Shown here: positions 1 through 64,000 of the stretch, piece by piece
Numbering within the stretch: the stretch's first letter is position 1
Layout of the letters: each line of letters begins with the position of its first letter
DNA from: Nocardia iowensis
GTDB taxonomy: Bacteria > Actinomycetota > Actinomycetes > Mycobacteriales > Mycobacteriaceae
Reading direction: 5' to 3'
Assembly (NCBI RefSeq): GCF_019222765.1
Contig: NZ_CP078145.1
Span: 4,278,001-4,342,000, forward strand
Length of the DNA: 64,000 nt
Notes under the pieces: model-generated
What the model was told of the DNA's origin: nothing
Seen by the model: the letters and a program-made list of their open reading frames with translations, nothing else
Databases searched by the model: none
Position numbers and translations under genes: made by a program

Positions 1-1103
1 CATTGCCTGATTTCCCGGTACATCGCGAGATGCCGCCGCGCTGTCACATCCCAGGAGAATGTTTCCGCGTGCGCCCGGCATTGTTCGGGGGTGGGCACGG
101 TGCCGTGCAGGGCGGTGACGATGCGCGCGCCGAGTGCGTCGGCGTCGCGGGCGGGCACGATGAGCGAAGGGTCGAGCCCGAGCACCGAATCCGGTAGGCC
201 GCCGCAGTCGGTGACGATCGGTGCGCGGCCCGCCGCCAGCGATTCGAGCGCGATCAAGCCGAACCCTTCGAGGGCGGTGGTCGGCACAACGGTCAGCTCG
301 GCCTGTTCGTAGAGTTCGGTAAGGCGCTGATCGTCGACGTGCCCGGCGAACTCGACCGAGGTCCCCAGTGACGTTGCGGCGGCGCGTAATTCGGTTTCCG
401 CTGTGCCGGTGCCGACGATGACCAGCCGAGTAGTGGGATGCTCGGCGAGCACACCGGGCCAGGCGCGCAGCAGGGTGTCGATGCCCATGCGGCGTTCGAG
501 TCTGCGAACACACAGCACCGTCCTGGTCTCCGATTGCTCTCGAATCGGTGCGGCGGAAAAGCGATTCAGGTCGACGCCTGGCGCGATGACCGCGATCCGG
601 TCGAGCGGAACCCGGTAGTCGGTATAAAGTACCTCGCGAAAGTGGTTGGACAGCACCACGAATCGGTCCGCGCCGAGGTAACGCAGCCGTTCGAGCGCAT
701 ACTTGGCACGCACCGCGATCGCGCTCTGCCCGGTGAGCCTGCTTTCGGCGGCCCACGGCCCATGAAAATGGACGACCAGCGGCAGCCGTCCACGCCGATC
801 GATGGCGGCGGGGCCATACAGGCAGAAGTGCCGGTCGAGCACGGTGCCGCGGTGCAGTTCGGTGCGATCGAGGAACGCCGTGCTCGCGCGGCGCAGGGTG
901 GATCCGCCCAGCCCACCCCAGGATCGGGCACCCGGCACCGCCGGGGATGCCCCGCCGAAGGCCGCCGCTGACACCTCGACCCCCGGCTGCCCGGCGAGGG
1001 CGTGGAACAGTTCGGTGAAATACCGATTGAGCCCACCCGGCGCGGACGCGAACCACTCGGATCCCGTCATGTGCACCCGGACTATCTCGGTACCTCCCGT
1101 CAC
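1..1103 (-). CDS. GT4-family glycosyltransferase, 3' end cut by window edge
   Basis: Retaining glycosyltransferase of family GT4 (GT-B fold), expected to move a sugar from a nucleotide-sugar donor onto a cell-surface glycan or lipid at the cytoplasmic face. About 367 residues are visible. An N-terminal acceptor-side loop reads GGLNRYFTEL, a central PGVDLNRF follows, and the donor-binding signature EGFGLIALESLAAG with the E-x7-E spacing is near the end. The reading frame runs off the left edge, so the C-terminus is missing. I chose the GTG at 1103 because AGGGGG lies 5 bases upstream and the frame continues IVRVHMTGSEWF, a typical first strand; ATG at 1070 is a weaker alternative. It begins the glycan cluster that extends to 14.5 kb. 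Family call is firm; the sugar and acceptor are unknown. Confidence 0.85.
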   Translation of the reverse strand, partial: MTGGTEIVRVHMTGSEWFASAPGGLNRYFTELFHALAGQPGVEVSAAAFGGASPAVPGARSWGGLGGSTLRRASTAFLDRTELHRGTVLDRHFCLYGPAAIDRRGRLPLVVHFHGPWAAESRLTGQSAIAVRAKYALERLRYLGADRFVVLSNHFREVLYTDYRVPLDRIAVIAPGVDLNRFSAAPIREQSETRTVLCVRRLERRMGIDTLLRAWPGVLAEHPTTRLVIVGTGTAETELRAAATSLGTSVEFAGHVDDQRLTELYEQAELTVVPTTALEGFGLIALESLAAGRAPIVTDCGGLPDSVLGLDPSLIVPARDADALGARIVTALHGTVPTPEQCRAHAETFSWDVTARRHLAMYREIRQ

Positions 1104-1219
1104 CCATGCCCCCTACTGGCGGTGATGGTGGACGAGCCGCTGTCGGTGAACTCGTCGCTCCCGCAAAAGTCTAGGGGACCAGCCCTTGCTGGGCGGGCAG
1201 TCGGCGAGCAATCGACGGG

Positions 1220-3025
1220 TCAACCGAGATCGAAGAGATTCGGCTGCCCGGTCCGGTAACGCGCGGCGTCCAGCTGCCGCAGCGGTTCGAACGCGGGAAT
1301 CGAATCGCGGGTGAACAATTGGACCCGCGCGGCGGGGGAGCCCGCGGCGTCCAGCAGCGCGTTGACCGCCGCACGGCCCGCCTCGTTGGCGCCCTCCATG
1401 GTGGCCAGGTCGAAGTTGGTCCGCACGTAGTCGGCGGCGAGGAACAGGTTGGGGATCTCGGTGTGTGCGGTCGGCCGCGCCGCCCAGGAGCCGATGGTGT
1501 TGACCAGCAATGGTTCATCGTTCTGGTTCTGGCCGTGCTGCCAGCTGATGCCGGGGTCGAGCAGCCAGTCCCGGACGATGCCGTCCTTCAGCTGGATTCG
1601 GCCGTCGTCGTTCAACGCGGCGGTCAGCTGCGCCCAGGTCTCCTGGTAGATCTCCTCGCGCGTGCAGTGTTTGGCGGTCTTGCCGAACAGGATGCCAGGG
1701 GTGTCCCAGTCGGCGATGTCGATGGTCAGACCGTCGACGATGGTGCCGTCGCCGTATTTCGCGGCGTAGTCGACGTCCCAGAACGCGCGCTGCGAGTACG
1801 TGGTCAGCCGCCATGGCGCGTCGAGGTAGATGTTGTATCCCGCACCGAGTTCCAGCTTCTCGGTGACGAACATCTGCATGCCGTTCATCCAGTCGAGGGT
1901 GAGCTCGTCCATTCGCGCCAGCTGGGGATCGAGACCGCGAATTTCGGGCGACCACAGGCGTCGGGCGCGGTCCGTCGGTACCGCGCAGACGTACCAGTCG
2001 GCCTGATGAAGGCGGGTCGCGCCGTCCGGCTGACGGATGCGTGCGCCGCCGATCCGGTTGCCGTCCACCACGAAGCCGTCCAGCGCGTGGCCGGGTAGGA
2101 ATCGGACGCCCCTATCGCGCAGCAGCGCGATCCACGGATCCAGCCATGCCTCGTTGGTCGGGCCGTTGAGCACCTCGTAGACCTTCGGGCCGCCGGTGAG
2201 CTCTTGCAGCAACGCGATGAAGAAGCCCTCCATCATGTTGCCCATCGTCCGGGTGCTGGCGACGTATTCCTTCGCCGCGACGAGGGCGCGCGTCAAACCC
2301 GTTGCGGCCAAGGCCTGGAACTGCGTGGACCGGGTCGCGGCGCCGACGAAGTCCCACCAGCTGACGTGTTCCCACTGCCCGAATCGGCGCTCTTCGCTGG
2401 AGGTCAGGTAGGTGACGACCCGTCCGGCCATGTGGATCGCCTCGGGTAGCGGGATGAGGTTGTTCTTCAAGAACACCTCGATCAGGATGCGCTGCAACCC
2501 CTCCGGCGTGCGGGCCTGCTGCGGATCGAAATAGAACCCGAACATGAGCGGGAATCCGTCCGGCAGATTCCCGGCCCGTGGATAGCGCGGGTCGTTGACC
2601 GAGAACGGAATCAGGTTGTCGCGGACCGTGTTCCGCGTCCCCGGTAGCGGAATGCGGCGCATGGTGTCGTGCACGTGGTGATAGAACGAGGTGAAGCCGC
2701 GGGCGCCGTGCTCACCGGGTAGCGGTGCGCGGCCACCGATCCCCGTTCCCGGCAGTGGGATAGTGCGCGACTTGCCGCCGAGCTCCTTGCGGTCGAAGAC
2801 GGTCACCTCGAAACCCCGTTCGGCGAGCTCATGGGCCGCGGTGAGTCCGCCGATCCCGGCGCCGAGCACCGCGACGCTGTTGCGGGGCGGGCCGTTTCGC
2901 CTGCGACCGACCTGCGCAGCCGCCGGGCCCGCGGTCGCCGCCAAACCGGCGGCCCCGGCCAAACCCGCCGCACCACGCAGTACCAACCGCCTGCTGACCG
3001 CGGTGTCCCGATATTGAGCTGTCAC
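1220..3025 (-). CDS. Tat-exported FAD-dependent amine-oxidase-type oxidoreductase
   Basis: A 601-residue flavoprotein. The N-terminus has a twin-arginine signal (SRRLVL at 11-16, then an Ala/Gly-rich stretch to about 37), so it is probably exported folded. A Rossmann FAD-binding motif VLGAGIGGLTAAHELAERG follows at about 53-71, then an acidic end of strand two (VFDR). The layout resembles the phytoene-desaturase / hydroxysqualene-dehydroxylase branch of the amine oxidase superfamily, so the substrate may be a lipid or isoprenoid; that is inference. The start is GTG with GGGGT about 8 bases upstream. It is divergent from a TetR gene 101 bp away, and a 28-bp near-palindrome in between suggests repression by that TetR. 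Confidence 0.8.
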   Translation of the reverse strand: MTAQYRDTAVSRRLVLRGAAGLAGAAGLAATAGPAAAQVGRRRNGPPRNSVAVLGAGIGGLTAAHELAERGFEVTVFDRKELGGKSRTIPLPGTGIGGRAPLPGEHGARGFTSFYHHVHDTMRRIPLPGTRNTVRDNLIPFSVNDPRYPRAGNLPDGFPLMFGFYFDPQQARTPEGLQRILIEVFLKNNLIPLPEAIHMAGRVVTYLTSSEERRFGQWEHVSWWDFVGAATRSTQFQALAATGLTRALVAAKEYVASTRTMGNMMEGFFIALLQELTGGPKVYEVLNGPTNEAWLDPWIALLRDRGVRFLPGHALDGFVVDGNRIGGARIRQPDGATRLHQADWYVCAVPTDRARRLWSPEIRGLDPQLARMDELTLDWMNGMQMFVTEKLELGAGYNIYLDAPWRLTTYSQRAFWDVDYAAKYGDGTIVDGLTIDIADWDTPGILFGKTAKHCTREEIYQETWAQLTAALNDDGRIQLKDGIVRDWLLDPGISWQHGQNQNDEPLLVNTIGSWAARPTAHTEIPNLFLAADYVRTNFDLATMEGANEAGRAAVNALLDAAGSPAARVQLFTRDSIPAFEPLRQLDAARYRTGQPNLFDLG

Positions 3026-3042
3026 TGCACGACCCCGTTCGC

Positions 3043-3070
3043 AAATCTGACGATTCTGATCGTCATATTT
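3043..3070. promoter_or_regulatory. 28-bp near-palindrome, probable TetR operator
   Basis: Arms AAATCTGACGAT and ATCGTCATATTT flank a TCTG centre; 11 of 12 arm positions are complementary. It lies in the 101-bp divergent spacer between the flavin oxidoreductase (start 3025) and the TetR gene (start 3127), placed to control both promoters. The TetR assignment is by position only. Confidence 0.6.
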
Positions 3071-3126
3071 AGCAGATGGACGCTCGCGATGGGAGACAAT
3101 GCGGAGATGACGAGGAAGGACCAGCG

Positions 3127-3822
3127 ATGAGCAGCGCTCCCAAGCAGCGACGACCGGTGCGGCCCTACGGCGGGATCGATGCGGCCGATCGGGTCGCGGC
3201 GCGGCGCGGCAAGCTGCTCGACTCGGGTCTGGAACTGTTCGGCACGCGGGGCTACGCGGCGACCGGGGTCAAGGACCTGTGCCGGACCGCGGGACTCACC
3301 GACCGGTACTTCTACGAATCCTTCGGCGGCACCAAGGAACTGTTCGCCGCCGTGTTCGACCGTGTCATCGACGAACTGTTCGAGGCGGTCGCTGTCGCGG
3401 TCGACGGCGAACCGCCGCGAGGAACCCGCAAGCTGCACGCGGGCATCGGCACGTACCTCACCGCACTAGCCGAGGATCCGCGCAAACTCCGGATCATCTT
3501 CGTCGAACCCACCGGGGCGGGCGCGGAACACCGCATGCGGGAGGCATTGTGGCGGTTCGCCAGGTTGGTGGCCGAGACCGCTACCGCCGCCCGCCCCGAA
3601 GCACGGCCACCCGCGGTACTGGTGGACATCTATGCGCTGTCGGTCGTCGGCATGCTCGAGCGCGTGCTGGTGGAGAAGCAGGGCGGGCGGCTGGACGTGC
3701 CGATGGCCGAGTTGGTGGACTATTGCACGGCATTCGCCGGTGCGTCGCTGGCCGCGCTCTACACCGGCCGGATAACCGAACAAGCCGGTCGCTCCGAAGT
3801 CGGCTCCGGCACTACGGACTGA
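3127..3822 (+). CDS. TetR/AcrR-family transcriptional regulator
   Basis: A 231-residue TetR-type repressor. The N-terminal helix-turn-helix spans about residues 25-70 and includes LLDSGLELFGTRGYAATGV followed by GLTDRYFYESF, the usual recognition-helix pattern. The rest is a ligand-binding helical domain typical of the family. The frame is open further upstream, but ATG at 3127 has AGGAAGGA 6-7 bases ahead, so I start there. It is divergent from the Tat-exported flavin oxidoreductase and probably controls it and itself through the palindrome at 3043-3070. The inducer is unknown. Confidence 0.88.
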   Translation: MSSAPKQRRPVRPYGGIDAADRVAARRGKLLDSGLELFGTRGYAATGVKDLCRTAGLTDRYFYESFGGTKELFAAVFDRVIDELFEAVAVAVDGEPPRGTRKLHAGIGTYLTALAEDPRKLRIIFVEPTGAGAEHRMREALWRFARLVAETATAARPEARPPAVLVDIYALSVVGMLERVLVEKQGGRLDVPMAELVDYCTAFAGASLAALYTGRITEQAGRSEVGSGTTD

Positions 3823-3894
3823 CGCGCTCGTCGCTCTCGGTTAACTCTCCGGTCGGTAGCCGCGATGCATAGCGTGAGGTAGATTTCACAACGA

Positions 3895-3913
3895 GTTCGT
3901 GCTCGGCACGAAC
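3895..3913. promoter_or_regulatory. Perfect inverted repeat upstream of pyruvyl-transferase gene
   Basis: GTTCGTGC - TCG - GCACGAAC, perfect 8-bp arms with a 3-base centre, 35 bp before the GTG at 3948. As RNA it would be a tight hairpin; as DNA it could be an operator, or end the upstream TetR transcript. There is no T-tract, so I do not call it a terminator. Confidence 0.4.
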
Positions 3914-3947
3914 CGACCCGCGGGGGACTGGCGGGAGGACATGCACA

Positions 3948-5330
3948 GTGGGGACCCAGGGTTCCGCGGCCGAGCGAGCCGGTATCGCCGAGGGCGATAT
4001 CCGAGTGCTGGTCGAAAACGGCGAATACTGGCTGCGCAATCGCGGCGATATCGCGATGATGGCCGTGACGGTCGAGCGACTGCGCGCCCGGTGGCCGCGT
4101 GCGCGGATCGGGGTCCTCACCCATCAGCCCGGCATCCTGCAGGCAATGCTGCCCGAGGCGGAACCGCTCTGCGGACCGGACTGGAATTGGCGTCCGGACG
4201 GCTGGCACGGCCGGCTCTCCCGCACGGCGGGAACACGATTGGTCGGACCTGCCGCATTGCGCTGGCGGGCGGCGACGGACGGACCGAAGGACCGGCTACG
4301 GGCGCTCCGCTCCGCGGCGGCCCGGCGGCGGGCCGCCGGACCAGGTATCACCGAACACGTCACGGTGCCCGAAGACACCGAATTTCCGGTGGAGATCCCG
4401 GCCGCCGTCGAACAGGCATCCCTGGTGCTCGCGCTCGGCGGCGGGTACATGACCGATATCGACCGCTATCAGGCACACCGCACGTTGAACCTGCTCGAAC
4501 ACGCCCGATCGCTCGGCATTCCGACGGCGCTGGTCGGGCAGGGAGTCGGTCCGCTGCGCGATCCGGCTCTGCTGCGCCGCGCGAGCGAAGTACTGCCGGG
4601 CGTCGGCTTCCTGGCGCTGCGCGAAGGACGGCGCGGCCCGGAACTGCTGGCGCGGTTGGGTGTCGCGCCCGAGCGGGTGCTGGTCACCGGTGACGACGCG
4701 GTCGAATTCAGCTATCGCCTGCGGCAGGCCAAGATCGGCGCGGATATCGGATTGTGCCTGCGGATCGCCGACTACTCGCGGGTCAGTGCGGCCGCGCAGG
4801 CGACGCTGGGCCGGGTGGTCCGCGCCTGCGCCGGGCAGCTCGGCGCGGGTGTGGTGCCGCTGATCATCTCCGAATACGCCTCCGAGGACCGGCTTTCCAC
4901 GCTGCCGCTGCTTGCGGGTGCGAGCGGTGCTCGGCCCGCCGTCGGCCGTGGCGGCACCCCACACGATGTCGCCAGGCAGGTCGCGGGCTGCCGGGTACTG
5001 GTCACCAGCGCCTACCATCTCGCGGTTTTCGCACTGTCCCAAGGTATTCCGGCGGTCGGCATCACCGCCTCGGAGTATTACGACGACAAGTTCCACGGGC
5101 TGGCCCAGATGTTCGGCACCGGGCTGCGGATCGTGCACCTCGACGACCCGGCGTTGGATCAGACGCTGACCGACGCGGTGCGCGACCTGTGGGACGAGGC
5201 CCCCTCGGTGCGAGATGCTTTGCAGCAGAAGGCGGTCGAACAGATCGACGCCAGCAGGGCCGGGCTCGAACGGGTCTTCCGGCTGGTGGAAAGCGGCCCG
5301 GTGCGCCCGGGTCATCACCGAGGGGGATAA
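3948..5330 (+). CDS. Polysaccharide pyruvyl transferase family protein
   Basis: A 460-residue member of the polysaccharide pyruvyl transferase (WcaK/CsaB) family, whose members attach ketal pyruvate to hexoses of surface polysaccharides using phosphoenolpyruvate. The family N-terminal motif is seen as NRGDIAMMAV (about 27-36). LALGGGYMTD and LVGQGVGPLRDP lie centrally, a conserved TGDDAVEF follows, and the C-terminal half has VTSAYHLAVFALSQGIPAVG, the typical S-x-R/Y-x-H donor-site loop. GTG at 3948 has GGGAGG 9 bases upstream. The next gene starts 3 bases after the stop, so the two are coupled. Exact reaction and acceptor are not shown by sequence. Confidence 0.82.
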   Translation: MGTQGSAAERAGIAEGDIRVLVENGEYWLRNRGDIAMMAVTVERLRARWPRARIGVLTHQPGILQAMLPEAEPLCGPDWNWRPDGWHGRLSRTAGTRLVGPAALRWRAATDGPKDRLRALRSAAARRRAAGPGITEHVTVPEDTEFPVEIPAAVEQASLVLALGGGYMTDIDRYQAHRTLNLLEHARSLGIPTALVGQGVGPLRDPALLRRASEVLPGVGFLALREGRRGPELLARLGVAPERVLVTGDDAVEFSYRLRQAKIGADIGLCLRIADYSRVSAAAQATLGRVVRACAGQLGAGVVPLIISEYASEDRLSTLPLLAGASGARPAVGRGGTPHDVARQVAGCRVLVTSAYHLAVFALSQGIPAVGITASEYYDDKFHGLAQMFGTGLRIVHLDDPALDQTLTDAVRDLWDEAPSVRDALQQKAVEQIDASRAGLERVFRLVESGPVRPGHHRGG

Positions 5331-5333
5331 CTG

Positions 5334-6173
5334 ATGACGACACTGTCGGTTTGCGTACCGGCGTATAACTCGGAACGCACGCTGGCCACGACACTGCGCT
5401 CGGTGCTCGACCAGGACGTGGATTTCGAACTCGTCGTGCTGGACAACGCCAGTACCGACGAGACCGGCGCCATCGCGTACTCCTTCGACGATCCGCGGCT
5501 CCGGGTGCTGCGCAACGACACCGTGCTGCCGATCGGGGACAACTGGAACAAGGCGATCCGCGCGTCCACCGGTGACCTGGTGAAGGTCGTCTGCGCCGAC
5601 GATGTGCTGCGCCCGGGTGCGCTGGCCGCGCAACTCGCGGTGATGACCGGCGACCCGTCCATCGCCATCTCGTCGAGCCGGTTCGAAGTGATCGACGAGG
5701 ACGGCGCAGTGCTCGAGACCGGGCTCGGCCTGGCCGGATTGCTCGGCAGGCAGTCCGCGCGGGCGCTGGCACGGGTCATCGTGCGGCGGGGGCCCGCCGA
5801 CTTCGGGCCGACCGCGGCAGCGATGTTCTATCGCAAGCACTTCGATCTGGTCGGCGGGTTGCGTGGCGACCTGGTGTTTCCGATGGACGTCGACCTATTC
5901 GCCAGGGTCTCGTCGTTCGGGGAGTTCTTCGGGATGACCGAAATCCTGGCCGCCTGGCGCAATTCGTCGTTCAACCTGTGCAGCCGCACCTCGACGGTGA
6001 GCAAGCTGACCGACATGTACCGCTTCCACCACCGCATCGCGGGCGACTATCCGCACCTGGTGAGCCGTGGCGACGTGCTCGCGGGTGACACCCGGCTGGC
6101 CCGAGCGGCGTTGCACCGCTTGCGGGTTCGCACGGTGGCCACCGTACGGAATCGGCCGGATCTGCTGGTCTGA
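5334..6173 (+). CDS. GT2-family glycosyltransferase
   Basis: A 279-residue inverting glycosyltransferase of family GT2 (GT-A fold). The N-terminus LSVCVPAYNSERTLATTL and the strand ELVVLDNASTDET form the nucleotide-binding half; VVCADDVLRPGA is the expected acidic metal-binding motif. It starts 3 bases after the pyruvyl-transferase-family gene, so the two are co-transcribed and probably act on the same surface glycan. A bidirectional hairpin terminator follows at 6199-6233. Donor and acceptor sugars cannot be told. Confidence 0.87.
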   Translation: MTTLSVCVPAYNSERTLATTLRSVLDQDVDFELVVLDNASTDETGAIAYSFDDPRLRVLRNDTVLPIGDNWNKAIRASTGDLVKVVCADDVLRPGALAAQLAVMTGDPSIAISSSRFEVIDEDGAVLETGLGLAGLLGRQSARALARVIVRRGPADFGPTAAAMFYRKHFDLVGGLRGDLVFPMDVDLFARVSSFGEFFGMTEILAAWRNSSFNLCSRTSTVSKLTDMYRFHHRIAGDYPHLVSRGDVLAGDTRLARAALHRLRVRTVATVRNRPDLLV

Positions 6174-6198
6174 AGTACTGCTCGGCGAAGCGGCGAAC

Positions 6199-6233
6199 GC
6201 CGGAACCGAGTCGCGACGGAACTCGGTCCCGGC
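6199..6233. terminator. Hairpin between convergent genes
   Basis: GCCGG-A-ACCGAGT, a 9-base loop, ACTCGGT-C-CCGGC: twelve pairs with one mismatch. It sits between the GT2 gene ending at 6173 on + and the porin ending at 6261 on -, and could serve both. There is no strong T-tract, as is usual in high-GC actinobacteria. Confidence 0.6.
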
Positions 6234-6260
6234 GGTCACCAGGAAGACCGAACGGCTATC

Positions 6261-6899
6261 TCAGATCGTCCAAAGTCGTCCGTAGGTGTACACCGCGTCA
6301 CCGCTGGAACTGACCACCTTGACGAACGGCCGAATCGTGGTCTGCCCGACCACACCGGTGACGGTGCCGTGGAAGCCGGACATCCGGAGGAATCCCGCCG
6401 CGCCGGAGATGTCGCCACCAGCGCATTCCACCGTCTGGATACCGGGGCCGAAGCCGACCTCGATTTCGACACCCGCCCGGGGAATCAAACCGTCCAGCTT
6501 GAGGATCGCGCCGTCGCCGCCGCCGAGATCCACCCCCAGACCGGGGGTCGAGTAGTTGAACTTCAACTTCCCGCTCAGCGTCGCGGGGTAGCCGACCTGA
6601 TAGCCGATGGTGATGTGCCCGCGCCAGTCGCCGGCGTTCGGCCCGGCGACCCGGTATGCGGCCTCGCCATTGTGAAACCACTCGCGCGTCAACGGATTTC
6701 CGTCCAGCGGCGGCACGAAGTCGATACGAGTGTCGGATTGGATCGCCTCGATCGAGCGATCCTGCTGATCGATGATCTGGTTACTGCTGTCGACGACCGC
6801 TCCCGCGGCGCCGGTGCCGAAGACCAGCCCCGATGTCACGATCGTTGCGATCGCGAACAGGCGGATGCCTCGGCCGCATTGCTGCGTAATGTCCCTCAT
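6261..6899 (-). CDS. MspA-family porin
   Basis: A 212-residue secreted protein of the MspA family, octameric outer-membrane (mycomembrane) porins for small hydrophilic solutes. The signal peptide covers about residues 1-34 (RLFAIATIVTSGLVF then GAAGAVVD). The mature part carries the MspA pattern: WFHNGEAAYRV, a GHITIGYQVGYPATLSG strand pair, glycine-rich LGVDLGGGDG, and VGFGPGIQ near the end. A longer frame exists upstream, but ATG at 6899 has AAAGGGGAAAA a suitable distance ahead and gives a clean signal peptide. It stands alone between two glycan-synthesis blocks. Its presence supports a mycolate-bearing host. Confidence 0.87.
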   Translation of the reverse strand: MRDITQQCGRGIRLFAIATIVTSGLVFGTGAAGAVVDSSNQIIDQQDRSIEAIQSDTRIDFVPPLDGNPLTREWFHNGEAAYRVAGPNAGDWRGHITIGYQVGYPATLSGKLKFNYSTPGLGVDLGGGDGAILKLDGLIPRAGVEIEVGFGPGIQTVECAGGDISGAAGFLRMSGFHGTVTGVVGQTTIRPFVKVVSSSGDAVYTYGRLWTI

Positions 6900-7014
6900 C
6901 TGGTTTTCCCCTTTTGCACACACACCTGGCCGAGCTCGGTAACGAATCATGTCATAACAAGCCATTGCGCAATCGAACAACAAACCCGTTGGGGGACAGC
7001 GAATTCGAGGCAAA

Positions 7015-8127
7015 TCATCCTCCCCGCACGGTCGAGTCGGCCGGGTTGTCGACGATCCAGCAACCGTCGAGCTCCGGATAGCGGGCGCGGACCTCCGGCA
7101 GCAGATCGGGCAGCGTCAGCAGCACGAGATCCGGTCGGGCGGCGACGAGTTCGCCTGGCGCGATGATAGGCACATCGGTGCCGGGCATCCGGTGGCCCTG
7201 CTTGGCCGGCGCCGCGTCGGCAACGGCCGTGATCAGTCCGCGGTCGACGCCCGCCAGACTGAACAGCGCCACCGCGCGCGATGCCGCGCCGTACGCGTAG
7301 ACCCGGTCGCCCTGTATCGCATGCCGGGTGAGCCAGCGCCGCAACGCTTCGGCGTGCCCGTCGGCGGCCTGCTGCAAGCGGCGAACGGCAGCGGGCTCGG
7401 TGTATCGGTCCTCCTGCCGCCGGATTTCGTATGTCGCGGCATCGGGTCGATGCGTGCCGTGGCGCGCGGCGACGAGCACGGTGCCCCCGTACAGGTCGAA
7501 CCGCCACGCGGTGGTGATGCTCATGCCCGCGCGTTCCAGTAGCCGAGCGAGCGCGGACAGCGAGTAATAGGCAAAGTGGCCGTGCCGCAGCGCATTCCAC
7601 TGGCCGGTGGCAACGATGGTGGCCAGCGAATGGAATTGGATCAAGAGCAGACCGTCCGGCGCGGTGGCCGCGGCCCGTTCGGCGAAGGCCGCCCGCTGAT
7701 CGGGCTCGTGCATCAGGCCGAAACAGTCCAGCACCACGTCGGCGACGTCACCGGTGGGGAGGTAGCCGCGCTCGGTCAGCAGCGGCAGCCAGGTGCCGCC
7801 GTGCGGACTGCCGAACTCGCGCACGGTCTTTCCGCGTAGCAGGCCGGATTCCGCGACCTTGGCGACGGCGGCCGCGGCCTGTTCGCGCAGCGCGGCCGGT
7901 TCGATGCCACGCGGCTCTTCGGTGCGGGTGTCGTCCTCGGCCAGCTGTGCGAGACCGCAGTGCGCGCACAGATCCATCCGCAGCGGGTGGGCGGTCTCGG
8001 CGAGGCCCACCGGCGTGCTGGCGAGCGGAAAGTAGTCGGCGGCGGGCACCAGGCCGAGATCGAGCACCGGGGCCAGTTCGGTGCCGTGGCAACCTCGACA
8101 GCGGTACCCGCTACTCGGCGGAACCAC
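7015..8127 (-). CDS. Three-domain SAM methyltransferase (diverged sugar C-methyltransferase paralogue)
   Basis: A 370-residue protein with the layout of NDP-sugar C-3 methyltransferases: an N-terminal zinc-binding part (YRCRGC, then LCAHCGLAQL), a central SAM-binding fold, and a C-terminal Rossmann-like domain ending with LDGCWIVDNP. It is a paralogue of the enzyme at 11217-12503. Its SAM loop is altered (REFGSPHGGTW where the paralogue has VEVASNDGYLL), and the active-site segment reads GHFAYYS instead of EHFQYYT. GTG at 8127 is chosen because GGAAGAG precedes it by 6 bases; a start at 8190 would overlap the divergent epimerase gene. Its product is probably part of the deoxysugar pathway, but activity is uncertain. 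Confidence 0.72.
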   Translation of the reverse strand: MVPPSSGYRCRGCHGTELAPVLDLGLVPAADYFPLASTPVGLAETAHPLRMDLCAHCGLAQLAEDDTRTEEPRGIEPAALREQAAAAVAKVAESGLLRGKTVREFGSPHGGTWLPLLTERGYLPTGDVADVVLDCFGLMHEPDQRAAFAERAAATAPDGLLLIQFHSLATIVATGQWNALRHGHFAYYSLSALARLLERAGMSITTAWRFDLYGGTVLVAARHGTHRPDAATYEIRRQEDRYTEPAAVRRLQQAADGHAEALRRWLTRHAIQGDRVYAYGAASRAVALFSLAGVDRGLITAVADAAPAKQGHRMPGTDVPIIAPGELVAARPDLVLLTLPDLLPEVRARYPELDGCWIVDNPADSTVRGG

Positions 8128-8182
8128 GGCGGGCTCTTCCGTTGACGGCCGAAGACGCGGATCGGCGTGGCACCATGGCTGA

Positions 8183-8734
8183 GTGCGCATCGAGCAGACG
8201 GAGCTCGCCGATGTCCTTGTGCTGGTGCCGGACCCGTACCGCGACGAACGCGGCTTGTTCACCAGGACATTCGATGCGGTGGAGTTCGACACCTACCTCG
8301 ACATGCCGGGTGCGGCGGCCGCGTTCCAGCAGGATTCGCAATCCCGGTCGGCCGGGGGCGTGATCCGCGGCCTGCACGGCCGGATCGGGCGCGGCGAAGC
8401 GAAGCTGGTGCGCTGTGCGCACGGTGCGGTGTACGACGTGCTGGTCGACATTCGGCGCGGCTCGCCGACCTTCGGCCGGCAGCAGGCGTTCCGGCTCGAC
8501 GACGAGACGTTCCGGCACCTCTACGTGCCGCCCGGATTTCTGCACGGCTTCCAGGCGCTCACCGCGACCGCGGACGTCTGCTACCGCATCGACCGCCCGC
8601 ACGACCCCGCCGAGGACATCGGGGTCGCCTACGACGATCCCGACCTGGCCATCGCCTGGCCGCTGCCGGTCACCGTGGTATCGGCACGCGATGCCGCCGC
8701 GGGGAGCTGGCGGCAACTGCTCGCGGCGCTGTGA
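8183..8734 (+). CDS. dTDP-4-dehydrorhamnose 3,5-epimerase family protein (RmlC-like)
   Basis: A 183-residue cupin of the RmlC family, which inverts C3 and/or C5 of nucleotide 4-keto-6-deoxyhexoses. Visible are the N-terminal PYRDERGLFTRTF, the catalytic-histidine segment GVIRGLHGRIG, LVRCAHGAVYDVLVDIRRGSPTFG compressed over two strands, VPPGFLHGFQ, and the C-terminal YDDPDLAIAWPL. The usual HYQ after the catalytic histidine is GRI here, so it may be a 3- or 5-only epimerase or act on an unusual sugar. GTG at 8183 is the only good start. It is divergent from the methyltransferase at 7015-8127 and convergent with the SDR gene at 8748. Confidence 0.8.
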   Translation: MRIEQTELADVLVLVPDPYRDERGLFTRTFDAVEFDTYLDMPGAAAAFQQDSQSRSAGGVIRGLHGRIGRGEAKLVRCAHGAVYDVLVDIRRGSPTFGRQQAFRLDDETFRHLYVPPGFLHGFQALTATADVCYRIDRPHDPAEDIGVAYDDPDLAIAWPLPVTVVSARDAAAGSWRQLLAAL

Positions 8735-8747
8735 CGGTGGCCGGTGC

Positions 8748-9794
8748 CTAGGTGACCGGGACACGTGCTGGTCCGGTCTGTCTCCGGCGCATCGAACCAT
8801 CGAGAACTCCGGTGTCGCGCAGCTTTTCCAGCCGCGGCAGCCGGGTGAACTTCTGGAAGAAGTCGTCGTAGGTGAGGCCGCGGGCGGTGTATTCCTGGAA
8901 CAGCTCATCCGCTCCGGCCTGCACGGTCCACAGCGCGCGAAACCCGATCGCGGCGCGGGCGGCCGAGAAATCGACCCGGTAGGACCGCGGGTCGGCGCCG
9001 CTCTCGCCGGTGATGTTCAGCCGGGAGCCGGGTACCGCCGCCACCACCGCGCGGGCGATATCGGCGACGGTGAGGTTGTTGGCCTCGGTGCCGATATTGA
9101 AGGCGCGGGAGTGAATCGCCGCGGGCGGAGCCGTGAGGCAGTTGGCGAAGGCCCAGGCGATATCGCGAGCGTGCACCAGTGGCCGCCACGGTGTCCCGTC
9201 GGAGAGCACCTTCACCTCACCGGTCAACGTGGCGTAGCCGACAAGATTGTTCAGCACGATGTCGGCGCGTAACCGTGGTGAGAAGCCGAATGCCGTTGCG
9301 TTGCGCAGGAATACGGGGGAGAAGCCGGAGTCGGCGAGGGCGGCCACGTCGTCCTCGACGCGTACTTTGCTCTCCGCGTACGGGGTGATGGGGCGCAGCG
9401 GCGCGTCCTCGGTGACCAGGTCCGCGCCCGCGGCGCCGTAGACCGAACAGGTGGAGGCATACAGGAATCGCCGCACCCCGGCCTCTTTGGCGAGCCGGGC
9501 CAGCCGGACCGAGGCGTGATGGTTGATGGCATAGGTGATTTCGGGGGCCAGCGCGCCGAGTGGGTCGTTCGACAGCGCGGCGAGATGGATCACCGCGTCG
9601 AAGCCGCGCAAGTGGTCGACGGTGACGTCGCGCAGGTCCATGGTCAGCCCCGGCGGATCGCCGGGCAGGTCGCCGAGCACGCAGTCGGCGAAGAACCCGG
9701 CATCGAGGCCGACGACGTCGTGCGCGTTGGCGCGCAGCACCGGCACCATGACGGTGCCGAGGTACCCCTGATGTCCGGTGAGCAGTACCCGCAT
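8748..9794 (-). CDS. NAD-dependent epimerase/dehydratase (extended SDR) for nucleotide sugars
   Basis: A 348-residue extended short-chain dehydrogenase. The dinucleotide motif is TGHQGYLG at residues 6-13, LAALSNDPLG marks strand four, the catalytic serine lies in ASTCSVYG, and Tyr-x3-Lys is PYAESK. The C-terminal half binds the nucleotide sugar. It could be a 4-epimerase, 4-reductase or dehydratase; sequence alone does not decide. ATG at 9794 has GGAGG 9 bases upstream and lies 2 bases beyond the stop of the PIG-L gene, so it is the last gene of the minus-strand operon that starts at 12503. Confidence 0.85.
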   Translation of the reverse strand: MRVLLTGHQGYLGTVMVPVLRANAHDVVGLDAGFFADCVLGDLPGDPPGLTMDLRDVTVDHLRGFDAVIHLAALSNDPLGALAPEITYAINHHASVRLARLAKEAGVRRFLYASTCSVYGAAGADLVTEDAPLRPITPYAESKVRVEDDVAALADSGFSPVFLRNATAFGFSPRLRADIVLNNLVGYATLTGEVKVLSDGTPWRPLVHARDIAWAFANCLTAPPAAIHSRAFNIGTEANNLTVADIARAVVAAVPGSRLNITGESGADPRSYRVDFSAARAAIGFRALWTVQAGADELFQEYTARGLTYDDFFQKFTRLPRLEKLRDTGVLDGSMRRRQTGPARVPVT

Positions 9795-9796
9795 GG

Positions 9797-10447
9797 CTAC
9801 GAACCTCCGAAATCGATGACAGCCTTGTCGAGCACGAATGCTTCGGCGTGCCCGGTATGACATTGCACGCCGCGCAGCCTGGTCAGCGCGGTGAACGCCT
9901 GCTCGTCGAACCAGTCCCGGTGTGCCTGGGACGGATAGTGCTTCAGCAGCAGCCTCGCCTTCTCCTCGGCGAGTGCCGGAGTGAGCCGATGGAACACGCT
10001 GGGGGCGGGGGTATCGGTCTCCCACTTGAGAATTTCGTAGCCGAGCACCAGGTGATCCCGGAATTCGGTAGTGACCAGCTCGGCGAGCACCCGATGGTCC
10101 TGATGCGCGTCGCCGCGTTGCGGCGCGAAGACGAGGTCGGGCTGGGCGCTACCCCGAAACATGTTGAGTTCGTGCTTGATTCGATCCCAGTGCGCGGGTG
10201 CTCGGCCGTCGGGCAGGTCGAGCACGGTGAGGTCGATCGCCGCGCCGGGGCAGAACGCGTCCAGCGCAAGGGTTTCCTCGTCCGCCCGTGCGGTACCGCC
10301 GCCGGACAGCACCAGGGCGCGCACCCGCAGTCCCGGGTACCCACGAGCGAGCGTCAGGAGTGTGCCGCCCATGCCGATGGCGATGTCGTCGCAGTGCGCG
10401 CCGAGGACGGCGATCTCGGCAACCGCCCCGACGGTCAGCCGGATCAC
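9797..10447 (-). CDS. PIG-L/LmbE-family deacetylase
   Basis: A 216-residue zinc hydrolase of the PIG-L family, which removes N-acetyl or similar acyl groups from amino sugars (MshB, LmbE and GlcNAc-PI de-acetylase are relatives). The metal-binding motifs are visible: AHCDDIAIGMGGTL near the start (the family AHPDD with Pro replaced by Cys) and GDAHQDHRVLAE around residue 100. GTG at 10447 overlaps the TGA of the nucleotidyltransferase by 4 bases (GTGA), so it is coupled to it. In this operon it probably de-N-acetylates an intermediate of the branched sugar, which is inference. Confidence 0.83.
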   Translation of the reverse strand: MIRLTVGAVAEIAVLGAHCDDIAIGMGGTLLTLARGYPGLRVRALVLSGGGTARADEETLALDAFCPGAAIDLTVLDLPDGRAPAHWDRIKHELNMFRGSAQPDLVFAPQRGDAHQDHRVLAELVTTEFRDHLVLGYEILKWETDTPAPSVFHRLTPALAEEKARLLLKHYPSQAHRDWFDEQAFTALTRLRGVQCHTGHAEAFVLDKAVIDFGGS

Positions 10448-11220
10448 GCGTGCTCCCAGACCATCCAGGGCCGGGCGCCCGATTGGTAGCCCGCGTCGAG
10501 TTCGGCCCGCTCCTTGAAGGTATCGGCGGGCTTCCAGAAGCCCAGGTGCTGATAGCCGAACAGCCGTCCCTGCCCGGCCAGCGTGCCGCAGGCGTCCGCG
10601 ACCAGATCGCCGCCCGGCGGCAGCAGGTCGAAGATCTCCTGGCTGAGTACGAAGTAGCCGCCGTTCTCCCACAACGGCATTCGCGATACCGGCATGATCT
10701 CCTTGACCTCGCCGGTCGGCTTCATGTCGACGCAGTGGAACGACGACTGCGGCGGCACCACCATCATCGAGGCCGCGGCGCCGGAAGCGCCGAATTTCTC
10801 GATCATGTGGTCCAGTGGCGCGTCGGTGAGCACGTCGGCGTAGTTGGCGAGAAAGTGCTCGTCGTCGGCGACATATTCGCGCACCCGGCGCAGGCGCTCG
10901 CCGATGGCCGATTCCAGGCCGGTGTCGACGAATGTGATCTTCCAATCGCTGATGTCGGAGCGCAGCATTTCCACCCGGCCGTCCCGGATGACGAAGTCGT
11001 TCGACACCGATTCCTGATAGGTGAGGAAGAAGTTCTTGATGTGCAGGCCGCCGTAGCCGAGGCACAGGATGAATTCCTTGTGCCCGTAGTGCGCGTAGTA
11101 GCGCATCACGTGCCAGAGCAGCGGTCGCGGACCGACCAGTTGCATTGGTTTCGGGATCATGTCATCGGTGCCATCACGCATCCGCATGCCGTACCCGCCA
11201 CAGAACAGCACAACCTTCAT
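10444..11220 (-). CDS. Sugar-1-phosphate nucleotidyltransferase (RfbF/cytidylyltransferase-like)
   Basis: A 258-residue nucleotidyltransferase that activates a hexose-1-phosphate with NTP. The N-terminal signature MKVVLFCGGYGMRMRDGTDD is followed by PKPMQLVGPRPLLWHVMRYY (KP-M/L-v-xxGxxPilwHim), which is closest in pattern to glucose-1-phosphate cytidylyltransferases, as is the late GFWKPADTFKE. NYADVLTD carries the metal-binding aspartate. ATG at 11220 overlaps the methyltransferase stop by ATGA. CDP-sugar chemistry is suggested but not proven; the expected CDP-glucose 4,6-dehydratase is not in the window. Confidence 0.82.
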   Translation of the reverse strand: MKVVLFCGGYGMRMRDGTDDMIPKPMQLVGPRPLLWHVMRYYAHYGHKEFILCLGYGGLHIKNFFLTYQESVSNDFVIRDGRVEMLRSDISDWKITFVDTGLESAIGERLRRVREYVADDEHFLANYADVLTDAPLDHMIEKFGASGAAASMMVVPPQSSFHCVDMKPTGEVKEIMPVSRMPLWENGGYFVLSQEIFDLLPPGGDLVADACGTLAGQGRLFGYQHLGFWKPADTFKERAELDAGYQSGARPWMVWEHA

Positions 11221-12503
11221 CGTGCTCCCCTCCCTGTCATTTCCGAATATCGAGTGCTGTTCACGTCGTTGTGATCGGTGAGATCGGCACGGTGCAGTGC
11301 CGGAAGTGGATAGAACAATTCGCCACCCCACGCGGCGATATGGCGAAGTTGCTCGGTGATCTCGGCTTCGAGATTCCACGGCAGTACCAGCACGACATCG
11401 GGCCGATCCTGGTCGATCCGTTCGGGCGGGTGGATCGGGATCCTGGTACCCGGCGTGAATCGTCCGTGCTTGTACGGATTTCGGTCCACCGTGTATTCGA
11501 GCAGGTCGGTGCGGATGCCGCAGTAGTTGAGCAAGGTGTTGCCCTTGCCCGGCGCGCCGTAGCCGACGACGCGGTTGCCTGCGGCGCGCTGATCGAGCAG
11601 GAATCGCAGCAGGTCGTGCCGGACCGCCTCGGTGCGCGTCCGCAGCTGCGCGTAGCCCTCGGCGCGGTGCAGGCCCGCCTCCTGTTCCAGCCGGAGAACT
11701 TCGGTGACGCGATCGCTCGGCACGGCGCCGACGCGGGCGGGCCTGGCCCACAACCGCAGTGAGCCGCCGTGGGTGTCCAGCAGTTCGACGTCGACGACCG
11801 ACAGGTCCGCCGTCGCCAGTGCCCGCTGGGCGGAGTGCACGGTGTAGTACTGGAAGTGCTCGTGGTAGATCGTGTCGAATTGGCCGAGGCGCAGCAGGTT
11901 CAGCGCGTGGTGCACCTCGATGGACAGCCAGCCGTCATCGGCCATCAGCGTCCGCAGCGCTCTGGTGAAGCCGCGCAGGTCGGGGACGTGGGCGTAGACA
12001 TTGTTGGCCACCACCAGATCCGCCGGTCGCTGTTGTCTGCGGATCTTCGCGGCGGATTCCTCGTCGAGGAAGGTCGTTTCGGTGGGCACTCCGGCCGCAC
12101 GTGCGGCGTTGCCGACGTTCACCGACGGTTCGACGCCGAGGCAGGGGATGCCCGCTGCCACCACGTGCCGCAGCAGGTAGCCGTCGTTGCTGGCCACTTC
12201 GACGACGAACGAGTCGGGGCCGAGGGCGAGCCGGTCGATAGCTCGGGCGACAAAGGTTTGCGCGTGCCGCACCCAGCTGTCGGAGTACGACGAGAAATAC
12301 GCGTACTCGGTGAACGTTTCCGCCGGGGTGATCAACGCCGGAATTTGCAGCAGCAGACACTCCGCGCACAGCCGAAGGTGCAGCGGGTAGGTTGATTCCG
12401 GTAGATCGAGTTCCTCGCGCGCGAGGAACTTCTCGCACGGCGGCGTCGCACCCAAGTCGAGAACGCTCGTCAATCGCTCGGAATCACACAGTCGACATCG
12501 CAC
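11217..12503 (-). CDS. NDP-hexose C-methyltransferase
   Basis: A 428-residue enzyme of the TylC3/NovU/TcaB9 type, which adds a methyl group from SAM to C3 of a 4-keto nucleotide sugar to make a branched sugar. N-terminal zinc cysteines are in RCRLC and LRLCAECLLLQ. The SAM motif is VVEVASNDGYLL, DTIYHEHFQYYTVHSA holds the conserved His/Tyr active-site segment, and GYGAPGKGNTLLNY starts the C-terminal Rossmann domain. The frame is open upstream; GTG at 12503 has AGAAGG 8 bases ahead and places the first zinc cysteine at residue 3, while ATG at 12542 is an alternative. It leads the four-gene operon running to 8748. Confidence 0.88.
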   Translation of the reverse strand: MRCRLCDSERLTSVLDLGATPPCEKFLAREELDLPESTYPLHLRLCAECLLLQIPALITPAETFTEYAYFSSYSDSWVRHAQTFVARAIDRLALGPDSFVVEVASNDGYLLRHVVAAGIPCLGVEPSVNVGNAARAAGVPTETTFLDEESAAKIRRQQRPADLVVANNVYAHVPDLRGFTRALRTLMADDGWLSIEVHHALNLLRLGQFDTIYHEHFQYYTVHSAQRALATADLSVVDVELLDTHGGSLRLWARPARVGAVPSDRVTEVLRLEQEAGLHRAEGYAQLRTRTEAVRHDLLRFLLDQRAAGNRVVGYGAPGKGNTLLNYCGIRTDLLEYTVDRNPYKHGRFTPGTRIPIHPPERIDQDRPDVVLVLPWNLEAEITEQLRHIAAWGGELFYPLPALHRADLTDHNDVNSTRYSEMTGRGAR

Positions 12504-12996
12504 GAAGCCCACCTTCTGCTGAGAGTCGTACCCCCGGCGCATTGCCGGCGCACCCCTGAAGTCGACTCGATGCAGTGAGACGTTACAACGAAAGTGCCGC
12601 GTGTCGCTGGCGAAATCGGCTGGTCGGGAAGTAAATTCCGATAATTCTCCACCGTTTCCGGCAGGTAGCTTACCGGCGGCTATCGGAGGGCTTAGTGGTT
12701 TCCACTCGGGGAGACGAATTCGCCTGACGGTAGCGAAGCCGCGCGACCTGGGCTCATATGGCGATGGACGGGCAAAACATACCGGGGCGGAAAACCGACC
12801 GCCCCCCTGTTGGCTACCGCGTGGAACACTTTGTGGCCCTGGTGATTCGATATGTGAAACGGATTGTGTTCTGTAACAATCTCCTTCTGGCCACCGAATG
12901 AGGGAAAAACCCGGGGTGGCCACCGATGGTGCCGCGGGGACCGATCAGTGCAGATCGGGGGGCTTCTTCTTCTCTCCCACGGGGAGGTGCGTGTTC
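12504..12996. other. Divergent intergenic region, 493 bp
   Basis: This spacer separates the C-methyltransferase operon (-) from the sugar transferase (+). It is visibly more AT-rich than the genes and must hold both promoters. I see no convincing protein-coding frame, and no strong inverted repeat. The last 100 bp before 12997 end with GGGGAGG, the ribosome binding site of the sugar transferase. Confidence 0.5.
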
Positions 12997-14508
12997 ATGA
13001 GCTTCGAGCTCGCCGACAACGACGATCTGGACGTGCGTCGATCGCCGACCATCATGCCGCGCTCGGAGCGTGAACGCTGGCAGGTGGAGTATGTAAAGCG
13101 CTTGGGCGCAACGGATTTAGCGGTGATCGTCGTGGCGATCGCGCTCGCGCAGATCATCCGTTTCGGCGGGCCCGCCGCGCCACCGCTGGCCTGGCATCTG
13201 CCCTACGAAGTGGGCTACACCGTGGTCTCTGGGGCGCTCGCGCTCACCTGGGCCGTCTTCCTCGCCGTCGGCAACACGCGGTCGCCACAGGTGGTCGGCA
13301 GCGGCACCGAGGAGTATCGGCGGTTGGTCGCGGCGACGCTGCGGCTGTTCGGTGTCCTCGCCATTGTCGCGCTGATCTTCCAGATCGAGTTCGCCCGTGG
13401 CTATTTGGCGATCGCACTACCGCTCGGTCTGTTGGGCCTGATGCTGAGCAGGTTGCTGTGGCGGATCCACGCGCGACAACTACGCGCGCGGGGGGAGTAC
13501 CGTACCTCGGTCCTCGTGGTCGGCTGCGCGGAGGCGGCCCAGGCGATGGCGAACGCGTTCGCCCGCGACCCGGCCTCGGGATACCGGGTGGTCGGTGTAT
13601 GTATCCCCAACGGGCTCAACGAGATCACCGAGTACATCCGCGACCCGTCGGGGCACACCTTCTCGGTGGTCGGCAGCGATCGCACGGTGCTCGACGCGGT
13701 CCGCCGCAGCGGCGCGGACACGGTCGCGGTCACCGCGACCGATCACCTCGGGCCGATCGAATTGCGCAGGATGGCTTGGGAACTCGACCCGATCGGGGTG
13801 GAGCTGATCGTCGCGCCCGGCGTGGTCGATATCGCGGGTACCCGGCTGACCAATCGCTTTGTCGCGGGCGTACCGATGCTGCACATCGCCAAACCGCAAT
13901 ACGACCGCGCGAAGTCGACCGGCAAGGCGGTGTTCGACGTGTGCTTCGCGGCCGCGGTACTGGTGGCGATCGCGCCGACCATGCTGGCCATCGCGATGGC
14001 GGTGAAGATGACCAGTCCGGGGCCGGTGTTCTATCTGTCGGAGCGAATCGGCCGGGGCGGTAAGCCGTTCCGGATGATCAAGTTTCGCAGCATGTACGTC
14101 GAGTCGGACGCGAGTGTGGACGCGCTCATCCAGCGCCACGGCGGCAACCCGGTCTTCTTCAAGATCAAGGACGATCCGCGGATCACGCCGATCGGCAAGT
14201 TGCTCCGCAAGTTCAGTCTGGACGAGCTGCCGCAGTTCTTCAACGTGCTGCGCGGCGAGATGAGCGTGGTCGGGCCGCGCCCGCAGGTGCAGCGCGAAGT
14301 GGACAGCTATGACGGCGAGATGCGGCGCAGGCTGCTGGTCAAGCCCGGTGTCACCGGGCTGTGGCAGGTCAGCGGCCGGTCCGACCTGTCGCTGGAAGAT
14401 TCGGTGCGGCTGGATCTTTCCTACGTGGAGAACTGGTCCATGGTGCTGGATCTGCTGCTCATCGCGAAGACGATCGGCGCCGTGACCCGCGGTGCGGGCG
14501 CCTACTGA
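12997..14508 (+). CDS. Polyprenyl-phosphate sugar-1-phosphate transferase (exopolysaccharide initiating transferase)
   Basis: A 503-residue membrane protein of the WbaP/CpsE type that starts glycan assembly by moving a sugar-phosphate from a nucleotide sugar to undecaprenyl/decaprenyl phosphate. Several membrane segments lie in about 35-150, then a CoA-binding-like domain (VLVVGCAEAAQAMANAFA), then the catalytic bacterial sugar transferase domain: one hydrophobic segment, SPGPVFYLSERIGRGGKPF, KFRSMY, DELPQFFNVLRGEMSVVGPRP, and KPGVTGLWQVSGRSD. ATG at 12997 follows GGGGAGG by 9 bases; GTG at 12991 is the alternative. This is the likely first membrane step for the glycan made by the cluster. 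Its stop overlaps the convergent heme oxygenase stop by 7 bases. Confidence 0.9.
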   Translation: MSFELADNDDLDVRRSPTIMPRSERERWQVEYVKRLGATDLAVIVVAIALAQIIRFGGPAAPPLAWHLPYEVGYTVVSGALALTWAVFLAVGNTRSPQVVGSGTEEYRRLVAATLRLFGVLAIVALIFQIEFARGYLAIALPLGLLGLMLSRLLWRIHARQLRARGEYRTSVLVVGCAEAAQAMANAFARDPASGYRVVGVCIPNGLNEITEYIRDPSGHTFSVVGSDRTVLDAVRRSGADTVAVTATDHLGPIELRRMAWELDPIGVELIVAPGVVDIAGTRLTNRFVAGVPMLHIAKPQYDRAKSTGKAVFDVCFAAAVLVAIAPTMLAIAMAVKMTSPGPVFYLSERIGRGGKPFRMIKFRSMYVESDASVDALIQRHGGNPVFFKIKDDPRITPIGKLLRKFSLDELPQFFNVLRGEMSVVGPRPQVQREVDSYDGEMRRRLLVKPGVTGLWQVSGRSDLSLEDSVRLDLSYVENWSMVLDLLLIAKTIGAVTRGAGAY

Positions 14509-15158
14509 GCCGCCGGAAACTCCTCGGCAAGTTCCTCGAACAGCGCGGTGTTCATGGCGAATGCACGCTGTCCTTCGTCGAGGACACGGCGGCGTTCCAG
14601 GTCGTCGAGCGGCAGTTGGTCGAGCAGGCCGCGGTATTCGCGCTTGAACGCGGCCGGATTGCCGACGCCGTCGAAGACGTAGAAGCGGACGCCGTCGCCG
14701 CGATGCGGGAGGTTCCAGAGCTTTTCGGCGGTGCCGCGGATGACCTGGCCACCTGAGAGATCGCCGAGGTAGCGGGTGTAGTGGTGGGCGATGTAGCCGG
14801 CGGGCCAGTCGCGGGCACACTCGTCGATGCGCGCGGCGTAGGCCGCGGTCGCGGGCAGCGGCTCGAGGCCGTCACGCCACTGCGGGCCGATCAGGTGCGC
14901 CAGGTCGCGCTCGAGTTCGGCGGTGCGGGCCAGCTCGGGGCGGATGAACGGCCCGGCGATCGGATTCGCGGCGAGGGTGTCCCAGCGGTCCTCGAGTGCG
15001 CGGTAGATGAACCAGAGCTGACCGGTGTAGCGGTGATACGAGTCGACGCCGAGCGCGCCGCCGAGCATATCGCTCATGAAACGCGAGTTCTCCGCGTCTG
15101 CGTGCTGCTGTTCGGTAGCGCTGCGGATCTGCTTAGAGAACGGTGTTGCCTCCGACAT
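14502..15158 (-). CDS. hmuO: Biliverdin-forming heme oxygenase
   Basis: A 218-residue alpha-helical heme oxygenase that opens heme to biliverdin, CO and ferrous iron, giving access to heme iron. The proximal-histidine helix is seen as TEQQHADAENSRFM (His 19 or so) and the distal helix as YLGDLSGGQVI, the near-invariant glycine-rich kink. AHHYTRYLGD precedes it as expected. Length and motifs match Corynebacterium HmuO. It is a single gene, convergent with the sugar transferase, with no heme transporter next to it. Iron regulation is likely from family knowledge, but I do not see a clear DtxR box. Confidence 0.92.
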   Translation of the reverse strand: MSEATPFSKQIRSATEQQHADAENSRFMSDMLGGALGVDSYHRYTGQLWFIYRALEDRWDTLAANPIAGPFIRPELARTAELERDLAHLIGPQWRDGLEPLPATAAYAARIDECARDWPAGYIAHHYTRYLGDLSGGQVIRGTAEKLWNLPHRGDGVRFYVFDGVGNPAAFKREYRGLLDQLPLDDLERRRVLDEGQRAFAMNTALFEELAEEFPAAQ

Positions 15159-15262
15159 ATCCGAACCACCTCACCCGATCGCCGCAGGCCGCCTTCTGTG
15201 CTGGCAACCCTAACCAGCTGGTTTGACGATACCGGTTCCGGGTGCGCGACGCACGGACCTGC

Positions 15263-16792
15263 TCACTGAATGGGCGGCGGCCTGCGGCGACGGCTGGGCC
15301 GGATCCGGCGCACGATCGGGCGGCGCAGCGAACCGAACCGGCGCAGGATGCGCGGCCGCCGGACGGTCCGGTCGAACCATTCGCCGAGGGTGACACCGGC
15401 GGCCAGCGCGCAGCCGACACCGAATGCCAGCAGCAACTGGTTGGCGCCGAGCACCAGCTCGTCGTTGAGGACCGCGTACAGGCCGCGGTACAGCTTGAGA
15501 CCGGGCAACAGCGGGGTGATGCCCGCGACGGCGACGACCAGCGGGGGAGTCAGCGCGCGCCGCGCCATCAGACCACCGGCCATGCCGATGACGCTGGCGG
15601 CGACGCCCGAGGAGAGCACCGGACCGAACCCGATCTGCTGCACCAGCAGATAGCAGATCGTGCCCGCGGCGCCACTGCCCGCCGCGGCGGCGAGGGCGCG
15701 TTTCTCGGCGTAGCAGGCGAGCGCGAAGGCGAGCGCCGCGACGGCACCGGCCACGATCTGGACCGGCAGGTCGATGATGTCGTTCGACGGTGTCACCAGG
15801 ATCGGCGGCACCGTGGCGTCGAGGAGCCAGCCGATGCGCAGCGCGAGCGCGATGCCCGCGATGATGCCGCCCGTCATCATCATCACCTCGAGCATGCGCG
15901 CCGTCGAGGTGATCGGTGCTCCGGTTATGCCGTCCTGCACCGCGCCGACCAGTTGTAATCCACTGAGCAGCACGGTGATTCCGGCCGCGATGATCAGCGC
16001 CGGATCCACCTCGATGCCGAGCGGGCCTGCCAGGGTGGCGAGCACCACGGCGGGGGTTGCGGCGATCGCACCACCCACCATGTGCTGGAAGAAGAACGGC
16101 AGACCGTAGCGGTTGAGCACGCGGTTGACCCGGTCGATCGCCAGCGTGGTGCCGAAACTGACCGCCGCGACGACGATTCCGCCGCCGAGCAGCGCGGCGA
16201 TCGCGGCCGCCAGCAGCGACCAGCCGAAGGTGGCCGTCCAGCGGTGGTAGGGGTGCGGTGCGGAGGTGATCGCGTCCAGCGCGGCGCGGGCGTCCTCCGG
16301 CGGGACCACCTCGTTGCGGATGCGCCGGGTCAGCCGGTCGACGGCGGCGAGCCGGGTGAAGTCCAGCGACCGGTAGTGCACGATCCGCATGGTGCTGGCC
16401 GGCGGCAGCAGTGGACCCCGGTCGGCCCAGATCCTGATGGCGTCATAGGTCACGTCGATATTGCAGCGAGACAGCCCGTAGGTGGCGGCGATGAATCGGA
16501 CCTGGGTAGTCGTATCGATCACGCCGGTGCCTGAGGCCAACACCACCTCACCGACCCGGACCGCCAGATCCAGCACCTCGGCGACCCGCGCGTCATCGGT
16601 GAGATCGATCGGCTGCAGCGGGGAGGGGGCCGCGACGATCGTGTCCGCGGTCGCGGGCCGATCGGCCACCAGCAGCCCGACCGCCTGGCTCACCACCGGC
16701 ATCCGCCGTCCGCGTCGGAACAGCCGCCGCCGACCGAGGTGATCGACCCGGGTCTCGGTGTTGTCGCCTCCCGGCGGCGTGCCTGAATCCAT
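15263..16792 (-). CDS. thrE: Threonine/serine exporter, ThrE family
   Basis: A 509-residue membrane transporter of the ThrE type, which exports threonine and serine driven by the proton gradient. The soluble N-terminal part (about 50-190) contains the conserved ASGTGVIDTTTQVRFIAATYGL and LPPASTMRIVHYRS. Ten or so hydrophobic segments follow from WTATFGWSLLAAAIAALLGG to ALAAGVTLGEW. Both the ThrE and ThrE_2 modules are present in one chain, as in Corynebacterium glutamicum. A very basic tail ends the protein. ATG at 16792 is used; the longer frame to 16912 adds only a low-complexity stretch. Confidence 0.86.
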   Translation of the reverse strand: MDSGTPPGGDNTETRVDHLGRRRLFRRGRRMPVVSQAVGLLVADRPATADTIVAAPSPLQPIDLTDDARVAEVLDLAVRVGEVVLASGTGVIDTTTQVRFIAATYGLSRCNIDVTYDAIRIWADRGPLLPPASTMRIVHYRSLDFTRLAAVDRLTRRIRNEVVPPEDARAALDAITSAPHPYHRWTATFGWSLLAAAIAALLGGGIVVAAVSFGTTLAIDRVNRVLNRYGLPFFFQHMVGGAIAATPAVVLATLAGPLGIEVDPALIIAAGITVLLSGLQLVGAVQDGITGAPITSTARMLEVMMMTGGIIAGIALALRIGWLLDATVPPILVTPSNDIIDLPVQIVAGAVAALAFALACYAEKRALAAAAGSGAAGTICYLLVQQIGFGPVLSSGVAASVIGMAGGLMARRALTPPLVVAVAGITPLLPGLKLYRGLYAVLNDELVLGANQLLLAFGVGCALAAGVTLGEWFDRTVRRPRILRRFGSLRRPIVRRIRPSRRRRPPPIQ

Positions 16793-16953
16793 GCACGCGA
16801 ACGTAGTCACCTTCTGGCGACCTTCGCATCCGGGCTGGCACACCGGCCCGCGCGGCGCGTGTCGGGGGCCTGGTCGTCCACCCCGACCCGACTCCGGTAT
16901 CGACGTGGCCAAACCTTCGACGCAACCTCAGCTCGCCCGGGTGGCGGTCGGTA

Positions 16954-17730
16954 CTAGCTTCTCAGGCTGGCGACGTCGGTGAAGGCTCCGTCGACAAGTA
17001 GCGGGACTGCGTTGCTTGTGTCGAGTTCGGTGGCTATGGCGACGTCGTCTGAGAATCCACCGGTTGCGAGTTCTCGGCCGGATGCGCAGTTGGCGATCAT
17101 CGTGGGGATGTTGTCGGTGCCGTCGTGGGAAGCCTTGGCGGCGAGGGCTTCCGGGGAGAGGGCGCCGGTTTCGCGGGCTGCCAGGGCGGATGCCACGGCG
17201 CCGGCGCCGAGCCAATCTTCTACTGCGGGGCGCAGAACGTTCTGGCCCGGCCAGTGTTCGCCTGCCGCGATGACGGTGACCGGGTGATCGACGGAGCCCC
17301 AGCCTTGTTGTGCGATCCAGCGAGCCACCGCGGTTGCGTTCCGAAGGCATGCGGCGACTACCGGGACGCCGTTTACAGCGGCCGAGATGGCTGAACCGTT
17401 GGGCGACGGCAACACCAGACGTGGCGTGGCGGGCGCGCGGCGTAGTGCTGCGGGGGACAAGGACCAAGGTTGGTCTGCCGACACCGCTCGGCGGCCGACC
17501 GCCAGCACCGCATCCGCTTCAGCGGCGAACTCGGCGGCCGCTCCGTCGCGCCAGGGATATGGCAGAACTTGCGTTCCGGCGTCGACTGCGACGCTCACCG
17601 ACGTGGTGAAGGACAGAACGTCAACGACGACAACGCAGGCACTGTGCGGCCCAAGTGTTCGCGCGCCTGCCAGCCCCCAGTCGAGTCGTACGCCCCACGA
17701 CCGCTGCCTCGACCAATCGACGTCGGTCAT
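16954..17730 (-). CDS. 2-phosphosulfolactate phosphatase (ComB) family protein
   Basis: A 258-residue member of the ComB family. ComB dephosphorylates 2-phosphosulfolactate in coenzyme M synthesis of archaea, but actinobacteria do not make coenzyme M, so the true substrate here is open. Family signs are VVVVDVLSFTTSVSVAVDAG at residues about 33-52, PSPNGSAIS, and VIAAGEHWPG. ATG at 17730 has AAGGGG 6 bases upstream and gives the expected length. It is divergent from an LLM oxidoreductase gene at 17927 with a 196-bp spacer. Confidence 0.78.
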   Translation of the reverse strand: MTDVDWSRQRSWGVRLDWGLAGARTLGPHSACVVVVDVLSFTTSVSVAVDAGTQVLPYPWRDGAAAEFAAEADAVLAVGRRAVSADQPWSLSPAALRRAPATPRLVLPSPNGSAISAAVNGVPVVAACLRNATAVARWIAQQGWGSVDHPVTVIAAGEHWPGQNVLRPAVEDWLGAGAVASALAARETGALSPEALAAKASHDGTDNIPTMIANCASGRELATGGFSDDVAIATELDTSNAVPLLVDGAFTDVASLRS

Positions 17731-17926
17731 AGTTGCCCCTTCTTCGGAAACGTATCCGGCGTCGACAATAAGGCCGAAACGAGTCGGCAAGGCCACCGGC
17801 GAGGTCGGATACGGCTGGCCCGGCACGGGTCGCGCACCGGGAAAACTCCGTCGTACGCGTGTGAGTACCATTGCCGCTGAGGCTAATTCGGTTGCTCTGC
17901 CCGGCTCGGCGGGGGACTATTTCGGG

Positions 17927-18793
17927 ATGCGCTTCTCGATCAACATTCCGAACTTCGGCGACTTCGCCGATGCCAGGACGGTGGCGATGGCCGCTGCGGC
18001 AGCGGAGCAGGCGGGGTGGGACGCGTTGTTTGTCTGGGATCACGTGGTGCTCGATAAGGCCGAGCGCCGAGATCAACCGTTCGGGGATCCGTGGATGCTG
18101 CTGACCGCGGCGGCGTTGGCAACCTCCCGCATCAAGCTGGGTACTCTCGTGACCCCGGTGGCGCGGCGGCGGCCGGAACAACTCGCCCGCCAAGTGGCCA
18201 CCTTGGATTCCCTCAGCGGCGGAAGGGTTATTTTCAGCGCCGGTCTCGGTGGGCCGATTGCGGACGAATTCGGTAGTTTCGGCGACACGACCGACCCGGT
18301 CGTGCTGGCCGAGCGCTTGGACGAAGGCCTGGATCTATTGCAGCGCTACTGGTCTGGCGAGCGCGTCGACCATGACGGGCGGCATTACCGAGTTCGGGAT
18401 GTCACGCTGCTGCCCGCCACCACGCAACGCCCTCGTCCACCGGTGTGGATCGCCGGATTCTGGCCTCATCGCCGTCCGATCCGCCGAGCCGCCAACTGGG
18501 ACGGCGTGGTCCCCCTGTTCACCACAGCCGGTCACGGACAGCTACCACCGCTCGACCAGGTTCGCGACTTGGTTACCGAAATCCACCGCCACCGAAAAGA
18601 CCCGGACACCCCATTCGAGGTAGTCCTCGGCGGTGTCAGCCCAGGGGACCCCGCCAAAGCACGTGATCTGATCGCCCCATTCGCCGACGCCGGTGCAACC
18701 TGGTGGGACGAGCGACAACTCATGACCACCGACGCTCTCCATCGCCTCGCACCGGTCATGCGGCGCATCAACCAAGGCCCGCCCGCCCTGTAG
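17927..18793 (+). CDS. LLM-class flavin-dependent oxidoreductase
   Basis: A 288-residue bacterial luciferase-like (TIM barrel) oxidoreductase, probably using FMN or coenzyme F420. The N-terminal FSINIPNFGDFADARTVA and GWDALFVWDHVV form the first strands, LGTLVTPVARRRPEQLARQ and LDSLSGGRVIFSAGLGG are the family blocks around the cofactor site, and PPVWIAGFWPHRR is the later one. The frame is open far upstream, but homologous sequence begins at the ATG at 17927. The substrate is unknown. It is followed by the small zinc-ribbon gene after 126 bp. Confidence 0.82.
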   Translation: MRFSINIPNFGDFADARTVAMAAAAAEQAGWDALFVWDHVVLDKAERRDQPFGDPWMLLTAAALATSRIKLGTLVTPVARRRPEQLARQVATLDSLSGGRVIFSAGLGGPIADEFGSFGDTTDPVVLAERLDEGLDLLQRYWSGERVDHDGRHYRVRDVTLLPATTQRPRPPVWIAGFWPHRRPIRRAANWDGVVPLFTTAGHGQLPPLDQVRDLVTEIHRHRKDPDTPFEVVLGGVSPGDPAKARDLIAPFADAGATWWDERQLMTTDALHRLAPVMRRINQGPPAL

Positions 18794-18919
18794 CGCTGGT
18801 CCGCGGCCCGGCGAGTCAGTCGGAGCGGAGCACCTTGTCCCCGATGTCGAGTGTTCGGCGGACAGACGACGTAATTCCTTGCTGCGAGACTGTTTTCACT
18901 TCGGGAAAGGAGTGGAGAT

Positions 18920-19045
18920 ATGGCCGAGGTTTGTCCGCAGTGTAACCGGAAAACCGGGATGGATATCGGGGAGAAGGATCGTCAGGGGTGGCAGAAGTAT
19001 CAGTGCCAGGAGTGCAAGTTCGAATGGAAAGCGCCCAATCCATGA
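18920..19045 (+). CDS. Small zinc-ribbon protein, 41 residues
   Basis: A short open frame with a very good ribosome binding site (GGAAAGGAG, 7 bases before ATG). The product has two Cys pairs, CPQC at residues 5-8 and CQEC at about 29-32, separated by a charged linker, which is the pattern of a single treble-clef or zinc ribbon. The Cys pairs, the strong start signal and the second gene 33 bp downstream make a chance frame unlikely. Function is unknown; such proteins often bind nucleic acid or a partner protein. It probably forms an operon with the next gene. Confidence 0.7.
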   Translation: MAEVCPQCNRKTGMDIGEKDRQGWQKYQCQECKFEWKAPNP

Positions 19046-19078
19046 GGGCTGTTTCGGAATTGGTGGGAGGAGAGGCGC

Positions 19079-19441
19079 ATGCGACTTGTGGTGAACCGTA
19101 GTCAAACGGCTGTCAAGGGGATGCTCGGCGGGCACAAGGGCATGCAGTTCACGCTCTCGTGCCGTCTACAGCTCACCGACGAGGAGAATCGGCTCGTCCA
19201 GCAGTACAAGCTGACGGAGTACCCCCTGACCTGGCGTACTTTCCAAGGTACCAAGCTGGTCGGCGACACCATCGGCAGCTTGGTACAGGGCTCCAGTCAG
19301 ACCGTGTCGGACGTGAAGACATTGCTGACGAACGAAGATGTGATCAAGGACGCGATCGACGAATTGCCGACGTTGTTCGCGGTCTGTCGCACCTTCGGGG
19401 GAAACGAGATCATCGACTACCCGCGCGCGAAGAGCGCATAA
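19079..19441 (+). CDS. Uncharacterised 120-residue protein
   Basis: I do not recognise this family. The protein has no signal peptide and no membrane segment. It starts with a beta-rich stretch (LVVNRSQTAVKG, MQFTLSCRLQL), then polar and amphipathic parts including TIGSLVQGSSQTVSDV and DVIKDAIDELPTLF, and ends with GNEIIDYPRAKSA. Two cysteines are not arranged as a metal site. ATG at 19079 has GGGAGGAGAGG 4 bases ahead. The zinc-ribbon gene lies 33 bp upstream on the same strand, so the two are likely expressed together. Base composition is a little lower in GC than the neighbours, compatible with transfer. A clear terminator follows. Confidence 0.68.
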   Translation: MRLVVNRSQTAVKGMLGGHKGMQFTLSCRLQLTDEENRLVQQYKLTEYPLTWRTFQGTKLVGDTIGSLVQGSSQTVSDVKTLLTNEDVIKDAIDELPTLFAVCRTFGGNEIIDYPRAKSA

Positions 19442-19454
19442 GGGACTCGGAACA

Positions 19455-19484
19455 GTGAACCCCCGCCGAATAGCGGGGGCTCAC
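19455..19484. terminator. Hairpin terminator between convergent genes
   Basis: GTGA-A-CCCCCGC, loop CGAATA, GCGGGGG-C-TCAC: eleven pairs with one mismatch. It lies 13 bp after the unknown 120-residue gene and 20 bp after the end of the acyl-CoA oxidase on the other strand. Confidence 0.75.
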
Positions 19485-19503
19485 TATCGCTGGGGGTTCG
19501 GAT

Positions 19504-21435
19504 CTATCCGCGCTCGAACACACTCGCATCATCGAGCATCGCCGCGCGCAGCATGGATTCCGGGACACCCATTCCCTCGACCAGGGTCCGGGCTTCGGGG
19601 CGGAGGCGGTCGACGAGCTCATTGACTCCTCGCCGAACTGCTTTCGCGCGTTCGACGGACATGAAGCGGTGCATGATGTACCAGGCCTGGTTCTCCTCCA
19701 GCGTCGAGTAGACGTAGAGGTCGCAGACACTTTCGGCGAGCGCACGGGCGTCCGTGTCCTGGATTCCCTCGATCCCTTCGATGAAGGCCTCCAGGATCAG
19801 GCGGTCGATGTGGGCAGTGCCCGCCGCGAGAATGTGGTCCTGGGCGTTGTTGAAAGCTTCGAACGGGCTGGTGTCCTCGGCGCGGGCGCGCAGCCGGTGA
19901 CCGGCGGTGCGCACCAGGTATTCCTCCCGATCGGCGAACAGTTGCAGTTGAACCGAGCGACGGGCCAGATCACCGTCGTCGACGGAGTCGTTCGAGCCGT
20001 CGCGCAGCCGCTGGATCAGCTGACGCACGCCGGTGACCTTGCGCACCTCGTCACCCGCCATGGTGGCGGCGAACTTCACCCAGCCGAGCGCGTCCAGGTC
20101 GCGGACCTCGTCGGAGTACGCGGTGAGCAGTTCCTTGGCGACGAGCTGGGTGAGCACCACATTGTCGCCCTCGAAGGTGGTGAACACATCGGTGTCCGCC
20201 TTGAGCGTGACGAGCCGGTTCTCGGTCAAATAGCCTGCGCCGCCGCATGCTTCGCGGCACTCCTGGATGGCGCGGGTGGCATGGCGGGTCTGCGCGACCT
20301 TCAGGCCAGCGGCCCGCTTCTCCAGTGCCCGTTGCGAACTCGGGTTGAGATCCTGGCCGGTCTGCACCAGGTGCATCCGGCGTACCAGGTCGTTCTGCGC
20401 GAACGCGAGCGCGTACGTCTTGGCGACCAGGGGGAGTAGCCGCCGCTGGTGGCTGCGGTAGTCGAGCAGGACCGTCTCCTGCCCGCTGTCCGGGTCGGCG
20501 AACTGCCTGCGCTTCTCCGCGTACCGGATGGCGATGCTGAGCGCGACCCTGGCACCGGCGGCCGCGGCCCCGCCGACGCTGACCCGCCCGCGCACCAGGG
20601 TGCCGAGCGTGGTGAAGAAGCGACGGCTGGGGTTCTCGATCTCGGAGCTGTAGGTGCCGTCCGGTTCGACGTCGGCGTAGCGATTGAGCAGATTCTCCCG
20701 CGGCACGCGGACGTGGTCGAACACGATGCGTCCGTTGTCGGCGCCGGGCAGCCCACCCTTGAGTCCGTCGTCGGAGGTGGTCACGCCGGGCAGATCCGCG
20801 CCGTTCTCGTCGCGGATCGGCACCAGCAGGCAGTGCACGCCGCGACCCTCACCCTGGGTGATCAACTGCGCGAAAACCGCTGCCATGCGCGCATGTTCGG
20901 CGGCACCGCCGATATAGTCCTTGCGCGCCGACGGCGTCGGCGAGTGGACCACGAACTCCTGGGTGTCCGGGTCGTAGGTGGCGGTGGTCTCCAGGTGAGC
21001 GACGTCGCTGCCGTGCCCGGACTCGGTCATCGCGAAACAGCCGAGCAGATCCAGCGAGATGAGCCGCTTGATGTACTCGCGATGCCGCTCGGTGCCCAGA
21101 TTCTCGACCGCCCCGCCGAACAGACCCCACTGCACACCGGCCTTCACCCACAGCGACAGATCCGCATACGCGAGCATCTCAAGCCCGGTCACCGCGGCGC
21201 CAGGCTCGCTGGTGCCACCGTTCTCCCGTCGGAAACCGCGCTCGGCGTAGCCCATCGTGGCGATGACCCGCATCTGGTCGAGCACCCGCGCGCGGGCCGC
21301 TTTGTAGTCGAGGTACGGGTCGCCGGCGAACTTGTCGTCCGCGAGCTGGACTCGCGCCTCCTCCCGGACTGCTCCCCACGGTCCGTCCAGTGCTGCGCGT
21401 AGGTGATCCGCCGTCGTTGCGGTGCCGGTAGTCAT
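19504..21435 (-). CDS. Acyl-CoA oxidase/dehydrogenase family flavoprotein
   Basis: A 643-residue acyl-CoA oxidase-like enzyme that makes the alpha,beta double bond in acyl-CoA with FAD, entering beta-oxidation. It is longer than normal acyl-CoA dehydrogenases and has the oxidase layout: CFAMTESGHGSDVAHLETTA for FAD and substrate binding, the middle beta domain with FDHVRVPRENLLNRY, CREACGGAGYLTENR, and TTFEGDNVVLTQLVAKELL, which in this family holds the catalytic glutamate. The C-terminal oxidase domain is present. It stands alone and is divergent from the TetR/ABC operon. Chain length preference is unknown. Confidence 0.88.
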   Translation of the reverse strand: MTTGTATTADHLRAALDGPWGAVREEARVQLADDKFAGDPYLDYKAARARVLDQMRVIATMGYAERGFRRENGGTSEPGAAVTGLEMLAYADLSLWVKAGVQWGLFGGAVENLGTERHREYIKRLISLDLLGCFAMTESGHGSDVAHLETTATYDPDTQEFVVHSPTPSARKDYIGGAAEHARMAAVFAQLITQGEGRGVHCLLVPIRDENGADLPGVTTSDDGLKGGLPGADNGRIVFDHVRVPRENLLNRYADVEPDGTYSSEIENPSRRFFTTLGTLVRGRVSVGGAAAAGARVALSIAIRYAEKRRQFADPDSGQETVLLDYRSHQRRLLPLVAKTYALAFAQNDLVRRMHLVQTGQDLNPSSQRALEKRAAGLKVAQTRHATRAIQECREACGGAGYLTENRLVTLKADTDVFTTFEGDNVVLTQLVAKELLTAYSDEVRDLDALGWVKFAATMAGDEVRKVTGVRQLIQRLRDGSNDSVDDGDLARRSVQLQLFADREEYLVRTAGHRLRARAEDTSPFEAFNNAQDHILAAGTAHIDRLILEAFIEGIEGIQDTDARALAESVCDLYVYSTLEENQAWYIMHRFMSVERAKAVRRGVNELVDRLRPEARTLVEGMGVPESMLRAAMLDDASVFERG

Positions 21436-21513
21436 AACTCGACATTAGCCCGCGCCGCGCCGGGCAAACCGTGACTGTTGACACGACATTCCGGGCGGAG
21501 CTCTTGTGGCAGA

Positions 21514-21549
21514 TTGAACGGGTGTTTAATATATTGAACATGTGTTTAA
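21514..21549 (+). promoter_or_regulatory. Two phased copies of a near-palindromic operator at a TetR start codon
   Basis: TTGAACGGGTGTTTAA (21514-21529) and TTGAACATGTGTTTAA (21534-21549) differ at two central bases and are 20 bp apart, about two helical turns. Each has half-sites TTGAAC and GTTTAA (one mismatch as an inverted repeat). The second copy covers the GTG start at 21542, as expected for tight autoregulation of the TetR gene and its ABC exporter. Confidence 0.68.
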
Positions 21550-22195
21550 CAAACAGCCCGTACCGCAAGGACCCGCCGAGGATCTGACGACGGCGGCCCG
21601 GATCCGCGATGCCGCGATCGAGGTGTTCGGCGAGCATGGATTCCAAGTCGGAGTCCGTGCCATCGCGAAGGCAGCAGGGATCTCCCCGGGATTGGTGAAC
21701 CATCACTTCGGCTCCAAGGACGGACTGCGGGCGGTCTGCGACGAGCGTGTGCTGCAGCTGATCCGCGAGGCGAAGGTCAAGGCGATCACCGCGGACAACG
21801 TGTCCAAGGGGATGCTCGCCGCCATGGCCGACATCGAGGAATACGGCCCCTTGGTCGCCTACATGGTGCGCAGCTTGCAGGCCGGTGGACCGATGGCGGA
21901 ATCCCTGCTGGAACACATAATTTCCGATGCCGAGGTGTACATCCAGGCCGGCGTCGACTCGGGGGCCATCAAGCCGAGCCGCGATCCCGCGGCACGTGCC
22001 AAATACCTCATGTTGCTCAACGTCGGCGCGACCGTCCTCTACATGCAGATGCGCACGCAGCGCGGGGAAAAGCTCGACTACCGCAAAGCCATTCGGGAGC
22101 TCACGGAGGAGCTCACCGCACCCGCCCTGGAGATGTACACCCAGGGCCTACTCACCGACCCCACGATTTTGGACACATTCACCAAGGAGACCTGA
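21542..22195 (+). CDS. TetR-family regulator of an ABC exporter (RaaS-like)
   Basis: A 217-residue TetR repressor. The HTH spans about residues 17-62: [18 protein letters not shown], then [23 protein letters not shown]. Gene order TetR / ATPase / permease is that of M. tuberculosis Rv1219c-Rv1218c-Rv1217c, where the regulator (RaaS) represses its own exporter, so I infer the same role. The GTG start lies inside a duplicated operator and has no obvious Shine-Dalgarno sequence, so the message may be leaderless or nearly so. Its stop TGA shares one base with the ATG of the ATPase gene. Confidence 0.85.
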
Positions 22196-23139
22196 TGTCC
22201 GACATCATCGAAGTCCGCGATCTGCGCAAAACCTTCGGCCACGTCGCAGCACTGGACGGACTGAATCTCACTGTCGGAGAAGGCGAGATCCACGGCTTCC
22301 TCGGTCCCAACGGCGCGGGCAAGTCGACCACCATTCGGGTGCTGCTCGGCATTCTGCGCGCCACCGCAGGCCGAGTCGAACTGTTCGGCCGTAACCCGTG
22401 GACCGATGCGGTCGCCCTGCATCACGAACTCGCCTATGTGCCAGGCGATGTCACGCTGTGGCCGTCGCTGTCCGGTGGCGAGACGATCGACCTGTTGGCT
22501 CGCATGCGCGGCGGCATCAATGCCGAGCGCAGGGCGGAGCTGATCGAACGATTCGACCTCGATCCGCGCAAGAAGGCCCGCACCTACTCCAAGGGCAACC
22601 GCCAGAAGGTCGCGTTGATCTCCGCGCTGGCCTCCGACGTCCGCCTACTGCTGCTCGACGAACCGACTTCCGGCCTGGATCCGTTGATGGAGCAGGTCTT
22701 CCGGGAATGCGTCGAGGAAGCCAATCAGCGCGGCACCACCGTTCTGTTGTCCAGCCACATCCTCTCCGAAGTCGAGGCGCTCTGCGACCGGGTGACCATC
22801 ATCCGGGCCGGGCGCACCGTGGAGAGCGGCACCCTGGCCGACCTGCGCCACCTTTCGCGCACCTCGATCACCGCCGAATTGCTCGGCGACCCAGGAGATC
22901 TCAGTCGGATCGAGGGCGTCGAGGACATCGAGCGGGACGGCACGACGCTGCGCTGCCAGGTGGACAGTGAGCATCTCGGCGAGCTGATCCGAGTACTCGG
23001 CGACACCGGGGTGCGCAGCCTGACCAGTGCGCCGCCGACGCTGGAAGAACTCTTCATGCGGCACTACCACGTCGACGGCGAGACCTCCGGGTCGGCCGCG
23101 AAGCGCGCGGCGAAGAATGGGGAGAAGGTGCGCGCATGA
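22195..23139 (+). CDS. ABC transporter ATP-binding protein (drug exporter)
   Basis: A 314-residue ABC ATPase powering the permease encoded next. Walker A is GPNGAGKST at about 41-49, the Q-loop region lies near [12 protein letters not shown], Walker B is [13 protein letters not shown], and the switch histidine is in [13 protein letters not shown]. The signature helix reads YSKGNRQKV rather than LSGGQ, a variation typical of the Rv1218c-type polyketide-antibiotic exporters. The C-terminal accessory domain is about 80 residues. It shares TGATG with the regulator gene and ATGA with the permease gene, so all three are coupled. Confidence 0.9.
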
Positions 23140-24770
23140 CCACCATCGCTGCCGAACGTGCCCCCGCGGCACCGATTTTCGCCGACTCCAGCGATTTCGC
23201 GGGTACCGGGCAGCTGCTGCGGCTGTATCTGCGACGCGATCGCATCGTGCTGCCGCTGTGGTCGTTGCTGCTCGGGCTGATGCCCGCGTTCCAGGTCGCG
23301 AGCATCAAGGGCCTCTACGACACGCAGGCCGAGCTGGACAATTTCGCCAAGACCACCGCCGACAGCCCGGCACTGCTGGCCATGTACGGGCCGGTGTTCG
23401 GCACCGAACTCGGCTCGATCGGCACCTGGAAAGCCGGTGCCATGTACACGATGATCGCGATCGCCACGGTGCTCACGGTCATCAGGCACACCCGAGTCGA
23501 AGAGGAAACCGGGCGCGCGGAATTGGTGGGCGCCACCAGCATCGGCCGCTACGCCGGGCTCACCGCCGCGCTGACCACGACCTACCTCGGTTCGGTGGTC
23601 GCCGGAATCGTTTGTGCTGCCGCGCTATACGGCAACGACCTGCCTGCGATGGGCTCGCTCGGCTGGGGCAGCGCCCTGGCCATGTCCGGCATCGTCTGGG
23701 GTTCGGTCGCCGCGGTCGCCGCCCAGGTGAGTTCCGGCGCGCGAATCGCCCGCGGGATCGCGTTCGGCGCACTCGGCGCCGCGTTCGCGTTCCGTGCCGT
23801 CGGCGACGCCGGAAACGGGGTGCTCTCCTGGTTCTCGCCGGTTGGCTGGTGCCTGCAACTGCGCCCGTACGCCACCGAACGCTGGTGGGTGCTGATCCCA
23901 CTGCTTGCGGTCGCGGTCGTCGGGACCGCAACGGCCTACGCGCTGCTGCGCACCCGCGATACCGGCTCCGGTCTGGTGGCCGAGCGCCCCGGGCCACCGG
24001 TCGCCGACTCGGTCCTTGCCGGACCGCTCGGACTGGCCTGGCGGCTGCAACGCGGGACATTGCTGGCGTGGGGCATCGGCTTCGCTCTCTACGGGCTGCT
24101 GATCGGCGGTGCCGTGAACAGCGTCGGCGACATGCTCGACGGCAGCCAGACCATCCGCGACCTCATCTCCCGGATGGGTGGTTCGGATATGTTGCAGAAC
24201 TCCTTCGTCACCTACGCGATCACCATGCTCGCCGCCGCGGCCGCCGCGTACTCGATCTCGGCGACCTTGCGGCTGCACGAGGAGGAGACCAGTTCCCGCG
24301 CCGAGACCACGTTGTCCGGCTCGGTCGGACGCACGCGATACGCGTTGAGCCACATCGGCTTCGCGCTGTTCGGCCCGGCGGTGGCGCTGCTCGTGGCGGG
24401 TGCGGCGATCGGCATCGTCTACGGTGCGGCATCGGGCGATCTGGGTGAGAAGCTGCCGCAGGCGATCGGTGCCGCCGCCGTACAGGTGCCCGCGGTATGG
24501 GTCGTCACCGGCATCGCGGTCGCGCTCTACAGCCTCGTGCCCCGCTTCGCCCCGGTCGCCTGGGGCGTGCTGAGCGCCATGGTGGTGATCTTCTTCGTCG
24601 GCTCGCTCGACGGGCTGCCGCAGTGGATCGTCGATCTGGTGCCGTTCGTCCATCCGCCCAAACTGCCCGGCGCGGAATTCCAAGCCGCGCCGGTGCTCTG
24701 GCTGCTGGCGATCGCGGCAGCGCTGCTCGCGGTAGGCATCGCCGCCTTCCGCAGGCGCGACCTGCGCTGA
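23136..24770 (+). CDS. ABC transporter permease (antibiotic exporter, Rv1217c-like)
   Basis: A 544-residue polytopic membrane protein, the channel partner of the preceding ATPase. About twelve hydrophobic segments can be counted, beginning with [18 protein letters not shown] and ending with [19 protein letters not shown] just before a basic tail. The two halves are similar in layout, as in fused permeases of this exporter class. The ATG overlaps the ATPase stop by 4 bases. Likely cargo is a hydrophobic antibiotic or lipid; this rests on family and gene order only. A wobble-rich hairpin follows. Confidence 0.85.
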
Positions 24771-24780
24771 ACCGGCAAGC

Positions 24781-24818
24781 CGCGCGGCCCATGCCCAGCG
24801 TTGTGCGTGGGTCGCGCG
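24781..24818 (+). terminator. Hairpin terminator after ABC permease
   Basis: CGCGCGGCCCATGC and GCGTGGGTCGCGCG flank a 10-base loop; all 14 positions pair in RNA when two G-U wobbles are allowed. It lies 10 bp past the permease stop. Confidence 0.68.
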
Positions 24819-24908
24819 CGGTAAGCGCTTGCGCCGCACAGACGTTGGCGACGCCCTACAGCGCTTGCAGGTGCTGTGAGGTGGCGCGAAGTCTGTGCCG
24901 CGGCGAAA

Positions 24909-25781
24909 TCAGCTGACGTCTGCGTCGAGGCCGAGCTTTGCGGCGAGTCGGGTGAGGTAGCCGTGCACTTCGTCCGCTGTGCGGTCCGGCGTGCCGAAAA
25001 TGACCTCGGTGACGCCGAATTCGGCCCACTGCGCCAGTTGTTCGGCGTTGTGGCGACCGGCCAGTGCGATGATCTCGGGTGCGCCCGCGCGGTCGTGCTC
25101 GCGCCAGATCCGGTGCAGCAGTTCGATCTTCGTGTGCAAGCCGTCTTCGGTCGGAGTGGTGATCCAGCCGTCGGCGTTCTTTGCCAGCCAAGTGAACGAC
25201 TTTTCGGTGCCCGCGGCGCCGAGCAGCACCGGAATGTTCTTCTGCACCGGTTTCGGCCACGACCAGCTGGCCCCGAAGTTCACGAACTCGCCGGCGAAAC
25301 TTGCCTCCTCCTCGGTCCAGATGGCGCGCATCGCGTCCAAGTGCTCGCGCAGCACCGTCCTGCGCTTGCCCGCGGGCACGCCGTGGTGGGCGAGTTCGTC
25401 GGTATTCCAGCCGAATCCGACGCCGAGGCTGACCCGGCCGCCGGACAGATGGTCCAGCGAGGCGATGGTCTTGGCCAGCGTGATCGGATGATGCTCAGCG
25501 GGCAACGCCACCGCCGTCGACAACCCGATCCGTTCCGTCACGGCGGCCGCGGTGGCCAGCGCCACCCACGGATCGAGGGTGCGCAGGTACCGGTCGTCCG
25601 GCAGGCTCGCGTCGCCGGTGCGGGGATGCGCCGCCGCGCGCACCACTGGGATGTGGGTGTGTTCGGGCACGTAGAACGTGTCGAAACCGGCACCCTCGGC
25701 GGCCTTCGCTGCCGCTGCGGGCGTAATGCCCCGATCGCTGGTGAACAAGACAATCCCGTACCGCACCGTACGCGCTCCCAT
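24909..25781 (-). CDS. LLM-class F420-dependent oxidoreductase
   Basis: A 290-residue luciferase-like TIM-barrel oxidoreductase of the group that actinobacteria typically use with coenzyme F420. Visible blocks are RYGIVLFTSDRGITP, FYVPEHTHIPV, LDHLSGGRVSLGVGFGW (the classic SGGR-x7-GW), IPVLLGAAG, and the late GVTEVIFGTPD. The frame is open far upstream through the PAP2 gene, but homologous sequence begins at the ATG at 25781. It follows the PAP2 gene by 20 bp on the same strand, so they may be co-transcribed. The substrate is unknown. Confidence 0.85.
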   Translation of the reverse strand: MGARTVRYGIVLFTSDRGITPAAAAKAAEGAGFDTFYVPEHTHIPVVRAAAHPRTGDASLPDDRYLRTLDPWVALATAAAVTERIGLSTAVALPAEHHPITLAKTIASLDHLSGGRVSLGVGFGWNTDELAHHGVPAGKRRTVLREHLDAMRAIWTEEEASFAGEFVNFGASWSWPKPVQKNIPVLLGAAGTEKSFTWLAKNADGWITTPTEDGLHTKIELLHRIWREHDRAGAPEIIALAGRHNAEQLAQWAEFGVTEVIFGTPDRTADEVHGYLTRLAAKLGLDADVS

Positions 25782-25801
25782 CGCCGAAACTAGAACAAGT
25801 T

Positions 25802-26449
25802 CTACCATCTTTCCTTGGTCGGCACCAAGGTTTGGCGTGCACCGCCGGTCAGCGACAACGCCGCCGAGCACAGCGCGAGCACCATCGCGACGGCTGCGGC
25901 CACGCCGCCGAGAATGTCGGTGGGCAGGTGGTAATCGAGGCCGATCATGCCGATCGCGGCCGCGCATTGCGCCGCGACAGCAACTACGAGCGCAGTGATC
26001 CGAGCTCGCATCGAATCGACCAGCACGATGAACGCGGTGGCGATCGCGATCAGATGCACGGTGTGACCGCTCGGATAGGCAAGATAGTCGTGCAGCTGTC
26101 GGTTCCAGAGCGGTTTCCACAGCCAGGTATTGAGGCCGAGGGCGAGTTCGGGAACCACGAGCATGATCGCGGCGCGCCGCCAGTCGCCCCGATAGCCGAA
26201 CCACGTGCACGCGAGCAGCAACAGCGGCAGCAGGATGTAGGCATTGCTGGGAATCACCAGCGCCTGATAGATGCCGGGCCTGCTGTCGAGGGCCGAGTGG
26301 ATCGGTGCGGCAAGCGCGCGATCGAGCGCCGTCGGACCGCCGTCGGGGGGAAATGTCGCGGGAAGCAGGCCCGCGACGGCGCCGCCCAGCGCGATCCCGC
26401 CGAGCCGGAACGCGCCGCCGGGGATGACGTCCTGCCGTAGTCCGAACAC
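25802..26449 (-). CDS. PAP2-superfamily membrane phosphatase
   Basis: A 215-residue integral membrane protein with about five hydrophobic segments and a type-2 phosphatidic-acid-phosphatase core. The signature pieces are AYPSGHTVHLI (motif 2, catalytic His) and DYHLPTDILGG (motif 3, second His and Asp). Motif 1 (KxxxxxxRP) is only partly recognisable near KPLWNRQL. Likely substrates are lipid phosphates or polyprenyl pyrophosphates, with the active site on the outer face. The start is GTG at 26449. It precedes the LLM oxidoreductase gene. Confidence 0.8.
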   Translation of the reverse strand: MFGLRQDVIPGGAFRLGGIALGGAVAGLLPATFPPDGGPTALDRALAAPIHSALDSRPGIYQALVIPSNAYILLPLLLLACTWFGYRGDWRRAAIMLVVPELALGLNTWLWKPLWNRQLHDYLAYPSGHTVHLIAIATAFIVLVDSMRARITALVVAVAAQCAAAIGMIGLDYHLPTDILGGVAAAVAMVLALCSAALSLTGGARQTLVPTKERW

Positions 26450-26641
26450 CGGTCGACGATAGTCACTGACAGATTCTTGCTATGCGACCACGGTGTGTCG
26501 GCCTAGGCTGTCGGAGAAGTCAATGGTCATTCCACCGGAATCTGCTCCGGAAACGGTCACCGTCGAAACCGCCGCAGGGCAGGTCAACTCGGAGATCTGC
26601 TGAACGCTCCGCGACGTCGTGCTGACTTGGTATGGTCGAGT

Positions 26642-26671
26642 CGATCGGTGAACATTTGGGTTCACCAATCG
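26642..26671. promoter_or_regulatory. 30-bp inverted repeat upstream of LuxR-type ATPase regulator
   Basis: CGAT-C-GGTGAAC, 6-base centre ATTTGG, GTTCACC-A-ATCG: eleven of twelve arm positions match. It lies 90 bp before the ATG at 26761, a fitting place for an operator. The rest of the 311-bp spacer (26450-26760) shows no other feature. Confidence 0.5.
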
Positions 26672-26760
26672 AAATCTCGGCTCGGTCGGCCTGAAAGCAA
26701 TGTGGCTCGGGTGTATTTCTTGCGGTCGTCTGGGCCGGGGGAGTGACTGAGAGGTACCCC

Positions 26761-29163
26761 ATGGTGGGCGATGATGCCCGGCCTACGCTGGCCGGAACCT
26801 ATCGGCTTCCGACGATCGTCGGGCGGGCGGCGGAGCTCGCCGAGCTCGGCAGACTACTCGTTGATCCTCGGGTCCGGCTGCTCACGCTCACCGGGACCGC
26901 AGGTGTCGGCAAGACAAGGCTAGCTCGAGAGGCGCTGTCGGACAGCGCATTCCACGGATGTCTCGATGCGATGATCGATCTCGGCGAATGCGCCGATCGG
27001 GCAAGTGCGTGGAACGCGGTGCTCGCCACCGCAAGTAATCGGCCGCTGGCCCCCGCGTACCCGGCGCTCGACCCCGCCGAGGCATTGGCGGTGCTGGCGT
27101 CCAGGATCGGCACCTGTCGGGCAATCCTGTTGCTGGACAACTGCGATCGCGTGGTCGCACAGATATCTACCGATGTGGCGTGGCTGTTGGAGCACTGTCG
27201 GCATCTGGTGGTCGTGGCGACCAGTCGGGTCCCGTTGAATCTGTACCGCGAATGTGTGCTGTGCGTGCGGCCGTTGCGCACCGACTGCGGCGGGGGAGAC
27301 TATTACCCCGGCTCCTCACCGGCCGCACAGCTGTTGCTCGACAGCATCGACAGCCACTACCGAGGGTCGGCCGCGGTGGCCGACCGGCTGGTCCTCGACG
27401 AGATCGCCCGCGAACTCGGCGGCGTTGCGCTGGCCATCGAACTGGCGGCCGGTTCGATCAGCCGGATCGGCCCCGCACGCACCCTGCACCGCATCAAAGT
27501 AGGCGTCGATCTGAAGTCGCCGTGCTTCGTCGACGTGCCCGCCCGGCACCGGACGCTGCACGCCGCGGTCGAATGGGGCCTCGGCGACGTCGATTCCGCG
27601 TTGCTCGATCTGCTGTTGCGGCTTTCCTTGTGCGAGTCGGTGATCGATACCGACGTCGCCTGCCTGGTGACCGGGAGCGCCGAGGAGGAGACCGCGACCG
27701 CGCTGGCCGAGCTGGTCCAGCGCAGCCTGCTCGACCACACGGCCAGCGGGGCGCATGGGCACGGCTACCGGCTCTTCGCCACCGTGCGCGCCTATTGCCG
27801 GCAGGTGCTCGGTGCTGACCCGGCACGCGCCAAAGCGATTCGCGAGGACCATGTGGACCGCCTCGCCCGGCTAGCCGAGATCATCGGACCCCGGTTCGAC
27901 CAGCGCGAACATCGCGCGGCCGCGTTGGCCGCCGCGGGCAAGCGGATCGTGGATTTTCTTGCGGCAGTGCACTATTTGATTGACACGGGACAGCCGGAAC
28001 GTGCCGTCCGACTGGCGGCGAATCTGGAATCGGCGTGGATCCAGCACGGCTACCAGTCCGAGCTGGAGACTGTGCTGGCCAAGGCGTTGAAGATGAGCGA
28101 TCGCGGCACGCTGGCGCCCGGCGTGACGGCGCCGCTGTGCCTCGAGGTCCTCGGACTCTGGGCCGGCCGGTCGGGACGACTACGGCGAGCGGTCGACCTG
28201 TTGACGAGTTCGGTTGCCGCCTATCGCCGTTTCGACATGCACATCGACGCGGCCCGGGTCGCGGTAGTGCTCTCGGTGGCGCTGACCGCCGTCGGGGACC
28301 GCACGGCCGCCAGAGCCGAACTGCGCCTGGCATCGCGTCATGTCGACGAGCTCGGCGGGCCATGGCCGGGCCGACTCCACGGCTCCGTCACGCTGCTCCA
28401 GATCCCGTATCCGCCGACGCGGGACGCCGACGTCTGGGCGCAGATGCGTGATCGGGTCCGGCAACTGGACAGCACGGCGCGGCTGATCGGACTGAATACC
28501 TTGGCGCGCACGCAGATCGGGCCGCTGACCGCGGACCGCGCCCAGTCGCTCTACCGCGAGAATTTGGATGACGACGATCTGGGCACGCACGTGCTGCAGG
28601 CGATCATCGCGCTGGAGGGCTGCGCCAGGGCCTACGATGCGGCCGGTGTCGAGTACGCCGAACCGACGGTGACCCTGACGCTGGCGGCCCGGCAATTGCG
28701 GGCCGCGCACGGCATCCCGCAACTGGGCCAAGGCGATCCAGCACCCCGCGAAACAGAGCACAGAAACGCCCTCGGCGAAAACAAGTTTCGCGAAATCATG
28801 CGGGCGGCGGGGGAGATGACCCTGGCCGACGCGGTGGCCTACGCCTGCGCGGCCCCGATCTTGCCCAACCCCGACGACTCCTCGCTGGCCGCGCTGACCA
28901 ATCGCCAGCGCGAGATCGCCAGATTGGTGGCCACCGGCATGACCAACCGGATGATCGCCACCCAGCTGGGAATTTCGGAGTGGACGGTCGTCAATCATGT
29001 CCGGCAAGTGATGCTCAAGCTGGACTGTCCCTCGCGGCTGCATGTCGCGCTGCTGGTGGAACGCGACTCCCAGCACGCCGGGGACGGTACGAGCAGGCCG
29101 GAACCCGCGGTCGACGATCGGCCGTCGGTGCTGCCGCGGGTCACGGTGGCACGCAAGGGGTAG
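26761..29163 (+). CDS. Large LuxR-family regulator with AAA/NB-ARC-type ATPase domain
   Basis: An 800-residue regulator of the LAL/STAND kind. The N-terminal ATPase holds Walker A LTGTAGVGKTRLA (about 40-52) and Walker B AILLLDNCDR, followed by a winged-helix-like stretch (LARELGGVALAIELAAG region). A long helical TPR-like middle part follows, and a C-terminal LuxR HTH at about 705-760: LTNRQREIARLVATGMTNR, then GISEWTVVNHVRQVMLKL. Such proteins switch on ligand and ATP binding and activate neighbouring promoters. I prefer ATG at 26761 because GAGAGG lies 6 bases upstream; GTG at 26743 would add six residues. It is convergent with the NERD gene with a 5-bp gap. Its target is unknown. Confidence 0.87.
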   Translation: MVGDDARPTLAGTYRLPTIVGRAAELAELGRLLVDPRVRLLTLTGTAGVGKTRLAREALSDSAFHGCLDAMIDLGECADRASAWNAVLATASNRPLAPAYPALDPAEALAVLASRIGTCRAILLLDNCDRVVAQISTDVAWLLEHCRHLVVVATSRVPLNLYRECVLCVRPLRTDCGGGDYYPGSSPAAQLLLDSIDSHYRGSAAVADRLVLDEIARELGGVALAIELAAGSISRIGPARTLHRIKVGVDLKSPCFVDVPARHRTLHAAVEWGLGDVDSALLDLLLRLSLCESVIDTDVACLVTGSAEEETATALAELVQRSLLDHTASGAHGHGYRLFATVRAYCRQVLGADPARAKAIREDHVDRLARLAEIIGPRFDQREHRAAALAAAGKRIVDFLAAVHYLIDTGQPERAVRLAANLESAWIQHGYQSELETVLAKALKMSDRGTLAPGVTAPLCLEVLGLWAGRSGRLRRAVDLLTSSVAAYRRFDMHIDAARVAVVLSVALTAVGDRTAARAELRLASRHVDELGGPWPGRLHGSVTLLQIPYPPTRDADVWAQMRDRVRQLDSTARLIGLNTLARTQIGPLTADRAQSLYRENLDDDDLGTHVLQAIIALEGCARAYDAAGVEYAEPTVTLTLAARQLRAAHGIPQLGQGDPAPRETEHRNALGENKFREIMRAAGEMTLADAVAYACAAPILPNPDDSSLAALTNRQREIARLVATGMTNRMIATQLGISEWTVVNHVRQVMLKLDCPSRLHVALLVERDSQHAGDGTSRPEPAVDDRPSVLPRVTVARKG

Positions 29164-29168
29164 CCGGA

Positions 29169-30062
29169 TCAGGGGCCGTAGGTCAGGACGGCGCTGATGA
29201 CGAACCACAGCACCCAGGCGAACGCGATGATCATGCCGATCGCCAGCGTGATCCGCATGAATGCCCGGCCGAAATCCATGTCCCTTGTCTCCCGTGGATA
29301 CAACTTCCACGGGCTGTACCACGGCGCCTGGATCGCGTAGACCGGCTTTTGCGCCTCCCGCTCGGCCTGCGCCAACTCCTCCGCGTAGGCCTCGGCCTGT
29401 GCCTGGTTCGGGCCGCCGTGCCACAGCGTGATGTCGATCGGGCCGAGGAAGCCCTCGTTGAGTAGTTCCTGCGGTGCGGGCAGGTAGGGCAGGATGCCGA
29501 GGCCGCGGAAGGCGACGGCGACGTCGTTCGCCGTCCATAGATGCTTCTCCTGCTCGGCGAGCGATTCGAAGTAGTGCCGCAGCCGGCCCGGGTCGTCACC
29601 GAGGATGACATCGAAGCTGGGATCGCTCCACGCCTGCTGGATTTTCAGCTCCGCACCGCGCAGCGGGACGACCAGCGCGAGCCCGTGCACCGCGCGCTGG
29701 CCGAGGCCGCGCGCGGCCAGCCAGTTCTGCAGCGCGAAGGTGTGCTCGCGGGACTTCTCCAGCGGGGTGCGACGATCCCGGCCCTCCATCGCGGCGGGTT
29801 CGCCGTTGATGGTCCAGTGGCCGTTGAGCGGGATCTCCAGCAGCCCGTCCTGCCGGGCCACCAGCGCCTCGGCCTCGATCACCACGCAGCTGGTCGGCGT
29901 CCAGACCACCGCGTCGAACTGGTGCAGCCGATCCTTGTGGAACAGACTGCAGTTGATCGTGGCGACACCGTGCGGAGCGCCTGGATCCTTCCAGGTGCGC
30001 AACCAATCGATCAGCGCCCGCTCGGCATTGGTGCCTGCGGCGTTCTGCACTCGCACGAGCAT
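29169..30062 (-). CDS. NERD-domain protein with C-terminal membrane anchor and altered nuclease motif
   Basis: A 297-residue protein with a nuclease-related (NERD) domain at about 10-150. The core strands read QFDAVVWTPTSCVVIEAEAL, where active relatives have D...E-x-K; the position of the lysine holds Glu here (EAE), so the PD-(D/E)xK site looks incomplete. A charged linker (QAQAEAYAEELAQAEREA) leads to one C-terminal hydrophobic helix (LAIGMIIAFAWVLWFVISAV), which would anchor it in the membrane with the NERD domain inside. It has a stand-alone position, convergent with the LuxR regulator. Function is unknown. Confidence 0.75.
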   Translation of the reverse strand: MLVRVQNAAGTNAERALIDWLRTWKDPGAPHGVATINCSLFHKDRLHQFDAVVWTPTSCVVIEAEALVARQDGLLEIPLNGHWTINGEPAAMEGRDRRTPLEKSREHTFALQNWLAARGLGQRAVHGLALVVPLRGAELKIQQAWSDPSFDVILGDDPGRLRHYFESLAEQEKHLWTANDVAVAFRGLGILPYLPAPQELLNEGFLGPIDITLWHGGPNQAQAEAYAEELAQAEREAQKPVYAIQAPWYSPWKLYPRETRDMDFGRAFMRITLAIGMIIAFAWVLWFVISAVLTYGP

Positions 30063-30164
30063 TGGCGACCGCCCTTCACGTCGACACTCGACAGTGCACA
30101 GGATACGAGGTCGGCGGCCGGATTCGCCGCGCTCATGGCAACGGTCGGCGTGTTGGTCGCCGGA

Positions 30165-31565
30165 TCACTGCGGTTGTTCGGCGGCGATCTTGCCCGCCCG
30201 CACCGCCGCCACCAGTGCGGCATGGTCGGTTTCGGTGCGGTCGGCGTAGCGGACCGCGAAATTCGCGACCGCGTCGTCGAAACGTTCGTCGTTATCACCG
30301 AGATAGCCCGCGAGTAGGCGCGGATCGAGCGAGCGCGCGTGCGCGCGGGCCAGCAGCGCGCCGGCCAGCCTGCCGTAGTCGTCGAGGTCGGACGCGGACA
30401 GGGCCGCCGGATCGATGCTGCCCTTGAGATTGCGGAATTGGCGCACGATGAAAGGCAATTCGGTGCCGTTGCCGGTCGGATCGACACTCGTCCAGCCGAG
30501 CAGGATGTCGGACTCCGACTGAACCAGCCTGGCGCCCTGCACGATTCGCTTGCCCTCGTGTTTGGGCGGCGGCACGGGCAGGTACGGCGCGAGTGCGGAC
30601 GGATTGGCCTGCTTGACTTGCAGCACCAGCGCTTCACCCTCGTTGCCGTGCAGCAGCGCGACATAGGTGTGCAGGCCGACGCTGCCGGTGCCGACGATCC
30701 GGAAGGCGATGTCGGACACCGCGAAACGGGCAATGAGGTTGCGCCGTGACTCGCGCAACGTGTCGGCGTAGCGCTCGAGACCATCGGTGATCGCCGTCGC
30801 GACCTGTTCGTCGACCGCAGTGAGAATCGGTGGGTCACTGACGAATCGGTGCTTGCTGATACCGGTCTCGTGGTCGTCGAGATGCTCGGTCCACTTGGCG
30901 ACCACCTTCGCGCTGGTGTTCTTGCGCGCCTTCTTCGCGGCCTTCTTGAAGTCGTCGATCAGGTCGTGTGCGGCGGCTTCGCTCAGCACCGATTCGTCGG
31001 GCAGCGCGCTCCACGATTCCAGGAAAGGACGCTCGGCCAGTTGGCGCACCGCGAGGCGATAGGCGCGGGCGGCATCGTGGGCGGCCGCGCGGCAGTCGTC
31101 CTCGCCCGCACCGCTTTCCCGGCCCGCGAGCACCAGGCTGGCCGCGAGCCGTTCCAGGTCCCATTCCCACGGCCCGAGGATGGTTTCGTCGAAATCATTG
31201 ATATCCATGATGATTTCGCCGCGCGGCGTGCCGTACAGACCGAAGTTCGCCGCGTGCGCGTCACCGCAGAGCTGCGCGACCAGCCCGGTGTCCGGTCCAT
31301 CCGCCAGATCGGCGGCCATCAGTCCGGCCGCACCGCGGTAGAAGGTGAACGGGGAGGTGATCATCCGCCCGATCCGCAGCGGCACCAGGTGGGAGAGCCT
31401 GCCCTCATTGCTCGCCGCGATGAATTCCAGCACCTCGGGCCGCCGCGATCCCTCGGCGGCCCGATCACGAGCGTGGAGTGGTACCCGCTCGCGCAGCGCC
31501 TGTCCACGCGCACGCACCTCCGCCGCGGGAACGTAGGAGCGGAGGTCGATACGACTGTCTGACAC
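30165..31565 (-). CDS. DUF2252-domain protein
   Basis: A 466-residue protein of the DUF2252 family, whose fold is related to protein-kinase-like phosphotransferases (aminoglycoside phosphotransferase type). Recognisable are RIGRMITSPFTFYRGAAGLM, LCGDAHAANFGLYGTPRGEI (the catalytic-loop-like GDAHxxNFG) and IMDINDFDETILGPWEWDLERL (the DFG-like DFDE). Late blocks are GTGSVGLHTYVALL and LQVKQANPSAL. Biochemical role is not established. I use GTG at 31565 because the longer frame adds no family-like sequence. It is on the same strand as the GMC gene, 85 bp further on. Confidence 0.83.
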   Translation of the reverse strand: MSDSRIDLRSYVPAAEVRARGQALRERVPLHARDRAAEGSRRPEVLEFIAASNEGRLSHLVPLRIGRMITSPFTFYRGAAGLMAADLADGPDTGLVAQLCGDAHAANFGLYGTPRGEIIMDINDFDETILGPWEWDLERLAASLVLAGRESGAGEDDCRAAAHDAARAYRLAVRQLAERPFLESWSALPDESVLSEAAAHDLIDDFKKAAKKARKNTSAKVVAKWTEHLDDHETGISKHRFVSDPPILTAVDEQVATAITDGLERYADTLRESRRNLIARFAVSDIAFRIVGTGSVGLHTYVALLHGNEGEALVLQVKQANPSALAPYLPVPPPKHEGKRIVQGARLVQSESDILLGWTSVDPTGNGTELPFIVRQFRNLKGSIDPAALSASDLDDYGRLAGALLARAHARSLDPRLLAGYLGDNDERFDDAVANFAVRYADRTETDHAALVAAVRAGKIAAEQPQ

Positions 31566-31650
31566 AAACCTGACGCTAGCGGGTGCCCAGGCGTCCGACG
31601 GTGTCGGTTTCGCCACGTTGTCGGCTGGCCTGGCATACCAGGCCGGTGAC

Positions 31651-33345
31651 TCAGTTGGCGGGCACCGACTTGTCGACGGGGGTGATCGGCAGACGCAGCG
31701 CGCCAGGTGCGGCGTCCGGCACCGTGGGCTGCTTCGGCGGCACGGGGGCGATGCGCTGGTACCCGGCCCCGAGTTCCGGACGCGGGTCCGGCTCGTTCTT
31801 GTTGGGCCAGAACGCCATCGCCCGCTCGGCCTGCGCGGTGATGGTGAGCGACGGGTTGACGCCCAGATTCGCCGTCACCGCCGAACCATCCGCCACGTGC
31901 AGACCGGGATGGCCGTACACCCGCTGATACGGGTCCACCACACCGGTTTCCGGGCTGTCACCGATGACGCAGCCACCGATGTAGTGCGCCGTCGCCGGGA
32001 TGTTGAACACGTCCATCACCAGGCCGTGGGTGTCCCCGTCGACCTTCTCGCCGAACCGGCGGCCGATGTCGTGCGCCATCGGGATCCAGGTCGGGTTCGG
32101 TTCGCCGGTGCCCTGCTTCGTCTTCAGCAGCCCGCGCCTGCGGAACGAGGTAAGCGAATTGTCCAGTGACTGCATCACCAACAGGATCACCGACTTCTCC
32201 GAGGCGTGCCTGGCGTTGAGGCTGCGCAGGAAGACCACGGGGTGCAGCAGGATCGCCAGCAGGAAGCGCAGGAATCGGAACGCGCCGCCGTCCACGATCG
32301 GCACCGACATCGGGAACAGCGCGTTCTGCCCCTTGCCGTAATGGCACACCTCGATGTGGGTGTCCTCGGCCGGATGAATCGATGAGGTGATCGCGATGCC
32401 CTCGGCGAAATCGCGGCGCGAACGGCTCACCACATTGAGGATGGCCTCGGAGTTACTGCGGGTCAGCTCGCCGAGCCGGGGTGAGAGGTGCGGAAGCACC
32501 GCGTCGTCGCGCATCTTGTGCAGCAGCTTCTGGGTGCCGAGCGCGGCACCGGCGAACACCACCTGCTCGGCGGTGAAGGTCTTGCGCTCCTTGCGGATCC
32601 ACCGGTCCGACCGTTGCGTCTCGACCGCGTAGCCGCCATCGGGCAGCGGCCGCACCGCGGTGGCGGTGGTCAGCGGATGTACCTCGGCGCCGGCCTGTTC
32701 GGCCAGGTAGAGGTAGTTGGTGGTGGTCGAGTTCTTGGCGTTGTTCGGGCAACCGGTGAAGCACCGCGCGCAGTGCACGCAGCCGCGCCTGCGCGGGCCG
32801 ACCCCGCCGAAGTAGGGGTCGTCGACCTCGGTGCCCGGGTCGCTCTCGTTGAAGAACACCCCGACATCGGTCGGATGGAAGGTATCGGCGACGCCGAGGT
32901 CCTCGGCGATCTCGCGGATCACCTCGTCGGCGGGGGTCAGCCGCGGATTCGGCGCGACACCGAGCATCCGCTGTGCCTGGTCGTAGTACGGAGCCAGTTC
33001 GGCCCGCCAGTCGGTGATGTGCGCCCACTGCTTGTCGGTGTAGAAGTTCGACAGGGGCTCGTACAAGGTGTTCCCGTAGATGAGCGACCCGCCGCCGACG
33101 CCCGCGCCGGAGAACACCGCGCACTTGCCGAGCACGCTGATCCGCTGCGGTCCGGTCAAGCCCAGTCGCGGCGCCCAAATCGACTTGCGCACATTCCAAT
33201 TGGTGCTGGGAATGTCCTCGGCATGCCACCGCCTGCCCGACTCGAGCACGCCGACCCGATACCCCTTCTCGGTCAACCGGAGGGCGCTCACGCTGCCCCC
33301 GAAACCGGAACCGATCACCACCACGTCGTAGTCGAAGCTGGGCAT
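31651..33345 (-). CDS. GMC-family oxidoreductase with four-cysteine insert (ChoD-like)
   Basis: A 564-residue FAD enzyme of the glucose-methanol-choline family, closest in layout to the mycobacterial ChoD/cholesterol-oxidase-like branch. The FAD motif VVIGSGFGGSVSALRL is at about 8-23, and the second FAD block is SGAGVGGGSLIYGNTL. An insert contains GCVHCARCFTGCPNNAKNS, with C-x2-C-x2-C-x3-CP spacing like a ferredoxin cluster site. The C-terminal block TAHYIGGCVIGDSPETGVVD and LHVADGSAVTANLGVNPSLT includes the active His/Asn. ATG at 33345 has GAGAGGA 5 bases upstream. It is divergent from pgsA, 172 bp away. The substrate may be a sterol or long-chain alcohol; unproven. Confidence 0.85.
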   Translation of the reverse strand: MPSFDYDVVVIGSGFGGSVSALRLTEKGYRVGVLESGRRWHAEDIPSTNWNVRKSIWAPRLGLTGPQRISVLGKCAVFSGAGVGGGSLIYGNTLYEPLSNFYTDKQWAHITDWRAELAPYYDQAQRMLGVAPNPRLTPADEVIREIAEDLGVADTFHPTDVGVFFNESDPGTEVDDPYFGGVGPRRRGCVHCARCFTGCPNNAKNSTTTNYLYLAEQAGAEVHPLTTATAVRPLPDGGYAVETQRSDRWIRKERKTFTAEQVVFAGAALGTQKLLHKMRDDAVLPHLSPRLGELTRSNSEAILNVVSRSRRDFAEGIAITSSIHPAEDTHIEVCHYGKGQNALFPMSVPIVDGGAFRFLRFLLAILLHPVVFLRSLNARHASEKSVILLVMQSLDNSLTSFRRRGLLKTKQGTGEPNPTWIPMAHDIGRRFGEKVDGDTHGLVMDVFNIPATAHYIGGCVIGDSPETGVVDPYQRVYGHPGLHVADGSAVTANLGVNPSLTITAQAERAMAFWPNKNEPDPRPELGAGYQRIAPVPPKQPTVPDAAPGALRLPITPVDKSVPAN

Positions 33346-33517
33346 GACTTCCTCTCGTTCACCGGCCATCAGGCCCGCACCGCACCGATCGGTGAGATGA
33401 TTTCATACTCATTCTGTCACCGGCGGGCTGTGGCGCAAACCATCCTTGCCCGCGGATATGGCCGAAACCGGCGTGCCCGGATGGCGTCGACCGGGGTCGG
33501 TGCGGTAAGCACGGGGC

Positions 33518-34168
33518 GTGACAACCGAATCGGGCACAACGGAACCTGAGGAGCGCGCCGCCACCGACGGCGCGACCGGTGGCGTCTTCGACGACCGCAT
33601 CCTCACCGTCCCGAATGTCCTGAGTGTCGTGCGCCTGCTCGGCGTTCCACTGTTCTTGTGGCTGCTGCTGGTGGAGCATGCCGACGGCTGGGCCTTCGCA
33701 CTGCTGATCGCCAGCGGCGTGACCGATTTCCTCGACGGCAAACTGGCTCGCCTGCTCGATCAGTCCTCCCGCCTCGGTGCCCTGCTCGATCCGTTCGTCG
33801 ACCGGTTGTACCTGGTGACAACGCTGGCGGCATTCGTGATCCGCGGCCTCGTCCCGTGGTGGGTCGCGGTGATCCTGGTCGGTCGCGACCTGGTCCTCAC
33901 CCTCACCCTCTCGGTCTACAAACGCCGCGATCTACCCCCGCCCGAGGTGATCTATCTGGGCAAAGCGGCCACCTTCGCACTGATGTCCGCGTTGCCCTGG
34001 CTGCTGGCCGGAGAAATGGATTGGGCACTGGACGGTTTCGGACGTGCGTTCGGTGGGGCATTACTGGTCTGGGGTACCGCGGTGTATGTATGGACCGGCG
34101 TGCTCTACACCGGTAAAGCGATCGCCGTCGCGCGTGCGATACCGGCTGTGCCACACCGGTCGACGTAG
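33518..34168 (+). CDS. CDP-alcohol phosphatidyltransferase family protein (PgsA2-like)
   Basis: A 216-residue membrane enzyme that transfers a phosphatidyl group from CDP-diacylglycerol to an alcohol. The diagnostic motif D-x2-D-G-x2-A-R-x8-G-x3-D-x3-D is complete: FLDGKLARLLDQSSRLGALL then DPFVDRL, at about 70-97. Six hydrophobic helices are visible. Position before gcvH-garA matches M. tuberculosis Rv1822 (pgsA2), so phosphatidylglycerophosphate or a related phospholipid synthesis is likely, though cardiolipin synthase activity is possible for this subgroup. The GTG start at 33518 has only a weak ribosome binding site. Confidence 0.85.
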   Translation: MTTESGTTEPEERAATDGATGGVFDDRILTVPNVLSVVRLLGVPLFLWLLLVEHADGWAFALLIASGVTDFLDGKLARLLDQSSRLGALLDPFVDRLYLVTTLAAFVIRGLVPWWVAVILVGRDLVLTLTLSVYKRRDLPPPEVIYLGKAATFALMSALPWLLAGEMDWALDGFGRAFGGALLVWGTAVYVWTGVLYTGKAIAVARAIPAVPHRST

Positions 34169-34249
34169 CCGAGGCGTCGGGTCGTACAACGGCTCGAGCC
34201 TCGCATAGAGTTGCGCTCACACGATCACGACGGAAAGGACGGACGGCCT

Positions 34250-34648
34250 GTGACCCAGACCCCCGAAGATCTGCGCTACACCGACCAGCACGAGTGGGTG
34301 CGGCGGATCGGACCGACCCGGGTTCGGGTAGGCATCACCGATTATGCCCAGTCTCAACTCGGTGACGTTGTGTTCGTGCAGCTGCCCGAAACCGACAAGG
34401 ACGTCGCCGTCGAGGACAGCATCGCCGAGGTCGAGTCGACCAAGAGCGTGTCCGACATCTACGCGCCGATCAGCGCGAAAGTTGTTGCGGTGAACGAGGA
34501 ATTGGTGCAGAAGCCGGAGACGCTGAACACCGATCCGTACGGCGAGGGATGGCTGTTCGAACTGGAGGTGGGCGACGCCGCCGGCCTCGACGCCACCCTG
34601 GGTGAACTGCTGGATGCGGCAGGTTATCAAGGAGTTATCGGGGGCTGA
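34250..34648 (+). CDS. gcvH: Glycine cleavage system H protein
   Basis: A 132-residue lipoyl carrier that shuttles the aminomethyl group between the P, T and L proteins of glycine cleavage. Family blocks run through the chain: YTDQHEWVRRIG, VGITDYAQSQLGDVVFVQLP, and the lipoylation site VESTKSVSDIYAP with Lys65. NTDPYGEGWLFELE closes the hammerhead fold. GTG at 34250 is the start. The P protein is 3.7 kb downstream; no T protein is in the window. The adjacent garA gene fits control of nitrogen and glycine metabolism. Confidence 0.96.
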   Translation: MTQTPEDLRYTDQHEWVRRIGPTRVRVGITDYAQSQLGDVVFVQLPETDKDVAVEDSIAEVESTKSVSDIYAPISAKVVAVNEELVQKPETLNTDPYGEGWLFELEVGDAAGLDATLGELLDAAGYQGVIGG

Positions 34649-34766
34649 CTCAGCCTTCCCGGTTCTACCTGCACGGGCACGCCCTGGCAGGGTACGGTCA
34701 ATGCCAACAGATGCGCCGACAGTCATTGTCGGGAATCTAGGGACTCGACGGCAGGTCGTGGTGCCA

Positions 34767-34779
34767 CAGGTATCACCTG
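34767..34779. promoter_or_regulatory. Short inverted repeat in the garA promoter region
   Basis: CAGGT-ATC-ACCTG, perfect 5-bp arms, 38 bp before the garA GTG and just upstream of GGATAAT, which resembles a -10 element. It could be an operator or chance. Confidence 0.3.
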
Positions 34780-34816
34780 CTTGCATGGATAATCAGGTTC
34801 GAGGAGGAGAGAAACG

Positions 34817-35302
34817 GTGAGCGAGAACAAAGACCCGGGTTACGGGGAGACCGCGGCCGAGACGACGTCGGTCTTCCGCGCGGATTTCCTGAACGAGGTC
34901 GACGCGTCGCGCTCCGGAGAGCCGACCGGCGAACAGCCGGTCCAAGGGGTCGAGGGTCTGCCCGTTGGTGCGGCCCTCCTGGTCGTCAAGCGCGGTCCGA
35001 ACGCGGGCTCGCGGTTCCTGCTGGATCAGCCGACGACGTCGGCGGGCCGCCACCCCGACAGTGACATCTTTCTCGACGACGTCACCGTCAGCCGTCGGCA
35101 TGCCGAGTTCCGTCAGGACGACGATTCGTTCCAGGTTGTCGATGTCGGCAGCCTGAACGGCACCTATGTGAATCGGGAGCCGGTGGACTCCTCGGAACTC
35201 CAGAACGGTGACGAGGTACAGATCGGTAAGTTCCGTCTCGTGTTCCTTACCGGACCGCGGGCCCAGGTGAACGAGCCGTCGGCTGGTGCAGGGAGCCTAT
35301 GA
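34817..35302 (+). CDS. garA: FHA-domain metabolic regulator GarA
   Basis: A 161-residue phospho-switch protein. Unphosphorylated GarA binds and inhibits 2-oxoglutarate dehydrogenase (KGD) and NAD-glutamate dehydrogenase and stimulates glutamate synthase; phosphorylation by PknB/PknG on the N-terminal threonines makes it fold on its own FHA domain. The acceptor motif ETTSVF is at 15-20 (Thr16/Thr17). The FHA domain spans about 55-145: SAGRHPDSDIFLDDVTVSRRH carries the phosphothreonine-binding Arg and Ser, and GSLNGTYVNR the Asn. GTG at 34817 has GAGGAGGAGA upstream. Its last codons overlap a 40-residue small ORF (ATGA). Confidence 0.96.
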   Translation: MSENKDPGYGETAAETTSVFRADFLNEVDASRSGEPTGEQPVQGVEGLPVGAALLVVKRGPNAGSRFLLDQPTTSAGRHPDSDIFLDDVTVSRRHAEFRQDDDSFQVVDVGSLNGTYVNREPVDSSELQNGDEVQIGKFRLVFLTGPRAQVNEPSAGAGSL

Positions 35303-35421
35303 GCACGCGGCGCTGGGTCTTTTCTCGACATGAGGGGCTCGGGGTCATGAAGGAGCTCAGTGTCTCGAAAGGGCTCAGTGTCTTGAAGCAGCTCGGTGTC
35401 TTGACGGATTCGGTGCGGTGA
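35299..35421 (+). CDS. Small ORF bridging garA and ftsR, made of hexapeptide repeats
   Basis: A 40-residue frame that starts with ATG overlapping the garA stop (ATGA) and ends with TGA overlapping the GTG of ftsR (GTGA), so it fills the whole spacer exactly. The C-terminal two thirds consist of four six-residue repeats, GLGVMK, ELSVSK, GLSVLK and QLGVLT, encoded by the 18-bp DNA repeats at 35337-35408; the period of 18 keeps the frame. The N-terminus is short and basic (STRRWVFSR). It may act as a translational relay to ftsR, which has no good ribosome binding site of its own, or as a real peptide. I know of no described family. Confidence 0.6.
   Translation: MSTRRWVFSRHEGLGVMKELSVSKGLSVLKQLGVLTDSVR
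35337..35408 (+). repeat. Four tandem 18-bp repeats in the garA-ftsR spacer
   Basis: Units begin at 35337, 35355, 35373 and 35391, each starting GCTC and with consensus GCTCRGTGTCTTGAARGA. Units 2 and 3 are most alike. The exact 18-bp period preserves the reading frame of the bridging small ORF. The number of units may vary between strains. Confidence 0.85.
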
Positions 35422-36251
35422 CCGGCGCGGCGCAGTGGGCACGCGGAGGCATGTCGATCGGCTCCGTGCTCGACCTGCTGCGTCCAGACTTTCCGGACAT
35501 CACCATCTCGAAGATCCGCTTCCTGGAAGCGGAGGGCCTGATCCGGCCGGAGCGCACGCCCTCGGGCTACCGCAGATTCTCCGTCGCCGACTGTGAACGG
35601 CTCCGGTTCGTGCTGACCGCGCAACGCGATCAGTACCTGCCGCTGAAGGTGATCAAGGAACAACTCGAAGCGATCGACAGCGGTGCGGCGACGCTCGGCG
35701 TGCGGGAAGCCCGCGCCCGGGCGCACTCCGGCCGTGCCGGTGGCTCGGAGTCGGCGCCCTCGGTGTCCGACTCCGAGCACCACACCGAGTCTGGCGGGAA
35801 CCGGAACGGTGCCGCGGCACCGAGGAGGCTCGGCGTGGTCCCCAGTGAGATTTCCCCGGACGATCTGCGGTTCGATCACGAAATCCGGCTCACCCGCGCT
35901 GATCTGCTGGCCCAGGCCGAGATCGACGAGGCGTTCCTCAACGACCTGATCCGGGCCAATCTGATCACCCCCGGTGCCGCCGGATTCTTCGACGGCGACG
36001 CGGTGACGCTGGCCAAAACCGCCAAGGCGATGGCCGAATTCGGTTTGGAGGCACGGCATCTGCGGGCCTTCAAGCTGGCCGCGGATCGGGAGGCCGCGCT
36101 GGTCGCGCAGATCGCCGCCCCCATCGCGAAGAGCCGCGACGCGGGTGCCCGCGCCAGAGCCGAAGAAACGGTGCGCGAACTCGCGGCGCTGTCGCTGACG
36201 TTGCACACCTGCCTGGTGAAGTCGTCGGTGCGGACGTCGCTGGGCGGCTGA
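35418..36251 (+). CDS. ftsR: MerR-family regulator FtsR
   Basis: A 277-residue MerR-type regulator equivalent to M. tuberculosis Rv1828 and Corynebacterium FtsR, an activator of the cell-division gene ftsZ. The winged HTH at about 12-80 has MSIGSVLDLLRPDFPDITIS, KIRFLEAEGLIRPERTPSGY and RRFSVADCERLRFVL. A variable Ser/Gly-rich linker (about 95-140) leads to the conserved C-terminal half starting FDHEIRLTRADLLAQAEID. Starting at GTG 35418 leaves about 11 residues before MSIG, as I recall for Rv1828. There is no Shine-Dalgarno sequence, but the start overlaps the stop of the preceding small ORF, pointing to translational coupling. Confidence 0.92.
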   Translation: MTGAAQWARGGMSIGSVLDLLRPDFPDITISKIRFLEAEGLIRPERTPSGYRRFSVADCERLRFVLTAQRDQYLPLKVIKEQLEAIDSGAATLGVREARARAHSGRAGGSESAPSVSDSEHHTESGGNRNGAAAPRRLGVVPSEISPDDLRFDHEIRLTRADLLAQAEIDEAFLNDLIRANLITPGAAGFFDGDAVTLAKTAKAMAEFGLEARHLRAFKLAADREAALVAQIAAPIAKSRDAGARARAEETVRELAALSLTLHTCLVKSSVRTSLGG

Positions 36252-36423
36252 ACATCCCGCTGAACCGGTGACACAAAATCGCTGTCATGTTTCGGTCGTC
36301 CAACACGCCGATTTCGGCTTGCACACCGATCGCTGCACGCGCGTGGGTTCGCCTAGACTCGTGGTACGGCGAGCTGGGCGGTGGTCGTGCCGGGCGGCCG
36401 GCGAGTATTTGGGAGGCAGTGCG

Positions 36424-36504
36424 ATGAGTGAGCGAAGCGAGCGAATCATGTCACAGCGTGCATCGCGCGTGCCGGGGCCGAGCGGGAGCGAGGTGCGGGC
36501 ATGA
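36424..36504 (+). CDS. Mini-ORF in repeat copy 1 (26 residues), coupled
   Basis: ATG at 36424 has GGGAGG 7 bases upstream, the best start signal in this spacer. The frame begins MSERSERIMSQRAS and ends in TGA at 36502-36504, overlapping the ATG of the next mini-ORF as ATGA. Probably a translational relay; whether the peptide itself matters is unknown. Confidence 0.5.
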   Translation: MSERSERIMSQRASRVPGPSGSEVRA

Positions 36505-36577
36505 GGGAGCGAAGCGAGCGAACCATGTCACAGCGTGCATCGCGCATGACGGAGCCGAGCGTCAGCGAGGCGCGGTC
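36424..36577 (+). repeat. Two tandem 77-bp direct repeats before the nuclease gene
   Basis: Copy 1 is 36424-36500 and copy 2 is 36501-36577; about 68 of 77 positions agree. Each opens with ATGAG, carries GAGCGAAGCGAGCGAA, then ATGTCACAGCGTGCATCGCG, and ends just before the next ATG. The unit lies exactly between a strong ribosome binding site (GGGAGG, 36411-36416) and the true start at 36578, as if duplicated or inserted at the start codon. Confidence 0.9.
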
Positions 36578-36581
36578 ATGA
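36501..36581 (+). CDS. Mini-ORF in repeat copy 2 (26 residues), coupled to nuclease gene
   Basis: Begins MRERSERTMSQRAS and stops with TGA at 36579-36581, which overlaps the ATG of the nuclease gene at 36578 as ATGA. It is the second step of the stop-restart chain that carries ribosomes from the strong site at 36411 to the nuclease start. Confidence 0.5.
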   Translation: MRERSERTMSQRASRMTEPSVSEARS

Positions 36582-37051
36582 GTGAAATGCGTGTGATCGG
36601 CATTCGTGTCGAGCAGCCACAGAATCAGCCCGTGCTGTTGCTCCGCGAGGTGTCGGGGGATCGGTACCTGCCGATTTGGATCGGGCAGGCCGAGGCCACC
36701 GCGATCGTGCTGGAGCAGGAAGGGGTCACGCCGATCCGGCCGCTGACTCACGATCTGATCAAGATCCTGATCACCGAGCTCGGGCACACCCTCAAGGAAG
36801 TGCGCATCGTCGATCTGCAAGAGGGGACCTTCTACGCGGATCTGGTGTTCGAGAACGACCTGCACGTCTCGGCCCGGCCGTCAGATTCGGTAGCGATCGC
36901 CTTGCGGGTCGGTTGCCCCATCTATGCCGAGGAACCGGTGCTCGAGGAAGCCGGGCTGGTCATGCCGGACGAGCGCGAGGACGAGGTGGAGAAGTTCAAG
37001 GAATTCCTGGAGTCGGTCTCGCCCGACGACTTCAAGGCCACCGACAGCTGA
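36578..37051 (+). CDS. Bifunctional nuclease family protein (DUF151)
   Basis: A 157-residue protein of the bifunctional-nuclease (DUF151) family, equivalent in place to M. tuberculosis Rv1829. Family blocks are VLLLREVSGDRYLPIWIGQA, EATAIVLEQEGV, PLTHDLIKILI, and HVSARPSDSVAIALRVGCPI. The C-terminus is acidic. Some members degrade RNA and DNA in vitro, but the cellular role is not known. I start at ATG 36578 because conserved sequence starts there; a longer reading frame upstream reads only through the 77-bp repeats. Ribosomes seem to arrive by coupling from the mini-ORFs. Confidence 0.88.
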   Translation: MSEMRVIGIRVEQPQNQPVLLLREVSGDRYLPIWIGQAEATAIVLEQEGVTPIRPLTHDLIKILITELGHTLKEVRIVDLQEGTFYADLVFENDLHVSARPSDSVAIALRVGCPIYAEEPVLEEAGLVMPDEREDEVEKFKEFLESVSPDDFKATDS

Positions 37052-37278
37052 ACCGGCCCCATCCGCCGCCGCGTGGGCGGTAAACGAGGCTGAACTAGAG
37101 GTCGAGAGTTTAACCGCGCGTCGCGTTTGGCTCGATGATGGTGCTCCCTGGACAATCAAGGGGAGTAATCTCGATAGTTGGGCCACGTCCGTTTTGGCCA
37201 GATCGTCAGCACAGCAGTGGTCGAAACGGAGCCGGGTCATCGATGAGGCTAGCCGTCGGCGAAGCAAGGGAGTGGTCA

Positions 37279-37836
37279 GTGGCAGAGCAACCGCAGGATG
37301 TCGTACAGCCAGGCCTGTTCCCGGATGACTCGGTTCCCGACGATCTAGTCGGCTATCGGGTTCCCAGTGCATGCCAGGTGGCCGGGATCACCTACCGGCA
37401 GCTCGACTACTGGGCGCGCACCGGATTGGTGGTGCCCTCCATCCGTAGCGCCGCGGGCTCGGGGAGCCAGCGGCTGTACTCGTTCAAGGACATCCTGGTC
37501 CTGAAGATTGTCAAGCGGCTGCTCGACGCGGGCATCTCGCTACAGAACATCCGGATCGCGGTCGACCATCTACGCAGCCGCGGGGTGCAGGACCTTGCGG
37601 GCATCACCCTGTTCTCCGACGGTACCTCGGTGTACGAGTGCACCTCGGCCGAGGAGGTAGTTGATTTACTGCAGGGCGGGCAGGGTGTCTTCGGTATTGC
37701 GATCAGCGGCGCCATGCATGAACTCACCGGCGCGATCGCCAATTTCCCCGCGGAGCGCGCGTCCGCGGTGACCGAGCGGCCGGAGGACGAGCTGTCCTAC
37801 CGGCGCAAGGCTCGGATGAGCCGCAAGACTGGCTAA
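37279..37836 (+). CDS. MerR-family transcriptional regulator (Rv1830-like)
   Basis: A 185-residue MerR-type regulator. The HTH lies at about 30-100: GYRVPSACQVAGITYRQLDY, WARTGLVVPS, and SQRLYSFKDILVLKIVKRLL. A C-terminal effector/dimer part follows (FGIAISGAMHELTGAIANFP). There is no cysteine metal site of the CueR kind. GTG at 37279 follows AGGGAG by about 7 bases. Position after the nuclease gene matches Rv1830. A strong 13-bp-stem terminator follows, isolating the block from the riboswitch-controlled gcvP gene. Confidence 0.88.
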   Translation: MAEQPQDVVQPGLFPDDSVPDDLVGYRVPSACQVAGITYRQLDYWARTGLVVPSIRSAAGSGSQRLYSFKDILVLKIVKRLLDAGISLQNIRIAVDHLRSRGVQDLAGITLFSDGTSVYECTSAEEVVDLLQGGQGVFGIAISGAMHELTGAIANFPAERASAVTERPEDELSYRRKARMSRKTG

Positions 37837-37850
37837 ACGTAGCTAACAGA

Positions 37851-37898
37851 CACAACACCCCACCTCCCCGGCAAAGCACAGGGTAGTGGGGTGTTGTG
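37851..37898 (+). terminator. Strong hairpin terminator after merR
   Basis: CACAACACCCCAC and GTGGGGTGTTGTG form a perfect 13-bp stem around a 22-base loop, 14 bp beyond the merR stop. There is no T-tract. Confidence 0.75.
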
Positions 37899-38120
37899 CT
37901 ATGTGGCACCTGGTTTTTCGCGGGTAGGGAAGCGCCGCGCGAGCTTCGGCTCGGTCTACTCGGAACGTCCGAAAACATTGCATTAAGTAGATATGGGCAT
38001 CTAACTATATTGCTCACTGAAACACCCGCGCACCTCGCGTGACGAGGGCGACACAGCCGGGAGGGGACCGGTGGCGCGTTCTGGCGTGTCATCGGCTTAA
38101 ACTGGGAGCGCGCCAACGCC

Positions 38121-38315
38121 GTGCGGGAGAGTCCCGGGTTCGACAGAGTCCGGGCGCCGAAGGAGCAGCACCTCCCCGTCAATCTCTCAGGCATCAGGGA
38201 CCGTGCGGGCTTGGGCGCCTCTGGAAAGCGGTGGCTTCGAGCTGCCCGCCCATGGGGAAAGGGGCTCGGCCACGGTCGCGGCATCCGAATCTCTCAGGCG
38301 CCACGACAGAGGGGG
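38121..38315 (+). ncRNA. Tandem glycine riboswitch upstream of gcvP
   Basis: Two glycine aptamers in a row. The first has CGGGAGAGTC, GCGCCGAAGGAGCA and AATCTCTCAGGCATCAGGGA; the second has GCCTCTGGAAAGCGG, CCATGGGGAAAGGGG and AATCTCTCAGGCGCCACGAC, closing with AGAGGGGG. These are the conserved blocks of the gcvT-type RNA element. The ribosome binding site of gcvP (38359-38363) is 44 bases downstream, so the expression platform is short; glycine binding most likely turns gcvP on. Similarity of the T-loop-like GGTTCGAC inside to tRNA is coincidental. Confidence 0.94.
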
Positions 38316-38368
38316 AGGGCTGGTACCCGTCGACCGCAGGTCGACCCGCCCGACCCATGGGAGCTGCC

Positions 38369-41188
<2,820 letters not shown>

Positions 41189-41213
41189 CGGCGGTAGCGA
41201 CGATTCGCCACAT

Positions 41214-41245
41214 ACCCACTGACCTGCCGCAGGAAGTCAGTGGGT
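41214..41245. terminator. Bidirectional hairpin between gcvP and VWA gene
   Basis: ACCCACTGAC and GTCAGTGGGT, perfect 10-bp arms, with a second small stem (CCTGC/GCAGG) inside. It lies between the convergent stops at 41188 and 41255. Confidence 0.72.
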
Positions 41246-41254
41246 GTGCGGCTG

Positions 41255-42925
41255 TCAGGGTGTGGTCAGCGCCTGGACGACGGCGGAACCGAATTTGATG
41301 TCGTCGGAGGTGGCGACGCGGGTATAGGTGCCGCCGGTCTGCTGGGAGATGCTTTGCAGGGTTTGCGTGCCGGTGCCGCCGATCACGATGATGTCCACCC
41401 GGACCGGATGATCGCGGTCGATCGCGGCGGTCATATCGCTGGCGAGTTTCGCGCCGGTGACGGTGGAGTCGTCGTCGGGTCCGTCGGTGATCAGCAGGAC
41501 CGAATTGGTGCGGCCCGGTTTATATCCGGCGATCGCGTTCTTGTAGGCGGCGATCAGGGACGGGTAGGCCTGGTCGGGCCGGAGGTCGTCGGCACGGATG
41601 GCGTTGAGCGCGGTGCTGACCTTGGTGCGCTGTTCGTTCGTGAGCTGGGCGGTGGCGGCCTGCACCTTGTAAGGCGTTGTGCCGTCCAGGTTTTTGCCGA
41701 ACGTCCAGACGCCGAGTCCGAACTCCGGTGGCATCACGGTCATCGTCGAGTTGAGTGCGGCGACGACATTCGCGAGCCGGGTCATCGAACCGTCGGTGGT
41801 CGACATGGAGGCCGAGACATCCACGAGGACAGTGGATTGCACGCCGAGCACCGGGTTGGCGAGAGTGGCACGGACTTTGTCGAGTGCGGCCCGTGGTGGT
41901 GTGGGGGTGGTGGCGGCGGGCGGGGCGGTGAAGCCGGCTGCGATGAACGCCTGCGCTTGTTCGGGCGCGCGCAGGAAGTCCGCGAAGAGTCCGCCGATCA
42001 GGTTCTGCGTCTTGTCCACCCACGGTCCGGACATCAGCGCCGCCGGGTGCTCGGCGATCGGCGCGGCACCCGCCGGACGGAAGACGGTCAGTCCCGCTTG
42101 GGTTTTCACCTGCTGTTCGGTGGCGGCGACCGCGTGCACGGTGGCCGACTGTGGCGCTCCGGCGATGATGCCGAACGCCGCGGCGGTGTCCGGTGCGTCG
42201 GGCGCGTCGGCGGCGAGCCCGGAGATCGCCGAGATGGCCTGCCCGGATTGCGCGGCCTGCTCGCTGAGTGGTTCGGCACCCGATACGGCGGAGCCGACCG
42301 CGGCGGCCGCGGCCAGGGTGGCATCACCCGGCGGCAACGCCATTCGCAAGCCGCCCCAGCCGGACAGACCGACATCGTCGAGCGAACCTTGTTGCAGGCG
42401 TGGCAGATCGGCCCAGCCGACCTTGGCTTGTTCGAGTGCGCCGCGCAATTCGTCCGGCACCGCGAGCACGATCGGGCTGGCCGCAATCGGCGCTGGCGTG
42501 CCTTCGATGATCCCGGGCACCCGCATCGATTCGATCGAGCGGGTCGAATCGGGAATCCACAGCACCGGCTGCGGGCCGAGGGTCTGGTCCCACGGCTTGT
42601 TGTCGGTGAATGCCGCGACGATCGCGGCGGACGGTTGCGCGGTCACCACCACCTGGGCGCAGTGATCACGCACCCGGGGTTTGGTCGCGTTGTACCGATC
42701 GGCGGCGGCGCGGACCTGCGTGGCGATGTCCGGATCGGCGGTCACGTAGAGCGTCGCGGGGCCGGAGACGCACTCCGCCGCCGCGGCGCTGTCCTCGTCG
42801 GCCGCCCTGTCTCGTAGCTGAAACCACGCGACGACCCCCGCGACCAGCAGCACGATGGCCACCACTGCGATAACCGGACCTTTGCTGACGCCCCGGGATC
42901 TGGTTCCGCTGCGATGTGTGCCCAC
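41255..42925 (-). CDS. Membrane-anchored substrate-binding plus VWA-domain protein (Rv1836c-like)
   Basis: A 556-residue surface protein with a single N-terminal membrane helix (VIAVVAIVLLVAGVVAWFQL, about 18-37). The outer part starts with a solute-binding-protein-like domain (ATLYVTADPDIATQVRAAAD, GGLRMALPPGD) and ends with a von Willebrand A domain from about 370. The metal site DVSASMS is intact, as is the later LLITDGPDDDS. Gene position before glcB matches Rv1836c. Ligand unknown. GTG at 42925 is used. It is convergent with gcvP. Confidence 0.8.
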   Translation of the reverse strand: MGTHRSGTRSRGVSKGPVIAVVAIVLLVAGVVAWFQLRDRAADEDSAAAAECVSGPATLYVTADPDIATQVRAAADRYNATKPRVRDHCAQVVVTAQPSAAIVAAFTDNKPWDQTLGPQPVLWIPDSTRSIESMRVPGIIEGTPAPIAASPIVLAVPDELRGALEQAKVGWADLPRLQQGSLDDVGLSGWGGLRMALPPGDATLAAAAAVGSAVSGAEPLSEQAAQSGQAISAISGLAADAPDAPDTAAAFGIIAGAPQSATVHAVAATEQQVKTQAGLTVFRPAGAAPIAEHPAALMSGPWVDKTQNLIGGLFADFLRAPEQAQAFIAAGFTAPPAATTPTPPRAALDKVRATLANPVLGVQSTVLVDVSASMSTTDGSMTRLANVVAALNSTMTVMPPEFGLGVWTFGKNLDGTTPYKVQAATAQLTNEQRTKVSTALNAIRADDLRPDQAYPSLIAAYKNAIAGYKPGRTNSVLLITDGPDDDSTVTGAKLASDMTAAIDRDHPVRVDIIVIGGTGTQTLQSISQQTGGTYTRVATSDDIKFGSAVVQALTTP

Positions 42926-43067
42926 GGTGCACAGTGTATGTACAGCGGCGGCCAGGTGTACGTCCGCATCCGCTCCGGGCCGTGCGCGGGTGTGCCGCGA
43001 GTGGTCCGCCTGGCCGTGCCGCGCGGAAACGCCCGCCGTCGTGCCCGGGCCGGCACGACGGCGGTGG

Positions 43068-43343
43068 TCACGGGCGGATCAGCTGCCCACGGTCGAACTC
43101 GTGGCCGCCCCAGACCCCGGACTGGCCGGTCCGGGCGGCGAAGTCGCCACAGGCCGCGCGGATCGGGCAACCCGCGCAGACTTCGCGGGCGTATGCGAAG
43201 TCCTGCGACGGGTACGGGAACCAGGCCTCATGGTGCGGGTCGCCGCGGCAGGCGGCTCGGTGCCACTCTCGGGAGTCCGAGAGCGGGAGTAGCTCGGCCA
43301 GGGTCAGCTCCACGACGGCGGTGGTCTCGGTGCGAACGGTCAT
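43068..43343 (-). CDS. WhiB-family iron-sulfur regulator
   Basis: A 91-residue WhiB-like protein holding a [4Fe-4S] cluster on four cysteines: Cys32 in RAACRGDP, then C-x2-C-x5-C in EVCAGCPIRAAC. The turn motif GVWGG precedes the C-terminal GHEFDRGQLIRP. Such proteins bind sigma factor region 4 and respond to redox, NO or oxygen. No RGRP AT-hook is present, so it is not WhiB7. ATG at 43343 follows AGAGG by 7 bases. A small ORF with a strong ribosome binding site lies 200 bp upstream on the same strand. Confidence 0.9.
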   Translation of the reverse strand: MTVRTETTAVVELTLAELLPLSDSREWHRAACRGDPHHEAWFPYPSQDFAYAREVCAGCPIRAACGDFAARTGQSGVWGGHEFDRGQLIRP

Positions 43344-43543
43344 CGCGATCCTCTCCCTTCTCGGCTGGTCAGGTGGTGGCGAGCTGCTTCCGGCGCCCGG
43401 TCGGCGATCGACTCGGCGGCTCCGGCCGTCAGCAGCACGATGGCCCGGTCGGCGGTTGGTGCCGCGAGGTCGGCGGCATGACGGAAGGGCATGGGAATCA
43501 CCATGTTTCGAGAGAGTCGAGCGGTATTGCGGGGTTTCGGCGG

Positions 43544-43669
43544 TCAGTTACCGGCCGGGAGGTGGCCGTCTTCGCGTGGACTGCACAGCTGCCGGTCGAA
43601 CGCGGGTTTCTTGCTCGACAACCGTTGGGCCGCATCGATATTCGCCCGAGTCGACTGCATCGGAAGCAT
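43544..43669 (-). CDS. Possible small protein upstream of whiB, 41 residues
   Basis: A short frame with an unusually strong ribosome binding site (GGAGGAGG, spacing 5 to ATG 43669). The product begins MLPMQSTRANIDAAQRL, is basic in the middle (SSKKPAFDRQ), has one Cys and ends with HLPAGN; no known domain. A perfect 8-bp-arm palindrome sits 31 bp upstream of the start. It could be a leader peptide for the whiB message 200 bp downstream or an independent small gene. The rest of the spacers 43344-43543 and 43722-43791 shows nothing else. Confidence 0.4.
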   Translation of the reverse strand: MLPMQSTRANIDAAQRLSSKKPAFDRQLCSPREDGHLPAGN

Positions 43670-43699
43670 CGCCACCTCCTCCTCTCCGCATGCTCGTGG

Positions 43700-43720
43700 G
43701 ATCACCGCTACTCGGTGATC
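43700..43720. promoter_or_regulatory. Perfect inverted repeat upstream of small ORF
   Basis: GATCACCG - 5 bases - CGGTGATC. Lies in the promoter position of the minus-strand small ORF at 43669. Could be an operator; the GTGATC half-site is also of the kind used by some response regulators. Confidence 0.45.
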
Positions 43721-43791
43721 ATCGTTGAAACCCATGGTGACATAACGGACCTGCCGCTGTCGGGTCATTTATTTCGGCAGGACCGACGACG

Positions 43792-43818
43792 AAGGCCCCC
43801 TCGGGGAGAGGGGGCCTT
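43792..43818 (-). terminator. Strong hairpin terminator after cyclase operon
   Basis: AAGGCCCCCTC and GAGGGGGCCTT form a perfect 11-bp stem with a 5-base loop, 14 bp past the stop of the cyclase gene at 43832 and thus ending the minus-strand operon 48314-43832. Confidence 0.82.
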
Positions 43819-43831
43819 CGGAGTTGGCTCG

Positions 43832-44623
43832 CTAGTCGAGGAAGGCGACGACGCGCGCGGGTGCCGCACTCGTGCCGATCAGCTTGAGCGGGAAGAACCC
43901 GACGGTGAAGCCGGTCAGCGGCAGGGCGGCGAGATTGTCGAGCTGTTGCACGATGAAGGCCTCCTTGTCGCGGATGGCGTAGTGGCCGTCCCAGATTTCC
44001 TTCCGGTCACCGGTCTGCCGGAAAGCCTGCACCATCACCGGGATCGGCCGGTCCCAGCCGATGGCGTCGGTGCCGAGGATCTTGGCGCCTTGATCGGCGA
44101 GGAACCGGGTACCCGCGCCGGACATTCCCGGATAGCTGAAATAGGCCGGATCGCTGATCGGGAACCGTTCCTGACCGGTGCGGATGAGGACGGCGTCGCC
44201 GGGCTCGATGTCGCGTCCGGTCGCCGCGATCGCCGACTTCAGCGCCTCCACCGGGATGGCCGCGCCCGGCCGGGCCCATTCGCGCACATCGAGCACCATG
44301 CCGGGGACGAACAGTTCGGACAGCTCGATATCGCTGATGGTCCGGGCCGGCCTGCCCTCGCTGGTGCTGCCCGAATGCCAGGGTGCGTCGACGTGAGTGC
44401 CGCAGTGGGTGCCGAAGTCGTTGAGCACCTCGCCTGCCATGCCCTCGCCATCCGGAAGATCGTCTTCGGTGCAGCCGAAGAGCTCGAGCATCATGTCGCG
44501 GCCGGTGTCGGTGTGCGAATACCACTGCACCGTCGGGCCGACGATCGCGGCCAAGGCGGGCATCGGCACGGCCTCGCGGAACGCGGGGTCCATGGGGTAG
44601 GTGAGGTCGATCAAGCGCGTCAT
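43832..44623 (-). CDS. Cyclase family metal-dependent hydrolase (kynurenine-formamidase-like)
   Basis: A 263-residue member of the cyclase/KynB-like family, which hydrolyse cyclic amides, formamides or similar bonds with a divalent metal. The metal motif is complete: NDFGTHCGTHVDAPWHSGS (H-x-G-T-H-x-D-x-P-x-H). IDLTYPMDPAFREAVP opens the chain and GAGTRFLADQGAKILGTDAIG is a later block. ATG at 44623 overlaps the ligase stop by ATGA, so it is the last gene of the FAH/thiolase/ligase/cyclase operon. A ring-opening or deformylating step in that pathway is inferred. Confidence 0.82.
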   Translation of the reverse strand: MTRLIDLTYPMDPAFREAVPMPALAAIVGPTVQWYSHTDTGRDMMLELFGCTEDDLPDGEGMAGEVLNDFGTHCGTHVDAPWHSGSTSEGRPARTISDIELSELFVPGMVLDVREWARPGAAIPVEALKSAIAATGRDIEPGDAVLIRTGQERFPISDPAYFSYPGMSGAGTRFLADQGAKILGTDAIGWDRPIPVMVQAFRQTGDRKEIWDGHYAIRDKEAFIVQQLDNLAALPLTGFTVGFFPLKLIGTSAAPARVVAFLD

Positions 44624-46119
44624 TGCGGGCCTTCCTGTAGTGAAATACGTTTTCTCAGTTCGGTTTTCAGGACCTTGCCGTAGCCGTTGCGGGGTAGTTC
44701 GGCGACGAAGTGGTATTCGCGTGGGCGCTTGTATCGAGCGAGCCGGTCCAGGCAGTGCGCGTCGAGCTCGGCCGGTGTCACGGCGGTCGCCGGGACGATG
44801 AAAGCGACCGGGAGCTCGCCCCATTCGGCGTCGGCGCGGCCGACGACCGCGGCCTCGGCGACCGCCGGGTGGGTGAGCAGCGATTCCTCGATCTCGCGCG
44901 GATAGATGTTCGACCCGCCCGAGATGATCAGGTCCTTCGCGCGGTCGACCAGCGTGAGACGACCTCGCGAGTCGAACCAGCCGAGATCGCCGGTGTGCAA
45001 TCGACCGTCGCGCAGCGTGGTGCGGGTCGCCTCGGGGTTGCGCCAGTAACCGGCCATGACGGTGTCGCCACGGACCACCACCTCACCGACCTCGCCGTGC
45101 GGCAGGAACTCGCCGGACGGACCGACAACGTCGACCTGGACGCCGGTGCGGGCGTGGCCGACGGTCATCAACCTGCCGTCGCTGGGCAGTTCGGCGTGTT
45201 CGTCCGGCGTGAGATGGGTGATGGTGCAGGGTGATTCGCCTTGACCGAAGGCTTGCCACAGTCGCTGCGCGCCGAAACGCGCGACCACTCGGCGTAGATC
45301 GTCGACGTAGGTCGGTGCGCCGCCGTAGAAGATGCGTCGCACCTGCGGAATGAGCTCGTCGGCGAAGAGTTCCGGATCGAGCAGGCGCCGCAGGATGGTC
45401 GGTACCGCGAAGAAGGTCACCGGGCCGAAGGCGGTGAGTGCTTCGGCCAGGGTGCGCGCGTTCACGGCACCGTCGCGCGGTAGCACGTTGGTGCGGCCGC
45501 GTGCGACGGACACGATCCCGAACAGGCCGCCCGCATGCGACATCGGGGTCAGATGCAGCAGCGAGGCGTCGGCGGCGTCGCCGAGGTCGGCCAGTGCGCT
45601 CAGGGTCGCCGCCATCAGGTTGCGATGGGTCAGCGTCGCGCCTTTGGATCTGCCCGTTGTCCCGCTGGTGTAGAAGAGCCAGGCGGGGTCTTCGGGACCG
45701 ACGAGGGCGGGCGGTTGTGCGCTACCGGCTTCGCCTGCCGCACTGCGCAATTCCATTACGTCGAGGCAGGGCACTGTCTCCGGTGCGGTGAGATCGGCGG
45801 TGGTGACGCAGAGCTCGGCGCCACTGTCGGCGATGAGCTGCTCGAACTCGCGCCGATGCAGGCGCGGGTTCATCGGCACGGCCACCAGCCCGGACCACCA
45901 TGCGGCGAACAACACGGGCAGGTAGTGCGGAGTGTTGTTCATTGCCAACGCGATTCGATCGCCCGGTCGCAAACCGCGTTCGCGCGCGAGATATCGCCCG
46001 ATCGCGCTCGCCGTGCCCGCGAGTTCGGCGTAGGTATAGACGACCTCGTCGCCGTGGCCGATCGCGGGCCGGTCCGGCTCGCGGAGTGCGGACTGATACA
46101 ACAGGATTGCGGTGTTCAC
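44620..46119 (-). CDS. AMP-dependent acyl-CoA synthetase/ligase
   Basis: A 499-residue adenylate-forming CoA ligase. The P-loop is FYTSGTTGRSKGATLTHRN at about 160, the A5 motif is AFGQGESPCTI, the hinge is LHTGDLGWFDSRGRLTLVDR, and the C-terminal lysine lies in LPRNGYGKVLKTELRKR. It activates an organic acid to acyl-AMP and then the CoA thioester; the binding pocket does not tell which. GTG at 46119 has AGGGGG ahead. It stands between the thiolase and cyclase genes and is coupled to the latter. Confidence 0.88.
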   Translation of the reverse strand: MNTAILLYQSALREPDRPAIGHGDEVVYTYAELAGTASAIGRYLARERGLRPGDRIALAMNNTPHYLPVLFAAWWSGLVAVPMNPRLHRREFEQLIADSGAELCVTTADLTAPETVPCLDVMELRSAAGEAGSAQPPALVGPEDPAWLFYTSGTTGRSKGATLTHRNLMAATLSALADLGDAADASLLHLTPMSHAGGLFGIVSVARGRTNVLPRDGAVNARTLAEALTAFGPVTFFAVPTILRRLLDPELFADELIPQVRRIFYGGAPTYVDDLRRVVARFGAQRLWQAFGQGESPCTITHLTPDEHAELPSDGRLMTVGHARTGVQVDVVGPSGEFLPHGEVGEVVVRGDTVMAGYWRNPEATRTTLRDGRLHTGDLGWFDSRGRLTLVDRAKDLIISGGSNIYPREIEESLLTHPAVAEAAVVGRADAEWGELPVAFIVPATAVTPAELDAHCLDRLARYKRPREYHFVAELPRNGYGKVLKTELRKRISLQEGPQ

Positions 46120-46147
46120 GCCGCCCCCTGCGCCGTGTGGTGTGACT

Positions 46148-47317
46148 TCACATCGCCTCCAAGATGGTGATCGCGACGGCGGCTTCCTCGACACCGAGGA
46201 ACCCGCCACCGTTTTCGGCGAGGCCGATGCGGGGCCGGGCGACCTGGCGCGCGCCCGCTTCGCCACGCAATTGGGTGACCAGTTCGTGGATTTGGCCGAG
46301 ACCGGTGGCACCGATCGGATGCCCGTTGCATTCCAGGCCGCCGGACGTATTGACGGGTAGCCGCCCGCCGAGCGCGGTGTCGCCGCGCGCGGCGGCGTCG
46401 GCGTCGGCCAGGCCGAGAAAGCGAGTTTGCAGGATCTCCCCGACGGCGGTCGCGTCGTGCACCTCCGCCAGCGAGACGTCGTCGGGGCCGAGACCCGCCT
46501 GTTCGTAGGCGATTCGGGCCACCCTGCTGCTGATGTGGTCGGCGTCGTCGCCGACCACGTGGTCGGTGGCGGAGGCCAGCGCGGTGGCCCGGACCCGGAC
46601 CACGCGTCCGCTGACGAACCGGGAACGCGGGCCGCACAACAGGATCGCGGCGGCCCCGTCGCCGATAGGCGCGCACATCGGTTTGGTGAGCGGCGCTGCG
46701 ATGACCCGTGCCGCGCAGATCTCCTCGATGGTCATCGGCGTGCGGTAGGTCGCGTACGGGTTGAGCGCCGCGTGTCCGCGGTTCTTCGCGGTGACCGCGG
46801 CTAGTTGCTTCTGGTCCAAGCCGTAGCGCTCGGCCAACGCGGCGTAGATGCCCATGAATACCGTGCCGTCGCCAGGCCGGACACCGAGGCGGGCGAGATC
46901 CGCAGCGCGCCTGGCGACGTCGATGCCGCCGTCGAACAGGTTTGTCGCGGTCGGCCGGTCGGCCACGGACAGCTGCTCGGCACCGATCGCGAGTGCGACG
47001 TCCACTTGTCCGGAGCGGATGGCGGCCACGGCGAGATGCAGCGCGGATGCCCCACTGGCGCAGGCGTTCTCGACATTGACGATCGGCACGCCCGGCAAAC
47101 GCGCGCCGCGCAACGCCACCTGTCCGCGAATGGTGTGCTGCCCCATCGTCGCGCCTTGTCCCGCGTTGGCGAAGAACACGGCCCCGATGTCACCGATCTG
47201 CGCACCGGCATCACGCAGACACGCATCGAGTGCGGCCCTGGCCAACTCGCCGACGGTGCGCTCGGGAAAGCGCCCGTAAGGCGTCCGCGCCGCGCCGATG
47301 ATGCGTACCTCGGTCAT
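46148..47317 (-). CDS. Thiolase family acetyl-CoA acyltransferase
   Basis: A 389-residue thiolase that cleaves a 3-ketoacyl-CoA with CoA. The nucleophile is the cysteine in VENACASGASALHLA (about Cys84); the second active-site block is NTSGGLECNGHPIGATGLGQ with the conserved His, and LAEVHDATAVGEI is typical of the SCP2/lipid-transfer-related thiolases. The final Cys-containing CxG motif of degradative thiolases is replaced by ENGGGFLGVEE, again as in the SCP2-like subgroup. It follows the FAH gene by 37 bp. It likely acts on a branched or cyclic acyl chain. Confidence 0.85.
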   Translation of the reverse strand: MTEVRIIGAARTPYGRFPERTVGELARAALDACLRDAGAQIGDIGAVFFANAGQGATMGQHTIRGQVALRGARLPGVPIVNVENACASGASALHLAVAAIRSGQVDVALAIGAEQLSVADRPTATNLFDGGIDVARRAADLARLGVRPGDGTVFMGIYAALAERYGLDQKQLAAVTAKNRGHAALNPYATYRTPMTIEEICAARVIAAPLTKPMCAPIGDGAAAILLCGPRSRFVSGRVVRVRATALASATDHVVGDDADHISSRVARIAYEQAGLGPDDVSLAEVHDATAVGEILQTRFLGLADADAAARGDTALGGRLPVNTSGGLECNGHPIGATGLGQIHELVTQLRGEAGARQVARPRIGLAENGGGFLGVEEAAVAITILEAM

Positions 47318-47354
47318 CCGCGGACCTCGCTCGGTGTCGTCCCAGGCCGCCCGC

Positions 47355-48314
47355 TCACAGCGACACCTGGTTGCGCAGCGTGCCGATGCCGTCGATCTCG
47401 AGTTCGACGATGTCGCCCGGCTTCAGGTGCCTGCCCGCATCGAAGCCCGTGCCGGAGGCCACGGTGCCCGAGGCGATTACTTCCCCCGCATAGACGCCGC
47501 CGATCCGGCTGAACTGGGCGATCGCCTCCGCGAAGGTGTGCGTCATCGACGCGGTGCTGCCGAGCGAGAACTGCTCGCCGTTCACCCGGGCACGCATGGC
47601 GAGCGCATAGGGGTCGGGCACTTCGTCCGCGGTGACCAGACAGGGGCCGAGCGTTGTCGAAAAGTCTTTGCTCGCACCGGCTCCCACGCCGGTTTGCATG
47701 AGTTTCAACTGGAGATCCCGGGCGCTCCAGTCATTGCAGATCGTGTATCCGAAGACGTATCCGTCGGCGTCGTCGGGTGCGATGTCGCGTCCGTCGCGCC
47801 CGACCACCGCGGCGATTTCGAGTTCGTAGTCGAGCTCGGTGGCGTCCTCGGGTGGTGCGATCGTGTCGTCCGGTCCGCTGATGGCCAGCGGATCGACGTT
47901 GTAGTACAGGACGCGTTCGGCGAAGAGCGGGTGCAGGGTGAAGCGGCCGCTGGCGATGAGCTGGTCGAAGGCGGCGTCGGGGTCGTCGGCCGCGGCGGCT
48001 TGCCGGCGGGCCATTTCGCGCAGGGCGACGGCCAGGTGCTCGGTGAACAGGGCGCAGTCACGAACCCGTGGCGGCCGAGGCAGGGGAGCGCACCAGCGGA
48101 CCGCCTTCGGATCGACCAGCGCGGTGGTCGGCCGGGCGGCGACCAACTCGGCCGCCCGGACCAGACCGGCGGGCCCGGACTCGATCAGCGCGAGCATCGA
48201 GCCGAATTCGGGGCGATCCGGGGCGGCGGCGGTCAAGTCGACGACGGTGGTGTCCTCGTCGAGCAGGGCTCCGACTCGTTGGCGACCTTGGGCAACGAAC
48301 GTGATGAGGCGCAT
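47355..48314 (-). CDS. Fumarylacetoacetate hydrolase family protein
   Basis: A 319-residue FAH-family enzyme, which cleaves C-C bonds of 1,3-dicarbonyls or acts as a decarboxylase/isomerase in ring-cleavage pathways. The metal-binding core is DDTIAPPEDATELDYELEIA (conserved E-x-E) and VFGYTICNDWSARDLQ with GPCLVTADEVPDP and GSTASMTHTFAEAIAQFS. It is the first gene of the minus-strand catabolic operon and lies 100 bp from the divergent TetR gene. Substrate unknown. Confidence 0.88.
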   Translation of the reverse strand: MRLITFVAQGRQRVGALLDEDTTVVDLTAAAPDRPEFGSMLALIESGPAGLVRAAELVAARPTTALVDPKAVRWCAPLPRPPRVRDCALFTEHLAVALREMARRQAAAADDPDAAFDQLIASGRFTLHPLFAERVLYYNVDPLAISGPDDTIAPPEDATELDYELEIAAVVGRDGRDIAPDDADGYVFGYTICNDWSARDLQLKLMQTGVGAGASKDFSTTLGPCLVTADEVPDPYALAMRARVNGEQFSLGSTASMTHTFAEAIAQFSRIGGVYAGEVIASGTVASGTGFDAGRHLKPGDIVELEIDGIGTLRNQVSL

Positions 48315-48341
48315 GTGACTCTCCGTTTATTGGTTGGACTG

Positions 48342-48355
48342 CAATCATAAGATTG
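48342..48355. promoter_or_regulatory. Possible TetR operator between FAH and tetR genes
   Basis: CAATCATAAGATTG has perfect 5-bp arms (CAATC/GATTG) and lies in the middle of the 100-bp divergent spacer. Two copies of TCAGCATAGG (48361-48370, 48380-48389) follow. Either could be the regulator's site; the palindrome is the better candidate. Confidence 0.38.
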
Positions 48356-48414
48356 GACGCTCAGCATAGGCAAGGATGATCAGCATAGGATTTCGGCATG
48401 AGAGAATGCGCGGC

Positions 48415-49023
48415 ATGGCCGGTCGTCGTGAGGAGTCATCCGCAGAGAGCCGTCGTCGCCTGCTCGAGGCGGCGACCGAGTTGGTCGCCGAGGTCGGGCC
48501 GCGCGGCACCTCGGTGCAGGCGGTGGCGGAGCGGGCAGGCATCAGCCGCGGCTCGATCGCCTGGCATTTCGGGTCCAAGGACGGGCTGATCGTCGAGGTG
48601 GTCACGCACGCCTTCGCGACGGCGGAGCAGGAGTACCGCAAGCGCATTGCCGAGGCGGGGACGGTGACGCTCGGTGTCCTGATCGACGCGCACCTGGCCG
48701 TCGTCGACGCGCCGTGCGGGCGCACCTTCGCGACCGTGCTGCCCGAGGTCATGTTGGCGCCGGGGCCGATTCGCGACGCGTATGTCGCGGGCTACCAGAA
48801 CAGCAGGCGGTTCTGGGTCGACGCGGTGCGGGAGGTCACCGCGGATGCACCCGGTATGCCCGATCCAGCAACGCTCGCGGATGTGTTGTTCGGCAGCGCG
48901 ATCGGTGTCAATGTGATGCACCGGCTCGATGCGGGCGTGGATCCGGGCACCGGGCTCGGCTCACTGCAGCAGGTCTTCCAGCTCGCGCTGGACAAGTCCA
49001 CGAAGGATGCGACCGCGTCGTAA
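48415..49023 (+). CDS. TetR-family regulator of the FAH/thiolase operon
   Basis: A 202-residue TetR repressor. The HTH at about 12-58 reads RRRLLEAATELVAEVGPRGT and VAERAGISRGSIAWHFGSKDG. The effector domain is ordinary for the family. The frame is open to ATG 48376, but ATG at 48415 gives a normal N-terminus. By its divergent position it most likely represses the minus-strand catabolic operon starting at 48314. It is convergent with the DM13 gene, 11 bp apart. Confidence 0.85.
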   Translation: MAGRREESSAESRRRLLEAATELVAEVGPRGTSVQAVAERAGISRGSIAWHFGSKDGLIVEVVTHAFATAEQEYRKRIAEAGTVTLGVLIDAHLAVVDAPCGRTFATVLPEVMLAPGPIRDAYVAGYQNSRRFWVDAVREVTADAPGMPDPATLADVLFGSAIGVNVMHRLDAGVDPGTGLGSLQQVFQLALDKSTKDATAS

Positions 49024-49034
49024 TGGGTTGCGTG

Positions 49035-49571
49035 TCAGGTTTGCTGGAGCTGCGCGGCGCCGAAGGACACGCGGAATCGCTCGCACCAGATCGAGACGCT
49101 GGTCAGTGCGGCCAGGTCGGTGTCGGCGGCGATGGGGTAGTTCTGGCTGCCCTTGTTGCCTTTGAGGCTGCCGAGGTCGGTGTGCTTGCCGTCGTCGAAG
49201 ACGAACCAGCCATCCTTGCCTTCGATCACCGCGGCGTCGGTGAGCCAGACGTGCAGGTCGGGGCCGTCCGAGGTATCCAGGTCCTCCAGTCGGAGCACCC
49301 GGCTGCCGTCGGGCAGTTCGAGGATCAGCGCGGTGCCCGAGGTCGCGTGCTCATGCGAGATGAGGCTGCCGCGGGCGATGGTGCGCGGCTGCGGTGCGGG
49401 GCTACCGGGTGCCGCCGGGGCGGAGACCGACGGCGCGGCCTCGTTGACCGTGGTGTTCGTGAACAGCCGCCACGGCTGGAACAGCGCCAACCCCACCCCC
49501 AGCCCGATTACCAGTAGGACGGCCAGCGTCCAGGTGAAGGGGTGACGCGCGATTTTGCGTGCGGACACCAT
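49035..49571 (-). CDS. DM13-domain membrane-anchored protein
   Basis: A 178-residue protein with an N-terminal membrane anchor (PFTWTLAVLLVIGLGVGLAL, about 11-30), a Pro/Ala-rich linker, and a DM13 domain from about 65. Domain blocks: ISHEHATSGTALILELPDGS, RVLRLEDLDTSDGPDLHVWL, and the conserved late Cys in VSIWCERFRVSFGAA. DM13 domains are thought to take part in redox or electron transfer through that cysteine. It faces outward. A partner enzyme is not evident in the neighbourhood. Confidence 0.82.
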   Translation of the reverse strand: MVSARKIARHPFTWTLAVLLVIGLGVGLALFQPWRLFTNTTVNEAAPSVSAPAAPGSPAPQPRTIARGSLISHEHATSGTALILELPDGSRVLRLEDLDTSDGPDLHVWLTDAAVIEGKDGWFVFDDGKHTDLGSLKGNKGSQNYPIAADTDLAALTSVSIWCERFRVSFGAAQLQQT

Positions 49572-49633
49572 GGCTTCTCCTCCCGGACCATCGCGCGACG
49601 ACCGTTACGTCCATTATGCGCAGCCCCAGAACA

Positions 49634-49669
49634 GCCAGGACCCTGAAAGGGATCTGCCGAGGTCCTGGC
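49634..49669 (-). terminator. Hairpin terminator after acyl-CoA dehydrogenase gene
   Basis: GCCAGGACC and GGTCCTGGC, perfect 9-bp arms with an 18-base loop, 8 bp beyond the stop at 49677 and ending the minus-strand operon 53438-49677. Confidence 0.62.
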
Positions 49670-49676
49670 GTGCGTC

Positions 49677-50966
49677 CTACAGGTTGCCGACGATGTGTTC
49701 GAGGCGTTCGGCCACCAGCTCGCGCGCCTTTTCGCGCAGGGCGGGACGGTAGCCGCTGGGGTACACCGGATCTCCCGGCGTGTAGTCCTTCAGGACCTCT
49801 TTGGCGAGGGTGATCTTGTGGACCTCGGTGGGGCCGTCGGCGATCGCCATCACCTCGGCGTAGTTCATCATGTCCACGAAGGGCAGATCGGTGCTGACGC
49901 CGATCGCGCCGTGCAGATGCAGTGCGCGCTGGGCGATGTCGTGCATCACCTTCGGCATGGCCACCTTGATGGCGGCGATGTCCTTGCGCACCTTCAGGTA
50001 GTCCTGTTCCTTGTCGATGCGCCACGCGGTGCGCAGCACCAGCAGGCGGAACTGCTCCATCTCGATCCAGCTGTCCGCGATGCGTTCCTGGGTCATCTGC
50101 AGGCCGGCCAGCGGGCCCTTGCGCATCGGCCGGGAGACGGCACGCTCGGCCATCATGTCGAAGGCCTTGCGCACCAACGCGACCGTGCGCATGGCGTGGT
50201 GCACGCGGCCGCCGCCGAGGCGGGTCTGCGCCACGATGAAGCCCTGGCCCTCGGCGCCGAGCAGGTGGTCGGCGGGGACGCGGACATCGGTGAACCGCAG
50301 GTGGCCTTCGTGTTCGCTGAACCCGTGCACGTGGAAGTTCTTGACGATCTCGAGGCCGGGGGTCTCGGCGGGCACGATGAACATCGACATGCCCTGGTAC
50401 GGGCTGACATCCGGGTCGGTGACCACCATGACGATGTGGAAGCTGGCGAACTGCGCGTTGGAGTTGAACCACTTCTCGCCATTGATCACCCAGTGGTCGC
50501 CGTCGCGTACCGCGCGCGCCTTGAACAGCGTCGGGTCCGAACCGCCGGTGGGCTCGGTCATCACATAACAGGAGCCGATCTCACCGGCCAGCAGCGGCTC
50601 CAGATACTTCGCCTTCTGCTCGGCGGTGCCGTAGTGCGCCAGGATCTCGGCGTTGCCGGAATCCGGTGCCTGGCAGCCGAATACCGACGGCGCCCAGACC
50701 GAGGTGCCGAGCACCTCGTTGAGCAGCGCCAGCTTCATCTGCCCGTAGCCCTGGCCGCCGAGCTCGGGACCGAGGTGGCATGCCCACAGCCCCTGTTCTT
50801 TGACCTGCTCCTTGAGCGGGCGCATGAGCGCCATCGCCTCTTTGTTGGTGCGGTCGTACGGGTTCGGGTACAGCAGGTCCAGCGGCTCCACCTCGGTGCG
50901 GACGAATTCCGCCGCCCAGTCCAGCTTCTTCTGGTAGTCCGGGTCGGTCTCGAAATCCCAAGCCAT
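49677..50966 (-). CDS. Acyl-CoA dehydrogenase
   Basis: A 429-residue flavoprotein that introduces the 2,3 double bond in acyl-CoA, passing electrons to ETF. Blocks: CYVMTEPTGGSDPTLFKARA and NGEKWFNSNAQFASFHIVMV for FAD/substrate, RFTDVRVPADHLLGAEGQGF, and the C-terminal LHLHGAIGVSTDLPFVDMM. YAEVMAIADGPTEVHKITLA near the end is the FAD-contact segment of the ACAD10/11-like branch. ATG at 50966 follows GAAAGG by 6 bases. It lies 2 bp after the TetR stop and is the last gene of the operon. The chain is probably a mid-length or branched acyl group. Confidence 0.9.
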   Translation of the reverse strand: MAWDFETDPDYQKKLDWAAEFVRTEVEPLDLLYPNPYDRTNKEAMALMRPLKEQVKEQGLWACHLGPELGGQGYGQMKLALLNEVLGTSVWAPSVFGCQAPDSGNAEILAHYGTAEQKAKYLEPLLAGEIGSCYVMTEPTGGSDPTLFKARAVRDGDHWVINGEKWFNSNAQFASFHIVMVVTDPDVSPYQGMSMFIVPAETPGLEIVKNFHVHGFSEHEGHLRFTDVRVPADHLLGAEGQGFIVAQTRLGGGRVHHAMRTVALVRKAFDMMAERAVSRPMRKGPLAGLQMTQERIADSWIEMEQFRLLVLRTAWRIDKEQDYLKVRKDIAAIKVAMPKVMHDIAQRALHLHGAIGVSTDLPFVDMMNYAEVMAIADGPTEVHKITLAKEVLKDYTPGDPVYPSGYRPALREKARELVAERLEHIVGNL

Positions 50967-50968
50967 GA

Positions 50969-51655
50969 TCAGCCTTTCGTGTGGTTGTCGGTGGTGGTCA
51001 CCACGCCGTCGAGGAACGTGGTCGCGAGTATGTCGGCGATCTCGGCGGGGGAGCGCCCGCCGTGCGGTCGGTACCAGAAGGTCACCATGTTCAGCATGCC
51101 GAGCACGCTGTTGGTGACCACGTGGTCGTCGGTGCGCAGCAGCCCGGCGGCGTGGCCCGCGTCGATCACCCGCTGCCAACAGTGCTGCACCCGATCGCGC
51201 AGCTCCTGCAACTCCGCGCCGCGTTCACCGCTCAGCGCGGTGACATCGCGCAGCTGGATCGCGACCTCGCGGCGGTGGTCGATGATCAGGCCGACGTGGC
51301 TGTGGATCAGCTTGCGCAGCTTGGTGATCGGGTCGTCGGTGCTTGCCGCGATGCGTTCGGCATCGATCAGCATCAACTGAATGTAATCGTGCAGGATCTG
51401 CCACAGCAGTTCCTCTTTGGAGCGGATGTGGTAGTACAGCGCGCCACGCTGCACGTCGGCGCGGTCACCGATCTCGGCCACACCGGTGCCGTGGAATCCC
51501 TTCTCCGCGAACAGTTCCACCGCGGCACGCACGATCCGCTCCCGCGTATCGCCTGCCGTGGATTCGGCGGCGGGTGGGCGGCCGCGCCTGCGCGCGGGCG
51601 CGATGTCGGGCTTGACCCGCACCCCATCGCCCATCGCACCGCCGCGCGCTGTCAT
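50969..51655 (-). CDS. TetR-family regulator inside the dehydrogenase operon
   Basis: A 228-residue TetR repressor. A basic N-terminal tail (ARRRGRPPAAE) precedes the HTH at about 37-85, with RIVRAAVELFAEKGFHGTGV and RADVQRGALYYHIRSKEELL. ATG at 51655 overlaps the stop of the alcohol dehydrogenase gene as ATGA. Being third in its own operon suggests autoregulation, probably via the GATC-centred palindrome upstream of the SDR gene (53462-53477). Confidence 0.87.
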   Translation of the reverse strand: MTARGGAMGDGVRVKPDIAPARRRGRPPAAESTAGDTRERIVRAAVELFAEKGFHGTGVAEIGDRADVQRGALYYHIRSKEELLWQILHDYIQLMLIDAERIAASTDDPITKLRKLIHSHVGLIIDHRREVAIQLRDVTALSGERGAELQELRDRVQHCWQRVIDAGHAAGLLRTDDHVVTNSVLGMLNMVTFWYRPHGGRSPAEIADILATTFLDGVVTTTDNHTKG

Positions 51656-52701
51656 CGGGCCGGGTCCAGCACAACCTTGCTCACGCCGTCCGCGCGTTCG
51701 GCGAAGAGCCGGTAGGCGTTGGCGCCGTCGGACATCGGGAGCGGATGGGTGACAACGGCTTCCGGGCGGAGCCGACCGGCCGCGGTCAGCTTCAGCAAGG
51801 TAGGCAGCTCGTATTGGATCGAGCACAGCCCGATATGGAATTCGAGCTCCTTGACCTGTGCCAGCGGCATGTGGAACGGATACGCCCGGTTCTGGCTGAC
51901 ACCGATGACACTGACCCGGCCGCGGTGCCCGACCGCGCTGATGGCCAACTTGATGGTGGCGTCGGCGCCGACCGCCTCGATCGCGACATCGGCGCCGCCG
52001 CCGAGCATTTCGCGGATCGCGAGTTTCGGGTCGTCCGCTTCGACCGGCTCGGCGCCGAGTTCGGCGGCCTGCTTGCGCCGTTCGGGGATCAGGTCGACGC
52101 CGAGCACGCGCGCCGCCCCCATCGCGAACGCCGACTGGATCGCCATCAGCCCGACCGGTCCGAGTCCGATCACCACCACGGTCTCACCGGGGGCGATGCG
52201 CGCGCGGCGGGCGCCGTACCAGGCGGTCGGCGCGTTGTCGGTGAGCACGACCGCGGCTTCGTCGCTGACGCCATCGGGCAGCCGCACCAGGTTTCCCTTG
52301 GCGTGCGGTACGGCCAGCAGTTGCGCCTGGCCGCCGGGCAGCGAGCCGCCGAGCCCGTAGCAGGCGTCGATGGCCAGCGGCGTGCGCTCGCAGGCCGCGA
52401 CAATGCCAACCCGGCACTTGGCGCAGCGGTCGCAACCCGCCGACGCGGCGACCAGCACTCGGTCGCCGACTGCGAGGCCACGCACCTCGGAACCGAGCTC
52501 GACGATCGTACCGACGGCCTCGTGCCCAACGCTGTAGCCGACGTTGTCGGTGAAGCCGTGCCCACTGTAGATGTGCAGGTCGCTGCCGCAGATGCCGGTC
52601 GCGGTGACCTGGATGATGGCGCTGTCCGGCGCGGTCAGCGTCGGATCGGGCAGCTCGGAGTACGAGATCTGTCGCGGGCCTTGGTAAGTCAGTGCTTTCA
52701 T
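51652..52701 (-). CDS. Zinc-dependent alcohol dehydrogenase (MDR family)
   Basis: A 349-residue medium-chain dehydrogenase. Catalytic zinc ligands are in GICGSDLHIYSGH and GHEAVG; the structural zinc lobe is present with four cysteines, GCDRCAKCRVGIVAACE. The NAD(P) motif is VVVIGLGPVGLMAIQSA. It oxidises an alcohol or reduces a carbonyl in the pathway. ATG at 52701 overlaps the SDR stop (ATGA); TTG at 52707 is possible but less likely. Confidence 0.9.
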   Translation of the reverse strand: MKALTYQGPRQISYSELPDPTLTAPDSAIIQVTATGICGSDLHIYSGHGFTDNVGYSVGHEAVGTIVELGSEVRGLAVGDRVLVAASAGCDRCAKCRVGIVAACERTPLAIDACYGLGGSLPGGQAQLLAVPHAKGNLVRLPDGVSDEAAVVLTDNAPTAWYGARRARIAPGETVVVIGLGPVGLMAIQSAFAMGAARVLGVDLIPERRKQAAELGAEPVEADDPKLAIREMLGGGADVAIEAVGADATIKLAISAVGHRGRVSVIGVSQNRAYPFHMPLAQVKELEFHIGLCSIQYELPTLLKLTAAGRLRPEAVVTHPLPMSDGANAYRLFAERADGVSKVVLDPAR

Positions 52702-53438
52702 CGCCAACCGCCGTCCAGTGCGAGGGTGGCGCCGGTACAGAAGGCAGCGGCGTCCGTAGCGAAGAATATTGCGGCGCCGACGATCTCGTTCGGTTCACCG
52801 ACCCGGCCCTGGGCGTTGTGCGTGCTGATCTGTGCGCGCATCTCGTCGGTCCAGGCCTTGGCGATGTCGGTGGCGAATGCTCCGCACTGAATTGTGTTGA
52901 CCCGTACCGTGGGACCGAAGCTCTGCGCGAGACCCGCGGTGAGCGAGTTCAATCCAGCCTTGGCAGCGGCGTACGGCACCGCGAACGGCGCGGGCCGGAC
53001 CGCCTCGATCGAGGAGATGTTGATGATCGAGCCGCCACCGTCGGCCGCCATGCGGGTGCCGATGAGCGAGGAAAGCCGGAACGGTCCTTTGAGATTCACG
53101 CCGATCACCTTGTCGAACAGCTCTTCCGATACTTGATCCAGGCTCGGGTAGAGCGGTGAGAGGCCCGCGTTGTTCACCAGCACATCGACCCGGCCGAATT
53201 CGGCGTACACGGTCTCCACGAGTGCGTCGCACTGTGCCCAGTCGCTGACGTTGCAGGCCACCGGCAGGGCGCGGCGGCCGTGCGTGGTCTCGACCTCCTC
53301 GGCGAGCGCCACGCAGCTGTCGAGTTTGCGGCTGGCGATGACGACGTTCGCGCCGGCCGCGGCGAATGCGAGCACCATTTCCTTGCCGAGTCCCCGGCTG
53401 CCGCCGGTGACCACGACGACCTTGTCCGTGAGCGACAC
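52698..53438 (-). CDS. Short-chain dehydrogenase/reductase
   Basis: A 246-residue classical SDR. TGGSRGLG near residue 12 is the cofactor motif, VNNAG is at about 86, the catalytic Ser is in INISSIE, and Tyr-x3-Lys is in PYAAAKAG. VSDW after the second strand and VIASRK suggest NADP(H) preference. GTG at 53438 has GGGAGAG 4-5 bases upstream, whereas ATG 53450 has none. First gene of the operon SDR/ADH/TetR/ACAD. Acts on a hydroxyacyl or alcohol substrate, unknown. Confidence 0.87.
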   Translation of the reverse strand: MSLTDKVVVVTGGSRGLGKEMVLAFAAAGANVVIASRKLDSCVALAEEVETTHGRRALPVACNVSDWAQCDALVETVYAEFGRVDVLVNNAGLSPLYPSLDQVSEELFDKVIGVNLKGPFRLSSLIGTRMAADGGGSIINISSIEAVRPAPFAVPYAAAKAGLNSLTAGLAQSFGPTVRVNTIQCGAFATDIAKAWTDEMRAQISTHNAQGRVGEPNEIVGAAIFFATDAAAFCTGATLALDGGWR

Positions 53439-53461
53439 ACACTCTCCCATTGATCAGAAAA

Positions 53462-53477
53462 TGTTCCGATCAGTACA
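53462..53477. promoter_or_regulatory. GATC-centred palindrome, probable TetR operator
   Basis: TGTTCCGATCAGTACA keeps TGT-n-C-n-GATC-n-G-n-ACA symmetry (12 of 16 positions), 24 bp upstream of the SDR start at 53438. This shape is common for AcrR/TetR regulators. The spacer to glcB (53478-53685) shows no further site I can defend. Confidence 0.5.
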
Positions 53478-53685
53478 TTAATTCGCCGCGGCGATACAAT
53501 CAAGGGGTTGCTCGGCCGACCGCCGACACCGCGCGACGCGCCGACTGATCGATCCCCTCACGATCGGCGCGCCGGTTTTCCATCGGCGAGACGCCGCGTT
53601 TGACCCGCTACCGGGTGGTATCACTACCCACGGGTAACATGGATGCGTCTTTTCCCACCCGGCTTTCTCAGAAGTGAGGCAGTAG

Positions 53686-55863
53686 ATGACAGAGCGGATT
53701 CAGGTCGGCGGGCTTCAGGTGGCCAGCGTTCTCCACGAGTTCATCGAGAACGAGGCGCTCCCCGGCACCGGCGTAGATTCCGCCGCGTTCTGGGCCGGAG
53801 CCGAGCAGGTCATCAACGATCTCGCACCGCGCAACCGCGCCCTGCTCGCCGAACGCGACGAGATCCAGGGCAAGGTAGATGCCTGGCACGCCGAGCACCC
53901 CGGCGCGAACTACGACAAGGCCGCCTACAAGAACTTCCTCAGCGAAATCGGCTACCTGCGCCCCGAGCCCGCCGATTTCCAGATCGCCACCCAGAACGTG
54001 GACGACGAGATCGCCACCACCGCGGGACCGCAGCTCGTGGTGCCGGTGATGAACGCCCGCTTCGCGATCAACGCCGCGAACGCGCGCTGGGGCTCGCTCT
54101 ACGACGCGCTCTACGGCACCGACGCCATCTCCGAGGCGAACGGCGCGGAAAAGGGCAAGAGCTACAACAAGGTTCGTGGCGACAAGGTCATCGAGTGGGC
54201 GCGCAACTTCCTCGATGACGCCGCCACGCTGATCACCGGCTCGCACATCGGCTCGACTTCCTACAAGATCGTCGACGGTGAGCTCGAGGTGGGCCTGGAG
54301 GACGGCACCGAGATCGGCCTCGCCGATCCCTCGCAGCTCGTCGGCTACCTCGGTGATCCGGCGGCGCCGACCTCGGTGCTGCTGAAGCACAACGGTCTGC
54401 ACATAGAGATCCAGATCGATCCCGACTCGCCGGTCGGCAGCACCGACACCGCGGGCGTCAAGGATGTGGTGCTCGAGTCCGCGGTCACCACCATCATGGA
54501 CTTCGAGGACTCGGTCGCCGCCGTGGACGCGGAGGACAAGGTGCTCTGCTACCACAACTGGCTCGGCCTGATGAAGGGCGATCTGAGCGAGCAGGTCAGC
54601 AAGGGCGACAAGACCTTCACCCGCACCATGAACCCGGACCGCGTCTTCACCGCGGTCGACGGCAGTGAGCTTGTGCTGCACGGTCGTTCGCTGATGTTCG
54701 TGCGCAACGTTGGCCACCTGATGACCAGCGACGCGATCATCGACTCCGACGGCAACGAGGTGCCAGAGGGCATCCTGGACGGCCTGGTCACCTCGCTCAT
54801 CGCCACCCACTCGCTGCGCGGCGACACCAAGCTCAAGAACAGCCGCACCGGCTCGGTGTACATCGTGAAGCCGAAGATGCACGGTCCGGACGAGGTCGCG
54901 TTCACCACCGAGCTGTTCGATCGCATCGAGGACGTGCTCGGCCTGCCGCGCAACACCCTCAAGGTCGGCATCATGGACGAGGAGCGCCGCACCACGGTGA
55001 ACCTGAAGGCCTGCATCCAGGCCGCCGCCGACCGCGTCGTGTTCATCAACACCGGCTTCCTCGACCGCACCGGCGACGAGATCCACACCTCCATGGAGGC
55101 CGGGCCGATGGTCCGCAAGGCCGAGATGAAGGCCCAGCAGTGGATCAAGTCCTACGAGGACTGGAACGTCGACACCGGTCTGGCCACCGGCCTGCCCGGC
55201 AAGGCGCAGATCGGCAAGGGCATGTGGGCCATGCCCGACCTGATGGCCGACATGCTCGTGCAGAAGATCGGTCACCCGAAGGCGGGCGCCAACACCGCGT
55301 GGGTGCCGTCGCCGACCGCCGCCACCCTGCACGTGACCCACTACCACCAGGTCAATGTGCTGGAACGGCAGCAGGAGATCGTCAAGGGTGGCCCGCGCGC
55401 CACCGTCGACCAGATCCTGGAGATCCCGCTCGCCGCGGCCCCGAACTGGTCGGCCGAGGAGAAGCAGCAGGAGCTGGACAACAATTCGCAGTCGATTCTC
55501 GGCTACGTGGTGCGCTGGATCGACCAGGGTGTCGGCTGCTCCAAGGTGCCCGACATCGAGGATGTCGCGCTCATGGAAGACCGCGCTACCCTTCGCATTT
55601 CGAGTCAGTTGATGGCGAACTGGCTGCGCCACGGCATCGTCACCGCCGACGAGGTGGTGGCCAGCCTGGAGCGGATGGCGCCGGTGGTGGACCGGCAGAA
55701 CGCGGGCGACCCGAACTACCGGCCGCTGGCGCCGGACTTCGCGGGCAGCATCGCGTTCCAGGCGGCCAAGGAGCTGATCTTGGAGGGCACCAAGCAGCCC
55801 AACGGGTACACCGAGCCGATTTTGCATCGTCGTCGGCGGGAGGCCAAGGAGGCCTGCAAGTAG
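53686..55863 (+). CDS. glcB: Malate synthase G
   Basis: A 725-residue malate synthase G, which condenses glyoxylate with acetyl-CoA in the glyoxylate shunt. Full length for the family. Diagnostic blocks: [40 protein letters not shown] (acidic Mg site), [20 protein letters not shown] (Mg-binding Glu in the EERRT loop), [20 protein letters not shown], and [19 protein letters not shown]. The glycine cleavage genes nearby and glcB both feed two-carbon metabolism. The gene is single and followed by a good terminator. Confidence 0.97.
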
Positions 55864-55912
55864 AGTGCCGTTCAGTGTTTGAAAAGTAGCATCTAGCAGC
55901 TCTTTTCGGCTC

Positions 55913-55948
55913 GAGGCCCCGCACCGGAGATACCCGGGGCGGGGCCTC
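55913..55948 (+). terminator. Terminator after glcB
   Basis: GAGGCCCCGC and GCGGGGCCTC form a perfect 10-bp stem (small loop pairing inside) followed by TTCC, about 50 bp after the glcB stop. The remaining spacer to 56176 shows nothing else. Confidence 0.75.
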
Positions 55949-56176
55949 TTCCATTACTGGAGATCAGCTGAAATACCGGTCCGTCACGCTCGAAACGGTC
56001 ACAAGAACGGGGTGGGTAGCCAGAGTCGCCAAAGCTGCGTAATTGGACAGTCCCACGGAGAGTGTGCGGACCGGGGAGTTTCGCCACAGCCACCGCGCGC
56101 CGTGAACCACCGCGGCAGCGAGGTGCCGCTGGCTGGCGGTGACGGTTCGACCACATCGACCCGCTAGGGTGATGTC

Positions 56177-57082
56177 GTGGAGATGCTGCATCTGCGGTAT
56201 TTCGTGGCGGTGGCCGAGGAGCTGAACTTCTCGGCCGCGGCGCGCCGGTTGCATATGGCGAACTCCCCGTTGAGCCAGCGGATCCGGGATCTCGAGCAGG
56301 AGCTCGGACAGCAGTTGTTCGATCGCAGCACGCACCATGTCCGGCTCACCCCTGCGGGTGCGGCGCTGCTGCCGATGGCTCGGGAGGCGCTGACCCAGGT
56401 CAACTCGATTCCTCGGCGACTGCAGGAGGCGGTCCGCCCCGGCCATAGCGTGTTGTCGCTCGGTATCCCTCCGGCGGTGCACCCGGCTCTGCGGGGACGG
56501 GTCAACGCGTTGATCGAGCGGCTGCGTGGACGGTACGAGATCCAGCGCCGGCCCGGCACGACTCCGAGCCTGATCACCGCGGTGCGAGACGGCGACGTCG
56601 ACGTGGCACTGGTCCGCTTCCCGGTCGGCGACCCGGCCCTGGGTCAGCTTCTGGTCATGTCGGAGCGTTTCGGCGCCCTCGTCCCGGCGGCTCGATTCGC
56701 GGGGCGGGACTCGGTCACCGTCGCCGATCTCGCGGATCTCCCGTTCGTCGGCATGCCGACCGACAATCTGCCCGTCGCTTTCGAACGGCTCCAGCGCGAG
56801 CTGCTCGACCGCGGAATCAAAAAACTTGACGTGAAGGATCTGAGCAGCGAAGGAGTTTTCGAGATAATAGCGGGCGGTACGGCATTCTCCTTCACGATAT
56901 TGGATCCAAAAAGCCCGGTGCACGGGCCTCGAATGGACGACGTCCTGGTATTACCGTTGACAGACCTTCAACCGATATTGGAGACCGGGTTGATCTGGGT
57001 CCGCGCGCGTGCCGAGGGTGGCGATCTGCAGCAGTTCGTCGACGTCGCGGGGGAGCTGTTCGCGAACCCACTCACCCGTTGA
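56177..57082 (+). CDS. LysR-family transcriptional regulator
   Basis: A 301-residue LysR-type regulator. The winged HTH at 1-65 has LRYFVAVAEELNFSAAARRL and SPLSQRIRDLEQELGQQLFD, followed by the linker helix and a periplasmic-binding-protein-like effector domain (LSLGIPPAVHPALRGRVN, DVDVALVRFPVGDPALG). GTG at 56177 is the start. Its target is unclear, because it is not divergent from any gene; it may act on the hydrolase gene that follows. A terminator with a T-tract follows at 57107. Confidence 0.87.
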   Translation: MEMLHLRYFVAVAEELNFSAAARRLHMANSPLSQRIRDLEQELGQQLFDRSTHHVRLTPAGAALLPMAREALTQVNSIPRRLQEAVRPGHSVLSLGIPPAVHPALRGRVNALIERLRGRYEIQRRPGTTPSLITAVRDGDVDVALVRFPVGDPALGQLLVMSERFGALVPAARFAGRDSVTVADLADLPFVGMPTDNLPVAFERLQRELLDRGIKKLDVKDLSSEGVFEIIAGGTAFSFTILDPKSPVHGPRMDDVLVLPLTDLQPILETGLIWVRARAEGGDLQQFVDVAGELFANPLTR

Positions 57083-57106
57083 ATAAAAGGAAGTGGCGCT
57101 CCGAAG

Positions 57107-57138
57107 AATGGTTTGACCGACGCGGTCGAACCATTTTT
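57107..57138 (+). terminator. Intrinsic terminator with T-tract after lysR
   Basis: AATGGTT-T-GACC, loop GACGC, GGTC-G-AACCATT followed by TTT. Eleven pairs and one mismatch, 24 bp after the lysR stop. It is the most classical rho-independent terminator in the window. Confidence 0.78.
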
Positions 57139-57233
57139 CGGGAAATAGTCGTTCCCCGCCTGGTCGCTGCGCAGTAGCTTCGTTGTTGAAAGAAGGGAAA
57201 CGTTGTTCGACCGATCAGGAAAGGGCGTGTACT

Positions 57234-58169
57234 GTGACCGAACTTCGAACCGACACCATGTACCGGGTCCGTGAGAACACCATCGAGACCGTCGGTGGGG
57301 TGGAAACCCACTACTGGGAATACCTCCCCGCTCACCCGATCGACGATGTCGTGGCGTACACGACCGGGGGCTGGCCGGTGGACTCGACGTGGCTGGAAGA
57401 CATCATCGAGGGCCTGGTCGAATCCGGTGTCCCGGTCGTCCGTTACGACCAGCGCGGCGCAGGTGTGAGCGGCCACCCACGGCGCACATCGCAATACACG
57501 ATGCCCAAGCTCGCGCAGGAACTCGACGCCGTCATCGACGCGACCGCGGCGGGACGCACGATCTATGTCTTCGGTGAGGCATGGGCGGCGAACATCGCCG
57601 CCGAACACATTCACCGGTTCCCCGGCAAGATCGACACCCTGATCTCGGTGGGCAGCCCGTCGCTGGACATGGCCTTCACCGCCCTGCGCCGCCAAACCCG
57701 GCGGGCGATCGGCGAGAAGTCCCTGCGCAAGCAGGTGGCCTTCCAGTGGGCGGTTCTGTGGTACTGGTTCGCACTGGCGCTGCCGGTACTACCCGAACTG
57801 GTCTTCGCCACCGGCCTCCCCACCGCCGGGCTGAACCGGATGCTCACCCGCTTGGACCAGCGGGGCGGCAAACCGAACGCCGAACCGTTCCGCACCACCA
57901 AAGCCGATGCGGCACAAGGCTCTCTGAAGTATCGGTGGTTCATCCGGCACCGGTCGTTCACGCCCGCCTACGACGAGCTGCGCGTGAACCACCTGCGCGT
58001 GATCCAGCTCGACGGCGAACGCCTGTCGACGCCACTGCTGCTCGAGGGCCTCGGCGATCGGACCCCCGACCTGCGTGTCACGCATCTGGACGCCGACCAC
58101 TTCAACTTCCGCTACGGCAAGACCGGGACCGCGATCGAGAAGGAAATCCGCAACGCCATCGCCAGCTGA
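57234..58169 (+). CDS. Alpha/beta-hydrolase fold protein lacking the nucleophile serine
   Basis: A 311-residue alpha/beta-hydrolase fold protein. VVAYTTGGWP and VVRYDQRGAGVSG are the oxyanion-side and RGxGxS motifs, and DADHFNFRYG carries the likely catalytic His. The nucleophile elbow reads FGEAWAAN at 113-120: Gly-Glu-Ala116-Trp-Ala, so the expected Ser is Ala. It may therefore be a binding protein, a non-hydrolytic enzyme or inactive. GTG at 57234 follows GGAAAGGG by 9 bases; the frame is open to 57183. It lies downstream of lysR behind a terminator. Confidence 0.75.
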   Translation: MTELRTDTMYRVRENTIETVGGVETHYWEYLPAHPIDDVVAYTTGGWPVDSTWLEDIIEGLVESGVPVVRYDQRGAGVSGHPRRTSQYTMPKLAQELDAVIDATAAGRTIYVFGEAWAANIAAEHIHRFPGKIDTLISVGSPSLDMAFTALRRQTRRAIGEKSLRKQVAFQWAVLWYWFALALPVLPELVFATGLPTAGLNRMLTRLDQRGGKPNAEPFRTTKADAAQGSLKYRWFIRHRSFTPAYDELRVNHLRVIQLDGERLSTPLLLEGLGDRTPDLRVTHLDADHFNFRYGKTGTAIEKEIRNAIAS

Positions 58170-58652
58170 CCACGACGGCGACCGCATGCAGGCATCATGC
58201 CCGCTCCAGACAGGTCCACGTCGCAGTCACGTTGGCGCGCCTGGGCCGGTTACTTCACCGCCGACGCGGATCATGTTGTGCGGGTGCCCGATATGCGCGT
58301 CGAACCCGCACGGCATTGCGATCCCGGAAACGGCGCGGGCCCATATTGCCGCTGGGCGAACGTTCTGCGCGGCGAGATCAACTGCGGCGTAGAGCATCCG
58401 ATATTGCCGAGAACAGCGCCGACCTCGGCTCCCGATAAGAAGCTCCGCCGTGTGCGGGTGGCTTGCGGTGAGCGCCTTACACGACGGTCCACTCAGTTGA
58501 CCGGGCACTTCCGATTCACGCGGTACTGGAGGCATTCTAGATCGACGCCGTCACCCGATGTCGCACGACACCACGCAGGGCTGATCGGCACTCTTGGAAC
58601 AACGAACCCGAGCGGAACTGGACCTTCGCTCCAGCGAGCCGAGGAGACAGCT
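58170..58652. other. Non-coding gap, 483 bp
   Basis: Only low-quality frames are found, without ribosome binding sites or family motifs. It should hold the promoter of the secreted lectin-like gene, but I can identify no clear element. Confidence 0.45.
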
Positions 58653-59150
58653 ATGCGGCTACCTAGTATTAGGCGATCGAGGCGACCAGCTGCGGTCATC
58701 GCGGCCGTAACCCTGATGGTCACGCTACTGTCCGGGCTTCCGGCCGCAGCAGCGGACACACCTGACCAGATGAATGCGCTCAGATTCTTTTCATCGAACG
58801 GCGGGTGTCTCGTGCCGGCAGAACGTCCATACGCCCGCGTGCCACCCTGCCTTCCCATCTATGACAGTGCCTCCCGCTGGACCAAGCCCCTCCGTGACCC
58901 GCAAATCCGACACGTAGAGACTGGCGGTTGCCTAGCCATTGGGGCCACATTCGCCATACTCACGCTCTGCGACAGGGGGGAACCGAAATCACAGTGGGAG
59001 CTCCATGTCTTGGGAGAGAACGCGGGTAATATCCGCAGCCGGGATCCAGGATGGCCCAACGCTTGTCTGCATGTGCGCGATGACAGGCACATGACATTGG
59101 AGCGGTGTGACGGATCCGCTGCTCAGTGGTGGACGTGGGCCGTTGTCTAA
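58653..59150 (+). CDS. Secreted ricin-B-lectin-like (beta-trefoil) protein
   Basis: A 165-residue exported protein. The signal peptide (RRPAAVIAAVTLMVTLLSGL, ending around AAAADTPD at 35) is clear. The mature part has beta-trefoil signs: GGCLAIGATF, QWELHVLG, NACLHVRDDRHMTLERCDGS and AQWWTW, i.e. the Gly-x-Cys-Leu and Gln-x-Trp repeats of ricin-type carbohydrate-binding modules, with six or more cysteines. No catalytic domain is attached. ATG at 58653 has GAGGAGA 5 bases upstream. Ligand unknown; a sugar is likely. Confidence 0.68.
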   Translation: MRLPSIRRSRRPAAVIAAVTLMVTLLSGLPAAAADTPDQMNALRFFSSNGGCLVPAERPYARVPPCLPIYDSASRWTKPLRDPQIRHVETGGCLAIGATFAILTLCDRGEPKSQWELHVLGENAGNIRSRDPGWPNACLHVRDDRHMTLERCDGSAAQWWTWAVV

Positions 59151-59407
59151 CGATCAGCTCCCTCCGCAGCCGGGCTCCGGAACCACCGAGATGCGTACCT
59201 GATTCCTGTTGGCGGCCATGACAACCCGGACAACTGGAATTCTTTGAACTCGAGCTTTGTCCTCGGCACAGGTGAAGGCTTGCTCAGATCGGTCGACGTG
59301 CCCATGCCGCGGGACCAGGGGCCACGTCGTGGCCCGCGGACGCCGCCCTCGCCGCAGTACGGCGCCACCACCGCTGACATCGTTCTGCGCTTCCCCGGCG
59401 GGCGGAT

Positions 59408-60781
59408 CTATCCGGGTAGTGGGACAACCGCGCGGTACTTGCCCCCGGGTGCCCGTTGCGGCGGTTCCTCGGCATGTTCGATCGTGACATTGCCGAGGTC
59501 GTTGTCGGTCAGCACCCGTGTGAGCTCGTTGTGCACTGTGCGCCATACGAGTTCGGGATCGGCGTCGCCGGTCGGTCGTAACCGCACACGGAGCGTGTCC
59601 GGCTTGGTCTGCACGATCTGGAACAGCTCGATACCGGGCGTGCGGTCGAACAGCGTGGCCAGCGCCAGCGGCGTGAGGACGCGCCGTTCACCACGAGCCG
59701 TCAGCATGATGAGCGTGTCGCCGGAGCGCCCCTCCACCCGCAGCGTCGGCAACGGACTACCGCATGGGCACGGATCGGGCTTGACCATGACACGGTCGCC
59801 GAGGTCATAGCGCAGGATCGGCTGCACCCGGTTGGCGAGATCGCTGATCAGGACCGTGTGCGACCATTCGCCGGGCGGCGTGGCCCGGTATTCGGCATCT
59901 ACCGGCTCGGCGATCACCCAGTCACTGTTGACGTGATACCAGCCGTGCTGGCAACTGAAGCTCAGGTAGGTACATTCGGTCGCAGCATAGGAGGCGCGGA
60001 CCTTGGTATGGAACGCCGACGCTATTCGTTGCACGTCGCCGCTGGTTATCGTCTCCCCGGCGGGCCCGACGATCACCGGGTCGATGTGCAGCCGACCAGC
60101 GGCCTGCTCGTCGGCCAACACCTTGATCATGCTGGCGTATCCGACGATCACCGCAGGCCGAAACTCCTGCAGGATCCCAACCAATTCGGGCAACGGCATA
60201 TGCACCGACAACGATCGGAGGGTCTTGCGCCGCCACCGGCTGTCCATGGTCAGACGTTTGTACCCGGCGTACCCAATGTAATGGCCGCCGGTGGCGACCA
60301 ATTGGGCGGTGCGCATTCCTCGGGTGAGGAGCCGGAGCACATCGCCGAACCCCAGCCAGGGCAAGAAGTCGCGAGTGGAGAGGACGGTCTGCACGGCCCC
60401 CTCCCGGTCGTCCTGGATGAACAGACCACGATAGCCGCTGGCACCGCTGGTGGTCCCCACCAGATACCGTCCCAGAAACCGTCGACCGATCATTTCAGGA
60501 TCATCGACGAATGCCTGCACCTTCTCCAGCGTCACCGCGCGGTCGGTCACCCAATCATCGAAGCGATCCATCAACGCCTTCTTGCTCGTGACCGGCAACA
60601 GCGTCGGATCTTCGACCCGCTCCGGCAGATCCCGATAGGCCTCCCGGAAATACGGGGAGTAGGCGCGGGCGTATCCGACGTGATCGGCCAGGCGCGCCCG
60701 CTGCCGCCTGGCAATCCCCTCAGCCCCTTCCCTGACGGCCCGGCGCGCGTCGATCCACAGCCCCATTCTGCTCTCTGTCAT
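59408..60781 (-). CDS. PaaK-like (phenylacetate-CoA ligase family) adenylating enzyme
   Basis: A 457-residue protein of the phenylacetyl-CoA ligase (PaaK/CapK) branch of adenylate-forming enzymes. The P-loop is VGTTSGASGYRGLF at about 108-121, VIVGPAGETITSGD and YAATECTYLSF are the middle blocks, and RYDLGDRVMV the conserved late motif. A Cys pair (PDPCPCGSPLP) is seen as in many PaaK homologues. CapK-type members serve in polysaccharide or secondary-metabolite synthesis, so the role need not be phenylacetate catabolism. It stands alone, convergent with the lectin-like gene (257-bp spacer with nothing recognisable). Confidence 0.8.
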   Translation of the reverse strand: MTESRMGLWIDARRAVREGAEGIARRQRARLADHVGYARAYSPYFREAYRDLPERVEDPTLLPVTSKKALMDRFDDWVTDRAVTLEKVQAFVDDPEMIGRRFLGRYLVGTTSGASGYRGLFIQDDREGAVQTVLSTRDFLPWLGFGDVLRLLTRGMRTAQLVATGGHYIGYAGYKRLTMDSRWRRKTLRSLSVHMPLPELVGILQEFRPAVIVGYASMIKVLADEQAAGRLHIDPVIVGPAGETITSGDVQRIASAFHTKVRASYAATECTYLSFSCQHGWYHVNSDWVIAEPVDAEYRATPPGEWSHTVLISDLANRVQPILRYDLGDRVMVKPDPCPCGSPLPTLRVEGRSGDTLIMLTARGERRVLTPLALATLFDRTPGIELFQIVQTKPDTLRVRLRPTGDADPELVWRTVHNELTRVLTDNDLGNVTIEHAEEPPQRAPGGKYRAVVPLPG

Positions 60782-61297
60782 GACGAACCTTCAATCACCC
60801 TGTGCGGCATGCGGTTCGGCCAGTTCCTGGTCGGTCACCGCTGAGCCCCCGTTGACGTGACCATTACCAGATGGGAGTACCCACCCGGAATCCGCAGTAG
60901 TCCCCGGGGTGGCCGAGATCCCTGCCGTCCGCGATCAGATGAAGGCCGCCGTCCAACCCTTGGCAGCTGCGTAGCGGCTCGCCTCTCCCGAGACCCACTG
61001 CGGGACAACGACTCGCGCAGCGTATTGGTGTTCTGGAGTTCCCCGAAGACCGCCGTCGCCTACTGCGCCGATTCGCCGCCCCGACACCGGCCGCTGAGCC
61101 GACACCGAGCATCGGCTCGAAACCTTGACCGGCAATGCCCGAATCTCCTGCTTGAAATCGAAAGACAAGTCAAGACTTACATTTCGACGATTTCTCCATA
61201 AACTGTAGGCACGGCCTCGACGCTGACCTATGAATTGGCTGCAGTGTCTGTTCGCCGGTTCCGCATTCTACATCCGGCAGCGCAAGGAGAACTTGAC
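60782..61297. other. Gap of 516 bp with a possible gene remnant on the minus strand
   Basis: No intact gene is seen. On the minus strand, 61168-60935 reads a protein-like stretch ending SRYAAAKGWTAAF and then a stop, which could be the remnant of a broken gene, but I cannot assign it to a family. The last 35 bp contain AAGGAG, the ribosome binding site of the next gene. Confidence 0.3.
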
Positions 61298-61699
61298 ATG
61301 GGAAACAATATCGGCGAGAAAGCGATTCGGTGCCTGCGATATCTGGAAGCATGCAACTTCGACAACGTACGGGCAATGTGCACGAGCACGGCCACCGTGT
61401 GGCACAACGACGGCAGGGGGGAACAGGCGATCGGTGAGAAGCTGGAGCAGCTGAAACCCCTTGTGAATACCGTAGAGTCGCTTCGATACGAAGTCGCTCG
61501 GCAGTTTCATAATTCGAATGAGGTCCTCCAGCAGAACGTACTTCACCTGGTGATGAACGACGGCTCGCGCAGTGAGCTACACGCTGCAATGTATTTTCGG
61601 TTCAAAGGGGATCTCATCGACCGAATCGAGGAGTACGCCTACGCTGTGCCGATCGAGAGCGATACCATCGGCTCCGGCGTTCGGATGCGAGACCGGTAG
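61298..61699 (+). CDS. SnoaL-like / NTF2-fold protein
   Basis: A 133-residue protein with the alpha+beta cone (SnoaL/NTF2) pattern: an N-terminal helix pair (AIRCLRYLEACNFDNVRAMC), then CTSTATVWHNDGRGEQAIGE and strands around QQNVLHLVMNDGSRSELHAA and MYFRFKGDLIDRIEEYAY. Such proteins are isomerases, hydratases or binding proteins in secondary metabolism and catabolism. ATG at 61298 has AAGGAG 8 bases ahead. The next gene begins 2 bp after its stop, so they form an operon. Visibly less GC-rich than the core genes. Confidence 0.72.
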   Translation: MGNNIGEKAIRCLRYLEACNFDNVRAMCTSTATVWHNDGRGEQAIGEKLEQLKPLVNTVESLRYEVARQFHNSNEVLQQNVLHLVMNDGSRSELHAAMYFRFKGDLIDRIEEYAYAVPIESDTIGSGVRMRDR

Positions 61700-61701
61700 C
61701 T

Positions 61702-62613
61702 ATGACTGAGGGAATGATATCCGTACCGGGGGGCGAAGTCTGGTATCGCAGGATGGGCGGCGGCGGCGTGCCGCTTCTACTGATCCACGGCGGGCCGGGC
61801 TACCCCAGCGATCCGCTATTCGAGGCCTTCGAGCCGGTCGCTCGAGAACGTGAAGTCATCTGGTACGACCAGCTCGGAGTAGGGCGCTCGGATCCGATCG
61901 AAGACCCGGCACTACTGACAGTGAGCCGCTTCCTCGACGAACTCGGCGCAGTGATCGAAGACCTCGGCTTGGCATGCCCGCACGTCTACGGTCACTCCTG
62001 GGGCGCGATGCTCGGCCTTCAGTTCGCCGCACAGCGGGCACCCGAGTGGACGAGTCTGATCTGTGCCAATGGATTGGCGAGCGTGCCCCGATTCGAGAAC
62101 GAGGTACGAGACTTGCTGGCGAAGTTACCCGGCAATGTGTTGGACCGAACTTACGGGCGTGAATTGAGCGGTGAGACGAACGATCCCGACTATCGGGTTG
62201 CCCAAGAGGAGTACTTGCGCGCATGCATTGTGCGCACCGCGACGGTGCACCTCGATCCGGATCGCATGAGCTTGATGACATTCCGGACCATGATCGGACA
62301 TGCGGACTACCACGTCACCGGAGTCCTGCACGATTGGGACATATTCGACGAGCTCGAACGGATTCGCGTTCCTACTCTGGTGCTCGGCGGAGAGTTCGAC
62401 GAGTGCGTTCCCGCGCACCTCGCCGACATCGCCAGCCGAATCCCGGACTCCGACCATGTCACGCAGTCGGGCGCGGCCCACATGGGATACCTCGAGCATG
62501 AGCCACTTCGCCACGAGTATATCTCGATCATTCAGGACTACATGCTTCGAATCGAAGAACGTGCGCAACCGAACGCGACGAATCTGCGCGGGCAGCTTTC
62601 GATGCCGCGATGA
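61702..62613 (+). CDS. Proline-iminopeptidase-type alpha/beta hydrolase
   Basis: A 303-residue alpha/beta hydrolase of the prolyl aminopeptidase/amidase group (S33 peptidase). The oxyanion motif is LLIHGGPGYP, the nucleophile elbow GHSWG with Ser99, the acid in GGEFDECVP and the His in SGAAHMGYLEHEP. All three triad residues are present, unlike the hydrolase at 57234. Substrates in this group range from N-terminal proline peptides to amino-acid amides and antibiotic intermediates. Coupled to the SnoaL-like gene. Confidence 0.87.
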   Translation: MTEGMISVPGGEVWYRRMGGGGVPLLLIHGGPGYPSDPLFEAFEPVAREREVIWYDQLGVGRSDPIEDPALLTVSRFLDELGAVIEDLGLACPHVYGHSWGAMLGLQFAAQRAPEWTSLICANGLASVPRFENEVRDLLAKLPGNVLDRTYGRELSGETNDPDYRVAQEEYLRACIVRTATVHLDPDRMSLMTFRTMIGHADYHVTGVLHDWDIFDELERIRVPTLVLGGEFDECVPAHLADIASRIPDSDHVTQSGAAHMGYLEHEPLRHEYISIIQDYMLRIEERAQPNATNLRGQLSMPR

Positions 62614-62743
62614 CGCTGCGCTACCAGATGCGCAACGTAGATCGTGAATCGTTCGGCAGGGCCACCAGATCCAATGTCGCGGATTGTCGACGGTTTCCAA
62701 CCGGTGGGTGACCGGGGCCCGGAACCGGTGGCGTAGCGGCCCG

Positions 62744-62776
62744 CCTAAGAATCTCCTTAGCGATCCCTAAGACCCG
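62744..62776 (+). promoter_or_regulatory. Three 11-bp direct repeats upstream of the inhibitor-like gene
   Basis: CCTAAGAATCT, CCTTAGCGATC and CCTAAGACCCG follow each other without gap, consensus CCTWAG-N5, 45 bp before the ATG at 62821. An 11-bp period of direct half-sites is the binding pattern of OmpR/PhoB-type response regulators. Confidence 0.5.
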
Positions 62777-62820
62777 CTCACTACGTTTGATGCATCCACG
62801 CAACACCTGGAGTAGCGATC

Positions 62821-63333
62821 ATGAAGACAAAAGTATCGTCGATACACAGATTCCGCAGCGCACTGACTGGAACAATACTGGCTATCGGACTGTACGCCGC
62901 CAGCTCAGGGGCGCCTGTCACCGCAGCACCCGCAACCGGCGACGGCAAATGTGAACGCGGCGAGATCTGCGTCTGGCAGAACGACGACTTCAAAGGCTGC
63001 TTCTACGATTTCGTCCCACCGAACGAGGACTCCAACTACGGAAACGGATCTCCGCGATGGAACAACTGCGACGGGACGATGGAAGACAAGATCTCCTCCT
63101 ACCGGAACAGAAGTGGCCACTGGGTTGTCTTCGGGGAAACACGCGCGAATGCTGGTCGGTGGGGGGCAGCAGGCCAGTTCCGGCACTGCGCGGCTCCTGG
63201 CGCGGAGAGCAGCAATCTCGCCAATTTTGGGGACCCACTGATGTGGAGTATTGAAAACAGAATCAGCTCACATGACACCTTCGACTGGGGGAACAATCCT
63301 CCGGACGTATGTATTTGGTGGGATCGGGACTAG
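62821..63333 (+). CDS. Secreted peptidase-inhibitor I36 / crystallin-fold-like protein
   Basis: A 170-residue exported protein. Signal peptide at about 1-36 (LTGTILAIGLYAASSGA). The mature part has two similar halves with ICVWQNDDFKGCFYDF and EDKISSYRNRSGHWVVFGE, then ANAGRWGAAGQFRHC and ENRISSHDTFDW: the pattern of inhibitor family I36 (Streptomyces metalloproteinase inhibitor) and beta-gamma-crystallin folds, with Cys residues for two disulfides. It may inhibit a secreted protease or bind calcium. Preceded by 11-bp direct repeats. Confidence 0.7.
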   Translation: MKTKVSSIHRFRSALTGTILAIGLYAASSGAPVTAAPATGDGKCERGEICVWQNDDFKGCFYDFVPPNEDSNYGNGSPRWNNCDGTMEDKISSYRNRSGHWVVFGETRANAGRWGAAGQFRHCAAPGAESSNLANFGDPLMWSIENRISSHDTFDWGNNPPDVCIWWDRD

Positions 63334-63402
63334 CTGACGAGCGTCGACGGCGCCACCGAAGACGAGAGAAGCAGCATGGCAACGCGGACGGGCGTTCGCG
63401 TG

Positions 63403-64000
63403 TCACACGGGCTTGCAGACGATTGCCGCGAATCCGATCTGGTTCGCGCTCAGTCTTTTTGATACCGACTTTCGGAAACTTGGCTGGAGCAGGCGGAGGA
63501 AGAAGCGTAGGGGGCCGCAGGGGAGGGCGACGTGGTTGACGAACACGTATGGGGACTCGCCGGTGGGTTGGAGCAGGGCCGAGTGGTCCACCCCGGCTTT
63601 GTGGGTGAACCAGCCGGCGATCTGTTCCCACTGGCGCAGCGCGGGTTCGGTCTCGGGCGAAGTGAAGTGGTTGAACAGGAAGGCATCTGAAGTCGCATGG
63701 TCGATGTCACCGATGCGTCTGGTGTTACGTGCTGCCATCACGAAGTCGGCGTCCAAGTGCATCAAGGCCTCGTCGGCCTCGACGGCCGGGATCGTTTCGG
63801 GTGAGGTCGTCTGGACCAGGACCAGCACGTCGAACCGCGGGTGGTTGGTTGCCGGGGGGATCAGGAGGGCCTCGTACACGGTGACCCGCACGACCTCGGA
63901 CCGTGTTTCGAGTCGCCGGGCCATGGTGGTGCAGCGCCGGAGTGCGTCGGTGCGCGACGCGCTTCTGCCTACGAAGGGTGTTCTCTGCGGCGGGTCGATG
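63403..64000 (-). CDS. Uncharacterised protein, N-terminus beyond window edge
   Basis: The minus-strand frame is open from the right edge to the TAG/TGA at 63403, giving at least 199 residues. I do not recognise the family. Visible are DALRRCTTMARRLETRSEVV, VTVYEALLIPPATNHPRFDV, MHLDADFVMAARNTRRIGDI, DAFLFNHFTSPETEPALRQW and a basic C-terminus with SFRKSVSKRL. There is no membrane segment. An internal ATG at 63924 exists, but sequence upstream looks equally coding, so the true start is probably outside. It is convergent with the inhibitor-like gene. Confidence 0.6.
   Translation of the reverse strand, partial: IDPPQRTPFVGRSASRTDALRRCTTMARRLETRSEVVRVTVYEALLIPPATNHPRFDVLVLVQTTSPETIPAVEADEALMHLDADFVMAARNTRRIGDIDHATSDAFLFNHFTSPETEPALRQWEQIAGWFTHKAGVDHSALLQPTGESPYVFVNHVALPCGPLRFFLRLLQPSFRKSVSKRLSANQIGFAAIVCKPV

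Follow-up and report, generated by a model that had tools for sequence, protein, structure and literature searches.

Why does a 40-codon open reading frame lie between garA and ftsR of Nocardia iowensis, tied to each gene by a four-base overlap of stop and start codons? It could encode a peptide, it could hand ribosomes on from one gene to the other, or it could be an incidental property of a spacer poor in stop codons. We examined the junction in a 64,000-nt stretch of DNA (the window) from the 8.95-Mb single-contig genome and compared it with the same junction in relatives. Our reading is that the small ORF (sORF) is probably a translated spacer, acting as a conduit for ribosomes from garA to ftsR, and not a peptide gene.

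The garA–ftsR junction in the window

Both genes are firmly assigned, as OdhI and FtsR equivalogs above cutoff (Table 1), and the gene order of garA, ftsR, bifunctional nuclease and MerR regulator is that of a cluster reported, in passages of PMC6683498, to be conserved in Actinobacteria. The coordinates of the sORF, its two 4-base overlaps and its 40-residue peptide are as originally predicted. Its TGA shares the sequence GTGA at 35418-35421 with the start of ftsR, a 4-nt overlap, and this single 40-codon link joins garA to ftsR in an unbroken −4/−1 relay. On the ftsR side an overlap arises almost automatically, since the second codon of ftsR is Thr or Ser.

Table 1. Features of the garA–ftsR region, in window coordinates
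Feature	Position	Strand	Remarks
garA/odhI (FHA-domain 2-oxoglutarate dehydrogenase inhibitor)	34817..35302	+	NCBIfam NF041660 OdhI, 229.8 bits (cutoff 200); PF00498; TGA stop at 35300-35302
ATGA, garA stop and sORF start, 4-nt overlap	35299..35302	+	GGGAG inside garA, ending 3 nt 5' of the sORF ATG
sORF, 40 codons and TGA	35299..35421	+	open frame from the ATG at the garA stop
Unit 1, 17 bp, ATGAGGGGCTCGGGGTC	35330..35346	+	SD-like GAGGGG (by eye) ahead of the ATG of unit 2
Unit 2, 18 bp, ATGAAGGAGCTCAGTGTC	35347..35364	+	internal ATG in frame
Unit 3, 18 bp, TCGAAAGGGCTCAGTGTC	35365..35382	+	SD-like AAAGGG (by eye) 5' of unit 4's in-frame TTG
Unit 4, 18 bp, TTGAAGCAGCTCGGTGTC	35383..35400	+	tandem-unit cut
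Unit 5, 17 bp, TTGACGGATTCGGTGCG	35401..35417	+	degenerate initiation module directly 5' of the ftsR GTG
ftsR (MerR-type activator of ftsZ in Corynebacterium glutamicum)	35418..36251	+	NCBIfam NF050798, 280 bits (cutoff 150); GTG overlaps the sORF TGA
MIRU-like element, two tandem 77-bp copies, outside the spacer	36424..36577	+	26-aa ORFs chained by ATGA into the bifunctional nuclease gene
Bifunctional nuclease gene, next gene of the operon after ftsR	36578..37051	+	PF02577 match

The 18-bp repeats that had been predicted in the spacer were recovered by Tandem Repeats Finder (period 18, 4.2 copies, 75% matches, 35333-35408). When cut at NTGA-like starts, the array divides into units of 17, 18, 18, 18 and 17 bp over 35330-35417, directly followed by the ftsR GTG. 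The spacer is a degenerate tandem array whose units resemble the initiation module of ftsR itself, and since an 18-bp unit keeps the frame, the copies in the window are fused into one ORF. That the spacer is a copy of a dispersed element was ruled out because 35290-35430 is single-copy in the genome (best non-self match, E = 0.17). Near-matches to a 14-base core, with at most one mismatch, are scattered genome-wide (58 versus 32 for a reversed-pattern control); around one of those outside the spacer, at window position 48669, the stretch looks unrelated. An RNA structure masking the ftsR start was also rejected, as the fold of 35290-35470 is no better than those of shuffled sequences (z = -1.0). 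This fold contains a long stem that pairs about 35308-35325 with unit 3.

The sORF has candidate initiation signals of its own. Because GGGAG precedes its ATG by 3 nt, an internal in-frame ATG and TTGs lie behind SD-like units, and the SD of ftsR is weak (best anti-SD duplex -3.3 kcal/mol), the sORF of the window may, judging from these motifs, also gather new ribosomes.

The spacer across Nocardia and in other lineages

We parsed 147 loci, one per genome, from 147 of the 148 genomes of the genus that were searched, the window's own included; in the one remaining, G055, the ftsR match was weak (E = 1.4e-6), and its locus is not among the 147. A further 18 Nocardia loci (L009-L025, L087), which may duplicate counted genomes, were read but excluded from the genus counts, and loci L056, L066, L068, L069 and L076 are not in the parsed set. 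We scored as a strict relay any series of small ORFs, with ATG, GTG or TTG starts, that leads from garA to ftsR through −4 or −1 overlaps.

The spacer is hypervariable over the 147 loci. Where garA ends in TGA (96 loci), ftsR starts 7 to 129 nt downstream; where it ends in TAG or TAA (51 loci), the distance is 10-22 nt in 50 and 62 nt in one. Of the 96 TGA-type loci, 78 have a strict relay, made up of one to three small ORFs, versus 43.6 expected from dinucleotide shuffles of fixed length, and the count rises to 88/96 if CTG starts are allowed and to 92/96 with gaps of up to +8 nt (50.4 expected, single-base shuffle). Both genes are nevertheless present without a strict relay in the other 18 TGA-type loci and in all 51 TAG/TAA-type loci. 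The original prediction had named a broken spacer frame beside intact garA and ftsR as the observation that would count against it, and some genomes, those with these loci, do show it; what stands is that a relay of small ORFs is commoner in relatives than in shuffled spacers.

The manner in which the spacer changes is also informative. Two tree neighbours of the window, L092 and L093, have spacers 36 nt shorter, corresponding to two 18-bp units, and keep the frame with 28 codons, which is the change in repeat number that had been anticipated. Several spacers that have been frameshifted (L112, L133, L139 and L100) retain a relay by way of a different ATGA. From a tree of garA-ftsR, parsimony gave 28 changes in length, of which 15 are multiples of 3 (p = 0.02), so that the expectation of changes in threes is borne out as an enrichment and not as a rule; a strict relay is kept after 22 of the 28 versus ~58% expected from random indels (P = 0.02). 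In L101 an in-frame gain of 75 nt was inferred, the reverse strand of which resembles, by eye, GAGCG-rich dispersed repeats.

The absence of a visible ribosome binding site for ftsR, part of the original prediction, describes this genome but not over half of the TGA-type loci: the anti-SD duplex is -5 kcal/mol or lower in 55/96 of them, with the best spacing at 7 or 8 nt in 78/96, and an SD-like site precedes ftsR in 26/51 TAG/TAA-type loci. Directly before ftsR many relatives have, by eye, the block ATGAARGRCTCGG.. and then NTGA: an AAGG-type SD, about 9 nt and a start overlapping a stop; anti-SD pairing is maximal 7-8 nt before ftsR. L193, L194 and similar loci of the 98-nt class have a 9-bp hairpin (by eye), GCGCCGATC...GATCGGCGC, just before the last mini-ORF.

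Repeats of other periods occur at the same junction. A 17-bp unit amounts to a 6-codon mini-ORF of 21 nt that overlaps the next by 4, and 17-nt steps are seen in Nocardia L113 (two links) and L133 (three links) and, twice, in Millisia brevis (L039). A MAG (L084) has two 20-nt steps that copy the ftsR start (codons VSAPD), and Mycobacterium aquaticum (L064) has three 32-nt steps into ftsR, although it fails the strict relay test as its first mini-ORF begins 3 nt past the garA stop. Units of 17, 20 and 32 bp all have a length of 3n-4, and each copy recreates the 4-base overlap, whereas the 18-bp unit of the window and an 18-nt length step in L224 are 3n. The 3n-4 length is a pattern among these examples, other periods not having been systematically sampled, and not a tested rule.

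Outside Nocardia, garA and ftsR overlap directly by −4 or −1 in 13/13 Rhodococcus-type loci (L026-L038). A set of 30 mycobacterial-type loci comes from the genomes nearest to M. aquaticum by FtsR, presumably mycobacteria. In 14 of these loci the two genes overlap directly by −4 or −1, in 9 they lie 0-5 nt apart, and in 7 an insert separates them, with the strict relay kept in 1/7 of the last. Inserts with GCGCGAAGAG-like sequence lie at the junction of mycobacterial-type L065, L067, L071, L085, L088, L257-L259 and L262, most of them without a strict relay.

Conduit, neutral spacer or gene

Ancestrally, garA and ftsR probably met in a direct stop/start overlap, as they do in the Rhodococcus-type loci. 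In part of Nocardia the two would then have been separated, to some extent at least through tandem duplication of an ftsR-like initiation module composed of an SD-like AAGG, about 9 nt and NTGA. Units of 3n-4 would generate a 4-base stop/start overlap at each copy and with it a relay of mini-ORFs, while 18-bp units would leave the copies fused in one frame, as in the window. By termination-reinitiation, ribosomes that complete garA would begin again on the sORF and, after it, on ftsR. Two papers bear on what such a spacer could preserve: at six E. coli and Haloferax gene pairs reinitiation is almost abolished at a distance of about 20 nt (PMC10666635), and an M. tuberculosis uORF that overlaps ppe2 by AUGA is needed for expression of ppe2 in reporters (PMC11260477). 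For these reasons a gap of 115 nt, if left untranslated, should break the coupling of ftsR to garA, whereas translation of the spacer would maintain it.

A competing explanation, less likely in our view, is that tandem duplications and indels simply widened a tolerated gap, that ftsR starts from its own SD and that the frame is open by accident. Stops are few in GC-rich DNA, and the end overlaps are nearly free given a TGA stop and Thr or Ser as codon 2 of ftsR. For the window spacer alone, 56% of dinucleotide shuffles of fixed length give a strict relay, from which we infer that bridging in this one genome is about a one-in-five event (56% x 1/3 for a fitting length). Across the genus, forced reading in the other two frames reaches ftsR in 69/96 and 51/96 loci versus 80/96 in the real frame, and relay openness discriminates only partly because these control frames so often reach ftsR too. 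The strict relay is gone from the 18 TGA-type and 51 TAG/TAA-type loci, including the one with ftsR 62 nt away, and an ftsR preceded by an SD-like site, as in the 55 TGA-type and 26 TAG/TAA-type loci above, may start alone. The 7 mycobacterial-type inserts, of which one retains the strict relay, the failure of L064 in the strict test and the 18-nt units and steps that depart from 3n-4 also count against the conduit reading. We also dropped the absence of stops in the 23 spacers of length 70 (the 70-class) as evidence, since with 0.76 stops expected and 0 seen their openness is uninformative.

Several observations speak against a purely neutral spacer. The excess of relays over shuffles holds for all 96 loci and for cluster representatives at 90, 80, 70 and 60% spacer identity (14/18 versus 9.2 expected at 70%, P about 0.001; 5/7 versus 3.3 at 60%), although at 50% it is not significant (4/5 versus 3.1, P = 0.20). 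Length changes are enriched in multiples of three, frameshifted spacers keep a relay through other ATGA junctions, and the SD of ftsR in the window is weak. Taken together, these are moderate evidence for selection on the relay and no more, because ancestral lengths are uncertain, the genomes are not independent and the control frames often reach ftsR.

If the spacer is translated, is its product what matters? The peptide is not the conserved feature of the spacer. Changes fall 28/33/21 by codon position in the 70-class and 8/5/3 in six loci of the 94-class, whereas our positive control, the opening 11 codons of ftsR from those 23 loci of the 70-class, shows a coding pattern of 1/3/24. The relay links range from 3 to 40 aa over the genus, the sORF belongs to no family in Pfam or NCBIfam, and a protein search with its peptide, which needs shared 5-residue words, yielded no protein but the window's own. 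Two pieces, MSTRR and EGLGV, do recur in the window's own clade, where changes in ten loci fall 14/20/23, but the third-position excess (23/57) is not significant (p = 0.16). There is accordingly no sign of purifying selection on the amino acids; we rejected a functional peptide on the codon-position counts and the protein search, and a functional small protein is very unlikely.

It is equally improbable that ftsR truly begins at the internal ATG of MSIGSV (35451), in which case the TGA/GTG overlap would be irrelevant. Within 35445-35453 a GGAGG lies one base before this ATG, and across the 147 genus loci a similar GGAGG precedes the MSIG ATG with a mean anti-SD duplex of -9.5 and -8.7 kcal/mol at spacings of 0 and 1 nt. 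A spacing of 0-1 nt is too short for a normal SD, and the 11 codons upstream change as coding sequence does (1/3/24, above). In passages of PMC6683498, C. glutamicum FtsR shortened so as to begin with MSIGV did not reverse the growth defect of the deletion, which agrees with a true ftsR start upstream of MSIG.

Relation to known systems

The closest known kind is the MIRU (mycobacterial interspersed repetitive unit), reportedly described by Supply et al. in 1997. As presented in passages of PMC12548453, MIRUs are mobile repeats of many mycobacteria that insert at start codons, with an internal ORF coupled by −4, and little disturbance of downstream expression has been proposed. The garA-ftsR spacer shares this logic, in that gene-adjacent repeats contain a short ORF whose −4 overlap ties it to the gene that follows, but it is not a member, because it is single-copy and not dispersed; its 17-18 bp units instead resemble the ftsR start. 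Loci with a direct overlap, such as the 13 Rhodococcus-type and 14 of the 30 mycobacterial-type loci, could correspond to empty sites, but Nocardia spacers differ by many small steps, not by one insertion.

A likely MIRU example lies 1 kb downstream in the same operon (36424-36577). Its two 77-bp copies are identical at 68/77 positions and sit precisely at the ATGA with which the nuclease gene begins, and the length of 77 is 81-4, again 3n-4. The element is dispersed, with 41 matches in the genome including the window's; in a pattern match, three of nine loci examined (L248, L252 and L253 of L247-L255) have further copies, either single or in tandem, with ATGA or GTGA at their borders. By eye, the ftsR–nuclease junction of 30 loci (L089-L118) comprises 17 empty sites and 13 with the element or a remnant, and the relatives L098 and L099 differ by its presence or absence.

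Among the papers listed by literature searches, with subscription papers mostly outside their coverage, there was no earlier description of this ORF, none apparent of MIRU-like elements in Nocardia and none that appears to fit the combination of a small ORF, tandem repeat and coupling. The cluster paper (PMC6683498) has the same order of odhI/garA, ftsR, nuclease and MerR; its passages report cotranscription of the C. glutamicum odhI/garA-ftsR cluster and suggest a functional link, with no mention in them of an intervening ORF.

We tentatively propose, as a conjecture more likely wrong than right, that operons can stretch without losing coupling by duplicating in tandem, in units of 3n-4, the SD-start/stop junction of the downstream gene, each copy renewing a 4-base overlap and giving a self-made relay of mini-genes, variable in number, that may set the FtsR:GarA ratio and of which MIRU-type elements would be the mobile counterpart. 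If the conduit reading is right, the sORF would be neither a gene nor junk; as a conduit it would allow an operon to absorb insertions. Open frames that are not conserved yet lie between co-translated genes could be accounted for in this way. The reading would also supply a simple search rule elsewhere (unit length 3n-4 or 3n) and would link a central-metabolism switch to a cell-division activator in a manner open to testing.

Two further systems share parts of this design, as far as the passages of the respective papers describe them. Termination-reinitiation at ATGA overlaps (PMC6728339, PMC10666635) has the same 4-nt stop/start overlaps that are found here at both ends; here, by contrast, a non-conserved mini-ORF, not a gene, joins two genes, and the coupling is predicted from sequence. 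In the uPPE2-ppe2 pair of M. tuberculosis (PMC11260477) a short ORF likewise overlaps by AUGA a downstream gene without an SD, but that uORF sits in a riboswitch leader, whereas the sORF is an intercistronic repeat bridge. Bridging reading frames as such are already known; the version made from the junction's own repeats seems to be new.
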